DNA of 55,549 bases from Granulosicoccus sp. (GTDB lineage: Bacteria; Pseudomonadota; Gammaproteobacteria; Granulosicoccales; Granulosicoccaceae). The notes under the pieces are model-generated. The model saw only the letters and a program-made list of their open reading frames with translations, was not told where the DNA came from and ran no database searches. The DNA lies in contig JALZWO010000031.1 of NCBI GenBank assembly GCA_023300375.1, positions 1-55,549 on the forward strand. The letters run 5' to 3'. Shown one piece after another: positions 1-55,549 of this stretch; positions within the stretch are counted from its first letter, which is position 1; every line of letters starts with the position of its first letter. The position numbers and the translations under genes were made by a program.

Positions 1-33
<33 letters not shown>

Positions 34-35
34 TA

Positions 36-1292
36 TTACCCCTCGAGCGGATTGTACAATCGGTACCTGCGTTGATTGGCAATCTGATCGGCGACATGCT
101 TTGCATCATGCCAGACGCCCCAGATAAAACTTGATCCACGACGAGACTGCCAAGGCAAGCCTAAGAAATGAATGCCTGGCTCTGCGGAAACACCGCGTTG
201 ATGCTTTGGCGCACCCTTCTCATCAAATGCATCAACTTTCATCCACCCAAAGTCTTGACGAAAACCTGTTGCCCAAATAATCGTCGTGATTTTAGCCTCA
301 GCCAGATCTAACTCTCGGACAGGGTTGCTCATGCTGTCTGGATCAGCATAGACCCTTCTAGCCTCTGGCTCTTCAGGCAGATCAAGCCCATTTCGCTCCA
401 CATAGGCATCAGCGTCGTCCAGCATCTTTAAATAGTTAGCATCACCACTGGCAATGTTAGCTAATAGATCGTCAGCGAATGTCAGCTTGCCTGCATTGTA
501 GCTTTTAGTGAGACCAAGCAGTGTCATACCTTGCTCGGCAAGCTCTCGAAAGTTCATTGTTTTACCGCCATAAGCACCACTCACAGCGATAGTGACGTGT
601 TCTGTACCTGGCACCATTTCGGCAACATCCCACAACCCGAGAACACCAAGCCACCAACAAAAATCACGACCACGATAAGACCGTGGTGGACGATCATGTG
701 GCCCTATTGATAGATAGACACGCCTGCCAGCTCGCTGAAGCTCGTCCGCAATTTGTGCACCTGATGACCCTGCACCCACGACCATCACAGCCCCATCTAC
801 CAATTGATTTGGATTGCGATAATCGAATGAATGCATCTGTTTGACATCAGCATCCGAGGGCACCACTGGTGGAATAACAGGGTGCTGGAAGGCACCTGTG
901 GCGGCGACGATATTGTTAGCTTCAATAACACCTTGCGAGGTGTCCACTGTGAACCCTGGACGACCAACGTTTCTTGTCGCCTTCAACACCTCAACACCTG
1001 CTTTTACAGGAGCATCAATCATTTTTGCGTAGTCGTTCAGGTAGTCAGCAACCTGCTCCTTGGGGGCAAAGCCATCTGCGCTGGTCTGACTAAATTCCAT
1101 GCCCGGAAATCGATCGTGCCATGCAGGACCATTAGCTACAAGCGAATCCCATCGCCCCGAGCGCCAACGCTCAGCGACTCTCTCTTTCTCGAGAACAAGA
1201 TGAGGGATTCCGTTATTGCTCAAGTGTTCACTCATGGCAATACCAGCTTGGCCGGCGCCAACAACGAGTGTGTCTATTTTTTCAACTGACAT
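36..1292 (-). CDS. Flavin-containing monooxygenase / FAD-NAD(P)H oxidoreductase
   Basis: A 418-residue cytosolic flavoprotein. A Rossmann motif near residues 11-16 (GAGQAG) fits FAD binding, and a second near residue 172 (GAGSSG) fits NAD(P)H binding. Between them a GAFQHP segment resembles the degenerate FMO/Baeyer-Villiger fingerprint, and an ATGF segment typical of the family lies near the C-terminus. Such enzymes add one oxygen atom from O2 to soft nucleophiles (amines, sulfides) or to ketones. There is no signal peptide or membrane segment. The ATG start is followed immediately by the Rossmann strand, as is usual. It diverges from a polyamine deacetylase gene, so an amine substrate is possible, but that is inference from position only. 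The family is clear; the substrate is unknown. Confidence 0.85.
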   Translation of the reverse strand: MSVEKIDTLVVGAGQAGIAMSEHLSNNGIPHLVLEKERVAERWRSGRWDSLVANGPAWHDRFPGMEFSQTSADGFAPKEQVADYLNDYAKMIDAPVKAGVEVLKATRNVGRPGFTVDTSQGVIEANNIVAATGAFQHPVIPPVVPSDADVKQMHSFDYRNPNQLVDGAVMVVGAGSSGAQIADELQRAGRRVYLSIGPHDRPPRSYRGRDFCWWLGVLGLWDVAEMVPGTEHVTIAVSGAYGGKTMNFRELAEQGMTLLGLTKSYNAGKLTFADDLLANIASGDANYLKMLDDADAYVERNGLDLPEEPEARRVYADPDSMSNPVRELDLAEAKITTIIWATGFRQDFGWMKVDAFDEKGAPKHQRGVSAEPGIHFLGLPWQSRRGSSFIWGVWHDAKHVADQIANQRRYRLYNPLEG

Positions 1293-1372
1293 TTAGGAAT
1301 CTCTATTATCTAGCAACCTAAGTGTAACGTTTGCTCGCAACAATACACAATGTATGCTTGCAATATGATTAC

Positions 1373-1401
1373 TCGTTGATTTTTAATTTCTGAATCAACG
1401 A
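1373..1401. promoter_or_regulatory. Inverted repeat in divergent promoter region
   Basis: A perfect 9-bp dyad (TCGTTGATT and AATCAACGA) with an 11-base AT-rich spacer lies between the divergently transcribed monooxygenase and acetylpolyamine amidohydrolase genes. The placement suits a regulator-binding site for both genes. No regulator gene is adjacent, and I could not assign -35/-10 boxes with confidence. The rest of the 251-bp gap is AT-rich with nothing else recognisable. Confidence 0.35.
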
Positions 1402-1543
1402 ATATTAATTAGCTATCATTAAAAAAGGCATTGTTTAATCGGTATCGCGTGTAAATGCCAGATGTAGTAAACCTGAATGTATGCCACCAGTGAAATAATT
1501 GCTCCCAATGCTGCCTCCTTAACTACACGAGAACACGTCTGCT

Positions 1544-2569
1544 ATGAAAACCATCGCAAGTTCTGAGCACTCTCTGCACTTCCCGAAAGGCGAGCTCTCC
1601 GGTGGCGAATTGGTGCGACCTTACGAATGCCCAGAACGCTGGGATTACATTGTTCAAGCCTTATCAGCCAGTGGCTTTAGTGAGCCAGAAATGCCTTCGC
1701 CTCTTAACTTGACCACCCTCGGCAAGGTACACCACCAAAACTATCTGGACTTCTTAGCCACCGCGTGGGACCTATGGGAAGCCCAAGGCTTCAACGGTGA
1801 AGCAATACCCTCAGTCGTACCCGCAAGGCGCATGCAGCAACGTGAACCTGAGCATATTGATGGCAAGCTGGGCTTTTTTGCGATGGCCATTGAAACAGCA
1901 ATTACCCGTGGCTCGTACACCGCAGCTATCAGTAGTGCCGCGTGTGCTCAGACTGCAGCACTGTTATTTAATAACGGGGAAACTAGTGCTTTTGCCCTGT
2001 GCAGACCACCAGGCCATCATGCTGGTCTTGATCTGTACGGCGGTTACTGCTTTTTAAATAACGCCGCGATTGCAGCTCAGACTCTGCTGGACCAAGGTGC
2101 AACACGAGTGTCAATACTCGATGTTGATTTTCATCATGGCAATGGCACACAAGATATTTTCTACACGCGAGATGATGTTCAGTTTATATCGCTACATGGG
2201 GATCCCATGCATGCGTTTCCTCATTTTCTTGGATACAGCGATGAGACAGGTGAAGGCGCTGGTGAAGGTTTCAACCACAACTACCCTCTTCTACCGGGAA
2301 CGGCGTATGACGTCTGGGGTGCAGCCTTAAAAGATGCGCTGAAAAAAATTGAAGCTTACTCGCCAGATGTCATCGTGATATCACTGGGCGTTGATACCTT
2401 TGAGCGTGATCCCATCAGTTTTTTCAAACTGACCTCTGACGACTTTTCGCGCTACGGAAAACTACTGGCAAGTGCTGCCAAACCCACTTTATTTGTTATG
2501 GAAGGTGGTTATGCAGTGGAGGAAATCGGTATCAACACGTGCAACGTTCTGAGCGGCTTTGCCAGTTAA
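1544..2569 (+). CDS. aphA: Acetylpolyamine amidohydrolase (class II histone-deacetylase fold)
   Basis: A 341-residue zinc hydrolase that removes acetyl groups from N-acetylated polyamines such as acetylputrescine or acetylspermidine. It closely resembles, from memory, the Mycoplana ramosa enzyme in length and motif positions. Visible catalytic elements are the tandem histidines H158-H159 (RPPGHHAG), zinc ligands D195 and H197 in DVDFHHGNGT, the third ligand D284 in SLGVDTFE, and the transition-state tyrosine Y323 in MEGGYAV. The family's N-terminal GGE segment and the FPHFLGY loop are also present. No signal peptide is seen, so it is cytosolic. It is a single gene diverging from a flavin monooxygenase. 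Acetoin-utilisation (AcuC) or generic HDAC assignments are less likely given the ApAH-specific segments. Confidence 0.92.
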   Translation: MKTIASSEHSLHFPKGELSGGELVRPYECPERWDYIVQALSASGFSEPEMPSPLNLTTLGKVHHQNYLDFLATAWDLWEAQGFNGEAIPSVVPARRMQQREPEHIDGKLGFFAMAIETAITRGSYTAAISSAACAQTAALLFNNGETSAFALCRPPGHHAGLDLYGGYCFLNNAAIAAQTLLDQGATRVSILDVDFHHGNGTQDIFYTRDDVQFISLHGDPMHAFPHFLGYSDETGEGAGEGFNHNYPLLPGTAYDVWGAALKDALKKIEAYSPDVIVISLGVDTFERDPISFFKLTSDDFSRYGKLLASAAKPTLFVMEGGYAVEEIGINTCNVLSGFAS

Positions 2570-2689
2570 AATTCTAAGCTTGAGTTGATCGTCCCATGCA
2601 GATTGTCTGCTGTAATCTAAGCAACCTTTAAGGAACGTAGCGAGGACGAAAAACAAACACGTTTTAGGTGCGGGACAACAACTCAAAAC

Positions 2690-3595
2690 CTAGTTCAAAT
2701 CCATTCTTTCGAAACTCAACTGAGCAACAATCTGTGGCGTGTTTGTTGGCAGGTAAACACCAGTAGCGTCATCGTAGGCAACAAACGCGATAGGGTTGGC
2801 GGGGATAATGTCTGGTCCTCCCATAACGGGTGTTATGTCAGATTTGGTGCCAGCATCGTAGAGCGGTAAGTCAACGCTGAGCGTCGCTGCCCAACCGTTG
2901 TCGTCGAGCAACGATAAACCCGATACACCCACAAACCAATCTGGGCTCGGCCCAAGCATAGTGATCATGCTTACCAATGGCCAGTCAAGGTTCATATCAA
3001 TATCAAAGCTCAATTCGCCTGCTACCCCATTAATGCTGGCATTCGTAAATTCACGGATTTCGATCATTGAATCCGCTGTGCCATTTGCGATTGCAGGTGC
3101 CACCTCGTCAAACAATAGCTGATCAATCAAACCAGCCTCTGCTACGTCTTCTATACCACTGCTAGCCACTTCACCAGCATCCCAGAAAGACACCGCCATA
3201 TTATGTGTTGCCCCGCCAATCAATGACAGGTGCGCCCCATCAGGAAAAGCTTGAGGGAATTCATCAACGCCCCAATAATTTTTTAAGGTGACACGATATT
3301 GGGCCTGGGTTGCTAAAGCAGGATCGACAAATCCCGCCCGCTCTGCAGAATCAGAATCAGAATCAGAATCAGAATCAGTGTCAGTGTCAGTGTCAGTGTC
3401 AGTGTCAGTGTCAGTGTCAGTGTCAGTGTCAGTGTCAGTGCCAGTGCCAAAGTCAGTGCCAAAGTCAGAGGCTACTATCAGCTGGTCAGTGGGATCACTC
3501 AACAGTGAATCATTGTCGGAGCCAGAGCCCCCACCACAGCCCGCAAGGAACAAACTACAAACAGTCAGCGTTATCAGTGAGTTTCTAATGTTCAT
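2690..3595 (-). CDS. Spondin_N-domain lipoprotein with Asp-Thr/Asp-Ser linker
   Basis: I place the start at the ATG at 3595 (301 aa), because it gives a normal lipoprotein signal: charged n-region, hydrophobic core, lipobox LFLAGC. An earlier in-frame codon would add four residues. After the lipidated Cys comes a Gly/Ser stretch, then a low-complexity linker of alternating Asp with Thr/Ser. From about residue 100 there is a Spondin_N-type domain: the GATHN segment and PSPDWFVGVSGL are diagnostic, with an aspartate-rich strand following. Spondin_N domains adopt a C2-like fold and are found in extracellular matrix proteins and in bacterial surface lipoproteins; bacterial function is not established. 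It is probably anchored in the outer membrane. The linker is encoded by a hexanucleotide microsatellite. Confidence 0.85.
   Translation of the reverse strand: MNIRNSLITLTVCSLFLAGCGGGSGSDNDSLLSDPTDQLIVASDFGTDFGTGTDTDTDTDTDTDTDTDTDTDTDSDSDSDSDSAERAGFVDPALATQAQYRVTLKNYWGVDEFPQAFPDGAHLSLIGGATHNMAVSFWDAGEVASSGIEDVAEAGLIDQLLFDEVAPAIANGTADSMIEIREFTNASINGVAGELSFDIDMNLDWPLVSMITMLGPSPDWFVGVSGLSLLDDNGWAATLSVDLPLYDAGTKSDITPVMGGPDIIPANPIAFVAYDDATGVYLPTNTPQIVAQLSFERMDLN
3348..3449. repeat. In-frame hexanucleotide microsatellite (Asp-Ser / Asp-Thr linker)
   Basis: On the plus strand there are five GAATCA units, ten GTGTCA units and two GTGCCA units. On the coding (minus) strand these encode the Asp-Ser and Asp-Thr dipeptide linker of the Spondin_N lipoprotein. 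Six-base units keep frame when copies are gained or lost. Confidence 0.95.
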
Positions 3596-3802
3596 AATCG
3601 CTAGCACACAATTGAGGTGTTGTGATAAGTATAACGATCTTGTAATAAAAAGGAAGAGACACAGTAGGTAAAACTACCTCATTCAGCGTTAGTTGCCAGT
3701 TAATCAACCAGAAAAAGTCAAGATATTGACTTTTTTGAGCCAACCACCCGCCAACCAACTCACTCACCCCTCAACATTAGGAATTAATTGAGCGGAGCGC
3801 CT

Positions 3803-4330
3803 CTACTCAAGCTCTGCGACAATCACCGGTATGCTCTGAGTTTCATTACTCAATGTCACTTCACCATCATCTATGATGCATTGCAGTTTCATATGACGAT
3901 CGAGTAAGGCCTCAACCCCGTCTGCATCAATATGAAAAACACCCAGATTCGCATGTCGAGATAGTGACTTGCGGCTTTGTTCCCACCATATCGTCGATTT
4001 CCGCGCCTGATACGTGTAGATGCGCACCTGCTTTGATCGACCACACGCCTTGCGGATACGCTTTTCATCGACTTGTCCAAAATCCACCCACAATTCAATT
4101 TCATCAGACAAGGTTTTCTGCCACAACTCGGGTTCACCATCGACCGCTAATCCTTTGGTAAAACCAAGATGCTCATGAGCATTCAACGCAAACGCAATAA
4201 TTCTAACCAGAAGCCGGAATGCAGTTTCTGAAGGGTGCATCGCCACGGTGAGTTCGTGACTTTGGTAGTACTGCCGGTCCATATCAGTAATATCAAGGGA
4301 CACTTTATGAATGCTTGCGCTCAATGCCAT
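3803..4330 (-). CDS. yaeQ: YaeQ family protein
   Basis: A 175-residue soluble protein of the YaeQ family, which has a PD-(D/E)XK nuclease-like fold but no settled biochemical role (the E. coli protein was reported as a suppressor affecting transcription antitermination in RfaH mutants). I chose the internal ATG at 4330, since the translation from there (MALSASIHK) aligns with the usual YaeQ N-terminus; upstream codons would add 29 unrelated residues. Family features visible are the HPSET segment, LGFTKGL, the DEIELWVDFGQ strand, the RIRKACGRS segment and the IWW motif. It lies about 190 bp downstream of an ABC binding-protein gene with a terminator-like hairpin between, so it is probably transcribed separately. 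Confidence 0.93.
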   Translation of the reverse strand: MALSASIHKVSLDITDMDRQYYQSHELTVAMHPSETAFRLLVRIIAFALNAHEHLGFTKGLAVDGEPELWQKTLSDEIELWVDFGQVDEKRIRKACGRSKQVRIYTYQARKSTIWWEQSRKSLSRHANLGVFHIDADGVEALLDRHMKLQCIIDDGEVTLSNETQSIPVIVAELE

Positions 4331-4404
4331 GTAATGATGTCGCCAATCAAAGTGATAGAGAGAACGCAGTGTAACCGAAAGACCGTTTGCCACTGTGAAC
4401 GCAA

Positions 4405-4440
4405 AAAGGCAAAGCACGCAATGCCGCGAACTTTGCCTTT
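4405..4440 (-). terminator. Rho-independent terminator of the LuxP-like ABC operon
   Basis: A perfect 10-bp inverted repeat (AAAGGCAAAG and CTTTGCCTTT, 16-base loop). Read on the minus strand, the distal arm runs straight into a T tract (CCTTTTTGC). It sits about 80 bases downstream of the binding-protein stop codon at 4520 and before the yaeQ start. Confidence 0.6.
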
Positions 4441-4519
4441 ACGTTACCACCAATTATCTGGGCTACGAGTTAGACGCATGCTCTGCTTATGCGCCTCAGA
4501 CGAAGCACCTGCAAACGCC

Positions 4520-5668
4520 TTATCTTTCTAATGCACCAACTCCTGAGAATCTAAATGCCTCTTCTTCAAGGTTGCCAATCTCTTCATCACTCATCTGGTC
4601 ATGTGCCACAAGAATACGTCCCATAAATACCAGAGGTAATTCGTCCTCACGCCCTTCCAAATGATACTTAATAGATTCTGCTGCTGCTGCACCCACATCA
4701 TCGCCAATGCGCATAGGTGTGGCATTAATTTCTTTGCGACGAATAGCATCAAGCTCAAGCCCAGTGCCACCCCAACCTGTTGAAAAAATATCGCCCTCGC
4801 GCTCAGCACCAATCAATGCCTCCATCGAACCCATCGACATTGCCGTATTAGCATTATGTATGACGGTAACTTCAGGGTATGCCTGAAGAATCAGATTGGT
4901 TCCGGCAAAACCACCTTCACGAGAGTAATCTCCGTAGTGCTCATAAGCCATTTTCCAGCCTGCTTTCTCCTCAATGCATTTTTTGAAATCGCCTGAACGT
5001 TGGTTGTCAGTGATGCCAGGAATGCCTCGAATCAGCGCATAAGTGACATCATTACCCAAGCGCTCAGCCATATAGTCGCAAATATTCAACGCACCCAACG
5101 TTGATGAGAAATCAAACCAGCCAGCGGGCTGCTTTTCAAATTGCTTGAGTGGAGTATGAAATGCCCAGACAAACGTTTTGAAGTCTTCATTTTTTGATAA
5201 ACGATCAATATTGTCAGCTTGAGTGGCAAGCTCTGATGGACCAAAGACAACAAAGTCATACAGATCGCTGTCTTGTAGAAGCTGCTCGGTGTAAGTGCTT
5301 TGCAAGGAGTGTTCAATCTGACGTGAAGCAAACTCAGTAGTCTCGTATTCGATGCCAAGCTGATCCATTCTCTTGGTAAAGGCAAGGTATGCCCGCGCCC
5401 AGAAATCTGACACATCAGCTGAAGGATAGACTAGTGCAATTCGGACAGGCCCGTCTTGCTCTACGCTGAGCTGCACCGCCTCAGTGGCAACGACTTCTTG
5501 AAGCGTCTCGACAGTGCCAGGTACATTAACCTCTTCCGGGAACCAGTAATCGCGCTCGGCGATATCAGGCAGTTCCTTGAGCGGGAGTGTGTCAGACCAT
5601 GCAGGTGTCATGCTGCCAAAAGCGACCGCAAGTACCACGCTGCTGACCAGTGTTAAATTACATTTCAT
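4520..5668 (-). CDS. LuxP-like sugar-type periplasmic binding protein
   Basis: A 382-residue exported binding protein of the ribose/galactose (Peripla_BP_4) class, with a signal peptide ending near AWS-D25. Compared from memory with the Vibrio harveyi autoinducer-2 receptor LuxP, several segments match closely: the VSDFW region (residues 86-90), TGWGG near 297-301, MRIGDD near 319-324, and the final AFRFS. Of the LuxP ligand contacts, Ser, Trp, Arg, Trp and Arg appear kept (S87, W90, R224, W299, R320), but the Gln position is Asp (D85) and the Asn and Asp contacts differ. The ligand is therefore probably a sugar-like diol, not certainly AI-2. It is the last gene of a leftward ABC cluster, 214 bases after the permease, with its own ribosome site (GAGGAAGAGA). 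Confidence 0.85.
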   Translation of the reverse strand: MKCNLTLVSSVVLAVAFGSMTPAWSDTLPLKELPDIAERDYWFPEEVNVPGTVETLQEVVATEAVQLSVEQDGPVRIALVYPSADVSDFWARAYLAFTKRMDQLGIEYETTEFASRQIEHSLQSTYTEQLLQDSDLYDFVVFGPSELATQADNIDRLSKNEDFKTFVWAFHTPLKQFEKQPAGWFDFSSTLGALNICDYMAERLGNDVTYALIRGIPGITDNQRSGDFKKCIEEKAGWKMAYEHYGDYSREGGFAGTNLILQAYPEVTVIHNANTAMSMGSMEALIGAEREGDIFSTGWGGTGLELDAIRRKEINATPMRIGDDVGAAAAESIKYHLEGREDELPLVFMGRILVAHDQMSDEEIGNLEEEAFRFSGVGALER

Positions 5669-5882
5669 GCGTTTTCTCTTCCTCGAAAATAGCGGACAAA
5701 ATTGCGCTTTGCTCTATCGGTGGCGAAGGTCAATGTGCTCGCTGGTTATGCGATAAAAATCGCTGTATCGGTTTTGACGTAATTAGGCTTCTAAGGTACT
5801 TCCTGTGTTCACCGCAAAATGCCGGTAGTTAAACTAAAAAACGAGTAGCCAATCTAAAATGGACAGCGCATGCGATGTGAAG

Positions 5883-7013
5883 CTAACGTACAGCCGTTGT
5901 CTCGCCAGCGAACATCCATCCGAGTAAAAACAGTGACCCGATAATGAGGGTCAGAAACAGCAGAAACTTACCCAGACGGCGATTTTCGGGCGACATCAAT
6001 GCCTCCTTGAAGCTGCCTTGTCCGTCTCGATCCTTTTGTTGCATCCAAGTATAAAACGCTACCGACGATATAATGACAACGCCTGACGCCACAGACTGCC
6101 AGAAAAATTCGATACGCAAAGTGACAAGCGCATTAAGCATCATAGCCAGTAATAGAACACCAGCAAGTGATCCAATAATTGAGCCGCGTCCACCGAACAG
6201 CGATGTGCCCCCAACAACAACAGCAGCAATAACATGAAGATTAAAAAACGGTGCGGAGGTTGCTTGGATGGCGTTTAGTTTGCCCGCAAGCATGACTCCG
6301 GCAAGTCCAGCCATAGCGCCCATTAGCACATAAACGTACACCTTGTAGCGATTAACAGGGACGCCTGTGAGTTCAGCGGCTTCTGGATTTGAACCGATGG
6401 CAATAGCATATCTGCCCAACCTTGTTCGGGTATAAATGAAGTAACCGAGCACCAGTGTGCTCAGACCAATAACAACGGGTACCGGGAGAAATCCAGGAAT
6501 GGCACCACGTCCGATGGCAACGATCTCTTCAGGAAAACGCGACAGCACCACCCCCTTGGCCAGCACCAAGGCTAATCCGCGGTAAACAAGATCCATTGCC
6601 ACGGTACCGATCAGATCAGGTACACGAAGACGAGTGATGATCAGTCCATTTATCAGTCCACACAGTGCACCAAGACTAATGGCAATAGAGACCCCTGCCC
6701 ACCAAGGGAAGCCATAAGACTTGACCATGTAACCCATGATGATTGCCGTCAATGCGGCAACAGAGCCGATGGAAAGATCAATGCCACGAGTAGTAATGAC
6801 GAGTGTCATAGCCATAGCCATAGGCATATAAAGCGCAGCATCTTTGAGAATAATATCGAAGTTTGATACGCGAAAATAACGCGCAGGCTCCAACAGTGCC
6901 ATGAATATCAGTAAAGCGGCGATCATGACCATCGGTCCTAGCAGGGACAGATAACGATCAAGTTTTTCGCGACGTGATAAGCCTTTGGTTAAATCGGACG
7001 TTTGCTCACTCAT
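5883..7013 (-). CDS. Sugar ABC transporter permease (RbsC/FrcC type)
   Basis: An inner-membrane permease of about 376 residues in the BPD_transp_2 (ribose/fructose) family. I chose the ATG at 7013, which overlaps the end of the ATPase gene by 8 bases and so suggests coupled translation; an upstream in-frame codon at 7076 would add 21 unlikely residues. About eight to ten hydrophobic segments are visible, with the family's conserved glycine-rich loop (GTSLFGGRGS) near the C-terminal third and an RGIDLSIGS segment early on. It should work with the single-domain ATPase upstream and the LuxP-like binding protein downstream. Confidence 0.88.
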   Translation of the reverse strand: MSEQTSDLTKGLSRREKLDRYLSLLGPMVMIAALLIFMALLEPARYFRVSNFDIILKDAALYMPMAMAMTLVITTRGIDLSIGSVAALTAIIMGYMVKSYGFPWWAGVSIAISLGALCGLINGLIITRLRVPDLIGTVAMDLVYRGLALVLAKGVVLSRFPEEIVAIGRGAIPGFLPVPVVIGLSTLVLGYFIYTRTRLGRYAIAIGSNPEAAELTGVPVNRYKVYVYVLMGAMAGLAGVMLAGKLNAIQATSAPFFNLHVIAAVVVGGTSLFGGRGSIIGSLAGVLLLAMMLNALVTLRIEFFWQSVASGVVIISSVAFYTWMQQKDRDGQGSFKEALMSPENRRLGKFLLFLTLIIGSLFLLGWMFAGETTAVR

Positions 7014-7800
7014 GCGCCGACGCTCCATCGGTTTGGGCTTGTCCTGCTGGCGCACCCACCATAATGCCCAACACACTTGTGGTGTCGCTATCGCGCGTGT
7101 TTACCACATCGGCACGTCGCCCACGCCGCATAATTTGTATGCGATCTGATATGGCGAACACATCATCAAGGCTATGCGAAATAACAATAACACCCAGACC
7201 CTGTTCTCGAACAGCTTCTATTAGTTTGAGTGTACGCGCCGTTTCTCGAGGGCCTAGAGCTGCTGTAGGTTCGTCCATTACCAGCACCTTCAAACCTGAG
7301 TGATAAACCGCACGTGCAATAGCAATAGCCTGTCGTTGTCCACCAGACAAACTATCAGTAGACACCTCCATACTTCGCAACGTAACACCGAGTCGCTCTT
7401 GCAGTGTTCGTTCAGCCTCTTCACGCATACGGCGATTGTCGAGAATTTCTAATCCAAGAAATTTTTTTGTCAGTTCACTACCTAGAAACATGTTGGCTGC
7501 CGGAGTGAGATGATCTGCTAGTGCCAGCGTCTGGTATACCGCATCAATACCATGTTCAATAGCATCAGAATGGCTATTCATAACCAGTGGTTGGCCGCTA
7601 AGTGCGATGGTGCCTTCCGTGGGGCGAAGCACGCCCGTGAGTATCTTGATCAGTGTGGATTTACCAGCACCGTTGTCACCAACGATAGCAAGCACCTCAC
7701 CCGCATTAAGTTCAAGATCTACATCTTCGAGCGCTGTAACACCACCGAAGCGTTTGGTAATACCCCGCATTTGAATAAGTGGCGGCAAATCTGGCGACAT
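7006..7800 (-). CDS. Sugar ABC transporter ATP-binding protein, single domain (FrcA type)
   Basis: A 264-residue ABC ATPase with Walker A GDNGAGKS (near 42-49), signature LSGGQRQA, Walker B VLVMDEP and an H-loop histidine in VISHSL. Ribose-type importers usually have a duplicated ATPase of about 500 residues; this one has only one nucleotide-binding domain, as in the fructose transporter FrcA, so it must dimerise. It is the first gene of the leftward operon ATPase, permease, binding protein. A 12-bp palindrome lies about 80 bases upstream and may be the operator. Confidence 0.9.
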   Translation of the reverse strand: MSPDLPPLIQMRGITKRFGGVTALEDVDLELNAGEVLAIVGDNGAGKSTLIKILTGVLRPTEGTIALSGQPLVMNSHSDAIEHGIDAVYQTLALADHLTPAANMFLGSELTKKFLGLEILDNRRMREEAERTLQERLGVTLRSMEVSTDSLSGGQRQAIAIARAVYHSGLKVLVMDEPTAALGPRETARTLKLIEAVREQGLGVIVISHSLDDVFAISDRIQIMRRGRRADVVNTRDSDTTSVLGIMVGAPAGQAQTDGASAHE

Positions 7801-7877
7801 AAAACAACCTCTTCACAAGCGATACAGCGAGTTGGCCTCAGCAAATACAGCTAGTTATATGAACAGAAAAACTAAGA

Positions 7878-7889
7878 GTTACCGGTAAC
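7878..7889. promoter_or_regulatory. 12-bp palindrome, candidate LacI/GalR-family operator
   Basis: The perfect palindrome GTTACCGGTAAC lies about 80 bases upstream of the ABC ATPase start. A central CG with AT-flanked symmetric arms is typical of LacI/GalR-family operators, and it resembles the E. coli gluconate regulator site. No LacI-family gene is in the window, so the regulator would be encoded elsewhere. Confidence 0.5.
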
Positions 7890-8116
7890 ATTACAGCATT
7901 TCAGTAGAATGTGGGCAACTTGTGTTGACATTAAACTCTTGACGCGATGCCCGTTATTTCAATCACTGTTTTTGATCTCTAACATAGACAGAAACAGAAA
8001 CAGAAACAAGCCAAGAATTCAACAAATTTTGATGCATCACCTGCCGAGCAAGTAATAGCTAAAGTAAACTATTAATTGATATCACATCCATTGATCGCTA
8101 AGCCATACAAGAAATT

Positions 8117-8233
8117 ATGATGACAACGCCTTCTATTAAAAGCAACACTCGCTATGTTGTTGGACTTGCAGACAACCTGCAGGATGAACTAGTCACTGAG
8201 CAGAAATTTGTACAGTTCAGAACGCAACAATGA
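8117..8233 (+). CDS. Possible 38-residue small protein
   Basis: An open frame of 38 codons beginning with two ATGs and ending TGA, 30 bases before the membrane-protein gene. The peptide is mixed in composition with no signal or membrane segment. There is no strong ribosome site, and I recognise no relative. It could be a leader peptide, a small gene or chance. Confidence 0.2.
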   Translation: MMTTPSIKSNTRYVVGLADNLQDELVTEQKFVQFRTQQ

Positions 8234-8263
8234 ATACAAACACATGCGATACCAATCGCTCGT

Positions 8264-9676
8264 ATGAGTAAACTTGCAAAATGCAGCGTCACCCTGCTGC
8301 TCTTTTTATACGCAATTCAAGGCAAGGCCCACACCTCCGAACAAGGTTTCGTACTGCTACTGCCCACCGATGTCTATATCAGCGCAGGTGTAGTAGCAGT
8401 TGCGTTAACTGTTTTGATACTAGCCATTCTCCCCTCTCACATCATTACTGCAATACACACAGAAAAAAACCTGTTTCACCTACCGCGCAGTTCCTCGCTT
8501 TCGAGGTACACCAGCTTGCTGTCCTTTATTGCATTGTTAGCACTCCTAATAGTCGGTTTCAACGGTCCACATGATCCTACGAAAAATATGTTGCCGCTGT
8601 ATATATGGACAATTTGGTGGATTGCCTTTGTGTGCCTACAAGCTACCTTTGGAAATTTGTGGCATTGGGTAAACCCATGGGCCGGTGTGTACACTCTTCT
8701 TCCAAGCACTAGAATTCAGCAATCAATCTCTCTCAAATTACCTGAACACACCGGCGTGTGGCCAGCTGTGATCATCTACATTGTTTTCAGTTTGTTTGCG
8801 TTGGCCGATCCAGCACCCGAGGATCCGGTGAGGCTAGCCATCGTTGTCTCTGGGTACTGGACATTCACACTCATGGGAATGCTTCTTTTTGGTGGCAGCT
8901 CATGGTTGCAACGATGCGAATGTTTTACTGTCTTGCTAAACCAGATGGCCAGGCTTTCAGCTATAGGTACTAACAAAAATCGCGTGTCTATCGGCTTACC
9001 GGGTTGGCAGCTATTCAGTAAACCTATCGATAGTTCAAGCATTGCGTTTTTTCTATTGACTTTACTCGCAATTGGCAGCTTCGATGGCTTCAATGAGACA
9101 TTTTATTGGCTAGAAATTATTGGTGTCAATCCGTTGAATTTTCCTGGGCGTTCAGCCGTAGTCAACCAGACAACAGGTGGCTTGCTCGTCAGCGTAAGCT
9201 TGCTAGTGTCCTGTTTTGCACTGTGCATCTGGATTGGTGTATTTCTGGCAAACCGCCAACACATAGAAAAAGTTTCTTTTAAAACATCCTTCACCTATTT
9301 GTCTGCATCCCTATTGCCTATTGCTATCGCCTATCATTTCGCACATTTTTTGACAGCATTTCTGGTCAATTACCAGTACGCATTTGTCGCTACCACAGAC
9401 CCCTTCCACGATGGCCGTGACTTGCTAGGGCTTGGCAGGTACTATGTGAGCACCGGTTTTTTAAATACACCAAGTACGGTAAAAAAAATCTGGCTTACGC
9501 AAGCAGCTGCAGTGGTCATCGGGCATGTACTATCAGTAATACTGGCTCATTCAATTGCTGCGCGTCTTTGGAAGAACACTAACAGAGCACTCTTAAGCCA
9601 AGTGCCGCTGGCACTCTTCATGATTTTTTATACCTTATTAGGATTATGGCTATTAGCAGCTCCGCGTGGAGCCTAG
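8264..9676 (+). CDS. Polytopic membrane protein, HxSEQGFVLLLPT family
   Basis: A 470-residue integral membrane protein with roughly ten or more hydrophobic segments after a cleavable-looking signal (around KA-H23). The first mature residues (HTSEQGFVLLLPT) mark a conserved family, some members of which I recall being labelled fenitrothion hydrolase; that name may not reflect the native role. Conserved-looking features are the FNGPHDPT loop, WHWVNPWAG, and FHDGRDLLGLG near the C-terminal part, with several His and Asp residues in or near membranes. It sits 57 bases upstream of a Tat-exported binding protein on the same strand, suggesting one transcript. Function unknown. Confidence 0.7.
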   Translation: MSKLAKCSVTLLLFLYAIQGKAHTSEQGFVLLLPTDVYISAGVVAVALTVLILAILPSHIITAIHTEKNLFHLPRSSSLSRYTSLLSFIALLALLIVGFNGPHDPTKNMLPLYIWTIWWIAFVCLQATFGNLWHWVNPWAGVYTLLPSTRIQQSISLKLPEHTGVWPAVIIYIVFSLFALADPAPEDPVRLAIVVSGYWTFTLMGMLLFGGSSWLQRCECFTVLLNQMARLSAIGTNKNRVSIGLPGWQLFSKPIDSSSIAFFLLTLLAIGSFDGFNETFYWLEIIGVNPLNFPGRSAVVNQTTGGLLVSVSLLVSCFALCIWIGVFLANRQHIEKVSFKTSFTYLSASLLPIAIAYHFAHFLTAFLVNYQYAFVATTDPFHDGRDLLGLGRYYVSTGFLNTPSTVKKIWLTQAAAVVIGHVLSVILAHSIAARLWKNTNRALLSQVPLALFMIFYTLLGLWLLAAPRGA

Positions 9677-9733
9677 ATCACCTGTAAACATAAAAACGCC
9701 TTTCACCACACTTCTCACAAGGAACTCTAAGTC

Positions 9734-11038
9734 ATGAATGACACTAAAGAACCTGTATCTCAGGAAAAGCGCAGACGCGCCCTTAAAACACTTGCTTTAG
9801 GGGCTGGCACCCTTGCAGCCTCCGGAACTCTCCCAGGCCAAATGGGACACTCTCAAGCGCAAAGCGCTGAACCTATTCGTATTGGTTTTCAAGTTCACCG
9901 TACAGGCATTGGTGCCTCTTATGGCCGTTGGTACGATCGCACAACAGAAGCTTGTGTAAAGAAAATAAATGCAGAAGGTGGCATCAATGGCCGCCCTATC
10001 GAAATAGTCGCCGAAGACGATGGCACTGATCCAAAGCGCGGCGCCGAAGTGGTGGAGAAATTTGCGAGCCAACATAAGGTCGATGTGTCTTTCGGCACAT
10101 TATTCAGCCACGTTGTCTATGGCTCAGCGCCACGTGCGGGTGAGTTAAAGATGCCCTACTTTGTCGTATCCGAAGGCCACCACGTTGCTAGTGGCAATTT
10201 AAATCGATACACACTGCAGCCTGGAATTACAGATGTAAAAAGCCAGGTTCAGGCGATGGCTCCATTCATCGCCGAAAATCTGGGAAAAAAAGTGACCATG
10301 ATATTCCCTGATTTTGCTTTTGGTCACGACCATAGAGACTATTTCACTCAGGCCTTTGAAGCACAAGGTGGAACAATATTAGAGAAAATCGCCATACCAC
10401 CGACCGAGACATCATTCACCAAGTACTTCCCAAAGATCCCAAGGGACACCGAGGTTATCTATCACGTGATGGTGGGACCTGCAGTGCTGACTTTTGTTAA
10501 AGAGTTAGGTGAATTTTTTGGCCCCAGTCGGCCTGAAATATTTGGATTTATTGATAGCCTCGAGGCTGTCGATATGGCAAGTCCGGGTTTAGAATTTCTA
10601 GAAGACACGTATTTTTGGGAAGGCTATCCACGCTACGCACAACAAGACCAATCAGAATTTGATAAAGCTTATCGTGAGGCTGTCGGTGTTGATAACAACG
10701 GCGCATCAATATCCGATTCGAAAGACATCTCTACCTACGCACACATGTTTGGCTGCTGGGAAACTCTTCATGTAATTAAGGCTGGCATGGAGGCTGCTGA
10801 ATATAAAACCACCGCTGATCGTTCCAAGTTGATTGAAGCAGTTGAAGCCATGAGCGATATGCCACATTCATTTGAGCATCCACAAGGTGCAAAAATATTT
10901 AATGGTAAAACACATCAGACATTTGGGCATCAATACATCTCTCAATTAAAAGGTGGAAAACTCGAGCTAGCGCACACGACATCCATCGAAGATACTCTCT
11001 ACGATGATGAGACTGACTACACTCAGCAGTCGTTCTGA
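9734..11038 (+). CDS. Tat-exported ABC-type substrate-binding protein (Peripla_BP_6, urea/branched-chain type)
   Basis: A 434-residue periplasmic binding protein. The N-terminus has a KRRRALKTLALGAG stretch, a twin-arginine-like signal, with cleavage after an Ala-rich segment. The mature part begins with PIRIGFQVHRTG and has INAEGGINGRPIE, characteristic of the Leu/Ile/Val and amide-urea binding class. An AAGGA ribosome site precedes the ATG. No permease or ATPase gene of the HAAT family is nearby; the only partner is the polytopic membrane protein just upstream. It may serve a transporter encoded elsewhere or act as a sensor partner. The ligand cannot be read from sequence. Confidence 0.85.
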   Translation: MNDTKEPVSQEKRRRALKTLALGAGTLAASGTLPGQMGHSQAQSAEPIRIGFQVHRTGIGASYGRWYDRTTEACVKKINAEGGINGRPIEIVAEDDGTDPKRGAEVVEKFASQHKVDVSFGTLFSHVVYGSAPRAGELKMPYFVVSEGHHVASGNLNRYTLQPGITDVKSQVQAMAPFIAENLGKKVTMIFPDFAFGHDHRDYFTQAFEAQGGTILEKIAIPPTETSFTKYFPKIPRDTEVIYHVMVGPAVLTFVKELGEFFGPSRPEIFGFIDSLEAVDMASPGLEFLEDTYFWEGYPRYAQQDQSEFDKAYREAVGVDNNGASISDSKDISTYAHMFGCWETLHVIKAGMEAAEYKTTADRSKLIEAVEAMSDMPHSFEHPQGAKIFNGKTHQTFGHQYISQLKGGKLELAHTTSIEDTLYDDETDYTQQSF

Positions 11039-11072
11039 TATCGCCATTGTATAAGCACTCTATCCAGTGAAA

Positions 11073-11129
11073 GCACACTCACTCACAAAAGTGAGAGTGC
11101 GCATTCATCCTCTGGTGTCACCGGAGGAT
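11073..11129. terminator. Two hairpins between convergent genes
   Basis: The 99-bp gap between the binding-protein and chemoreceptor stop codons contains two inverted repeats. One has arms at 11073-11082 and 11091-11100 (9 of 10 pairs). The other has arms at 11107-11116 and 11120-11129 (10 pairs including one wobble, 3-base loop). Neither has a strong T tract, but the position suits bidirectional termination. Confidence 0.45.
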
Positions 11130-11137
11130 AGTTTGAC

Positions 11138-12745
11138 TCACGCACTATAGCGGCGAGTAATCTCCAGATTTCCTTCAGCACCGGTTCGTAAAGCCTCGGA
11201 CAACTGTAAAACGTCCGCTGCTGTGGCTTGGGTTGTACCAAGCACCTCAAGCATTTTTGCCAACGTTTCGCGTACCGTTTTATTGTCTCTAGTGGCATCA
11301 CCAATCATGGTAATGATGCTCTGCACAGCTATTGACTGGCCTCGAACCGATTCAGAAATATCGCCCTGCAGGCCTTCAATCTGCGACACGATTTGATTGA
11401 TATCACCAATTGCCTCTACGGCATTGCCTGTCTCCGTGCGTATCGCAGTTATTCGGCGCTGGATTTCATCAGTCGCTTTGTTAGTCTCCTTGGCGAGTTC
11501 CTTGACCTCATTGGCAACAACGGCAAATCCCTTACCAGCATCCCCCGCTCGCGCAGCTTCAATGGTTGCATTCAGAGCAAGGAGGTTAGTTTGCTCAGCA
11601 ATGGATGTGATCAGCTTGATGACGTTATTGATGTCAACCGACGAATCAGCGAGCTTGCGCATCGTGCCGCTTGTATTATGTGCAAGCTCTACCGCCTGCG
11701 CGGCAACCACAGAAGCCTGCGTAGCATTACCCGATATCCCCTGAATACCACTTTCCATCTGTTCAACATTAGAGGATATTTTTAACAGAACACTGCGTAC
11801 GTTTTTAGCACCCGTTAATACTTTGTTAGCTTTATCGTCGTTGCCGCCTGCATTGCCGCTGATAATGTTACCCAAGCCATGCAGGTAGGCAGCAGACTCA
11901 ACCACTAGACCGGAGCCGGTATTGATCGAGACGACATCACTATCAAACTGCGCGAACAACTTCTCCAGATCTGTCGCCATCCGCCCTAAGGCATCATTCT
12001 CATTCCCTACTTGGTTAAATCGCTTGTCGAGAATTTTAAGATTTCCATTACCCGCTGCACTAACGTATGCGGTTAACTGCTGAATTCTCTGTTGCAGCAC
12101 AGCTTCACTGTCTACCACGACTTGAGCTTGCGCCGATGCCTCTTCCAGTTCACGCACTTTGACTCGGACGCATTCAAGCTCTCGCTCTTGCAGAACGTGT
12201 TTATGCTTTTCACGATCATGCTCTTGCTGAGATCGTTCAGCAGATTGTTGAAATTCCTGCACAGACAAACACTGCGATCTGAAGCTGCCAAGTGCACTGC
12301 AAAGAACACCTATCTCATCAGCCCTGTGTAAATCAGGAATGAGCACTGCAGAGTCATCGCTCTGTAAACGCTCAGCTACGTCAGCCATCTGACGCAAGGG
12401 TTTGAGCAACTGCCAACGAAGTAAAAGCCATATCAGCAGCCCAAACAACCCACAACTCGCCATGGCAATCAAACTTACTAGGCGACTACCCTCTGCTATT
12501 TCTTCGTTTTGTGCTTCAAGCGAACTCGTTATGCTTTGCAAATAGCGCTCTTGCTCAGGAGAGGTAATTTGCGTTTTGAATGCTTGTACCTGTGCCAACA
12601 CCACTCGCGCCGACTCAGTATGTTGTGACTCAATTTTACTATTTGAAATCCACAAGACCAGCACAATACTGGCACATGCCAGAAACAAGGCAAGGTTAAC
12701 TTTGCCACTCATTCCTAAATTTTTCATCAGCCTCGTCAGCCCCAT
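11138..12745 (-). CDS. Methyl-accepting chemotaxis protein with HAMP domain
   Basis: A 535-residue membrane chemoreceptor. There is one membrane segment near residues 13-32 and a second near 85-110, leaving a periplasmic part of only about 55 residues, too short for a usual Cache or four-helix ligand domain. A HAMP region and a long coiled-coil follow. The highly conserved signalling tip, including [18 protein letters not shown], lies near residue 390. It should modulate CheA and flagellar motion; no che gene is in the window. The short sensor part suggests it senses via a partner protein, membrane state or cytosolic signals. The C-terminus lacks an obvious NWETF-like CheR tether. Confidence 0.92.
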
Positions 12746-12759
12746 TCCTTGAACTTATC

Positions 12760-12784
12760 GTCTGCCAGACGTGTATCGGCAGAC
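12760..12784. promoter_or_regulatory. Inverted repeat between chemoreceptor and decarboxylase
   Basis: Arms GTCTGCC and GGCAGAC separated by 11 bases lie 15 bases upstream of the chemoreceptor start, between the two divergent genes. This could be an operator or a 5'-UTR hairpin. No regulator is adjacent. Confidence 0.3.
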
Positions 12785-12935
12785 CTAACCAGAACACAAA
12801 GTGCTGATATTAGCGGCAGGTTATGTAGACAATTTCAACGCAACACTAACCCCCTACTGCTAATAACAGAGGAGTCGAGACAAGTTGAGGTAGATGTTCT
12901 AAAGTTGTTAGCCGATACACAAAAAATAACTCTCC

Positions 12936-14354
12936 ATGACTATCGAAGGCAGCCATCTCGACCCCAAAGATTGGGATGACTTTAGCCGCAACATGCACGA
13001 ACTAATGGACAAGTGTCTGGCACGAATGAAAAACGCCAGTGAGCTGCCATGGCAACCGAACCCTGACGACATTGGCGAAAGATTATCGCTGTCAAAAAAA
13101 ACCATTGGCGTCGGTTCTGAGCAGTCGTTCGCTCATCTGTGCGACGATATAATGCCCTATGCAACGGGCAATACGCATCCACGATTCTTCGGATGGGTGC
13201 ACGGCACAGGACTACCTGTATGTGTTGGAGCAGAACTGGTTGCAGCCACAATGAACAGCAATTGTGGCGGGCGAGATCACGGTGCTATAGAGGTTGAGCG
13301 CGCAACACTCGATTGGCTGCTTGATGTCTCTGGTTTACCAGAGAATGCCTCCGCCATCCTAACCACTGGCACCTCCCAAGCGACAATTCTGGCATTAACA
13401 GCTGCACGCAACAGACAGTTTGGTCATGACGTCCGAAAGACAGGTATTCAAGCACTGCCAAAAATTGCTGTCTATGTCCGCAAGGGCACACACTCATGTA
13501 TCGGCAAGGCGCTCGAGGTAATGGGGTTCGGTACAGACGCCATTCATGTGGTTGATACTGATGAAAATATGCAAATGGATATCGCTTCTTTAAAGCGTGC
13601 TGTTGAGGAGGACAAGGCGACTGGCCGTGTTCCATTAGCGATCATCGGCACTGCCGGTTCGGTAAATACAGGCTCCTTCGATCAACTCCACGGAATTGCA
13701 GATTTTTGCGCTGAGCACAACATTTGGTTTCACGTAGATGCAGCTTTTGGGTTCTGGGTACGGCTTGCTGAGGCTCCTTGGCAACATCTTGTTGCGGGTA
13801 TGGAGTGTGCGAATTCTATCTCTTGCGATTTTCACAAATGGATGTCTGTGCCTTACGACTGTGGCGCCTGCATGATCTACGATCGCACCCTTCATTTTGA
13901 AACATTCACCTCGCGCCCCAACTACCTCGAGCAGCAAGAAGAAGGACTGGGCGGAGGCGATCTATGGTTTTGTGATTACGGTTTAGAGTTATCTCGTGGC
14001 TTTCGAGCACTTAAAATCTGGACTGCTATTAAATCCATTGGCACAGACGCCTTCTCCTCCTCCATCAGTGATAACTGCAAGCAGACAGCCTTGATGGCTG
14101 AATTGGTAGACGCATCTGACCTACTAACGCTGGCATTCCCCGTATCGTCCAATGTGTGTTGTTTTTCAGTGACACATGGAGACGTGAACAAGATTGCAGC
14201 AAAGCTACAACTAACGGGCGAGGCCGTATTCTCGACAACTATTATCAAGGGTAGTCCCTGCCTGCGCGCCGCCATCGTCAATCACCGCACAACCTCAGAT
14301 GACATCCGCTACGCCATTGTTGCTGTGGAAAAAGCGGTAAGGGATATGATGTAG
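12936..14354 (+). CDS. PLP-dependent group II amino-acid decarboxylase
   Basis: A 472-residue enzyme of the aromatic-amino-acid / glutamate decarboxylase fold-type I group. The HPRFFGWV segment lies near residue 81, the ring-stacking histidine is H186 (THSC), the pyridine-nitrogen aspartate is D268 (HVDAAFG), and the PLP Schiff-base lysine is K301 (SCDFHKWMSVPYD). It is cytosolic and removes CO2 from an amino acid to give an amine. The substrate is not evident; similar proteins are annotated as tyrosine, tryptophan or diaminobutyrate decarboxylases. It diverges from a chemoreceptor and converges with a PAP2 gene, so it seems to be a single-gene unit. The ribosome site before the ATG is weak. 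Confidence 0.88.
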   Translation: MTIEGSHLDPKDWDDFSRNMHELMDKCLARMKNASELPWQPNPDDIGERLSLSKKTIGVGSEQSFAHLCDDIMPYATGNTHPRFFGWVHGTGLPVCVGAELVAATMNSNCGGRDHGAIEVERATLDWLLDVSGLPENASAILTTGTSQATILALTAARNRQFGHDVRKTGIQALPKIAVYVRKGTHSCIGKALEVMGFGTDAIHVVDTDENMQMDIASLKRAVEEDKATGRVPLAIIGTAGSVNTGSFDQLHGIADFCAEHNIWFHVDAAFGFWVRLAEAPWQHLVAGMECANSISCDFHKWMSVPYDCGACMIYDRTLHFETFTSRPNYLEQQEEGLGGGDLWFCDYGLELSRGFRALKIWTAIKSIGTDAFSSSISDNCKQTALMAELVDASDLLTLAFPVSSNVCCFSVTHGDVNKIAAKLQLTGEAVFSTTIIKGSPCLRAAIVNHRTTSDDIRYAIVAVEKAVRDMM

Positions 14355-14443
14355 GCCAAAAGACGAAAGTTGTGCTCACCGGGTTTAGCTTTCAAAAGAA
14401 AAGGGCACAACCCAATTATCTAAAGTGGCACACGTGACCGGAT

Positions 14444-15202
14444 CTAGCTCAGTAACACACCGTATTTTTCAGCTTGACTGATCCACGTTTGAAACATATG
14501 CAGGATATACATTAAGGTGGCTGCACCGAGAATGACAGGTGTAAGCCAGCGTGTGTGAATCGTTGCGCCAGCATTCAAAAACCAGGCAAAGATGACAACC
14601 AGCGTAGTTCCAAGTAGCCATCCAGCCAGGATATCGCTTGGCCAATGAACCTGCAAGTAGACTCGCGAGAGACCCACCATCGCTGCGAAAACAACCGCTA
14701 CTGCATACACACCACGACGAACGTTCAGTTTGTGCCTGCGAGCGATAAGAAGTGCAACAACACCTGCAACTACAACAGCGGTTGTAGCGTGGCCACTCGG
14801 AAAGCTGAAGGTCTCTAAGCCAGCTGATGCAATGTTTGGTCGATCGCGAGCCGTGAGCGTCTTGAGTAAAAACACCAAACTAACCGTGCTGACACTGACA
14901 GCCAACACCTGAAAAAACAACCTCCAGTGTCTCATCAAGAGCAAGTAGAGCAGTATGACAGTGGCACCACTTTGAGCAACAAACTTATCTCCAGACAAAG
15001 TAATGGCAAGCGCCAGCCGGTCTAGCGCAGGAAAACGCAGAGACTGAACCCAATTGCTCACCAGTAGATCCCAATCAGAAACAATGGGCACGTAGAGTAC
15101 TAGCCCTGCCAAAAGTACAAACAAAACAAACGCAATTAGACAGATGAGGACGTACTTCTGCTTTTCAGGCGTCATATTTTGATCTAGGGATATGTCGTTC
15201 AT
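14444..15202 (-). CDS. PAP2-family membrane phosphatase
   Basis: A 252-residue protein with about six membrane segments. It carries the three-part phosphatidic-acid phosphatase signature: a KTLTARDRP segment, PSGHATT, and SRVYLQVHWPSD. These provide the nucleophilic histidine and phosphate-binding Arg/Ser residues. Likely substrates are undecaprenyl pyrophosphate, phosphatidate or phosphatidylglycerophosphate, with the active site facing the periplasm. It is monocistronic, convergent with the decarboxylase and divergent from the GGDEF/EAL gene. Confidence 0.9.
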   Translation of the reverse strand: MNDISLDQNMTPEKQKYVLICLIAFVLFVLLAGLVLYVPIVSDWDLLVSNWVQSLRFPALDRLALAITLSGDKFVAQSGATVILLYLLLMRHWRLFFQVLAVSVSTVSLVFLLKTLTARDRPNIASAGLETFSFPSGHATTAVVVAGVVALLIARRHKLNVRRGVYAVAVVFAAMVGLSRVYLQVHWPSDILAGWLLGTTLVVIFAWFLNAGATIHTRWLTPVILGAATLMYILHMFQTWISQAEKYGVLLS

Positions 15203-15485
15203 AATCTATGCTGCAGGGTTGATGACACTCTGACGATAGAGTGTTTTTCGCTGACTATTGTATAACGAGCAGCAGCCTACAGAGGCCAGTTATGCCCTAG
15301 AGATACTCCGCTGATTTACTAGTGTCGCTCTCACGCGACCAAATACTAGCAAACTGTAGCCTAAACACCAATCTAACTGTTAGTTGCCTATCTTGAGGCA
15401 TTCTAGTTGCATAGGCAGTCGCCGGAAGCGTGTTTTTCGATTAAGGATTTCGTGTTGTTTTTATCGCATCAACCGGTTGAATATC

Positions 15486-18400
15486 ATGTCTGATTTACAA
15501 GGCAGTAAAGCTTTCCGTTTAGCATCACTTAAGGAACTTGAGATACTCGATACGCCGCAAGACAGAGAATTCGATGCCTTAGTTAAGGCCGCGGCCTGTG
15601 TCTGCGGCACATCAATGTCCTTAATCTCTCTTATCGACAATGAACGACAGTGGTTCAAGGCTAGGAAGGGACTGGAGGATGTAACAGAGACATCTTGCGA
15701 AGTCGCCTTTTGTGCTCATACCATAAAGCAAGATGGAATTTTCGAAATAAATGATGCCACCACTGACCCAAGGTTCGTAGCCAACCCACTTGTCACTGGC
15801 AGCCCTAACATAAGATTTTACGCTGGTGCCACTTTACGCCTGAGTAACGGTGCGCGCATTGGCACCTTATGCGTAATAGACAAAGATCCAAAACAACTCA
15901 CCGATCAGCAGCGAGACATTCTTCAACACTTGTCCACGGCAGTGGTACAGATGCTGGAGGCTCGGCGTATGACTCGTGATCTTGCAACCAGCGAAAAGCA
16001 ATTTCGCGCACTCAGTGCAGCGGCACCACTGGGCGTTTATAGAACCAATGCACACGGTGCATGTATCTGTACCAACGAACAGGGGCAGGCAATTTTTGAC
16101 TTGCGCCCATCGGAAGCAATGGGACATGGTTGGAGTGCAACGCTACATCCAGATGATAAGGAGTCAGTGTTTAAACAATGGCATGACACTGCAAAATCGC
16201 ATAATGGATTAGATATGGAATTTCGTATTCAGCATAGCGATAACGAGGTGAAAGTTGTGCGCACGATATCACGCCCTTTCATCAACGATATCGGTGAAGT
16301 ATCTGATCATGTTGGGTCAGTTGAAGATATCACTGTGCGTGTGAATATGCAGCAAATTCTGATTAAGGAACAAAGACGTCTGCAATCCATCATTGAAGGT
16401 ACGGGTACAGGTACCTGGGAATGGAATATCCAAACAGGCGAGACACGTTTTAATGACCTTTGGGCCAATATGGTGGGATTAACATTAGATCAAGTACAAC
16501 CCTCCACCATTCAAACGTGGGATGAACTTGTACATCCAGAAGATACTGAAGCCAGCGATGCACTGCTCAATCAACACCTACAAGGAAATAGTGAGGTTTA
16601 CGACTGCGAACTACGTCTCCATCATCGCCAGGGGCACTGGATCTGGGTTCATCTAAGGGGACGTGTACTGACACATCAAGGAAATGGAAAACCTGAGTGG
16701 ATGTTTGGAACACAGTTAGATATCACTGCCCGAAAGGAACAGGAGCAAGCTCTTCTTAAGAGCGAATGGCTACTCGCAGAGACTGGCGAACTCGCTAATG
16801 TGGGCGGTTGGGAGCTAGACCTTACTTCTAACATAGTGCACTGGACAACACAGACGTGTCGGATCCATGGGATGCCAGAAAACTACAAACCTCAATTAGA
16901 GGAAGCCATTGGCTTTTATACGCCAGAAGCGCGTCCAGCTATTAAGAATGTCATTCAACAGGCAATCAATGAGGGTCGACCATGGGACATTGAACTGCCA
17001 TTGATGCAAAAAGGTGGGGATACAATTTGGGTACGCTCTGTCGGACATGTTGAGTATGACCACGGCACGCCTAAGCGACTCATCGGTGCGCTTCAAAATA
17101 TTACAGATCGCGTTTTACAACGGCAAGCGCTTGAAAATGCACACGAGCGAATTAACGTTGCAACAGAAAGCGGCAAAATCGGCGTATGGGAGTGGGATAT
17201 TGACAATGGGGAACTGACTTGGACCTCACAAATGTATTCCCTATATGGCTTAACGCCAGACTCGAACATCACCAACCACGATCTGTGGGCCAAGCACATT
17301 CACCCTGACGATCGAGTGTCGGCCATGCAAACACTAAAACAAGCTACCGGAGCATCAATCGGTGGATTAGATCTCGAATTTAGAGCGATATGGCCAGACG
17401 GCAGTGTGCATTTCATACAAGCTTCCTCCAACATTACGCGAAAAACAGATGGCACCGTTGATCGGATGATTGGCGTCAATTGGGATGTCACCCCGCTGCG
17501 CACTCTGAGTAATCAATTGGCAGAACAACACGAACTGCTCCAAGTGACGTTACAGTCCATTGGTGACGCGGTAATAACCACCAATCCGAGCGGTCACGTC
17601 ACTTGGATGAACCCGGCATCGGAGTCCCTGACGGGCTGGCTGTCTGAAAAAGCTATAGGCATTCCACTAAATCAGGTGTTCAACATCATTGAAGAGGAGA
17701 CACGACGACCAGCAAAGAATCCTTTGCAGACCTGCTTGGGACACATAAAGAAAGAAGAGAATAAAGGCAAGACCATTCTTGTCTCTCGTCATGGGACTGA
17801 ATTTGGAATTGAAGAATCAGCGGCACCAATAAAATCCAAGGAGGGTATTCTTCTTGGACTCGTACTCGTGTTTCACGATGTTACCGAGCAACGTCGCCTA
17901 ACTAGAGAAATGAATTATCGGGCAACTCATGATGCATTAACCGGCTTAACCAATCGATCTGAGTTCGAAACTCACTTAAAGAGCTCTCTATACAAAGCCA
18001 TTGATGAAAACCGTGAACATGCATTGATGTACATTGATCTGGATCAGTTCAAGCTGATTAATGATGCTTGTGGTCATTCGCAAGGAGATCTTCTGCTGGT
18101 TCAGATAGCAAAGCTACTCCGTCAAACCATGCGCCCAGGCGATACGTTAGCGCGACTTGGTGGGGATGAATTTGGCGTTATTTTACAAGATTGCTCCACT
18201 GATCAAGCTCGAACCTTGGCGCAAATGCTCTGCGACCGCATGAATGAATTTCGTTTTGAACATGAACAACGTCGTTTTCGAATTGGCTCAAGTATTGGCT
18301 TAGTGCCATTGGACAAACGATGGACAGATATCGAGTCCGTGATGCAAGCTGCAGATACTGCTTGTCGTACAGCCAAAGAAGCTGGGCGAAATCGTGTACA

Positions 18401-19229
18401 CATGTGGTTTGATACTGACAAAGCGATGCATGCACGTCGTAAAGATATGCAATGGGCAGCCCGCCTCGAACAAGCCCTAGATGAAGATAAATTCATACTA
18501 TTTGCGCAACGCATAGAAACCTTTGCAAACGGAGACTCAGGTATTCACGCTGAAGTACTGATCCGTTTACGTGACAGCGACGGTAAAATTATTCTCCCAA
18601 ATGCATTCCTACCAGCCGCAGAGCGATTCAATCTTGCAACGCGCATTGATCGTTGGGTTCTGGAGCATAGTTTAAATGTATTGTCAGGACTACCTGACAT
18701 CAGCACCACTGAAATGTTGTGTATCAATTTATCAGGGCAGTCCGTTAGCGACCGTGTTTTCCACAACGAAGCAGTTCAATTGCTGAAAAATGCGGGTAGC
18801 AACATCTGTCAACGTATTTGCCTTGAAATAACAGAGACGGCTGCCGTAACGAACATTGCTGATGCAACAGCATTCATAGTAAAAGTAAGAGCGTTAGGGG
18901 TACGAATCGCCCTCGATGATTTTGGCTCAGGAGCATCATCATTTGGCTATTTAAAGTCTCTCCCTGTGGACATATTAAAAATTGACGGACAATTTATAAC
19001 CGGCGTAATCGACGACCCTTTGGACGATGTTGCAGTGCGCTGTTTTGTTGATATTTCACGTGTCATGAATCTTAAGACAGTGGCTGAATGCGTGGAGAGC
19101 CAATCGGTTCTTGATAGTCTGGGCACCATTGGCGTTGACTATACCCAAGGATTTTTCATGCATAAGCCAGAGCCTATTGAAAAAGTGCTGAACTGCTCTG
19201 CGAATTTATTGGCTTTAGCAGATCCATAA
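15486..19229 (+). CDS. GAF / multi-PAS / GGDEF / EAL c-di-GMP signalling protein
   Basis: About 1247 residues, taking the ATG at 15486 (MSDLQGSK); the 34 upstream in-frame codons are basic, Cys-rich and unlike the family. Order: GAF domain (about 18-158), roughly five PAS/PAC repeats (about 170-805), GGDEF (about 808-978), EAL (about 1000-1247). The diguanylate cyclase half has an intact GGDEF and an upstream inhibitory-site RPGD. The phosphodiesterase half reads EVL instead of EAL but keeps the other expected acidic and metal-binding positions (ITET, LDDFGSG, KIDGQF, AECVES, QGFFMHKP). Both activities therefore look possible. There are no membrane segments, so it is probably a cytosolic sensor; PAS modules may bind heme, flavin or small ligands. 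Confidence 0.93.
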   Translation: MSDLQGSKAFRLASLKELEILDTPQDREFDALVKAAACVCGTSMSLISLIDNERQWFKARKGLEDVTETSCEVAFCAHTIKQDGIFEINDATTDPRFVANPLVTGSPNIRFYAGATLRLSNGARIGTLCVIDKDPKQLTDQQRDILQHLSTAVVQMLEARRMTRDLATSEKQFRALSAAAPLGVYRTNAHGACICTNEQGQAIFDLRPSEAMGHGWSATLHPDDKESVFKQWHDTAKSHNGLDMEFRIQHSDNEVKVVRTISRPFINDIGEVSDHVGSVEDITVRVNMQQILIKEQRRLQSIIEGTGTGTWEWNIQTGETRFNDLWANMVGLTLDQVQPSTIQTWDELVHPEDTEASDALLNQHLQGNSEVYDCELRLHHRQGHWIWVHLRGRVLTHQGNGKPEWMFGTQLDITARKEQEQALLKSEWLLAETGELANVGGWELDLTSNIVHWTTQTCRIHGMPENYKPQLEEAIGFYTPEARPAIKNVIQQAINEGRPWDIELPLMQKGGDTIWVRSVGHVEYDHGTPKRLIGALQNITDRVLQRQALENAHERINVATESGKIGVWEWDIDNGELTWTSQMYSLYGLTPDSNITNHDLWAKHIHPDDRVSAMQTLKQATGASIGGLDLEFRAIWPDGSVHFIQASSNITRKTDGTVDRMIGVNWDVTPLRTLSNQLAEQHELLQVTLQSIGDAVITTNPSGHVTWMNPASESLTGWLSEKAIGIPLNQVFNIIEEETRRPAKNPLQTCLGHIKKEENKGKTILVSRHGTEFGIEESAAPIKSKEGILLGLVLVFHDVTEQRRLTREMNYRATHDALTGLTNRSEFETHLKSSLYKAIDENREHALMYIDLDQFKLINDACGHSQGDLLLVQIAKLLRQTMRPGDTLARLGGDEFGVILQDCSTDQARTLAQMLCDRMNEFRFEHEQRRFRIGSSIGLVPLDKRWTDIESVMQAADTACRTAKEAGRNRVHMWFDTDKAMHARRKDMQWAARLEQALDEDKFILFAQRIETFANGDSGIHAEVLIRLRDSDGKIILPNAFLPAAERFNLATRIDRWVLEHSLNVLSGLPDISTTEMLCINLSGQSVSDRVFHNEAVQLLKNAGSNICQRICLEITETAAVTNIADATAFIVKVRALGVRIALDDFGSGASSFGYLKSLPVDILKIDGQFITGVIDDPLDDVAVRCFVDISRVMNLKTVAECVESQSVLDSLGTIGVDYTQGFFMHKPEPIEKVLNCSANLLALADP

Positions 19230-19303
19230 CAACAGTGATTTGCCTAGAGAGCATATGCCGTTAGTCAACGACACCGATTTGCAGCCCAATTAAGGCTACT
19301 TAA

Positions 19304-19315
19304 TTACCTAGGTAA
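19304..19315. promoter_or_regulatory. 12-bp palindrome TTACCTAGGTAA
   Basis: A perfect palindrome in the 146-bp convergent gap between the GGDEF/EAL gene and the VOC gene. It has no loop and no T tract, so it is a poor terminator. It may be a protein-binding site or chance. Confidence 0.2.
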
Positions 19316-19375
19316 AACCTTCTATTAAATTCAAAGCATTGCCAGGCGTGATATGAAAATACCCGCCTACTCTGG

Positions 19376-19819
19376 TTAAGAACGCTCAATTAGATCCCAT
19401 AGGTTTCCGTAAAGATCACTAAACACAGCCACTGTGCCGTAGGGTTCAATACGTGGTTCGCCACGCATAAATTTGACACCACGCGACTTATAAGTTTCGT
19501 AGTCGCACTTGAAGTCATCTGTGAAAAGAAATAGCGAGACACGACCACCTGTTTGATTGCCAATTCTGGGCGTTTCTTCAGGTTTTGAAGCGCGCGCTAG
19601 CAACAGCGCACACTGTGAGCCCTCGGGAGACACAATCACCCAACGTTTAGGGACTCTTCTGCCAACGAGACCGTCTAGATTACTGCCATTCTCCTGTTCG
19701 GCATCATTTGACAACACAGTGTCTTCAATCAGCAGAAACCCCAGTTTATTGACATAAAAATCTATTGCTTCGTCGTAATTTTTGACCACAATAGTGGTCA
19801 TACCAATTTGCTGGCTCAA
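19376..19819 (-). CDS. VOC (glyoxalase/bleomycin-resistance fold) protein
   Basis: A 147-residue single-module VOC protein. The N-terminal strand-helix unit (YDEAIDFYVNKLGF) and the C-terminal half with FSDLYGNLWDLIE are typical. The terminal Glu-containing strand and an early Thr/Gln-rich strand could supply metal ligands, but a full ligand set cannot be confirmed by eye. The start is a TTG at 19819, six bases after AGGGG; an ATG six codons later is the alternative. It diverges from a TRAP operon with 237 bp between the starts. Function is unknown: it could be a glyoxalase-like, dioxygenase-like or antibiotic-binding member. Confidence 0.85.
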   Translation of the reverse strand: MSQQIGMTTIVVKNYDEAIDFYVNKLGFLLIEDTVLSNDAEQENGSNLDGLVGRRVPKRWVIVSPEGSQCALLLARASKPEETPRIGNQTGGRVSLFLFTDDFKCDYETYKSRGVKFMRGEPRIEPYGTVAVFSDLYGNLWDLIERS

Positions 19820-20056
19820 AGGGTGCCCCTATTGGTTCAAGTCTTCTTATATTGTGCATGAAGAGACAACGGCTTGCATCCTAACTATCCGGATGGAACA
19901 AAGCCAAGCCGAGATGGATGTGTACAAGCGGAAAATTGCATCCGTCATGATAGATTAGATCCCCTTGCGCACAATATATCGCTAACTCAATAAAAAACGA
20001 TTTGCTTTTATTCTTGCGCAATTGCATTCTTGTGTAGACAACAGAGGATAAAATCA

Positions 20057-21103
20057 ATGAAAACCCGTCTCGTCATACTTGGCGCCGCGCTTGGCTCCGC
20101 TCTCTCCAGCATGCCTGTCATCGCTGATCAGGAACTGTCTGTGGTTGGTAGCTGGAGTGGCTTGCCACTGCACAAACTCTACGAAGCCCCATTCTGGAAC
20201 GATAAACTTCCCGATGCCAGCGATGGCTCAATAACCGCAATCCTGACCACCCACGATCAAATGGGTATCGGTGGTGGCGATGTGTTCCGTATGCTCGGCA
20301 CTGGTGTTTTCGATGTCGGTATGACGGTAGCTGACTACGCAGTGTCTGACTCACCAGCACTTGAGGGGCTTGATGTCCCCCTGATTGCAACCGATGCAGA
20401 TTCAGCCAAGGCTATGATCGAAGCAGCACGGCCCATGGTTGATGATATTTATGCCGATGTATTCAATGCAAAAGTATTGGGTATAGCACCCTACCCTCCG
20501 CAGGTCGTATTTTGTAACGCCGAGGTTGCTAGCCTTGAAGATCTGAAGGGCAAAAAAATTAGAGCTTCTGGCCGAATGACTGGAAAACTACTGGAGGCCT
20601 TGGGCGCTGAGGCTATCAATGTCAGCTTCGGTGAAGTACCCGGAGCACTGCAACGTGGCGTTGTAGATTGTGCTGTAACCGGTGCAGGCTCAGGGTATAG
20701 CGCTGGCTGGTGGGAAGTATCAACTCACCTTATGCCTATCCCATTAGGTGGTTGGGACCCTGTAGTCACTGCAATCAATCTGGACAAGTGGTCCAGCATG
20801 AGCACCGATGAACAGGCCTTATTAGAAGAACAAGTTAAACTTGAACTAGAAGCACCAGCGTGGGCAACCGCTCAAACAGCACTCGCAACTGACGTTGCGT
20901 GTTTGACGGGCACTGGCGAATGCGCTGGCGATACCCATGACATGACATTGGTGGAAGTCACTGATGCTGACGTCACCATAGCTCGCGAAATTCTGGTTTC
21001 AAAAGTACTCCCAGACTGGGCGACGCGTGCCGGTGGTGATTGGGGCCAACGCTGGAATGATTCGGTCGGTGTCGCTACAGGTGTTCAGATAGAACTTAAC
21101 TGA
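20057..21103 (+). CDS. dctP: TRAP transporter solute-binding protein (DctP type)
   Basis: A 348-residue exported binding protein with a signal peptide (cleavage near VIA-D). The ATG at 20057 is preferred because it starts the signal peptide; nine upstream codons lack that character. The conserved DctP core is visible: GKKIRASGRMTGKLLEALGA, the helix 8-9 arginine that grips a carboxylate, followed by SFGEVPGALQRGVVDCAV. The usual ligand is an organic acid or other carboxylate solute. First of four rightward genes (binding protein, small permease, large permease, DUF2848). Confidence 0.9.
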   Translation: MKTRLVILGAALGSALSSMPVIADQELSVVGSWSGLPLHKLYEAPFWNDKLPDASDGSITAILTTHDQMGIGGGDVFRMLGTGVFDVGMTVADYAVSDSPALEGLDVPLIATDADSAKAMIEAARPMVDDIYADVFNAKVLGIAPYPPQVVFCNAEVASLEDLKGKKIRASGRMTGKLLEALGAEAINVSFGEVPGALQRGVVDCAVTGAGSGYSAGWWEVSTHLMPIPLGGWDPVVTAINLDKWSSMSTDEQALLEEQVKLELEAPAWATAQTALATDVACLTGTGECAGDTHDMTLVEVTDADVTIAREILVSKVLPDWATRAGGDWGQRWNDSVGVATGVQIELN

Positions 21104-21134
21104 TCCGCTTCAAGCCAACGCTTACCCATTCAGC

Positions 21135-21668
21135 ATGATTAAAACTTTCCTCCTATTACAACGTATCAACGAATGGTTGGCCGTTCTGGCAGGAGGATTG
21201 TTACTGCTTAGCGTCTTGGTGACTTTATACGATGTCGTAGCTCGACAAATAGGCCACTCGATGGGTGGCACCGACGAGCTATCAGGGTACGCTATGGCTA
21301 TTGCCACGAGCTGGGGCATGAGCTACACACTCACCAGTTTGTCGCATGTGCGCATTGACCTTCTTCGCACTCGTTGTCAGTCAATGGGGCGTTCCATGCT
21401 CGATGTCATTGCAATGCTAGCGCTGGCAGGCACAGCCGTCGTTGTGGCTTACAGGGTTTGGCCTGTGCTGGCAAAGTCTATAGAAAATAGTTCTACCGCC
21501 AACACCACACTAGAGACACCGTTGTGGATTCCACAATCACTGTGGATGGCAGGTTGGCTCTGGTTCGCTGTTTCAGCTGTGTTCATGTTGGTGATGGTAC
21601 TCAAATTATTCCTTAGTCAACGGTTCGATCAGATACAACAACACGCTGGCATCCGAGACGACACATGA
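21135..21668 (+). CDS. dctQ: TRAP transporter small permease (DctQ)
   Basis: A 177-residue protein with four membrane segments and the family pattern of a DELSGYAM segment after the first helix pair, then an R-x-D-LL motif in HVRIDLLRTR. It overlaps the next gene by four bases (ATGA), which indicates translational coupling. It forms the membrane complex with DctM for Na+-coupled uptake of the DctP ligand. Confidence 0.9.
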   Translation: MIKTFLLLQRINEWLAVLAGGLLLLSVLVTLYDVVARQIGHSMGGTDELSGYAMAIATSWGMSYTLTSLSHVRIDLLRTRCQSMGRSMLDVIAMLALAGTAVVVAYRVWPVLAKSIENSSTANTTLETPLWIPQSLWMAGWLWFAVSAVFMLVMVLKLFLSQRFDQIQQHAGIRDDT

Positions 21669-22945
21669 TTCTTTTTACCGTCGTCGGTTTGCTCACCTTC
21701 CTGACATTATCTATACCCGTAGGGATCGTACTCTTTCTTCTTGCATTCGGTATTGACGGTTTATTCAGCCCGTTTCCGCTAATGCGTGGACTTGGTCAGG
21801 TCATCTGGTCATCCTCCAATAGCGCAACGCTTATTGCTATTCCATTTTTTGTTTTGCTTGGCGAAGTGTTGGTCAGAAGCGGTGTCGCGCAACGCACGTA
21901 CGCCGCACTTGAAGCCTGGGTATCGTGGCTACCAGGCGGACTGATACACGCCAACATTGCTACCGCCACATTGTTCTCTGCCACATCAGGCTCATCGGTA
22001 GCCACAGCGGCTACTGTCGCTTCTGTGGCTATGCCACAAGCAGAGCGGCTCAACTACGACCCTCGACTATTCTCTGGTGCTATTGCTGCTGGCGGCACGC
22101 TAGGCATTATGATTCCACCGTCAATCAACTTAATTGTCTACGGGTTTTTAACAGAAACCTCGATACCAAAATTGTTTCTGGCAGGGCTTCTACCAGGGTT
22201 TCTGCTGGCATTGTTGTTCATGGCAGTCACCGCTCTGCTCTGTACGCTCAAGCCATCACTCGGTGGACCAGGCCTCAAAGCCAACTGGCAACGCAGAATT
22301 TCAGGGCTTGTGGATCTCGTGCCATTGCTGGGTTTGTTTGGCACCATCGTGGGTTCTATCTATGCAGGATGGGCCACCCCCACTGAAGCTGCTGCCATCG
22401 GTGTAGCAATGGCCTTTATCATTGCAGGCACTCATCGCGCCTTATCCATACGTATGTTAATGGATAGCTTAAAAGGTACAGTGCGAACCACCTCCATGAT
22501 CATGCTGGTGGTCATCGGTGCTTACGTGCTCAATTTTGTGCTTACCGCTGCTGGTGTTAGCGGTGCCCTGCGTGATTTTCTGCAAAACCTTGGTATGGGA
22601 CCACTAGCCACATTGATGGTCATCATCGTGATGTACATCATTCTGGGTTTTTTTATTGAAACCCTATCGCTAATGGTTGCCACTATACCCATAGTAGTGC
22701 CCATTGTTTTGCAGCTCGGCTACGACCCAATATGGTTTGGTATATTAATGATAATGCTAGTCGAGATGGCACTCATCACACCACCCGTAGGACTCAACCT
22801 TTACGTTGTGCAGGCCGCCCGCAAAACAGGGCGCTTTAGCGATGTGATGGTAGGGGTGATTCCGTACGCTATAGCAATGTTGGTGATGGTGGCGTTGCTG
22901 GTTATATTCCCGGCAATTGCTTTGTATCTACCTACACACTTATAA
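21665..22945 (+). CDS. dctM: TRAP transporter large permease (DctM)
   Basis: A 426-residue, about 12-helix permease. Family landmarks are FFVLLGEVL, the SGSSVATAATV helical-hairpin loop, the IPPSINLIVYG segment, and the closing PPVGLNLYVVQ. These form the transport core and the Na+ sites. It overlaps dctQ by four bases and is followed after 8 bases by the DUF2848 gene, so all four genes probably share one mRNA. Confidence 0.93.
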   Translation: MILFTVVGLLTFLTLSIPVGIVLFLLAFGIDGLFSPFPLMRGLGQVIWSSSNSATLIAIPFFVLLGEVLVRSGVAQRTYAALEAWVSWLPGGLIHANIATATLFSATSGSSVATAATVASVAMPQAERLNYDPRLFSGAIAAGGTLGIMIPPSINLIVYGFLTETSIPKLFLAGLLPGFLLALLFMAVTALLCTLKPSLGGPGLKANWQRRISGLVDLVPLLGLFGTIVGSIYAGWATPTEAAAIGVAMAFIIAGTHRALSIRMLMDSLKGTVRTTSMIMLVVIGAYVLNFVLTAAGVSGALRDFLQNLGMGPLATLMVIIVMYIILGFFIETLSLMVATIPIVVPIVLQLGYDPIWFGILMIMLVEMALITPPVGLNLYVVQAARKTGRFSDVMVGVIPYAIAMLVMVALLVIFPAIALYLPTHL

Positions 22946-22953
22946 CAAATCCT

Positions 22954-23607
22954 ATGCAATTCACACACGACGAGCGCCCTCTGGAACTCAACATCAAACA
23001 GCTAATTGTTGCTGGCTGGACGGGCCGTAATCGCGCAGCTGTTGATCACCATATCGAAGAACTGGCAGCACTAGGTATTGCTCCTCCCTCGCAAGTGCCT
23101 TTGTATTATCGGGTATCCGCTAATCTGGTATCGCAGCAGGATCTTGTGCAGGTAGTCGGTAACACCAGCTCTGGCGAGGTTGAGCCGCTGATTATACGAA
23201 GTGGTAAACAATACTGGCTGGGTTTGGCGTCTGATCACACTGACAGGCAACTAGAGGCGCATTCGGTAGCGGCATCAAAGCAGGCGTGTGTGAAGCCGGT
23301 GGCTGTCACTGTTTGGGATTTTGATGAAGTGGCTGATCATCTTGATCAGTTGGTCTTGCAATGCATGATCAAGGAAGATGATGCTTGGGTTGTCTATCAG
23401 GACGGCAATCTTGCCAATATTCAACCACTGCAAGCGTTGGTAGACGCGGCTCAAATGCCGGTTAATTCTGCCATGTTGTGCGGCACGCTTGGAGCAATTG
23501 GTGGTGTGCGTCCCGCTACGCACTATCGTATGTCCTTAACCGATCCTGTCTTGAATAGAGACATTCAGTTGGAATATCGCGTAGAGGAATTGCCCGTTGT
23601 TCAGTGA
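22954..23607 (+). CDS. DUF2848 family protein
   Basis: A 217-residue cytosolic protein that I recognise as DUF2848, mainly from VAGWTGRNRAAVDHHIEELA and PPSQVPLYYRVS near the N-terminus and the GLASDHTDRQLE segment. The family is thought to be related to fumarylacetoacetate-hydrolase-like folds and often sits beside TRAP or ABC transporters. Its place at the end of the TRAP operon suggests it processes the imported acid. No biochemical function is established. Confidence 0.85.
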   Translation: MQFTHDERPLELNIKQLIVAGWTGRNRAAVDHHIEELAALGIAPPSQVPLYYRVSANLVSQQDLVQVVGNTSSGEVEPLIIRSGKQYWLGLASDHTDRQLEAHSVAASKQACVKPVAVTVWDFDEVADHLDQLVLQCMIKEDDAWVVYQDGNLANIQPLQALVDAAQMPVNSAMLCGTLGAIGGVRPATHYRMSLTDPVLNRDIQLEYRVEELPVVQ

Positions 23608-23699
23608 ACCCCACTGCTCAATGAATACTTCCCCGCCCATCAGCTACTAAACCAATTTGGCTAGTGACAATGCATACGCTGCTATGCCAGACAGATAGA

Positions 23700-24530
23700 C
23701 TATGGTGCAGAATACATAGGCACTTCTGCCTGATCGTCTATATCGGTGACCAACATATGCCCCGGCTTATGACTCAGAAACAAAGGTAATTTTGCGCGCA
23801 TTAACGCATTCTGTGGCGTGACACCGCACGCCCAGAATACCGGTACCTTATCTCCCACAGGCGGAGGACTATCACCCCACTCAGGACTGCTTAGATCGTG
23901 TAATCCGATGGCCGCCGAATCACCTATATGCACAGGACCACCATGTGCCAAGGGGTATTGCTTAGAAATAGCGATAGCCTCATCAACACGGTTTTTATCA
24001 ATAGCGCGCATTGTGACAACCATCTCACCGCCAAACGGCCCAGCGGAACGTGTCATGATGGAGGAGCGATACATCGGTACGGTTTTATTGTGTTCAATAT
24101 GCCAGACCGAGATGCCAGCCTTAGTCAGTGCATCTTCAAACGTGAACGAACAGCCCATGGCAAAGGCCACATGATCTTGCTGCCAAAGCTTTTTGATATC
24201 CGTCACCGACTCACTGAGTGAGCCTTGCCGATAAACATTGTAGACAGGCACATCGGTGCGTATATCAATGTCCTCACCCAAGGTGTGCAAAATGGGATCA
24301 CCCGTTTCAGACACACCCACCAACGGGCACGGCTTAGGATTTCGTTGGCAAAACCGCATAAAATCCAGCGCATGCGACTCAGGCAATATGATGATATTGG
24401 CTTGCAGACATCCACACGCCAGACCAGCCGTGTGTCCCTGATAGCCCGCTGTGCGCACGCAGCTTCGCAACGCCACCGCACTGACTGTGCGCAATTGCTG
24501 GTATTGCTCGGTTGAATGTTGTTTTGGCAT
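23700..24530 (-). CDS. D-glutamate cyclase-like / DUF1445 putative hydro-lyase
   Basis: About 276 residues from the ATG at 24530; a TTG at 24545 is the alternative and would overlap the ATPase stop. Diagnostic segments are GCSFTFEDAL, the VPMYRSS run, and the C-terminal VPVFWACGVTPQ. Family members are annotated as hydro-lyases, and a mammalian relative is D-glutamate cyclase, which converts D-glutamate to 5-oxo-D-proline. It follows the ABC ATPase gene by about 11 bases, so it is the last gene of the binding-protein, permease, ATPase operon. Whether it acts on the imported substrate is inference. It converges with the TRAP/DUF2848 operon. Confidence 0.87.
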   Translation of the reverse strand: MPKQHSTEQYQQLRTVSAVALRSCVRTAGYQGHTAGLACGCLQANIIILPESHALDFMRFCQRNPKPCPLVGVSETGDPILHTLGEDIDIRTDVPVYNVYRQGSLSESVTDIKKLWQQDHVAFAMGCSFTFEDALTKAGISVWHIEHNKTVPMYRSSIMTRSAGPFGGEMVVTMRAIDKNRVDEAIAISKQYPLAHGGPVHIGDSAAIGLHDLSSPEWGDSPPPVGDKVPVFWACGVTPQNALMRAKLPLFLSHKPGHMLVTDIDDQAEVPMYSAP

Positions 24531-24541
24531 GAGTGTCAGTG

Positions 24542-25621
24542 TCAACTCGCTGGCAGCAACACAGGCCCTGAGCCCGAGAAACTTAACGCTAATTCTTGGC
24601 CCACAGTGAAGGGTTGATCCACCTCACCAGACAGAGCAAATAGCGGCCCAAATGGTGTGTCTACGGTGTACTCCATGTGCCCACCAACGTACGTAGCTTT
24701 GGCAATAGAGGCGGTGATCATATCCGGCGTACCACTGGCCAGAATTTGCACTCGACTCGGGCGCACTGCCACCGTGGCAGCACCCGGCGACATGCCACGA
24801 GCAGCTAGTGAATACTGATAGTCGCCGATACTAATATCAGCTGTCTCACCAGTGACCTTAGTAATCTGACAAGGAATTAAATTTGCTTCACCGATAAAGT
24901 CTGCAACAAAAGCATCCACTGGTGCTTCAAATAATTCGCGTGGCGTACCTTCTTGAGCGATAGTTGCATTACGCATCACGATGATACGATCGGACACCGC
25001 CAGCGCCTCTTCTTGATCGTGCGTGACATACACCACGGTTAAGCCAAGATCTTGCTGAATCTCTCTTATCTCTTCGCGCACTTGTCGGCGTAGTTTGGCA
25101 TCCAGATTAGATAAGGGCTCATCAAACAACAACACTTGTGGCTCAAGCACCAATGCACGGGCCACAGCCACACGCTGCTGTTGTCCACCCGAGAGTTCAC
25201 TGGGCAGACGTTTCTCAAAACCGGCAAGGCCGACAATCTCAAGACCAGCCATAGCGCGATCGCGAGTCTCTGTTTTACTAAAGCCACTGTAATTGAGGCC
25301 ATAAGATACGTTTTCGAACACGCTCATGTGTGGAAACAGCGCATAGGACTGAAACACCATTGACACATCACGATCGGTAGCTGGCAACTTGGTTACGTCT
25401 TTATCACCTATAAAAATACGTCCTTTAGATGCAATCTCTAAACCGGCAATCATTCGTAAAGTTGTTGTCTTGCCACAGCCCGATGGGCCTAGCAAGGTCA
25501 CCAAAGTACTTGGCTCAATAGTTAGCGAGATATCGTCAACCGCCCACACATCCGAGCCGTAGGTTTTAGAAACACCTTCAAACTGAACAGATGCAGCCTT
25601 GCTATTGATTATGCCTACCAT
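24542..25621 (-). CDS. ABC transporter ATP-binding protein (Fe3+/spermidine-like, CUT1/FbpC class)
   Basis: A 359-residue ATPase: Walker A GPSGCGKT (near 45), signature LSGGQQQR, Walker B LLFDEPLSNLD, H-loop in VYVTHDQEEA, then a C-terminal TOBE regulatory domain. AGGAGAG before the ATG is a strong ribosome site. It belongs to the leftward operon binding protein, fused permease, ATPase, DUF1445. Annotation as an iron importer would be automatic, but the partner binding protein argues for a phosphorylated solute. Confidence 0.9.
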   Translation of the reverse strand: MVGIINSKAASVQFEGVSKTYGSDVWAVDDISLTIEPSTLVTLLGPSGCGKTTTLRMIAGLEIASKGRIFIGDKDVTKLPATDRDVSMVFQSYALFPHMSVFENVSYGLNYSGFSKTETRDRAMAGLEIVGLAGFEKRLPSELSGGQQQRVAVARALVLEPQVLLFDEPLSNLDAKLRRQVREEIREIQQDLGLTVVYVTHDQEEALAVSDRIIVMRNATIAQEGTPRELFEAPVDAFVADFIGEANLIPCQITKVTGETADISIGDYQYSLAARGMSPGAATVAVRPSRVQILASGTPDMITASIAKATYVGGHMEYTVDTPFGPLFALSGEVDQPFTVGQELALSFSGSGPVLLPAS

Positions 25622-25636
25622 TGCATCTCTCCTTTC

Positions 25637-27853
25637 CTACGACTCGGGTTTTATGGACGTACGCCGGCCGATAGCCGTGCGGCCAACCGCAAGCTGCATT
25701 GCACCAACCGCCACCAGCATGACAACAATCAATGTGGTTGAGTAAGCAATGGCAAGCCCGTAATCATTGTTCTCTACTCGCCCGATAATATAGCTGGTAG
25801 CCATGTCGTATTCTGCACTGACCAAAAATATCACCGCTGAAACCGCTGTCATGGCTCGCACAAAGCTATAAACCAGTGCAGCTAAAATAGCAGGCTTTAA
25901 CAGCGGCAAAATAACACGTCTGAAGGTTTGCCAACTGTTGGCTCCTAATGTTAACGAGCTTTCGTCCAAGCTTTTATCCAGCTGAGACATTGACGCTATA
26001 CCTGCACGCACACCCACTGGCATGTTTCGAAAGACAAAACTAATCACCAAAATAATACCTGTGCCCGTTAGCTCTAGTGGTGGCACATTAAACGCCAAAA
26101 TATAACTCACCCCAATCACCGTGCCCGGAATGGCAAAACTCAGCATAGTGCCAAACTCAAAACTGGATTTTCCTGCAAAGTTTTGACGGGTGAGTAAATA
26201 GGCGGTTAGCAATCCAAGTGCTGCCGTTATCGGTGCAGAAATTCCTGCGATCTGAATAGTTGTCCAGAAGCTATTCCAAGCGGCACCCGTCCAGCGGATA
26301 TCCCCCTCACCCCAGGAAAAAGAAAATGCTGTGATGTAGTGTTTAAACGTGAGCGTATTGTTCACACCCCACAGTTCTACAAAACTGCCAAATACAATCA
26401 TGACGTAGATGACAACGGTAAACAAAGACCAGGCAATGGCGACGATATAGACAGGTATAGCCAAGCGACTTGGCATCGATGGATGCACACCTGCATCGCC
26501 TTTACCCGATACGGTTGTGTACGATTTTTTCCCAAGCCAGAATCGCTGAGCGTAAAACGCACCTAAGGTGAAAGCCAACAGTACGATAGCTAACACCGCA
26601 GCTTGCCCTTGATCGTATTGTGCGCCAACAATGGCAAAAAAGATTTCTGTAGACAACACATCGAAGTTGCCACCGAGCACCAATGGATTACCAAAATCAG
26701 CCATGCTTTCGATAAAACCCAACAGAAAAGCATTAGCTAATCCTGGGCGCATTAGTGGAAACGAGACAGTGCGAAAGACTTGCCACTTGCTGGCACGCAG
26801 GGTTTGTGCAGCTTCTTCCATTGAAGGACTCACGCCCTCCACCACACCAATCAACACCAAAAAAGCAATAGGCGTAAAAGCTAAAACCTGGGCGATCATG
26901 ACCCCTGGCAAACCATAAATCCAGCGCGTTGGCTGTATACCGAATACATCAGCAACAAAGGTGGTTATTGAGCCAGAGAGACCAAAAAGCAAGATAATGG
27001 CGAGACCAATAACAAAAGGCGGTGTGATAATAGGCAACACCGTTAGTGCACGTAATACACGTTTGTGCTTAAAGCCTGAGCGCGTAACGACCAAGGCAAA
27101 CACCAAACCTAAAACGGTGGTAATGGCCCCAACTGATACGGCTAAAAATAGAGAATTCCAGGCGACACCGCACTTTCCACCACCCGATAGGCAAGACACA
27201 CCCCAGAGGCGATCGTCTAGAAATTTTGATGAAAATACGGCAATTGAATAGGTTTGATCTTCAGTAATGAATGCTGCCGTTAGCATTTTTGCAATCGGGA
27301 AAAACACGAAGATGCTGATAACAGCGATCACACCACCAATGGCACTGACAACGAAAACGTCGCCGTTTATGGCACCTCTTGCTGCAACCCCTTGCGTCAA
27401 TAAAAACAGAAACGACGTCGCCATAAACAATGCGCCGTAACCCATGCCAAACTGGCGATCACCTAATGGCCCAAACAAAGCCTCTAGGGAGTCGAACTGC
27501 CAGCCACGTAAACCAATACCGAAGCCTTGAAAAAAGAGCCAAGCAAAGCCAAAGGCGCTGGAGACAATCAGGATTTTTGCGTAGAGCGGATCATTTTTGG
27601 CGCGACCAATAGCGGCAAGCACAGCGACTATTGGCAAAATTAATGGCGCAAGCCAAAGTTTCTCCCCTTGTGCAACAAGAAATGCCGCGGGTGCATAGTC
27701 TGAATCAAAAGGATAGCCGTCGAACAGCCATTCAAATGAAAACAGGCCGTCTTCTATTGCATACCACGGTAGTACCAGAAAACCGACCCAACCGATAAAG
27801 ATCCAGAAGATCAGAACCGGTTGGGACACAGCCTCAGAGTGGACTGTTCGCAT
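25637..27853 (-). CDS. Fused ABC permease with extra N-terminal membrane domain (AfuB/FbpB-like)
   Basis: A 738-residue inner-membrane protein with about 17 hydrophobic segments. Two BPD_transp_1 domains are present in one chain, each with an EAA loop: one around residue 350 (EEAAQTLRAS) and one around residue 640 (ESSLTLGANS). The first roughly 180 residues are an additional group of about five membrane segments absent from the shorter FbpB iron permeases but, as I recall, present in AfuB-type permeases. It sits between the binding-protein gene and the ATPase gene with 15- to 32-base gaps, so it is one operon. Confidence 0.88.
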   Translation of the reverse strand: MRTVHSEAVSQPVLIFWIFIGWVGFLVLPWYAIEDGLFSFEWLFDGYPFDSDYAPAAFLVAQGEKLWLAPLILPIVAVLAAIGRAKNDPLYAKILIVSSAFGFAWLFFQGFGIGLRGWQFDSLEALFGPLGDRQFGMGYGALFMATSFLFLLTQGVAARGAINGDVFVVSAIGGVIAVISIFVFFPIAKMLTAAFITEDQTYSIAVFSSKFLDDRLWGVSCLSGGGKCGVAWNSLFLAVSVGAITTVLGLVFALVVTRSGFKHKRVLRALTVLPIITPPFVIGLAIILLFGLSGSITTFVADVFGIQPTRWIYGLPGVMIAQVLAFTPIAFLVLIGVVEGVSPSMEEAAQTLRASKWQVFRTVSFPLMRPGLANAFLLGFIESMADFGNPLVLGGNFDVLSTEIFFAIVGAQYDQGQAAVLAIVLLAFTLGAFYAQRFWLGKKSYTTVSGKGDAGVHPSMPSRLAIPVYIVAIAWSLFTVVIYVMIVFGSFVELWGVNNTLTFKHYITAFSFSWGEGDIRWTGAAWNSFWTTIQIAGISAPITAALGLLTAYLLTRQNFAGKSSFEFGTMLSFAIPGTVIGVSYILAFNVPPLELTGTGIILVISFVFRNMPVGVRAGIASMSQLDKSLDESSLTLGANSWQTFRRVILPLLKPAILAALVYSFVRAMTAVSAVIFLVSAEYDMATSYIIGRVENNDYGLAIAYSTTLIVVMLVAVGAMQLAVGRTAIGRRTSIKPES

Positions 27854-27885
27854 ACCTTATACGTCTTTTGTGAAAGAAATGCGTT

Positions 27886-28917
27886 CTATTGTGGGAGCAC
27901 GGAAACGTCGTCGTCCCATTTTTTCAATAAACGCTTGCGCTCATCGCTAGACCCGTATTTGGCAAAGTCGTAATCAATCAGCTTGATTGATGCAAGGTCA
28001 GGTGCGCTAGGCGACGTCTCAGAACCTTTGTTTGATGGCACCTGAAACGCATTAACCTGTAAGGCTAATGTTTGCGCTTCTGCAGACAAGGCCCAATCAT
28101 AAAACTTCTTGGCGCTTTCAGGATTGCGAGAGTCTTTGACAATCGACATAGAACCAATTTCGTAACCTGTGCCTTCACACGGTGCAACAACCTTGATTGG
28201 AAAACCAGCAACAGCTTGCTTTACCGCATCATGCATAAAGACAATACCAATGGTGCTTTCTCCGCGTGCTGCCGCCTTGATAGGAGCAGAACCCGATTTG
28301 GTGTATTGGTTAATATTTTTGTGCAAACCTTTCATGAATTCAAAGCCTTCGTCTTCACCAAACAACTGAACAATGGTGGCAAGCGTTGTGTAGGCAGTAC
28401 CTGATGAATTAGGGTTTGCCATTTGCACATGGCCTTTGTATTCAGGCTTTACGAGGTCTTGCCAGCAAGCTGGCTCAGGCAGGTTGTTGGCAGCCAACAG
28501 GTCAGTGTTATAGCCGTAGCCAAGCGCGCCAGAATAAATGCCAATAGTTTTATCACCCGCTGATGTGGCCTGTGCAATAGCCCAATCATTCAGTTGCTCT
28601 CGCATGCCACTAACATAAGGCTCTGTTAGCCCCTCTTCCGCAGCTTGTAGATGTGGATCACCGGTACCGCCCCACCAGACATCGCCCTTAGGGTTAGAAG
28701 CCTCAGCCTTTAACTGAGCAAACGTCTCTCCCGAGCTTTTGCGAGTCATTGAAACATCGATGCCTGTGGCTTCTTCAAAGCCATTGACCATCAACTGACA
28801 CCAGTCGTCTTGCGCGCTGCAATACAGCGTCATCTTGTCTTTTGCCATTGCCACTGTCGTGGTGGCCGACATCAGCACGGCCATTACGCCTGTGGCTATT
28901 AATGTGCGCTTTCTCAT
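27886..28917 (-). CDS. ABC binding protein, AfuA-like (organophosphate or iron)
   Basis: A 343-residue exported binding protein. Three in-frame ATGs occur; the GGGAGAG ribosome site abuts the second and is six bases from the third (28917), which directly begins the signal peptide (MRKRTL), so I chose that. The mature part begins with LYCSAQDDWC, with a likely disulfide. The segment NPNSSGTAYTTLATI, the SGSAPIKAAARGE stretch, FMHD and CEGTGYEIG match my memory of AfuA, which binds hexose phosphates. The paired tyrosines that bind iron in FbpA are not seen. An iron role is still possible. Confidence 0.85.
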   Translation of the reverse strand: MRKRTLIATGVMAVLMSATTTVAMAKDKMTLYCSAQDDWCQLMVNGFEEATGIDVSMTRKSSGETFAQLKAEASNPKGDVWWGGTGDPHLQAAEEGLTEPYVSGMREQLNDWAIAQATSAGDKTIGIYSGALGYGYNTDLLAANNLPEPACWQDLVKPEYKGHVQMANPNSSGTAYTTLATIVQLFGEDEGFEFMKGLHKNINQYTKSGSAPIKAAARGESTIGIVFMHDAVKQAVAGFPIKVVAPCEGTGYEIGSMSIVKDSRNPESAKKFYDWALSAEAQTLALQVNAFQVPSNKGSETSPSAPDLASIKLIDYDFAKYGSSDERKRLLKKWDDDVSVLPQ

Positions 28918-28945
28918 GTGCATCTCTCCCGGAGTTGAAGTCATT

Positions 28946-28960
28946 CGCCTAAAGTAGGCG
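28946..28960. promoter_or_regulatory. 5'-UTR hairpin ahead of AfuA-like gene
   Basis: CGCCTA-AAG-TAGGCG forms a perfect 6-bp stem with a 3-base loop, about 29 bases upstream of the preferred start codon of the binding-protein gene. It could stabilise the operon mRNA or be an operator. Confidence 0.3.
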
Positions 28961-29197
28961 TGGTTCTAGAACTTAAACATAGAATGCACAGGTATTGTGA
29001 ATCTCGCAAGCTTTTTACTTCTGTGATTCATTAACAAGGCACACACTTGGGGCTATCACTGCTATTCGTGAAATCAAATCATTGATTTGCGCAGGTAGCG
29101 GTTAATCGACATCGCCATTTTTCGCAGTGATTCACTGCTCCCACCAACCTATCTCAACGATCCAAGCGCTTTAAAACTACGAGTGCTTTTCAGTAGA

Positions 29198-29998
29198 TTA
29201 ATTGACAGAACCAAACGAAATATCAGCAACTTCTTGTAGATCAGCAAACGTGGAAGAGATCCCCACCACCACACGACCACCGTTGGCAATCATCTGATTA
29301 GCATCTTGCTGTTCCACCATGCCGCCCGCCTCTGCCACCAGCAGCTGCCCAGCCAAACAATCCCAAGCATTCATGTGCTCTTCAACAAAACCCAACAAGC
29401 GTCCATCTGCAACGTACACAAGAGAGAGCGCGCCGGAGGCATTGCGATAAAACATACCACCACGGGTAATTAATTCGCTAATGACTTGGCAAATATTTCG
29501 CGGCTTGGCACGACCAGAAAATCCAATCCCCACCGAACCATGACTCAATCCAGAAGAGGTGGAGACCACCATCGCACGCTCATTGCGAAACGCACCATAA
29601 CCTGCCACTGCAGCAAACATTTCGTCGTGAATAGGATCATAAATGACACCAATAACTGTTTGCCCATTCTGCACACAGGCAAGCACAACAACCCACGCTG
29701 GAATGCCTGCTAGAAAGTTTGCAGTTCCGTCAATAGGATCAATGACCCATGTGTAGGCAGAAGAGCCCACGGTCGGGGCATGTTCTTCTCCAACAATGCT
29801 GTCTTGCGCAAAACTATCAGCAAGGCGTTCACGAATCAGAAGCTCAACATTTTTATCAGCTTCAGACACTAGATCCTGATGGCCTTTCTGCTCAACAGTC
29901 AGGCTCTCTAGGCGTTGATAATAATCTAGAGCCAAAGTGCCCGCATCTCGGCAAATATCTTTGGCGGCGGTAAGGCGTGTTGCGTGTTCTGCATTCAT
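29198..29998 (-). CDS. Inositol-monophosphatase family phosphatase
   Basis: A 266-residue Mg2+-dependent phosphatase. Metal-binding motifs are visible: GEEH near residue 71, DPIDGTANF near 87-95, and WDCLAGQLLVAEAGG near the C-terminal third. The family includes inositol-1-phosphatase, histidinol phosphatase and 3'-phosphoadenosine-phosphate phosphatase. It is cytosolic. It lies on the same strand 281 bp upstream of the AfuA-like ABC operon, so hydrolysis of an imported phosphorylated solute is an attractive but unproved role. Confidence 0.92.
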   Translation of the reverse strand: MNAEHATRLTAAKDICRDAGTLALDYYQRLESLTVEQKGHQDLVSEADKNVELLIRERLADSFAQDSIVGEEHAPTVGSSAYTWVIDPIDGTANFLAGIPAWVVVLACVQNGQTVIGVIYDPIHDEMFAAVAGYGAFRNERAMVVSTSSGLSHGSVGIGFSGRAKPRNICQVISELITRGGMFYRNASGALSLVYVADGRLLGFVEEHMNAWDCLAGQLLVAEAGGMVEQQDANQMIANGGRVVVGISSTFADLQEVADISFGSVN

Positions 29999-30425
29999 AG
30001 TTTGAGTCTTTTTGGGCTTCAGCGTTTGTCAATGATAACAATTAAGGCATAAGCACTCGGCTATAGCCGGTTAGGCTTGGCCTGCACCATCGTTTTCAGA
30101 CTCAGCGAGCTGCAGCGACAAAAGCACTCTTTGCGACAAATTTTGGCAATACAACGTTGATTACTCACAAATGTGAAACAAGCTCTTACCTGAAAGGCCT
30201 AGGTTCATGTGCTTGATTAAAACTAGAGCTATCTCTGGTCGCTATCACCCCAAGCTCATGCTTGCCACGTCTTCAAGCGCATATGAGCTCATTGATTACC
30301 CTAAGATAAATTCAATTAGACGTAGCGGTAAATTTACCCCAAGCATATGCGTGTTAAGTGACAACGCTTGTATACATTTTGCTCTACAGTGAGCCTCATA
30401 AAGACTCTCAGACATCCAGAAGATA
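29999..30425. other. 427-bp divergent intergenic region, nothing recognised
   Basis: This lies between the leftward phosphatase and the rightward heme lipoprotein. It is AT-rich toward the right, with short palindromes only (such as AGGCCT near 30198). I see no RNA gene, no conserved frame and no clear promoter boxes. Confidence 0.6.
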
Positions 30426-33068
30426 ATGATAAACACGATATTGCTTGATGTGCACTCATCTCTAAAATGCCAGCACTGGGCTGCAGTAACAATATCAGGT
30501 AGGAAAACGATTCTAACGGGGCGTTCACTGCCTGCGGTATGCCTACTTCTGACAACCTTGGCACTAGCTTCCTGTGGTGGCTCGTCTGGCACATCAGGTG
30601 TCGAGGAAACAACGGCAGACCAAGGGTCTAGCGGAACAGGCTCAGGAACCTCATCTGACAGTGATAACAACACGAGTACCGGTGGCGGCACTGGTAGCGA
30701 CACGGCTACCGACACAAGCACTGGCAGCGATACGACCACTGACACTGGCACTGGCACTGGCACTGGCACTGGCACTGGCACTGACACTGACACTGACACT
30801 GACACTGACACTGACACTGACACTGACACTGACACAGGCACAGGCACAGGCAACGATACCAATAACAACACACAGCCCCCTGTCGACGATCAGCAACAGT
30901 CAGGCACACCTGACAATGCCGGCATAGCTACTACAACAGCCAGTGCGCGGATGCCACTCATTGATTCATCTGAGCAAGTGACCTGGCCATTCGCTCCACA
31001 GGCATCAACGCTCGAACTTGATCTCATGGCTTTTGTGGAAATGCCACCAGCATCCAGTGGTAGACCTTCTCGCTGGAACGATATGGAATTTACCGGTGAT
31101 CGGTTATTTGTGTCGAGTGAGCACGATGGCAGAATTTACGAAATCACAGATCGCCAGGTTAGGTTCTGGTTCGATGTTGCAGGGGCAACACTGAGTTCAA
31201 CAGGACGTAGAATAAATATCGACAACCCTTGGCACGGTGGCGTAAGAGGTTTTGCCTTTCATCCCGATTTCAGCAGCAATGGCAAATTCTATGTATCGAT
31301 GCTGCAAGACCGCCCTGCCAACCCGGCAAACTTTAATTATCTTTCAGATAATTCTAACGTTACAGCAGACAGCGTTGTCGTTGAATGGACAGCTAATCCT
31401 GCAACATTTGTCGTCGATGTGGATAGTTACCGCGAATTGTTTCGCGTTGGAATTCCCGAATTCGATCATCCAATAAAGCAGATAGCCTTTAACCCTCATG
31501 CACTCAGTGGTCAAGGTGACTATGGCCTTCTGTACATTGCTCATGGCGACGGGAGCGCCGAAGGCACATCAGAAGCTGGTGGAGAAGGCAACGATGCATT
31601 GGGTAAAATCCTACGCATAAACCCTTTAGTCAGTGGTTCTAACAGCTACAGCATTCCTACTGATAACCCGTTTGTGGGTAACGTAAGCTTGCCAGATGAA
31701 GTGTATTCTCTGGGTCATCGCAATCCACACCATTTGGCGTTCTTACCTGACGGGCAGTTGTTAGTCACTGAAGCCGGGCACGACAATATTGAAGAAGTGA
31801 ATATGATAAACAGTGGGGCTAATTACGGATGGTCTCAACGTGAGGGCGCTTTTGTACGCATCCTCGCTGGCGGGCTTGCCAACGGAGTCTCTGAACTACC
31901 GTCAAATGATGAATCCAACGGGCTGACGTATCCAGTTGCACAAGTTGGACACACTGGAGCACTAGGCGCTAATTTTGTTGGCCAGTCATTGGGTGGTGGC
32001 TTCACATCAAACAACGGCTCAGCGCTGGACGGCGAATTTTTCTATGTTGATTTCCCTAGCTCAGGACAAATGTTCCATTCTTCAGTCAACAGTATTGTTG
32101 CCAGCCAGACAACAGGCGATCCAGCTCAGCTAACCATGGCACAAACATTTGAGGCGAGTGTGTTGTTTGATCATGATAACAACGCCAATACAGCCTCCAA
32201 TCCAATCAACATGCTGTCACTACTGCAATCAAGCGAAAGTTACGATGGCAGTGGCCGCGTTGATGTTCGCATTGGCCAAGGTGCGTTAGGTGAAATGTAC
32301 CTGATGAACAAGCGCAACAATACGATCTACCTTGTTCGAAATTCCTATCCGCCGAGCCGCGAAATCCCTGCAATGCCAGCGGTCGTAGAGGCATCTGCCC
32401 CTTCAAACATACGAGTAAATTTTGACATTACTGTGCCTGCCTACATGTCCAATGAACTGCAAATTCAAGTCGCCTGGGGCGATAGAGAATTGACTGCAGA
32501 TTTTGTCGTTGACGAGACTTGGTCAGTCTCTGACGATTTCCCCACTGATACAGAAAACACCCTGACAGTGACTTTCAATGATCGAAACGGTGACATCACG
32601 TTAGGCAGTTACGAGACTGTATTAAGAACTGGAATGAACGCTACCGAAACCATCACGATTTCAGCCGCTCAGTTCGACACGGACCAGTGGGATGATGACA
32701 ATGATGGCGACAGCAACCTTGATGAACTGAGCCAAGGGCTCGATCCTTTGGTGAGTAATCTTGTCGTCGCACCTCTGTACAGTCAGATTCAAGCCGATGT
32801 GTTCAATGGCTGCGACGGCTGTCACAACAGTTTTGGAGGAAGTGGTGGGTTAAGTCTTCATCAAAGTAATTCGTACGCCGAGATTGTCAACGCACCAAGC
32901 AATCGTCAAGAAGGCGCAACCTTGGTTATCCCTTTTGATCCCGACAACAGCTACCTACTGCAGAAAATGGAAGGTACTGATGGCATTGCTGGCAGATCAA
33001 TGTCTGCTGGAACTGCGCGTAACCAACTGGTGAGGGACTGGATTGCCGGTGGCGCTTTGAACGACTAG
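30426..33068 (+). CDS. Lipoprotein with sugar-dehydrogenase beta-propeller and c-type heme domain
   Basis: 880 residues. The signal region ends in the lipobox LALASC near residue 50; the first 30 or so residues are unusually long for a lipoprotein signal, so a later non-ATG start is possible. A Gly/Ser/Asp/Thr linker (about 60-155) contains a hexanucleotide repeat. From about 200 to 640 is a GSDH (PQQ soluble glucose / aldose sugar dehydrogenase) propeller: the GGVRGFAFHPDF, GKILRINP and GHRNPHHLAF segments are characteristic. Near 757 is a DDDNDGDSNLDE calcium-binding repeat. The C-terminus has CDGCH (about 796-800), a covalent heme site, with a possible distal Met later. It would oxidise a sugar at the cell surface and pass electrons to its own heme. 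Confidence 0.88.
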   Translation: MINTILLDVHSSLKCQHWAAVTISGRKTILTGRSLPAVCLLLTTLALASCGGSSGTSGVEETTADQGSSGTGSGTSSDSDNNTSTGGGTGSDTATDTSTGSDTTTDTGTGTGTGTGTGTDTDTDTDTDTDTDTDTDTGTGTGNDTNNNTQPPVDDQQQSGTPDNAGIATTTASARMPLIDSSEQVTWPFAPQASTLELDLMAFVEMPPASSGRPSRWNDMEFTGDRLFVSSEHDGRIYEITDRQVRFWFDVAGATLSSTGRRINIDNPWHGGVRGFAFHPDFSSNGKFYVSMLQDRPANPANFNYLSDNSNVTADSVVVEWTANPATFVVDVDSYRELFRVGIPEFDHPIKQIAFNPHALSGQGDYGLLYIAHGDGSAEGTSEAGGEGNDALGKILRINPLVSGSNSYSIPTDNPFVGNVSLPDEVYSLGHRNPHHLAFLPDGQLLVTEAGHDNIEEVNMINSGANYGWSQREGAFVRILAGGLANGVSELPSNDESNGLTYPVAQVGHTGALGANFVGQSLGGGFTSNNGSALDGEFFYVDFPSSGQMFHSSVNSIVASQTTGDPAQLTMAQTFEASVLFDHDNNANTASNPINMLSLLQSSESYDGSGRVDVRIGQGALGEMYLMNKRNNTIYLVRNSYPPSREIPAMPAVVEASAPSNIRVNFDITVPAYMSNELQIQVAWGDRELTADFVVDETWSVSDDFPTDTENTLTVTFNDRNGDITLGSYETVLRTGMNATETITISAAQFDTDQWDDDNDGDSNLDELSQGLDPLVSNLVVAPLYSQIQADVFNGCDGCHNSFGGSGGLSLHQSNSYAEIVNAPSNRQEGATLVIPFDPDNSYLLQKMEGTDGIAGRSMSAGTARNQLVRDWIAGGALND
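30738..30851. repeat. In-frame hexanucleotide microsatellite (Thr-Asp / Thr-Gly linker)
   Basis: A 114-base tract of ACTGAC, ACTGGC and ACAGGC units encoding alternating Thr with Asp or Gly in the heme lipoprotein. Frame is kept if units are gained or lost. The unit is nearly the same as in the Spondin_N lipoprotein gene 27 kb away. Confidence 0.95.
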
Positions 33069-33080
33069 ATCGATCGGCCA

Positions 33081-33141
33081 AGTTGGCACCGTCTTGTTCA
33101 TGACGGTACCAACTAACAACGCTAGTGGGATAAAACCACTA
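33081..33141. terminator. Convergent hairpins after the heme lipoprotein
   Basis: A 13-position stem (33081-33093 with 33102-33114, one mismatch, 8-base loop) lies just after the rightward stop. A second 6-bp hairpin (33123-33128 with 33136-33141) overlaps the stop codon of the leftward propeller gene. There is no long T tract, but the placement suits termination in both directions. Confidence 0.5.
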
Positions 33142-35052
33142 AGGGATAGTAAATCTTGCTCGCTCTACGATCGTGTCAAAATCACCATCGATAGACAAAC
33201 GAGCTTCGAAATCACCCCTGCCGATGTACTGTTGTAAGAAGCCAAGCCTACCTGCTTGAGGGCCCGAACCTGAAACGTCCGGTGTTCCATTAGTAAACAA
33301 ACGCATCTTCAAATAGCTGTCTGGCGAGCCCGCAACAGCGATTGTTATTCGATCATTGCCTCCCCTGTTCGAGTCAACAAAATCAACGTAAACACGTGGT
33401 GGTGTTTCATCTAGGCGTAATTGCGTTTGCAGACTATAGGTGGAGGAATCCGGTATTGGTGTAGGTGTAGGTGTAGGTGCAGGTGCAGGTGCAGGTGCAG
33501 GTGTAGGTGTAGGTGTAGGTGTAGGTGTAGGTGTAGGTGTAGGTGTAGGTGTAGGTGTAGGTGTAGGTGTAGGTGTAGGTGTAGGTGTAGGTGTAGGTGT
33601 TGGTGATTGATTCCCCTGCCCAAGATCAACAACATACGCATCGACAGAGCCTGAGTCGTGCCAATCCGAATTGAATATCACACGCGAACCACTTGGGCTC
33701 ATCACCGGATGTGGTTCGCCAAAGTATCCCCCATTGTAACTGTCCCCTCGCGACGCGCTTCTGCCCATGGTTCTAATGTGAGCAATGCGGCAAGTTGTCG
33801 GATCGTTCGGATCGGCATGCGTCAGACTGAGTTCAGAGAATGACAGTGGCGCTACGCGACCGTTTCCAAGGAATTCCAAGCGTCTGCTGCCAATTGTGGA
33901 CATGGTTACCCAGCCAGGGCTTTGCTTAGATTCTGCGGATAGATGCACACTGCCTAAAGGATAGCCCCAACCCGTGCTTAGACCAACCATGACCTGACAA
34001 CCACCTGATTCGACGTCGTAAGCAACCAACGCACCCTGCCCCCCATTACTATCGCCGTTGCAGCCATCTGGCGCTGAATTATATTGTGGTGAAAATATGG
34101 CATCGTCGCCGTTAGCCATTTGACCAGTTGCAGAGTGCTCAAGCTTAGGCACCGAGTAGCTCGTACCGTTTCTCACGGTGAATCGAGCCAACGGAGTGTC
34201 AAGTCCGAACTGGAAATTCATGTTAGCGTCAAATACGCTATTTTGGATGACCACACGTTGACCACTGGGCAAAGTGGAGGCTGCAACATCCGGTCTGAAA
34301 CCGTGGGTGTTTGAACCGTGGGCGCGAGCTGGATCAACCACAACGGGTCGACTAATTTTTCCCGTGCGCACGTTCACATGGAAGGTAACATCGGTGGCAT
34401 TTCCATTGACCACGTCATTGGTGCATCGCAGGCCTATTGTATTATTTGCGATACCCTGAATGTCGTTGCCACCGCGCGCGAGTATGCCATTGCGCCCTGC
34501 AGGATCTCCACACACAGGGTCCAAGTCAGCAGCCAAAGTTCTTTGGCCAGTATTGACGTTGTACTTTACCAGTTTGCCGAATAGCGGATCGTTGGAGGGC
34601 CGTCGTTGAATGAAGTAAAACGATGAGGCGTCGTATTCGTCCCAGTATATTCCTTCAATATCCGTGGCAAGAAAGTCTAATTGTCTGATGTACTCATAGG
34701 TTTTACCGTCATACAAATGATGGCCTGAGTTAGCACCGCCTGTGTGATAGAGGATGAGAAATGACTCATCCTTATTCCAAGGCTGAATGGTGCTGTACAA
34801 CGTTCTGCGGGCGGTGCCTGAAGGCGCATTTGTGACTCTTGTAACCTGAGTGCCAAATACTGGGTCAATGTAAGACTCAAGCGCCGCAGGCTTGTTCATC
34901 GCAGGAACTACCCGGCCATCGAGATCAGTGACTAGGCCCTCACACCAATTTTGCGCCACGGCCGATGTACTAATCATCAAAAGTGCGCACACTGTTAGTG
35001 TCGCTGAGGAGGTTTTAAGTCCAGTGGTTAGGGCACGGATAGGCTTAGACAC
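33139..35052 (-). CDS. Secreted beta-propeller protein with Pro-Thr linker and C-terminal domain
   Basis: 637 residues from a GTG start, with a signal peptide (cleavage near AVA-Q). The body (about 35-475) has repeated strand motifs ending in [16 protein letters not shown], typical of TolB/WD40-like propellers. A Pro-Thr/Pro-Ala linker (about 482-535) follows, then a C-terminal domain of about 100 residues rich in Arg and Asp, possibly a binding module. Four or more cysteines suggest disulfides, as in exported proteins. I recognise no catalytic motif. It may be a polysaccharide-binding or lyase-related protein, but that is a guess. It converges with the heme lipoprotein gene. Confidence 0.7.
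33458..33601. repeat. 24-unit hexanucleotide microsatellite (Pro-Thr linker)
   Basis: A continuous 144-base run of GGTGTA units with a block of GGTGCA near the left end and a final GGTGTT. On the coding (minus) strand this encodes Pro-Thr and Pro-Ala dipeptides. It is the longest simple repeat in the window. Confidence 0.97.
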
Positions 35053-35395
35053 AGTGGTATTTTTACCGGGTTACTTGTAACGAGTGCGGAACGTTATACG
35101 AAACCCTCAAGCCCTGCTCATATTGCGGTGAGCTTTTTCGATACTATTTTTCTGGCACACAGCACAAACATTGGCCAACGGATTGTAATCCGCATCTGTT
35201 CAAGCTATCCCATGGCCTACACATAAATATTGTTACACATTACAGCTTCGATAAGATTTCTCAGCACTCAACGAAGGCAAAATGCAGACCTCCTATCGCA
35301 ACATTATTTGACAATTCACGCGCAATGTAAAAGCCGTTGTCGGCAAAAAATATGCTAACCGGTTAACCTATTTTTTGGCCTGAATATACCATCCG
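35053..35395. other. 343-bp intergenic region with a CCGG palindrome
   Basis: Between the ThrE-like gene and the propeller gene, both leftward. It contains TAACCGGTTA (35356-35365) followed on the minus strand by a TA-rich run with six T residues. This may be a weak terminator for the exporter gene or an operator. Nothing else is recognised. Confidence 0.4.
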
Positions 35396-36631
35396 TTACA
35401 AGGACTTTCGTGGTTCCACCACAGCACTGGCAAACACCAAACCTGCAATCAAAGACATGAACAATAAAAACGACTGCACTCCCACTTGATCAACGCTAAT
35501 ATTTTGGGTGCCACTCACCACCGTGTCTAAACCCACATACAATTTACTGCCAGGCACCAACACAACGATTCCTGGCAACGTCACCAACGACGCTGGTGCA
35601 TTGCGCCAACGAGCAAATAAATTGGCATACACGCCTACCACAAAGGCGCCCAGAAATCCCCCAAGAGTAATGCCCCATGATGCCGTCACCGGGGCGCTTA
35701 CACAGTAGGCTAACAAGGCAGCTGCAACACCCCAAGGTACGTCAATTACCCTCGCCTTGAATACCACCGTCAAGCCACACGCCAATGCAAGTACAGCAGG
35801 CAACGCAGTCCACTGAGGCAAATGTGGCAAAGACGGCGAATCGGTGGGCGACGTACTACCCCAGACCAGCACACCAAGTGCCAGCCCGAGAACCGTGCCA
35901 AAGTACAATTTGAACAGAGTCATCATCGAATCCATGATGCGTGCGGTGCCTGAGATCAACTCCCGTGCTGCCAGCTCGCGAAAAGCCATCGCAAGCGATA
36001 GTCCCGGTACGAAGACGATCAGGCTAGAGAGGACCACCAATGGCTGGTTAACGTCGGAATCCAGCTGACTAATAGAGACGGCTGCAAGGGCCGCAACTGT
36101 TGCAACCAATGGTTCTTGCATAGTGGCGATGCGCTGCGACCTACTTGCCCAGATAACGAAACAATAGACTAACGCCGACAGCGCGCCAGCCCACAGAACA
36201 TCGTGCCAACTGCCACGCATCAGCGTTGAAAATGCAGCGCCTGACAAAACGTACGCGAAAAGAGTGACCCACTCAGGATACGGCGAGCCAGAATTTTCAA
36301 TCAGCTTCAGACCCGTCCTTGCTTCTTCTAGAGTGCATTGGTCAGCCACAAGCTCACTAACCAAAGCATCAGTTCGTGCCAGCGAGTTCAGATCAAGATC
36401 ACCAGGTTTTACTCGCATGGAGTAGTTGTAGACGTCATCGTCTGGTGCACCTTGCACCCACAGGCAGTAAGTTAACGTGGTTGGACTGACGAGAAAATAA
36501 CCGTCGAGCTTGAGATGAGCTGCCAGCATTTTCAGATGCGCTTCCAGTCGAAAAGCCGGAGTACCGTACCGATGCAGCATTTCACCGATTTTGATCAAGA
36601 ACGAACACTGTTGTTTAAACGATGAGGTCAT
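35396..36631 (-). CDS. Threonine/serine exporter family protein (ThrE)
   Basis: About 411 residues from the ATG at 36631; the further upstream frame adds 35 unlikely residues. The N-terminal half (DUF1212) has the soluble region with RYGTPAFRLEAHL and a cytosolic-loop LARTDALV segment, followed by several membrane helices. The C-terminal half (DUF3815) has four to five more helices, for about ten in all. The family exports L-threonine and L-serine in Corynebacterium, and members are common in proteobacteria with unknown cargo. It diverges from the Phn-type importer with 298 bp between the starts. Confidence 0.9.
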   Translation of the reverse strand: MTSSFKQQCSFLIKIGEMLHRYGTPAFRLEAHLKMLAAHLKLDGYFLVSPTTLTYCLWVQGAPDDDVYNYSMRVKPGDLDLNSLARTDALVSELVADQCTLEEARTGLKLIENSGSPYPEWVTLFAYVLSGAAFSTLMRGSWHDVLWAGALSALVYCFVIWASRSQRIATMQEPLVATVAALAAVSISQLDSDVNQPLVVLSSLIVFVPGLSLAMAFRELAARELISGTARIMDSMMTLFKLYFGTVLGLALGVLVWGSTSPTDSPSLPHLPQWTALPAVLALACGLTVVFKARVIDVPWGVAAALLAYCVSAPVTASWGITLGGFLGAFVVGVYANLFARWRNAPASLVTLPGIVVLVPGSKLYVGLDTVVSGTQNISVDQVGVQSFLLFMSLIAGLVFASAVVEPRKSL

Positions 36632-36929
36632 AGGACTGAGGCACGTGAGCAATATATATAGAGTCGTTGAAGGGGCATATGGATGGGCGTATCGCGAGAT
36701 AACTTTTACCATGCATACACAAACATGTGCACACAAGCCAAGCGCTAATTATTTAGAAAATCCGAACTCAAAAAGCAAAGCACGTATCCACACGCAAAGT
36801 TTGTCGTCCATGTCATGACTGTTAAACAATAAGGCTCTACACTGGAGTCGTCGACAAAAGACACGACCCGTTGATAACCGGCGTTCGAGCGGTTCAACGG
36901 ACTGAGGAATTCAAGGAGAAACACCAACC

Positions 36930-37880
36930 ATGAAACGAACAATAATCGCCACAGCTGCCACACTGGCAATAACGCTATCAGCACCTATGCATGCGGCTTT
37001 TAGTCTAGACAGTCGCTACACCGATGCGGATGGTGACTTGATCGCCGACATCCCGGATGCGGCTGATCAAACAGATCCCAGCACATTGATTTTTGCCTAC
37101 ACGCCCGTAGAAGATCCAGCTGTATACGCCGAGGCGTGGTCAGATTTTTTAGCCCACCTGGAATCAGTCACCGGAAAAAAGGTTCAATTCTTTCCCGTTC
37201 AGTCCAATGCAGCACAAATAGAAGCCATGCGTGCAGGACGTCTACATATCGCAGGATTCAACACTGGCTCCAACCCACTGGCAGTTGCTTGCGCAGGTTA
37301 TCGACCGTTCACCATGATGGCCAGTGCTGATGGTTCGTACGGTTATGAGATGGAAATCATCACGTACCCAGAATCAGGTATTGAGGCGGTTGAAGACATC
37401 AAAGGCGGCAAGCTTGCATTCACATCCGAGACTTCCAATTCAGGCTTTAAAGCGCCGTCAGCTATTCTGATGGCCGACTACAGCATGGCTGCGGGCGATG
37501 ATTTCGAACCCGTGTTTTCTGGCAAACATGATAACTCCATCCTCGGTGTGGCTAACAAGGATTATCCGGCTGCAGCGGTTGCCAACTCTGTGCTAAATCG
37601 GATGCTATCGCGCGATGTGGTGTCAGCTGACCAGATTAAATCCATCTACAAATCGCAGACCTTCCCAACAACAAGTTATGGTTTGGCGAACAACCTGAAT
37701 GCCGAGCTACAAGACAAGATCAAAGAAGGCTTTGCATCTTTTGACTGGGAAGGAAGTTCATTGCTGGAAGAGTTCAGCAAGTCTGGCGAGGCGCAGTTCG
37801 TCCCCATCACATTCAAGGAAGAGTGGGCTGTGATTCGTAAGATCGACGAAGCCAATGGTGTTGAATACAGCTGCCAATAG
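36930..37880 (+). CDS. phnD: Phosphonate/phosphite-type ABC binding protein (PhnD)
   Basis: A 316-residue exported binding protein. AAGGAG lies well placed before the ATG, and the signal peptide ends near HAA-F. The mature N-terminus has an acidic DADGDLIAD stretch that could bind calcium. The PhnD core follows: AYTPVEDPA, FPVQSNAAQIEAMRAGRLH, and TSETSNSGFKAP, which normally forms the oxyanion (phosphonate or phosphite) pocket. First gene of a rightward phnD-phnC-phnE-phnE operon. No C-P lyase or phosphonatase gene lies in the window, so the ligand (phosphonate, phosphite or another phosphorus compound) is open. Confidence 0.9.
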   Translation: MKRTIIATAATLAITLSAPMHAAFSLDSRYTDADGDLIADIPDAADQTDPSTLIFAYTPVEDPAVYAEAWSDFLAHLESVTGKKVQFFPVQSNAAQIEAMRAGRLHIAGFNTGSNPLAVACAGYRPFTMMASADGSYGYEMEIITYPESGIEAVEDIKGGKLAFTSETSNSGFKAPSAILMADYSMAAGDDFEPVFSGKHDNSILGVANKDYPAAAVANSVLNRMLSRDVVSADQIKSIYKSQTFPTTSYGLANNLNAELQDKIKEGFASFDWEGSSLLEEFSKSGEAQFVPITFKEEWAVIRKIDEANGVEYSCQ

Positions 37881-37919
37881 CGCGTGCTTAAGGTAAGGTA
37901 AAGTAAGCAGTGTAACCAT

Positions 37920-37944
37920 GCAGGCCTGACTAGTTCAGGCCTGC
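37920..37944 (+). promoter_or_regulatory. Intercistronic hairpin between phnD and phnC
   Basis: A perfect 10-bp stem (GCAGGCCTGA and TCAGGCCTGC) with a 5-base loop lies 40 bases after the phnD stop and 23 bases before the phnC start. No T tract follows, so full termination is unlikely. Such stems often stabilise the upstream binding-protein mRNA and lower downstream expression. Confidence 0.55.
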
Positions 37945-37966
37945 TGCATTTGAAGGAGATGACTCT

Positions 37967-38740
37967 TTGCTCAGCGTATCCAATGTGTCCAAAACCTATG
38001 CAGCTGGCGATAAGGCTTTGGACGATGTCAGCTTCACCATTCCTTCGGGTCAGGTCGTTGGCTTAATCGGACCATCAGGCGCTGGAAAATCCACGTTGAT
38101 TCGTTGTGTCAATCGGCTCGTGGAGCCCAGCAGTGGAACGATTACGCTGGGAGACACGCCAATAACTGGACTCTCGGCAGGCGAGCTACGTGCTGTCAGG
38201 CGACGAATAGGCATGATTTTCCAAGAATATGCCTTGGTAGAACGACTAACGGTTATGGAAAACGTCTTGTCTGGTCGGCTCGGTTATGTGTCTTTTTGGC
38301 GAAGCCTGTTGCGACGCTACCCATCAACTGATGTGCAAAAAGCGTATGCGCTTCTAGATCGAGTCGGACTCATAGACCACGCCAGCAAGCGAGCTGATGC
38401 CTTATCTGGCGGGCAGCGGCAGCGTGTTGGTATTGCACGTGCGCTCGAGCAAGATCCTGAGCTGTTGCTAATCGATGAGCCAACAGCGTCTTTAGACCCA
38501 AAAACCTCTCGGCAGATTATGCGTTTGTTGATTGAAATTTGTAATGAACGACAACTGCCAGCCATTATCAATATTCATGATGTTGTGCTGGCTCGCCAAT
38601 TCACAGAACGAATCATCGGCCTTCAAGCTGGGCGCATTGTGTTCGACGGCCCTCCTTCAGAGCTTAATGAAACTGTGCTGACAAAGATTTATGGAGAAGA
38701 GGATTGGACCACGCTGGATAACGAGTCTGAGGCAGCCTAA
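37967..38740 (+). CDS. phnC: Phosphonate-type ABC ATPase (PhnC)
   Basis: A 257-residue ATPase. The start is a TTG at 37967, eight bases after GGAG; an ATG inside the ribosome-site region is out of frame. Walker [10 protein letters not shown], signature LSGGQRQR and Walker [13 protein letters not shown] are all present. It energises uptake through the two PhnE permeases that follow. The stop is 3 bases before the next start. Confidence 0.92.
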
Positions 38741-38743
38741 ACG

Positions 38744-39583
38744 GTGCACGCCTCCTCGAAAACAACCAACACGCATGCCGACATCAGTGCTTATCCAAGT
38801 CATTGGAAGCGACCACCTGTTTTTATTCAGCGAGCTTGGCTACGTTGGGCGATAGGTTTAGCTGCGCTCTTATGGTTTGTCCTTGCACTTGGCACGATAG
38901 AAGTAAACTGGACACGTGTTGCCGAGGGGTTGGAACGAGGCTGGCGATTTATCAAGGGCTTCCTAACCCCCGACTTCACCACTCGCTGGTCTGATATATC
39001 GAAAGGCCTGATTGAAAGTTTAACCATGACACTAACCTCCACTGTTGTCGGTGTCTTGTTGTCAGTACCTGTTGGTATCGGTGCAGCCCGCAACGTTGCA
39101 CCCAAGGCTGTGTACTATGTGTGCCGGTCAATCATCGCTGTGTCCAGATCATTGCAAGAAATTATTATCGCGATTCTGTTTGTTACTATGTTTGGCTTCG
39201 GGCCGTTTGCAGGTTTCCTGACATTGAGCTTCGCCACTATCGGCTTTATGGCAAAGCTGCTTGCTGAAGACATCGAAGACATCGACGAAAAACAGAGTGA
39301 GGCTATCAGAGCTACAGGTGCGTCTTGGCTACAGCTGATCAACTACGGCGTACAGCCTCAGGTTATGCCTCGCCTCATCGGCTTGTCATTGTATCGCCTC
39401 GACATCAACTTCCGCGAATCAGCAGTGATCGGTATTGTCGGCGCAGGGGGCATAGGCGCCACTTTGAATACGGCGATAGACCGTTACGAATTTGATTCCG
39501 CAGGCGCCATTCTTATCATTATCATCGCAGTTGTCATGGTTGCTGAATACTCGTCAGGTTACGTTCGCAGGTGGGCACAATGA
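38744..39583 (+). CDS. phnE: Phosphonate-type ABC permease 1 (PhnE)
   Basis: A 279-residue permease with about five or six membrane segments and a GTG start 3 bases after phnC, so translation is probably coupled. The cytoplasmic loop that contacts the ATPase is visible as SEAIRATGASWLQ, followed by DINFRESAVIGIVGAGGIG, the PhnE signature. It overlaps the second permease by four bases. Confidence 0.9.
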   Translation: MHASSKTTNTHADISAYPSHWKRPPVFIQRAWLRWAIGLAALLWFVLALGTIEVNWTRVAEGLERGWRFIKGFLTPDFTTRWSDISKGLIESLTMTLTSTVVGVLLSVPVGIGAARNVAPKAVYYVCRSIIAVSRSLQEIIIAILFVTMFGFGPFAGFLTLSFATIGFMAKLLAEDIEDIDEKQSEAIRATGASWLQLINYGVQPQVMPRLIGLSLYRLDINFRESAVIGIVGAGGIGATLNTAIDRYEFDSAGAILIIIIAVVMVAEYSSGYVRRWAQ

Positions 39584-40377
39584 GCGAAGCCACATGGCAG
39601 TATCGTACACCGCGTAAACGCCTTTTTCTGTGGGCTGGCTGGTTGTGTTTTGTCGCACTGTGCGTTTACTGCTGGCAAGTCATGACGCAAGATACCATTT
39701 GGTATTTTGTAACAGATGCACCCAAGCAAGCTGCAGATCTTGGCGCTCGCATGATGCCGCCAAAATGGAGCTACATGGACAAACTCTGGATCCCTTTGTG
39801 GGATACGCTGAACATAGCCACCTTAGGCACCTTGATAGGGGTCATACTGGCCATTCCGGTGGCGTTTATGGCTGCTAGTAATACAACTCCTAGCCGCTTG
39901 TTTATCAGACCTCTAGCCTTGTTTATCATCGTCGCTTCTCGATCAATAAACTCACTCATCTGGGCACTACTGCTGGTATCGATCATTGGCCCAGGCTTGT
40001 TGGCCGGCATCATTGCCATAGGTCTACGCTCTATAGGCTTTGTTGCCAAACTACTCTACGAAGCCATCGAAGAGACTGACATACTTCAAATAGAGGCCAT
40101 TACGGCAACTGGCGCCTCACGAGCTCAAATTCTGAATTACGCTATCGTGCCGCAAATTCTGCCAGCCTTCAGTGGCATTACGGTGTTCCGCTGGGACATC
40201 AACATTCGCGAATCCACCATACTCGGGCTTGTGGGTGCGGGCGGTATTGGCGTACAACTACAAGGCTCTTTGAATACCTTGGCATGGCCGCAAGTCACCA
40301 TGATCTTTATTGTGATACTCGCAACAGTGATTATTAGCGAATGGGTATCTGCCAAGGTACGTCACGCGATTATTTAA
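39580..40377 (+). CDS. phnE: Phosphonate-type ABC permease 2 (PhnE)
   Basis: A 265-residue permease. I use the ATG at 39580, which overlaps the previous stop as ATGA; a GTG three codons earlier is less likely. The same loop (IEAITATGASRAQ) and DINIRESTILGLVGAGGIG are present, so the two permeases are paralogues expected to form a heterodimeric pore. Its stop is only 7 bases from the convergent tesB stop, with no visible terminator. Confidence 0.9.
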   Translation: MSEATWQYRTPRKRLFLWAGWLCFVALCVYCWQVMTQDTIWYFVTDAPKQAADLGARMMPPKWSYMDKLWIPLWDTLNIATLGTLIGVILAIPVAFMAASNTTPSRLFIRPLALFIIVASRSINSLIWALLLVSIIGPGLLAGIIAIGLRSIGFVAKLLYEAIEETDILQIEAITATGASRAQILNYAIVPQILPAFSGITVFRWDINIRESTILGLVGAGGIGVQLQGSLNTLAWPQVTMIFIVILATVIISEWVSAKVRHAII

Positions 40378-40384
40378 GTGATCA

Positions 40385-41245
40385 TTACTCAGCTCGAAGA
40401 GTGCGTATCAAACCTTCCTGTGCAACAGAGGCGACAAGCTCTCCGTCTTTGGTAAACAGCTCACCACGGGAGTAGCCCCTACCACTACTGGCGCTTGGGC
40501 TCTCAATGCTGTAAAGCAACCAGTCGTCCATTCGAAACGGACGATGGAACCACATAGCGTGATCGAGACTTGCCATAAAAACCTTTTGCTTGGATACCAG
40601 CGCCCAGTGAGGTAACAACGCGGTTGCTAGCAGGTTGTAGTCTGAAACGTACGTTAACGCGACCTGATGAGTGCGGTCTGAATCGTTTAGCGTGCCTCGT
40701 GCCTTGATCCAGATATGCTGGCGTGATTCGCCTTCAGGCTTTAAATATTGATCAAGACCTCTAACAGGGCGACACTCTATAGGTCTTTCGATTCGGGTGA
40801 GCTTGTAGAGCTGTGGAGAAACTTCTTTGAGCTCTTCGCCAAGCTGTTGATCATTAAGCAAACCGTCGGGTGATGGCACATCCGGCATTTTGATCGAATG
40901 GCTCAAGCCCTCTTCTAGAATTTGAAATGAGGCTTCCATAGTGAAAATTGGCCGACCTTTCTGAATAGCTTTAATTCTTCGGGTTGTGTAACTCCCCCCA
41001 TTTCTCACATGCTCAACGTCATAGACGATAGGCATATCGATGTCACCTGCCAACAAGAAATAGGCGTGCATTGAGTGCAGTACACGATCATCCGGAACGG
41101 TTAATTGTGCCGCATGGATAGCCTGTGCCAAAACCTGCCCCCCAAAAACCCGGCCCCACGGTGTCCGGTAGCTTTGCCCCCGGTAGAGATTGTCTTCTAT
41201 TCGCTCTAGTTCCAATACAGAACGGAGTTCATCAAAGTCTTTCAA
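40385..41245 (-). CDS. tesB: Acyl-CoA thioesterase II (TesB)
   Basis: A 286-residue double-hotdog thioesterase that hydrolyses medium- to long-chain acyl-CoA; the length matches my memory of E. coli TesB. Segments seen are RVFGGQVLAQA, the HSMHAYFL strand, YTTRRIKAIQKGRPIF, and the C-terminal HAMWFHRPFR strand with the expected active-site Asp nearby. The start is TTG: an in-frame TAA lies immediately upstream, so no ATG is available, and GAGG lies eight bases before. It converges with the phn operon. Confidence 0.95.
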   Translation of the reverse strand: MKDFDELRSVLELERIEDNLYRGQSYRTPWGRVFGGQVLAQAIHAAQLTVPDDRVLHSMHAYFLLAGDIDMPIVYDVEHVRNGGSYTTRRIKAIQKGRPIFTMEASFQILEEGLSHSIKMPDVPSPDGLLNDQQLGEELKEVSPQLYKLTRIERPIECRPVRGLDQYLKPEGESRQHIWIKARGTLNDSDRTHQVALTYVSDYNLLATALLPHWALVSKQKVFMASLDHAMWFHRPFRMDDWLLYSIESPSASSGRGYSRGELFTKDGELVASVAQEGLIRTLRAE

Positions 41246-41389
41246 TTAGGAAGCCTCAGTGTATCTCAAGATATTTCGTCACTACTCGAACTGGTCAAAT
41301 CCGAACAGACGTACGTTACGTTGCGATAAACACAAACCGCACCAGTTTCCTGACCCGTATTGTAGCTTGAATCATCATCAATGGACCGC

Positions 41390-42505
41390 TCAAAGGTCTC
41401 CGACCGCTTCAATGCCGATTTTATGCGCCAAATACTGATGAAAATCATGCAATGTCCCCTCAAAATTATCCGCAGCTAATGGTCCAGTTACACTGTGTTC
41501 CGATTTCAAGCCCGCTTGTAAGCGTTGTAGAATTTCGTGATCTTCATTATTTATTTGCTTCCACTTTTCGACTCGTATGTTGATCTCGTCATCTGTGAGA
41601 TCCGACTCAAAAGTAGCCACACCCCATTTAACCGACACTTTATTCACACTAATGGGATGCAGTGCCAAATAGACCAATGTATCTGCAGATACTGAGGCAA
41701 TTAGCGACGGGAATACACAAAAAAGCTGTGATTGATTCACCTGCTCTTTAGTAAGCGACGGATGATGATTTTCTCTTGCTGGAGCTAACTTTCCATAGTT
41801 TGCTGTGTAGGCGGTAAAAGCCTCAGACCCAGTCACTTTTTTGCATAACAGGGTTGGTGTCAAATGATGAAGTGATTCGGGATGAACCACAGACAAATGA
41901 TACCCGTCCATAAAATTCTCTACTAACGACTTCCAGTTGCATTCCCATGTCTCCACGAAGCTTATCGCATGATGCATAGTTTGCATGTGGTAGTTAGCCA
42001 AATGTTGTTCAAGTGGAATGAGGGCTTGCATGTCTTGATTTTCAGGCCATACTGCATTTGCGTCAAGACTGACAAATATAAACCCTTGCCAGCATCTAGT
42101 TTTTAATCGGGGCAGCTGGCAGTCCTTATCAAGATGCTCTTTAGGCACCAGAGGGGCGTTGCGCAATTTACCATCTAGATCATAAGTCCATGCATGGTAT
42201 GGACAACGAAAACGTTGGGTATTTCCAGAACCTGACGCGACTGGCATGCCTCTATGCCGACAAACATTGGACAATACCGAGATGTCTTTTTCTGTCTCGC
42301 GGACTACTAGCAATGGTTCTGACATTAAATCAATAGTGAAAAAATCACCCAATTCTGGAATTTCGTCTGTACGACCAAGGCAATGCCATTCATGTAAGAA
42401 CAACTTTTTCTTTTCTAGCTTCAAGAACTTACCGCTGGTATAGCAAGCCGGCGGTAAACCATGACCCTGCGGGCGATTAGATATTTTTTGTAAAAGTGAT
42501 TTCAA
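41390..42505 (-). CDS. Rieske non-heme iron oxygenase alpha subunit (Asp-bridged)
   Basis: 371 residues from a TTG start (AAGG upstream; the next Met is about 60 residues in, past the Rieske region start). The Rieske cluster ligands are CRH and CPYH (N-terminal third). The mononuclear iron site is ENFMDGYHLSVVH, with Asp at the bridging position three residues before the first His. Such subunits hydroxylate rings or demethylate amines and betaines. No reductase or ferredoxin gene lies nearby, so electrons must come from elsewhere. It lies 85 bases downstream of the second alpha-subunit gene on the same strand, so both are probably co-transcribed. Confidence 0.9.
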   Translation of the reverse strand: MKSLLQKISNRPQGHGLPPACYTSGKFLKLEKKKLFLHEWHCLGRTDEIPELGDFFTIDLMSEPLLVVRETEKDISVLSNVCRHRGMPVASGSGNTQRFRCPYHAWTYDLDGKLRNAPLVPKEHLDKDCQLPRLKTRCWQGFIFVSLDANAVWPENQDMQALIPLEQHLANYHMQTMHHAISFVETWECNWKSLVENFMDGYHLSVVHPESLHHLTPTLLCKKVTGSEAFTAYTANYGKLAPARENHHPSLTKEQVNQSQLFCVFPSLIASVSADTLVYLALHPISVNKVSVKWGVATFESDLTDDEINIRVEKWKQINNEDHEILQRLQAGLKSEHSVTGPLAADNFEGTLHDFHQYLAHKIGIEAVGDL

Positions 42506-42590
42506 TGACGTTGTACCTTGGCATTGTGCTAAAGCTACGACAAGTTATCTACTGCTGATGAAATATCTTTGTATTCGCAGATTAAACATT

Positions 42591-43742
42591 CTAGCGCTCA
42601 GCCGGAATGCGACTTGACAAGTATTGCGCGAACTCGTAATTGGGCCTTTCAAGGTGAGACAAAGGCCCAGGCTTGGCAAATTCCGAACATAAACCTTTGT
42701 ACACTTTTTCGGTGCATCCGCGATCCTCAATATTCACCTCATCGAGCAATTTTTTAAGTGTAGTGAAATGCTCTTTAGCATCAGGATCGCTCGCATATTC
42801 CGAGGACATTCCACCACCAAACATGATGCGTACTTTGCCAACACCTTCCGGGTGTAATGACAGATACCAGAAATAGCCCGGAGTGAGAGTTATCATCAAG
42901 CTCGGGTATATAGCTAATAGATAGGTTGTTCGACGCCGCTCCCCTTCCATGCGCGTATTGTCTGGATGCGCCATTGCTATTTTTAACGACTCATCTTTTA
43001 AGATGGTGTGATAGTTGAACGTTGGTTTGCCCGGAGGACACACCATTTCATCGAGCCGAGACAACCCGCCAATAGTGCCTCGGTGGCAGACCGGCAAGTG
43101 ATAGCTTTCCATAAAATTTTCGGCAAGCACTTTCCAGTTTGTGTCCCACACGTGCGTTTCGAAGAACGACTCCTCATAATGGCTTACCCCATAGTCCTCA
43201 ATCATGGTTTCCACATCCGCTAACTGCTCAGCTGCAGGGGTTGCATCAGAATTGAGCGAGAGCATGATCCAGCCGAGCCATTCTTCACAGCGAACCTGGG
43301 GCAGTTGCATTTCTTTTTTACAGAATGATTGGTTCTCTGTCATGGCCGGTGCACCGCGCAGTTGACCGTTGAGCTCGTATGTCCATGCATGATAAGGACA
43401 AACGATTGCCCGCGTGTTGCCACTTCCCTCAAGCAACGTGGACATACGATGTAGGCAAACGTTCGACTGAGCTTGGAGCTTTCCATCATTATTGCGAACC
43501 ACCATAATGGGCTGACCCGCCAACTCAAGAGTTAGATAGTCCCCAGGTTTTACTAGCGAACTCGCTCTGCCAGCACAAAACCAGTCGTGACCAAACACGT
43601 GTTCAAGCTCATCGGCGAGAAACGCATCCGAGGTATAAACGCTGGGTGGCATGGCATGCGCTTTCTCAAACGGCACCGCCGCATTAGCTGCAAGTTCGAC
43701 TGCAGCGGTATGCCCCACTTGACCTGTGGTTTTATCACTCAT
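42591..43742 (-). CDS. Rieske non-heme iron oxygenase alpha subunit (Glu-bridged)
   Basis: 383 residues from an ATG. Rieske ligands are CLH and CPYH; the catalytic site is ENFMESYHLPVCH, with Glu at the position that relays electrons between the Rieske cluster and the iron. Glu there is reported for carnitine monooxygenase CntA and similar quaternary-amine oxygenases, suggesting an N-methylated substrate. It is the first gene of the two-gene leftward unit and diverges from the RidA/DUF1028/LysR/M20 operon with 359 bp between the starts. Confidence 0.9.
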   Translation of the reverse strand: MSDKTTGQVGHTAAVELAANAAVPFEKAHAMPPSVYTSDAFLADELEHVFGHDWFCAGRASSLVKPGDYLTLELAGQPIMVVRNNDGKLQAQSNVCLHRMSTLLEGSGNTRAIVCPYHAWTYELNGQLRGAPAMTENQSFCKKEMQLPQVRCEEWLGWIMLSLNSDATPAAEQLADVETMIEDYGVSHYEESFFETHVWDTNWKVLAENFMESYHLPVCHRGTIGGLSRLDEMVCPPGKPTFNYHTILKDESLKIAMAHPDNTRMEGERRRTTYLLAIYPSLMITLTPGYFWYLSLHPEGVGKVRIMFGGGMSSEYASDPDAKEHFTTLKKLLDEVNIEDRGCTEKVYKGLCSEFAKPGPLSHLERPNYEFAQYLSSRIPAER

Positions 43743-44101
43743 TGAATTCGTTATGACCTCTCACAAACTGGATCGACTAACTGGCTAAATTTTACAGCGC
43801 TAAGCGACAGCTTCAGCAAGCTCTCCGCCTATTCTGTAAACCATGCACCGCAGTGTGAAGGCAATTATCAGTCACGTAAATACAAAAATTAAAAAACAAT
43901 GGTTAGTTCACCCCTGATTTGACTTTACTTATTTGCCTAAAACTTCCCTCTGATTAGCTTCAGCACAACCAACAGGTAAAAACGCCTACTAATAACGACT
44001 AGACCAATCTGATCAATCGCAGATTCTGGTTATTTGTTTAGATGCAACTCGGATCAAGTCAGAGTAATATTGAAATATGTCAGAGGAGCTGGAATAAATT
44101 A
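43743..44101. promoter_or_regulatory. Divergent control region with a 20-bp dyad
   Basis: This 359-bp region separates the Rieske pair from the RidA operon. AATCTG and CAGATT (44006-44011 and 44020-44025, 8-base spacer) form a dyad about 77 bases before the ridA-like start, with partly symmetric flanks (CCA and TGG). A LysR-type regulator is encoded within the operon, so this is the best candidate for its operator. No promoter boxes can be fixed by eye. Confidence 0.45.
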
Positions 44102-44518
44102 ATGATTCACCAACGTATCCGCCCGTTTAACACGAGTGAAACCTACCCTGAACAAAATCTTGACAATGATCTGTGTCAAGCGGTTGTTACTCGTGGAGGC
44201 TCTACTGTTTACATGCGCGGGCAGTGCCCACAAAATTTGGAAGATGCCAGGAATATAGATAGCCATGATCCCGCTGAGCAGACCCACAAAGTCATGCAGA
44301 ATATCAAGCAACTGATTGAAGAGGCTGGAGGAACGATGGAGCATCTCGTAAAAGTGGTTGTCTACATCACCGATGTGCGTCACCGCGAAGCCATTTATCG
44401 CACCATGGGAGAGTACATAAAAGGCGTTCATCCTTGTTCAACAGGATTAGTGGTTCAAGCACTAGCACGCCCTGATTGGTTGGTTGAAATTGATGCCACA
44501 GCAGTAATACCTGATTAG
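44102..44518 (+). CDS. Rid-family (RidA-like) protein lacking the catalytic Arg
   Basis: A 138-residue YjgF/RidA-fold protein, taken from the ATG at 44102 because the N-terminus MIHQRIRPFNT then fits this subgroup. RidA enzymes clear reactive enamine/imine intermediates and need an Arg in a PxRS-type segment; here the same place reads HPCSTG, with Cys instead. The THKVMQNIKQLIEEAGG helix and LVEIDATAVI end are otherwise normal. The subgroup lacking Arg has no proven deaminase activity. It is the first of four rightward genes. Confidence 0.88.
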   Translation: MIHQRIRPFNTSETYPEQNLDNDLCQAVVTRGGSTVYMRGQCPQNLEDARNIDSHDPAEQTHKVMQNIKQLIEEAGGTMEHLVKVVVYITDVRHREAIYRTMGEYIKGVHPCSTGLVVQALARPDWLVEIDATAVIPD

Positions 44519-44521
44519 CAC

Positions 44522-45196
44522 ATGACTTTTTCTCTAGTCGCACATTGCGCAAAAACAGGTATGTTCGGCACAGCCATATCATCTTCTTCGCCTGCAGTAT
44601 CTGCACGATGTTCTTACGCAAGAGCAGGCGTTGGTGCCGTGTCATCGCAGAACATAACCGACCCTACATTAGGGCCACGATGCCTTGATCTTATGGAAAG
44701 TGGATTGAGTGCAGCTGAGTCTATCTCCAAAATACAAAGCGAGGCGATACATCTGGAATATCGGCAAGTGCTGAGTGTGGATAATAAGGGGAAAACTGCT
44801 ATTCACTCTGGCACTCAGTCCTTAGGCATCTGGACACAAGCCGAAGGTCTAAACGTCGCATCAGGTGGAAACATGCTGGATAACCGCCGAGTTCCTCAAA
44901 CCATAGTTGACGCGTTTGCATCAGCAGCAGGCCATATAGGAGATCGCTTGATAATTGCAATGCGAGCGGGGCTTGCTGCAGGTGGTGAAGCTGGCCCCGT
45001 TCATTCCGCTGGTATGAAGATCGTGGATAAATATTCTTGGCCAATTGCAGATCTACGTTGTGACTGGACTGAAGAGTGCCCTATAGAAAATATTGCAGTT
45101 GCTTGGGAGATCTACAAGCCTCAACTTCAAGCCTATGTTCAAAGAGCCTTAGATCCAAGGGATGCGCCCTCATACGGCGTTCCAGGCGACGACTAA
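44522..45196 (+). CDS. DUF1028 family protein (Ntn-hydrolase fold)
   Basis: A 224-residue protein of the DUF1028 family, which has a predicted N-terminal-nucleophile hydrolase fold. Diagnostic segments are SSPAVSARC, RAGVGAVSSQN, TDPTLGP, and ASGGNML followed by a GGEAGPVHSAG loop. It starts 3 bases after the RidA-like stop, so it is translationally coupled. Substrate unknown; an amide bond is likely by fold. The last bases lie 13 bases before the LysR start. Confidence 0.9.
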   Translation: MTFSLVAHCAKTGMFGTAISSSSPAVSARCSYARAGVGAVSSQNITDPTLGPRCLDLMESGLSAAESISKIQSEAIHLEYRQVLSVDNKGKTAIHSGTQSLGIWTQAEGLNVASGGNMLDNRRVPQTIVDAFASAAGHIGDRLIIAMRAGLAAGGEAGPVHSAGMKIVDKYSWPIADLRCDWTEECPIENIAVAWEIYKPQLQAYVQRALDPRDAPSYGVPGDD

Positions 45197-45209
45197 TCGG
45201 AGCACTGCA

Positions 45210-46160
45210 ATGCCATTGCGTTTCACACTAAGGCAGCTTGAGTACTTCGTTGCAGTTGGCGAATCAGGTTCTATTCTGCAAGCCTCAGAAAAAGTACATG
45301 TGTCTTCACCCACTATTTCTACGGCAATTTCACAGCTTGAACAAGAGTTTGGTTTGTCGCTTTTTGTCAGAAAACATGCAAAAGGTTTGTCCCTAACCGA
45401 GGCTGGCTCACAGATGCTGACTCAGGCCAAAAAATTATTGTCTGAGGCTGAGCAACTAAACGACATTGCAGGTGATATCACGCAAGTGGTTCGAGGTTCA
45501 TTGTCGATTGGTTGCTACCTAAGTTTTGCACAACTTATTTTTCCCAGTCTGCGCCGGTCATTTCAGACGATGTACCCCGAGGTACGCGTTAACCAATTCG
45601 AGCTTCATCAAAACGACATATTTCACTATATAAGGGGTGCAAAAATAGATATCGCACTAAGCTACAATCTCGATATTCCTGCTGATCTCGAGTTCTTGCC
45701 ATTGGTGGAACTTCCGCCGTACGTTCTTGTACATGAAGGGCACCCTCTCGCACACCTGCCTGCTGTTACCGTCAGTCATTTACAAGACTACGCCATGGTG
45801 CTGCTCGATCTTCCGCACAGCAATGTGTATTTCACATCATTCTTTTCGCAGGTTGGCGTTAAGCCTGTTATTGCAGAACGAACTCAGGATATGGCTGTGA
45901 TGCGAAGCCTGGTCGCCAATGGCTTCGGCTATTCAATAGCCAATTTACGACCACTACACAATCTCTCTCCTGATGGTAGGAAATTGTGCTACATCCCTTT
46001 GGAGTGTGACCTGCCAAATTTAGTCATGGGTTTGGTTATGGCTGGAGGCACACGAAATTCGTTTACAGTTCAAGCGTTTGTAGAACACTGTATGCATACC
46101 ATCACAGAGTCCAACGTACCCGGAATGAATATGCATTCACTAGCTTCCTCGCCAGGTTAA
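45210..46160 (+). CDS. LysR-type transcriptional regulator
   Basis: 316 residues from the ATG at 45210, which has GGAG upstream and begins right before the helix-turn-helix (LRQLEYFVAVGESGSILQAS). The effector-binding domain follows from about residue 90. It is embedded in the RidA/DUF1028/M20 operon and probably controls it and the divergent Rieske genes through the 43743-44101 region. Its inducer should be the pathway substrate or an intermediate. Confidence 0.94.
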   Translation: MPLRFTLRQLEYFVAVGESGSILQASEKVHVSSPTISTAISQLEQEFGLSLFVRKHAKGLSLTEAGSQMLTQAKKLLSEAEQLNDIAGDITQVVRGSLSIGCYLSFAQLIFPSLRRSFQTMYPEVRVNQFELHQNDIFHYIRGAKIDIALSYNLDIPADLEFLPLVELPPYVLVHEGHPLAHLPAVTVSHLQDYAMVLLDLPHSNVYFTSFFSQVGVKPVIAERTQDMAVMRSLVANGFGYSIANLRPLHNLSPDGRKLCYIPLECDLPNLVMGLVMAGGTRNSFTVQAFVEHCMHTITESNVPGMNMHSLASSPG

Positions 46161-46167
46161 ACATCAC

Positions 46168-47319
46168 GTGATACAAACTCTCGACATCCTTGAACGTTTA
46201 ATAAAATTTGAATCTGTTAGTGCCAACAGTAATCTGAACATTATCGATTACATTGACAAATTTCTGCACACACGTGGATTCAGCGTGTATCGCATCCCCA
46301 GTAGCGATGGTAAAAAAGCGGGTATTTACGCGGCACTTGGCCCGAAAGAGCGTGCGGGTATTATGTTGTCCGCCCACACCGATGTGGTGCCTGTAACTGG
46401 GCAGCCGTGGACAACAGACCCCTTCAACATGACACTCAAGAATGCTCGCGCCTATGGGCGTGGCACCACCGACATGAAAGGGTATCTTGCATCAGTTCTC
46501 GCTATGGCCGACAGAGCCTCTCACTTAAGGCTCCGTGAACCAATGAAAATTGCATTTTCCTACGATGAGGAAATCGGCTGCGTTGGTATTCAACAAATGA
46601 TTGGACAGCTTACAAAAACCATTGGATTACCACGAGCTTGTATCGTAGGAGAACCCACACAAATGCAAGTGGCGGTAGGTCACAAAGGCAAAGCAGCCTT
46701 GATTGCAAGCTGTAATGGGCAAAATGGTCATTCAGCTTTAGCACCCAGTTTTGTCAACGCCCTGCACCTAGCGAGTGACTTCATAGCAGGTATACGATCA
46801 CTGCAGAATGAATTCGCAATGCAGGGTCAACAAGATTCAGCTTATGCAGTTCCCTATTCAACTATTCACGTTGGACAACTCAGTGGTGGAATCGCATTAA
46901 ATATTGTTCCAGACAAGGCGGTGTTAAAGCTCGAGTATCGACATCTTCTTGAGGACTCTTCTCAGGAGTTGCTCAATAGAATTGTAAAGATCGCAGAAGC
47001 TGTAGCAACGCCTTATCGCGATAATTTCCCACAAGCAAAAATAGATATCGATCAGTACAACACCTACCCCGGCTTAAATGTATCAAAAAATAATGAAGTT
47101 GTACCTCTGGTTCAAGGCTTCGCCCAGTCAAAAGAATGTATAAAAGTTCCATTTGGCACAGAGGCGGGAGTGTTCACTCAAGCTGGCGTCCCCACTGTTG
47201 TTTGCGGCCCCGGATCTATGGAGGGGCAAGGACACAAACCTGACGAATATGTGGAGTTAGCTCAATTGCAAGCATGCGATGCCATGATGGATCGTGTGCT
47301 GGCAGAGTTGCAAGCCTGA
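46168..47319 (+). CDS. M20 zinc amidohydrolase (ArgE/acetylornithine-deacetylase type)
   Basis: 383 residues from a GTG start, 7 bases after the LysR stop. Metal-site residues are H70 and D72 (SAHTDVV), D102 (GTTDMKG), E134-E135 (SYDEEIG), E162 (GEPT) and a His near the C-terminus (GQGHKPDE). A central dimerisation domain separates the catalytic halves. It removes an acyl group from an N-acyl amino acid or splits a carbamoyl or dipeptide bond. Biosynthetic ArgE would normally sit with arginine genes; here the context is catabolic. Confidence 0.9.
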   Translation: MIQTLDILERLIKFESVSANSNLNIIDYIDKFLHTRGFSVYRIPSSDGKKAGIYAALGPKERAGIMLSAHTDVVPVTGQPWTTDPFNMTLKNARAYGRGTTDMKGYLASVLAMADRASHLRLREPMKIAFSYDEEIGCVGIQQMIGQLTKTIGLPRACIVGEPTQMQVAVGHKGKAALIASCNGQNGHSALAPSFVNALHLASDFIAGIRSLQNEFAMQGQQDSAYAVPYSTIHVGQLSGGIALNIVPDKAVLKLEYRHLLEDSSQELLNRIVKIAEAVATPYRDNFPQAKIDIDQYNTYPGLNVSKNNEVVPLVQGFAQSKECIKVPFGTEAGVFTQAGVPTVVCGPGSMEGQGHKPDEYVELAQLQACDAMMDRVLAELQA

Positions 47320-47502
47320 TGAATACACTGAAAAAATTGCAGTTTCAAGCCCTTTTGTTCATCTACGCGAACGCTTGATCACACGCACGGCCTCGACTTC
47401 AAGGTACTCTGAAGAATAGCTCACGTTGCGCTGAAATCTGCCCAGTTCAGGAACCGGAAGCACAAGGCACGTTTACTTCAGCGGAGTCTGTTGACAAGGT
47501 GC

Positions 47503-47563
47503 AGCTCGACGTCGTCGTCGAGCTATCACTCATCAATTTTGATGAATCCTGGTGCTAACCAGG
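47503..47563. terminator. Hairpin cluster between M20 and OmpA-like genes
   Basis: Three inverted repeats in the convergent gap: 47503-47511 with 47516-47524 (9-bp perfect stem), CATCA with TGATG around 47531-47544, and 47548-47553 with 47558-47563 (CCTGGT and ACCAGG), the last only 10 bases from the OmpA-like stop. There is no strong T run. They probably end transcription from both sides. Confidence 0.45.
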
Positions 47564-47572
47564 TGGCAGACC

Positions 47573-48277
47573 CTAGCTTCTAGAAGCGGGTCTTTCGAGA
47601 GCTCTTTGCTCTTCGCCTTCCACAATAGGCTTGATGTAAATTTCAACACGACGGTTGCTGGCTTTGTTTGCAGCCGATGTGTTTGGAACACGCGGTTCTG
47701 TTTCTCCACGCCCTTCTATGCGTAATCTGTCTCGCATTACACCGTCGTTGCGTAGATACGTTGCAACGGCGTTTGCCCGATCGTCTGATAAACCTTGGTT
47801 ATACGCTGCACTACCATCGCTATCGGTATAGCCAACAACGTGCAATACAGTTTTGTTGTAGGTTGAGGCCTCGCTAGCAAGCTTGTCGAGCGTTGAGTAA
47901 AAGGCAGGTTTTACCTGAGCCGATCCAACATCAAAAGACGCTGAGCTGTTCAAGCGAACCAACAATACGTCGTTTTCAAGCCGTTGTAATTCAACCTGCT
48001 CCTGTCGGAGTTCTTCCTGAAGTGCTGCCTCTATAGCGGCTTGTTGCTTGTCTTGATAGTGTCCAACCGCTCCACCGGCTAGAGCGCCGACAGCGGCGCC
48101 CAGCAGGATGTTATCTGACCCGCTTATTGCGACTATTGCCGCACCGGCTAAAGCACCGATACCCGCTCCCGCCTTGGCCCGTTGGTTGGGGTCATCTGTT
48201 GCACAGGCAGATAGCGTAAAAACCGCTGCAGCTGCGATCGGCACCAATTTTAAACGTGTTTTATTTGCAGTTTTCAA
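47573..48277 (-). CDS. OmpA-like lipoprotein (YiaD type)
   Basis: 234 residues from a TTG start; no in-frame ATG exists and the ribosome site is poor. The signal ends in the lipobox TLSAC. A glycine-zipper region (GAGIGALAGAA and GAAVGALAGGAVG) follows, then a coiled-coil stretch, then the OmpA C-terminal peptidoglycan-binding domain with GYTDSDGS, LSDDRANAV and NRRVEI, which carry the diaminopimelate-contacting Asp and Arg. It tethers the outer membrane to peptidoglycan. It stands alone with convergent terminator-like hairpins downstream. Confidence 0.92.
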   Translation of the reverse strand: MKTANKTRLKLVPIAAAAVFTLSACATDDPNQRAKAGAGIGALAGAAIVAISGSDNILLGAAVGALAGGAVGHYQDKQQAAIEAALQEELRQEQVELQRLENDVLLVRLNSSASFDVGSAQVKPAFYSTLDKLASEASTYNKTVLHVVGYTDSDGSAAYNQGLSDDRANAVATYLRNDGVMRDRLRIEGRGETEPRVPNTSAANKASNRRVEIYIKPIVEGEEQRALERPASRS

Positions 48278-48408
48278 GGTCGTAGTTGTTGCTGAGGTTG
48301 AAAGTGCCTAGGATGCCATTTTTGGAGAAATTTAGTTCTGTTTTTAGGCGATTTTTCTGCTCAACTAACCCTTCCAGCCAAGCTGTAATGCAAGCCGGTT
48401 TCTGATGC

Positions 48409-48702
48409 TCAGGCTTTCCGATCATCGCTGGCAGGGCCAAGCTTGGCACAGGCTGGAATGAGTTTCGACACGTAATTGGAAGCCGCTCGTGGTTTGAATT
48501 TGTCTCCCGCTTGCACCACGGCGTCAATCCTAGCCTGCATGTTCGCCCTGTGGGAATCGACTGGGTAACTCTCAATACCCGTAATCTCTTGTATGTCGGC
48601 GGAAACCTCGGCATCAGGAGCAAAATCCAATTTACTTTCATCTAACCGACTCACGAGTTCAAGGGCTCTAGCTAAGTCGGCTAATAGTGCGCTATTTGGC
48701 AT
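48409..48702 (-). CDS. Small hypothetical protein, 97 aa
   Basis: A plausible 97-residue cytosolic protein starting at an ATG preceded by AAGAGA. It is mostly helical and acidic at the N-terminus (SALLADLARALELVSRLDES), with a basic, Cys-containing C-terminus. I recognise no family. It lies 131 bp upstream of the OmpA-like gene on the same strand. A longer overlapping frame on the same strand has poor composition and is not preferred. Confidence 0.5.
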   Translation of the reverse strand: MPNSALLADLARALELVSRLDESKLDFAPDAEVSADIQEITGIESYPVDSHRANMQARIDAVVQAGDKFKPRAASNYVSKLIPACAKLGPASDDRKA

Positions 48703-48836
48703 TTTTATCTCTTTATTAATTGATGAAGTCAGAAGACTGATACGTGAGAGACATCCCTAGGGATTAATTAACAATTTTTCTATGAAACGCATGCTGCAAG
48801 AATAGTTTTACAGCAGATTGCCAAGGAGAGCAAAAA

Positions 48837-49222
48837 GTGGTCACTACTGGAACAGGCAAGTTGCTTCGCGGCATGCTCAGAAAAACCAGAGTCCCTGTCT
48901 GTGGGTCTATGGCACTGCTTATAGCCGCATGTGGTAGTGGTGGCAGCGATGAGCCAGGATCTACCAGTAGTGATCCTCAGGCCTCGATGGTCAGAATCTG
49001 CGCCGCTTCGTTGCCAACGCCGATGACTCTGCTGAGTATCCATCCTGGTCAACTGATGGCAAACACCTGAGTGTGAAGATGGGTTTTGATAGTTTTGTGA
49101 TAGCCGCTGACACACTAAACGCACGGATCTACGACGAAGAAAAAAGTGTTGGTGCTTTTCGAATAGGCGAAGGCGTATCAACTCGCATGCCGATAGCAGA
49201 CTCAAGATTTGAGTGGCGCTAA
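48837..49222 (+). pseudogene. Broken lipoprotein gene with residual beta-propeller repeat
   Basis: A GTG at 48837 with AAGGAG eight bases upstream begins a lipoprotein signal (lipobox LLIAAC) and a Ser/Gly/Asp linker. After about 46 codons the frame loses sense. From 48974 in another frame there is a recognisable final beta-propeller (WD40/PD40-like) blade, with LDGQNLRRF, SWSTDGKHL and a closing strand, ending TAA at 49220-49222. The in-frame continuation stops at 49070. The most likely history is a deletion of the middle of a longer surface propeller lipoprotein, leaving both ends fused out of frame. Confidence 0.7.
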
Positions 49223-49300
49223 GGTAGGCTCCCAGCAATGACAAACATGGCTAGCGCAGGCCGTATCAGCCATGTTTGAATAGATAATTTTAGCGATGAG

Positions 49301-49651
49301 TCACTTATCGCCATCTGGGCGATTGAGCGTTTCCCGCATTTTAGCAACATACTCTTTGTGACTCAGCTTTTCACTGCCACTGTCTTCTGCTGGGTGCGTT
49401 TTGGGCAGCGTTTCTCCAACCATCTTGATACGATCGCCTGTTTTTTTCTCAAGCCAGTATAAGAATTTGTTGATCCAAGAAACACGACTACGAACCCATT
49501 GGACGCAAAATTGAGCGTACGGGCTAACAGAAATAGTCAGAGTTAACGAGCAGGCGAGAAAAATAAACGCACCGGGTATTGGTGTTACCAAAGAGATAAG
49601 TCCCAATAAGAAGAGAAAGCCTGCCGCTATTTTTGTCAGAATAATTTTCAT
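49301..49651 (-). CDS. Small membrane protein, 116 aa
   Basis: 116 residues from the ATG at 49651 (MKIILTK). There are two closely spaced hydrophobic helices (about 5-45) with TPIPGAFIFLACSLTL between strands, reminiscent of PGPGW-type small membrane proteins. A basic amphipathic region (WVRSRVSWINKFLYWLEKK) and a polar C-tail follow. Function unknown. It is monocistronic, downstream of the DUF1501 gene on the same strand. Confidence 0.65.
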   Translation of the reverse strand: MKIILTKIAAGFLFLLGLISLVTPIPGAFIFLACSLTLTISVSPYAQFCVQWVRSRVSWINKFLYWLEKKTGDRIKMVGETLPKTHPAEDSGSEKLSHKEYVAKMRETLNRPDGDK

Positions 49652-49795
49652 GGTTGATGTCCAATGCAATGATTCAAGAAGCCTTGGCCTATTCATACTG
49701 TGGCAACTTAAGCGTCACCATACATCACGACGCCTTTAGAGTGCTCAGCAGCATCCAGACCAACGAGGCAGGCGTTATACCTCCTTAGGCAGCAA

Positions 49796-49848
49796 TAGTA
49801 GAAGTACATGCACTTCTACTAAGCGTTTTTGCCGTTCTACAAAAACGC
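49796..49848 (-). terminator. Tandem hairpins overlapping the DUF1501 stop codon
   Basis: Two perfect stems lie back to back: 49796-49805 with 49812-49821 (10 bp, 6-base loop), and 49823-49831 with 49840-49848 (9 bp, 8-base loop). The second includes the stop codon and last codons of the DUF1501 gene. Stem bases include T5/A5 runs, so U residues are inside the stem. This marks the end of the DUF1800/DUF1501 unit. Confidence 0.55.
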
Positions 49849-51249
49849 CACCTGGTTTTGCCAGTCGCTACCAAAATTATTCAAGTCTGGAAATACTTCG
49901 GCTAGGTCGCTATCAGACAAGCCCATCCATCTTGCAAGGGTGGCTCCATACTGGTTAATAGACAGATTGGGGATAACACGTCCCTTATCACCGGCATCGT
50001 CTTCTGCCCCAACCTCGAAACTTGGCAGCGTGCCATAGAGTTGACCACCCTTCACTGCGCCGCCCATAGTCATATAATGACCGCCCCAGCCATGATCTGA
50101 ACCGTCGCCGTTAATGGTTAGGGTACGGCCGAAATCTGACGCGGTAAATGTCGTCACTGATTCCCCTAAACCAATCTCCTCAAGAGTTCTCTGGAAATCA
50201 AACAGGCTACGGTTCAAATCAGTCATCAACGCATCTAGCCTTGGAGTTTGGTTATCGTGTGTATCCCATCCGCCTACTCCAACAAAAAAGATCTGCCGCT
50301 TCATGCCCAAGCTTTCATTGCCTGAGATCAGACGCGCTACCATGCGCAGCTGAGCCGCTAGTCCACTGCCCTCGTCATAGCTGGTATCGAACGACGAATG
50401 CGCACTCAGAGTTGCTGCCAGTTGGCCCGCACCCTCTTTCGCCCGTGAAAACGATTGCGCTGCCTGCTGCTTAAGCGGGTGATTACTCGACAACCGTAAC
50501 ATGGCGTCCAGGGACGATTCGCGGGCTGTATTGACTGACCCGCTGAGATTGTCAAGGTATGCCAGTGGGCTCAAACCTGTAATGGGGTTCAAACCAATGG
50601 GCTGTACTTGCTCGCCGGGAAGCCAAAAGTTACTTCCTGCTACAGAGAAGCTTGGAGGAAGAACAGCACCGGGGTTCGCTTGCTGGAGTAGATCAGCCAT
50701 ACGCCCTCCCCAACCTGTGCCAACGATAGAAGCAGGCGAACTACTGAGCCCTTTCAACCATTGCTCCTGCTGATGATTATGAGCGAACAGGTCTGCAGGA
50801 ACCTGTGAGCTATTGTTCAAAAAATTACTCTTGGTGATGGGCGCTATCAGGTTACCCACATTACCCACTACCGCGAGTTTGCCTTCTGTGTAGAGATTAT
50901 GTAAATCAGCCAACTTAGGATTAAAGGCTATACCAGTATCAGTTGCCCCTGTTAACAGAGAACTTTGAGGAAATGCAAGCCCGCCTCTACTAGCAGAATA
51001 ACGATCATAGGCTCCTTGCTCTGTAGGTAGGAACATAGAAAAAGAATCGCTACCACCGTACAAAAATACGCACACCAGTGCCTTGTAATCACCGAGTTGC
51101 GAAAAATCGGTACTGGCAGCCAACGCTGAGCCAATAAGACTCAATTTGCCATTCATAGCACCCGCGCCAGAACCCAGCAATGACACTGCAGCACACTGCT
51201 TCAGGAAATCACGACGTTGACGTTGTTTCTTGCCGTTGAAGATAGCCAT
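49837..51249 (-). CDS. DUF1501 family Tat-exported protein
   Basis: A 470-residue protein with a twin-arginine signal (QRQRRDFLKQC near the N-terminus). The DUF1501 core is clear: VFLYGGSDSFSMFLP, VGGWDTHDNQ, and FTASDFGRTLTINGDGSDHGWGGHY. The fold is related to alkaline-phosphatase/sulfatase-like enzymes, with His and Asp residues that could bind metal. Its start overlaps the DUF1800 stop by one base, and the two families are commonly adjacent. They are thought to work together at the cell surface; function unknown. Confidence 0.92.
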   Translation of the reverse strand: MAIFNGKKQRQRRDFLKQCAAVSLLGSGAGAMNGKLSLIGSALAASTDFSQLGDYKALVCVFLYGGSDSFSMFLPTEQGAYDRYSASRGGLAFPQSSLLTGATDTGIAFNPKLADLHNLYTEGKLAVVGNVGNLIAPITKSNFLNNSSQVPADLFAHNHQQEQWLKGLSSSPASIVGTGWGGRMADLLQQANPGAVLPPSFSVAGSNFWLPGEQVQPIGLNPITGLSPLAYLDNLSGSVNTARESSLDAMLRLSSNHPLKQQAAQSFSRAKEGAGQLAATLSAHSSFDTSYDEGSGLAAQLRMVARLISGNESLGMKRQIFFVGVGGWDTHDNQTPRLDALMTDLNRSLFDFQRTLEEIGLGESVTTFTASDFGRTLTINGDGSDHGWGGHYMTMGGAVKGGQLYGTLPSFEVGAEDDAGDKGRVIPNLSINQYGATLARWMGLSDSDLAEVFPDLNNFGSDWQNQVAFL

Positions 51250-54200
51250 TACATTTGCACCAGGTAGTCAGGAGAAGCCATGATGAGCGTGATCGCATCT
51301 CGAACACGCAGACTGCGGCCTTCATCAGTGTCGGGTAGGCCATTGATATGATCAAAGAGAATTGCCCTGAAACCTGCCGACAGGCTGCCACTCATCAAAA
51401 CGGTATCTAGGTGATTCAACAGCTCATCAGGATCACTGGCCAACTGACGTTCGTAAGTGAAATCAAGAAACGCATTGCGTTGACCTAAACTGTCAGGATT
51501 ACCAAGGTAGGCTTCCTGAATCTGCCGTCCTATACGGTTGGACGTTGCCAGCTCATTACTCTCGGTAAACAACTCAAATTCTGGAGCAACCAGATTATCG
51601 TCAGCGACAGGCCCTGAGGGTGAGTAGCTCGGCTGAAAGAAATTGAAGACCGAAGGCGATTTCAATACCGCCTGCCCTGTTGTCACATCCAGATTTTCCA
51701 AGGCAGGCGAACTGGTTGTAAATTCCCCACGATCACTATTACTACCGGGTTGGATATTAAAGGCACGCCACAAATTACTTAGCCGCAACACCGGCTCGCG
51801 TAACTTGCCATACGTATTAGAGGTGGGCACTGATCGAGCTTCGTCATCGAGCAACAGAGCACGAATCACGGCTTGTAAATTACCTCGTTCCCCATTGCCA
51901 TCGTCATTGAAGACAGTGGCGATGCGCTGAACGTAAGCAGGTGTGGGGTTACTAGTAATGAGCCTTGTAATCAGCTGCTTCACAATAAATGGCCCAACAT
52001 TGGAGTGGTTAAAAATATTATCCAATGCCATCTCAAGATCAGCACGTGCTCCCTGATTAGCAGGAGTAGTCAGACCATTAAGTAATGTCTTTGGCTCTGT
52101 GTCATGAAAAGACTGGAACGGCAGCATCGGGCTGATGACATCCGCGCCGGTAAAAGGTCGCCGATCCCAAGTACCTGCATCTGCATAGTTCCATCCAGTG
52201 AAAGATCGAGCAAAGGCCTCTATATTGTCTTGAGTAAAAACCGGGTCACCTGCTGTAGTGCCATCGGCATTCAGCTGATGTAGCCCAATTGAAAAGAGTT
52301 GCAACACCTCACGAGCGTAATTTTCATCTGCTCGTGTGGATAACTCTTCATCACTTTTGGCGTTTTGCAGCATGCTCAGGTATAGGCCCATGACAGGGCT
52401 CAGAGTTACCTGTTCAAGTAACTCACGATAATTGCCAAACGCATTGGCTCGTAACATATCGTAGTAATTCGTGATCCCGAACTGAGCATTCGACAAGGTA
52501 AAGCCTGTATCGGAGACCACAAATATCTGACTCAACGCAAAGGCGACTCGTTGCCGAAGTTGGTCGTCACCATGGACAACATCAGTCCACCACACTTCGT
52601 GTCGCGCAGCTCGGTTGCTGCCGTTGGAATTGGCTCGAACGTAATCTAGGTGAGCAGGCCCTTGAAGCGTGAACTGATTATCCAGCCAGCCTTCAAAACC
52701 CTGTGATTGCACATCAAGAATACTTGCCCGAGTGGGCCCAAATGTCGCTTGAGTGAGGAAGCGAGACGCAGCTATACCTGACGGTGTAGTTGCTGGGTCA
52801 AATACGGTAATGGACTTACTGGCTACACCACTCATTCCTGAATCGTCAGTAACCGTCAATTGAACCAAGTAGCTACCAGGCTCTGTGAATACATGCTCCA
52901 CAGTGCTAGCGCTCTGATTAAGCTGGTCGCTGGATCCATCGCCAAAGTTCCAGATGTACTCTGTTAATTCATTGTTAGCTCTCGCCACTGACTCCGATGA
53001 ATCAAACACAACACTTAATGGGGCCAGGCCTGCAACATCCGAACTAAAACCGAGAGTGGAAATAATGGCAAGTGGAGATTCACCATTGTCGGCTTCGACA
53101 ACCGCAAATAGCGTTTCGGACCAGTCTGACGCTCCTGTCTCGTAAACCGCTCGAACATGCCAAGTATTCAGACCACTAATAGGCAGTTCTGGCACTGTCG
53201 TGTATGTGCATATACCATCTGCACAGACCTGGGCAGGCACCAAATTATTGACAGCAGGTAATGCATCCCCGTCACTGTTCGTGAGGAAAAAATCATAGCT
53301 CACGGCCTGCTCGTCTGTAGCCCATTGAAAATCCACGGCTTGACCAACAGTAACCGATTGACCTGCACTTGGCGCTATCGCAACTGGAGCGTCTGGCAAG
53401 GTGACGAGCTCGGCAACCACTGAAAACGATTTATCTACCCAGCTAGTTTCTCCTAAACTATTCAGCGCCCTCACTCGACCGGTATAGGTTTCTGCTACGG
53501 GAAGCTGTGAGCTTGTGGTAAAGCTGCAGAAATAGGTGTCACATTGAGCGTGTATCAGCGAAACCGTTTCTATCGCACTCGCATTAGAAAAATCAGTCCC
53601 CTCAAACAACGCGAATTCATACTCAGTTGCATACTGCGATCGATTCCAAGTAAAAGTAACCGCCTCGCCTTCAGTCGCTTCAGACCCAGCCAGCGGCGCT
53701 ATTATTTCTATGGGCCCCGGTGCACTTGTTACTTCCGGGATAACTTCGAAGGTCGTTCGTGTTAGTGCTAACGAAAAACCCAACGAGTTCTCACCACGAA
53801 CACGCCACGCATGGTTATCTGCAACTGGCAGTTCAATGAGCACTGTGATTGAACAAAGTTGTGCATCGCATGCATGTTCAGCTTGAATGTCCTCTACAAA
53901 CCCAGTAGCAGTTCTGTTCGCACCATCGAAAAAATGAAATTCGTAGGAGGCCGAATCAGGTTCACGCTCCCAAGTGAACACAACAGAACTTCCTTGCGAC
54001 ACCTGTGCACCCGCTCTTGGGGATACGTTTACCGCCAATGAAGGTCTTTGGGTAGCCCTCTCGATCGTGCCAAACGCTGTTGATGTCCACGCAGACTGGC
54101 CAGCGGCATTAGTAGCACGCACTTGCCATTCGTAACTGTTCGCAATAGGTAGTGCTATTGCAATATCAACTTCACACTCTGCTGCAGAACATGTTCTAGC

Positions 54201-55549
54201 CGAGACACTTTCGCTAATAAGAACAGCGTCTGAATTTGTAGAGTCAAGCACGCGAAAATCATAAGTTGATGCCTTATCGCTTGGGAGCCAGCTAAACGTT
54301 GTTACGGTATCGATTTCCAATCGGGCATCTTGTTGTGGCGCTAGCGTTACCGGTATAGGTGGTGGATCGGTTACAAGCTCAACAACGTTGAAGAACGTCA
54401 GTGTCCAAGCTGAGACGCCTGCCGAATTTCGACCACGTACACGCCAGCGCTGATTTTCAAATACCGGTAAATTAACTTCTACATCGTAGCTACACAGTGT
54501 GCCATCACAAAGATCCGCTGGTAACAGACCAAGCTGCCATGGCTGCTCACCGAAGGTGTCCGAGTTCGTGTCGGCATTGAAAAGATAGAAATCATAAGTT
54601 TCTATGTTTAGATCTTGCTCCCATGTAAACGCAAAAACCGAGTTTTCAATGACATCTGTTCCAACAGGGCTAACCGGGGTAGGAACCGCCGGCTTTTCTC
54701 TCGGTACATCGGGGACATCAGGTACCACTGCCGACACCACGTTAAAGGTTGAACGTGACCATGACGATGAACCAGCAGCGTTGTTAACCAGAACTTCCCA
54801 GCCATGATCTTGCGCTGCACCCAAGGACACTTCAAAATTGTAAAAGCACAGTCCATCCTCACAAATGTCAGCGGCCAATAGAGTTTGTGAGACATACCTG
54901 TCGCTCTGCACATCGAAGAGACGAAAACCATAACTGCGGGCAGTAGGCTCTTGGCTCCACATGAACAACACCGAATCACCCTGAACAATATCAACACCCT
55001 CTGCAGGGGAGATGGTTTGTGGTGATGACGGTGAAGTTGGGGGCTCTGTTGGCTCTGTTGGCTCTGGTAAGTTGACGGCAAACGTTGAAGACACCCATTC
55101 TGAGCTACCCACCCCATTGGCCGCTTTTACCTGCCATATAAACGAACCTGAATCCGCAATATCGAGTAATTGAGCAGACGTAGAGCAAGTTGAGTCTGTG
55201 CATGCAGACGCCATAACCACTGAGCTAAACACTGCATTAGAGCCCGTATCGTTATTTTCATACAGTTCGAACTCGTACCGCTCAGCATCATCAGATGGAC
55301 TCCAGCTGAAATCGACGATGTCATCAGGTGAGAAAGTAGCTGTAGACAACGGGGCAAGCAGAGCAAAAGCTTGTGGTGGTAACTGTATGTCGCCCTCAAC
55401 TATCTGCACTTCAGCTAAAGATAGTGGATTTTTACCTGATAACTGAACTCGAACGAAGCGTGCGGCGTGGTTGATCGAAATGGTATTGATAGCGTCCGCA
55501 AAACCTGAAAAAAATTGATGTTGAACGCTAGAGTCACTTAGTGTCGATT
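51249..55549 (-). CDS. Giant multidomain DUF1800 protein, 5'-truncated by window edge
   Basis: The frame is open to the right edge (at least 1432 codons). A GTG at 55409 is not a convincing start, because the codons upstream of it encode the end of an F5/8 type C (discoidin) domain (ARFVRVQLSG, LSLAEVQI). Numbered from 55409, seven fibronectin-III-like modules of about 105-118 residues follow, each with one CX4C motif (70/75, 183/188, 301/306, 407/412, 514/519, 623/628, 729/734). Then come a PKD domain (NFGDGSS, about 780-875) and a DUF1800 domain (FLTQATFGPT to the C-terminus). No other cysteine is visible. It is probably a large surface or secreted protein binding carbohydrate or matrix. 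Confidence 0.88.
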   Translation of the reverse strand, partial: STLSDSSVQHQFFSGFADAINTISINHAARFVRVQLSGKNPLSLAEVQIVEGDIQLPPQAFALLAPLSTATFSPDDIVDFSWSPSDDAERYEFELYENNDTGSNAVFSSVVMASACTDSTCSTSAQLLDIADSGSFIWQVKAANGVGSSEWVSSTFAVNLPEPTEPTEPPTSPSSPQTISPAEGVDIVQGDSVLFMWSQEPTARSYGFRLFDVQSDRYVSQTLLAADICEDGLCFYNFEVSLGAAQDHGWEVLVNNAAGSSSWSRSTFNVVSAVVPDVPDVPREKPAVPTPVSPVGTDVIENSVFAFTWEQDLNIETYDFYLFNADTNSDTFGEQPWQLGLLPADLCDGTLCSYDVEVNLPVFENQRWRVRGRNSAGVSAWTLTFFNVVELVTDPPPIPVTLAPQQDARLEIDTVTTFSWLPSDKASTYDFRVLDSTNSDAVLISESVSARTCSAAECEVDIAIALPIANSYEWQVRATNAAGQSAWTSTAFGTIERATQRPSLAVNVSPRAGAQVSQGSSVVFTWEREPDSASYEFHFFDGANRTATGFVEDIQAEHACDAQLCSITVLIELPVADNHAWRVRGENSLGFSLALTRTTFEVIPEVTSAPGPIEIIAPLAGSEATEGEAVTFTWNRSQYATEYEFALFEGTDFSNASAIETVSLIHAQCDTYFCSFTTSSQLPVAETYTGRVRALNSLGETSWVDKSFSVVAELVTLPDAPVAIAPSAGQSVTVGQAVDFQWATDEQAVSYDFFLTNSDGDALPAVNNLVPAQVCADGICTYTTVPELPISGLNTWHVRAVYETGASDWSETLFAVVEADNGESPLAIISTLGFSSDVAGLAPLSVVFDSSESVARANNELTEYIWNFGDGSSDQLNQSASTVEHVFTEPGSYLVQLTVTDDSGMSGVASKSITVFDPATTPSGIAASRFLTQATFGPTRASILDVQSQGFEGWLDNQFTLQGPAHLDYVRANSNGSNRAARHEVWWTDVVHGDDQLRQRVAFALSQIFVVSDTGFTLSNAQFGITNYYDMLRANAFGNYRELLEQVTLSPVMGLYLSMLQNAKSDEELSTRADENYAREVLQLFSIGLHQLNADGTTAGDPVFTQDNIEAFARSFTGWNYADAGTWDRRPFTGADVISPMLPFQSFHDTEPKTLLNGLTTPANQGARADLEMALDNIFNHSNVGPFIVKQLITRLITSNPTPAYVQRIATVFNDDGNGERGNLQAVIRALLLDDEARSVPTSNTYGKLREPVLRLSNLWRAFNIQPGSNSDRGEFTTSSPALENLDVTTGQAVLKSPSVFNFFQPSYSPSGPVADDNLVAPEFELFTESNELATSNRIGRQIQEAYLGNPDSLGQRNAFLDFTYERQLASDPDELLNHLDTVLMSGSLSAGFRAILFDHINGLPDTDEGRSLRVRDAITLIMASPDYLVQM

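Follow-up and report, generated by a model that had tools for sequence, protein, structure and literature searches.

The DUF1800 protein encoded at one end of the window (the whole stretch of DNA that was analysed, 55,549 nucleotides from Granulosicoccus sp.) is probably an exported protein in which seven fibronectin-III-like modules, each apparently stapled by its own disulfide, form an arm. Each module would be a beta-sandwich with one intra-domain disulfide across the short crossover ahead of the fifth strand (in FN3 nomenclature C' to E, by our own assignment); the DsbA/DsbB system would help this bond to form once the protein has been exported, and the bond would stabilise a small domain outside the cytoplasm. 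The seven modules, drawn from two classes with a tendency to alternate, would together build an arm joining an N-terminal sugar-binding-like (F5/8C) part to a C-terminal part with PKD and DUF1800 domains, in a protein encoded just before a DUF1501 gene that overlaps it by one base and whose product has a Tat-like signal.

The window is the entire contig, and the DUF1800 gene (51249-55547, minus strand) runs off the contig edge, with its 5' end cut and 1432 aa visible. The visible frame contains 14 cysteines (residues 116/121, 229/234, 347/352, 453/458, 560/565, 669/674, and 775/780), and all 14 sit in seven CX4C motifs that cover window positions 53208-55202 at motif-to-motif spacings of 113, 118, 106, 107, 109, and 106 residues, which bears out the regular arrangement claimed in an earlier note on this DNA. 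In 20,000 shuffles of the protein, CX4C occurred 0.13 times on average and at most 3 times. From the N-terminus, the modules lie on the minus strand at 55071-55355 (module 1, class B; CX4C 55185-55202), 54732-55010 (module 2, class A; 54846-54863), 54378-54671 (module 3, class A; 54492-54509), 54060-54341 (module 4, class B; 54174-54191), 53736-54023 (module 5, class A; 53853-53870), 53412-53699 (module 6, class B; 53526-53543), and 53094-53375 (module 7, class A; 53208-53225). Pairwise identity among the seven is 23-41%, in keeping with the strong divergence outside the cysteine pair that the note had described. Its statement that there are no other cysteines holds for the visible part; however, the gene is incomplete, and the N-terminal part of L069, a probable orthologue judging from its sequence, has more: four within its two F5/8-type-C domains and two close to the start of the stop-to-stop frame, the latter possibly outside the real protein.

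Within the genus, the pair is retained while the rest of the module diverges, as had been proposed. Both cysteines are present in 94/94 full modules from 29 Granulosicoccus frames (89 X4, 3 X5, 2 X10), and masking cysteines in both the profile and the targets returned the identical 94 counts from the same frames, the sole full-length match without the pair being a 5.2-bit non-module. Homologues with non-conserved cysteines, named beforehand as grounds for refutation, did not appear in the genus. An overlapping contig set taken together with the window gave exactly two cysteines in 71/71 modules (63 X4, 4 X5, 3 X10, 1 X3), and 6 of the 24 Granulosicoccus genomes had no module match. Outside the genus, where the search profiles were built from cysteine-bearing modules, two cysteines spaced 4-8 were found in 101 of 103 matches of at least 60 aa from 18 loci (80 of them X6), the two exceptions having no cysteine (L079) or one (L117). 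Three of seven further loci (L130, L136, L137) have Fn3-like matches that lack the pair and whose module membership is unclear. The loop between the cysteines therefore varies, being X3, X4, X5, or X10 in the genus and mostly CX6C outside it, and the only invariant columns in a 63-row module alignment are P2, W18, C52, and C57.

The model of module 5, built with 62 relatives, reached a pLDDT of 96.7 and shows seven strands in an FN3/Ig-like sandwich, a fold that can be assigned with confidence at the level of a prediction. Residue 52 is a bridge residue and residue 57 falls within the strand 56-62, such that the second cysteine is inside a strand and the first directly ahead of it. Among structures compared with the model, 27 chains match at Z of at least 8, several of them FN3 domains with Z of 8.3-9.3 (e.g., the CbhA module 3pe9, Z 9.3, rmsd 1.9 over 78; fibronectin FnIII-11, 5dft, Z 8.5, rmsd 2.5 over 84), and matches other than FN3 lie within 1 Z of these domains (an engineered protein, 10.0; an S-layer protein, 9.4; sulfite oxidase, 9.3). 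A sequence search for solved relatives gave weak matches only (best E values 0.011, 0.052, and 0.0041, covering the tail of the domain), the best being FN3 tails such as that of titin. Antibody and T-cell receptor chains headed a Foldseek-only ranking in which no E value was below 0.001, and a viral library gave a single match below 0.001, to a probable tail fibre protein; both results were read as the common sandwich only. The earlier description of repeated fibronectin-like modules in a probably exported protein is supported.

For the cysteine pair, the earlier note had left a choice between a disulfide-closed hairpin and a metal or heme-like site. A disulfide within the module is the likeliest role, since the two cysteines go together, the loop between them changes in length, and the same genome has three genes above the DSBA family cut-off and one above the DsbB cut-off; joint presence in the members, at the counts given above for the genus, the overlapping set, and the outside matches, is what a disulfide-closed domain would show. 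In other proteins, CXnC motifs serve as metal- and heme-binding sites, and the pair could in principle be such a site instead of a disulfide. Nevertheless, a histidine follows the second cysteine in 0/94 modules, which excludes a c-type heme protein (CXnCH), and a metal site was rejected on the 63-row alignment, where no further ligand residue is invariant; a loop of 3-10 residues and the probable export of the protein, together with the DsbA-family and DsbB genes of the genome, also argue against this reading, which we regard as very improbable. Even less credence is given to disulfides between adjacent modules or between chains, which would lock the array or build multimers. The sequence holds nothing to exclude such links, but six single-module lipoproteins (L063, L058, L059, L064, L068, and L015) keep the same pair where a neighbouring module is absent, and in the model of module 5 the two cysteines, five residues from each other, lie next to the same strand end.

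The modules fall into two classes, A and B, which separate with support of 98/95. Across ten arrays there are no B-B neighbours (one array is all A), and when five arrays were shuffled, B-B neighbours were absent in 0.7% of trials, a figure to be read with the fact that the test was devised after the pattern was noticed and that the arrays have a common ancestry. A-A neighbours occur, and the arrays show a tendency towards alternation of the two classes. Class A has histidine at position 71 in 28 of 37 modules and at position 30 in 13 of 37. These patterns could be explained if class A modules were beads that bind a ligand, e.g., algal polysaccharide, with class B modules as inert spacers between them, an idea that fits the class split, the lack of B-B neighbours, and the company that modules keep with GH16 and F5/8C domains. 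The available text of PMC9238374 also places Granulosicoccus on kelp, a habitat that agrees with such a ligand. Against it stand the post hoc nature of the alternation test, the descent that relates the arrays, the A-A neighbours, and the lack of an identified carbohydrate-binding site; moreover, Fn3 modules of glycosidases are frequently plain linkers. This division of labour is considered rather unlikely. It is a tentative possibility that the modules represent a widespread, poorly registered family of disulfide-stapled Fn3-like domains in the phylum, in which little is fixed beyond the cysteine pair and a few core residues, loop length is lineage-specific (X4 for the most part in the genus of the window, X6 in most of the members found elsewhere), and the DUF1800 arrays have a period of two, with one class carrying a putative ligand-binding site.

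The domain order of the stapled-module protein comes from alignment to L069 and from Pfam. Residues 1-51 (55395-55547, minus strand) align as the tail of an F5/8-type-C-like (galactose-binding-like) domain: residues 1-160 are 79% identical to L069 276-435, residues 1-51 are 49% identical to L069 135-185, and both regions of L069 are ends of its F5/8C domains. Scanned alone, residues 1-65 had no Pfam match. Beyond the modules lie a PKD domain (PF18911; 52806-53018, minus strand; E 1.8e-14) and a cysteine-free DUF1800 domain (PF08811; 51261-52763, minus strand) that places the protein in its family at 284.1 bits against a cut-off of 26.1; modelling of this domain from 12 rows gave a pLDDT of 42.1, i.e., no usable model. 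Immediately downstream is the DUF1501 gene (PF07394; 49837-51249, minus strand), whose start codon shares one base with the DUF1800 stop (TAATG), an arrangement in which DUF1501 may be translationally coupled to DUF1800. The DUF1501 protein has RRDFLK near its N-terminus, presumably a twin-arginine-like (Tat) motif, and relatives of the DUF1800 protein begin with signal-peptide-like and lipobox-like sequences. The same module occurs on L071 (two GH16 stretches), on L072 (FG-GAP and TSP3), and on small lipoproteins, and the modules therefore look like generic exported beads, which form here an arm of the DUF1800/DUF1501 pair. Judging from the domain company, the array could be a spacer or a carbohydrate-contacting arm. 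DUF1800/DUF1501 pairs are reported next to bacterial chitin synthases in the available text of PMC5122149, where, as in the window, the two domains are in adjacent genes and DUF1501 has a Tat-like signal, whereas cysteine modules like those of the window protein are not described in that text.

The module resembles FN3 in its seven-strand sandwich, in the FN3 domains among its structural matches, and in a conserved early tryptophan followed late by W-x-V-x-A and then N..G.S.W, which we take to be an FN3-like pattern. It differs in the invariant cysteine pair ahead of the fifth strand, to our knowledge not a defining feature of FN3. Pfam fn3 (PF00041) was absent from the 14 families that matched the whole DUF1800 protein at E values up to 10, and three window modules scanned singly did not match it at E values up to 1. 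The earlier remark that no description of the module was known can be kept in part: the three single modules fell below every Pfam cut-off, but the whole protein passes those of two Ig-like domains, Kre9_KNH (PF10342; 43.8 bits versus 24.6) and Big_10 (PF17964; 25.8 versus 22.9), and the modules of the GH16 protein L071 pass that of Ig_Rha78A_N (PF25788; 85.2 versus 27.4), for which the window protein scores 15.2, below the cut-off. Kre9_KNH is also exceeded by L075 (31.7) and not by the paralogue L007 (19.8) or the three single modules (22.9, 13.3, and no match), none of which matches Big_10. Titles and abstract openings of the open-licence papers searched named no such module. A viral origin was rejected, as none of 17 pattern stretches in viral_contigs was confirmed; neither module 5 nor L109 matched PHROGs, and two queries found no match in plasmid records.

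The modules are no new kind of system but a disulfide-bearing and poorly curated version of a very common fold. Automatic annotation can leave them blank, as in L106, an 844-aa frame with eight modules for which neither Pfam nor NCBIfam gives a family at E values up to 0.01. A model made for the module would allow surface proteins to be annotated both in the genus and elsewhere in the phylum. How local disulfides stabilise Ig-like folds could also be studied conveniently in this Fn3-like domain of 95 residues, whose natural staple would close a single loop of variable length.

The visible part of the window's DUF1800 protein carries one CX4C motif in each of its seven modules and no other cysteine, as the earlier note had reported: 14/14 Cys of the visible protein lie in these motifs, and the number of CX4C motifs never exceeded three in 20,000 shuffles of the window protein. 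The seven modules share pairwise identities of 23-41%. Its frame (51249-55547, minus strand) runs off the end of the contig without a start, so that the protein lacks its N-terminus; the window is one entire contig (C31) of a source genome of 4.58 Mb in 247 contigs. The visible domain order is the tail of an F5/8C-like domain, the modules (numbered from the N-terminal side), PKD, and DUF1800. The gene that follows codes for a DUF1501 protein with a twin-arginine-like RRDFLK near its N-terminus, and its ATG overlaps the stop codon of the DUF1800 gene (TAATG). A probable orthologue of the window protein (L069; 1-1713, minus strand) has two F5/8C domains and, after module 1, a very long TEP/TDP-repeat linker reaching the contig end; the window protein's version is short. 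Elsewhere in the window, two adjacent minus-strand frames (41390-43742) may, from a motif, encode Rieske-type oxygenases.

Searching with module 5 gave matches in 18 of 39 genomes, comprising 18 of the 24 from the same genus (source genome included) and none of the 15 from other genera; 20 of the 21 named loci found with the window modules come from Granulosicoccus or Granulosicoccaceae assemblies, and the genus is on this ground taken to be Granulosicoccus. The genus set (26 retrieved stretches and two source-genome loci besides the window) contained 29 frames with 95 module matches, one of which (34 aa) is ended by a contig end ahead of the Cys region. The Cys pair is present in 94/94 of the remaining modules, with four intervening residues (X4) in 89, X5 in three, and X10 in two, and a third Cys occurs in one module of L071. 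Since a Cys-bearing profile favors Cys-bearing matches, the search was repeated with Cys masked in both the profile and the targets; the same 29 frames again yielded 94 full modules, all with the pair, plus one extra, non-module match of 5.2 bits. A second set that overlaps the first (21 loci and the window) gave 71/71 modules with exactly two Cys (63 X4, 4 X5, 3 X10, 1 X3). On a contig labelled as an Acidimicrobiales MAG, which may be mis-binned, a DUF1800 protein (L095; JAHDFH010000025.1, 4651-9072) has Cys positions identical to those of the Granulosicoccaceae locus L094.

The structure of module 5, predicted from 63 aligned rows (itself included), was modelled with a pLDDT of 96.7 and a pTM of 0.85, and contains strands at 6-9, 13-19, 26-33, 38-47, 56-62, 68-79, and 90-95 with a short helix at 48-51. 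A VIA-align comparison returned 27 chains with Z of at least 8, including FN3 domains (CbhA, fibronectin, and integrin beta4, Z 8.3-9.3) and non-FN3 matches (an engineered protein at Z 10.0, an S-layer protein at 9.4, and sulfite oxidases reaching 9.3). As FN3 and other folds match at similar Z, the fold is best called FN3/Ig-like, and the FN3 label rests partly on the sequence pattern. The only invariant positions across the 63 rows are P2, W18, C52, and C57; in the model, Cys 52 is assigned to a bridge or strand and Cys 57 lies inside strand 56-62. The earlier note had offered a disulfide-closed hairpin or a metal or heme-like site, and the disulfide half of that interpretation is very likely right, given the pairwise conservation of the cysteines, their position before one strand, the freedom in loop length, the probable export of the protein, and the presence in the source genome of a DsbB gene and three genes of the DSBA family. 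The module is one version of a bead fold that is very common in extracellular proteins, and its presumed disulfide staple is kept across the genus and beyond.

Outside the genus, matches were found in 6 of 369 genomes and 4 of 271 genera (source genus included) of the class sample at E 1e-5, in 7/369 genomes and 5/271 genera when a mixed profile was used (E 1e-6), and in 13 of 398 genomes and 5 of 213 genera (source genus included) of the phylum sample at E 1e-4, where scores outside the genus were weak (34.5 bits or less). Two Cys spaced 4-8 residues apart occur in 101 of 103 matches from 18 loci of the class (E 1e-5) and phylum samples (X6 80, X5 11, X4 9, X8 1), the two matches without such a pair being in L079 and L117. 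Among seven further loci from the mixed-profile class search, four (L128, L129, L135, L138) have modules with the Cys pair and three (L130, L136, L137) only Fn3-like matches without it; stapled and unstapled Fn3-like modules therefore coexist in the class, and the profiles used prefer stapled ones. A DUF1800 protein with stapled modules is also encoded in a genome of a different family (L075 in G317). Other members of the phylum (L106-L116) have long frames of tandem Fn3-like modules, mostly CX6C.

Within the source genome, the module 5 search reaches only the window, a second DUF1800 protein with six modules (L007; 1486 aa), and a small, single-module protein that resembles a lipoprotein (L015; 1495-1917, minus strand), plus one weak match (E 0.2); the genome's remaining four DUF1800 proteins, whose frames are 562-618 aa long, contain 3, 3, 1, and 1 Cys. 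In eight compared genus loci (L015, L092, L093, L096, L097, L099, L100, L104), a lipoprotein-like gene amid shared neighbors encodes one or two stapled modules. Two other proteins have modules as well: L071 combines five of them with GH16 stretches, and L072 combines three with FG-GAP and TSP3 repeats.

A tree of 66 modules, with few columns and many open forks, separates 23 from 43 rows with support of 98/95. The order of the two classes, A and B, is BAABABA in the window, BABABA in L007 and L049, BABABAA in L060 and L067, ABABAA in L050 and L056, AABABA in L048 (partial), ABABA in L052, and AAAA in L053. No B-B neighbors occur in these ten arrays (one all A); their absence arose in 0.7% of shuffles of five arrays, a post hoc test on related arrays. 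At aligned position 71, class A has His in 28/37 (and His at 30 in 13/37) and class B has Tyr in 13/23. Equivalent positions pair across relatives (e.g., window modules 2-7 versus L048 modules 1-6, 73-91% identity), and the array therefore predates the split of the window protein and relatives such as L048.

One study reports DUF1800/DUF1501 pairs next to bacterial chitin synthases and puts forward a functional link as a proposal (PMC5122149), and another describes Granulosicoccus as a kelp-surface bacterium (PMC9238374). Judged from its F5/8C and GH16 company, the array is plausibly a stabilized arm in surface or polysaccharide contact.

The Cys-pair module is poorly covered by the family libraries searched (Pfam and NCBIfam). 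No NCBIfam family exceeded its cut-off in the window protein, no Pfam family did so in window modules 2, 5, and 7 scanned singly or in the modules of L106, L109, and L114, and neither L063, the lipoprotein that was scanned, nor the CX6C frame L106 matched any Pfam family at an E of 0.01 or lower. The entire window protein exceeded Pfam cut-offs for Kre9_KNH, Big_10, PKD, and DUF1800, and the L071 modules did so for Ig_Rha78A_N.
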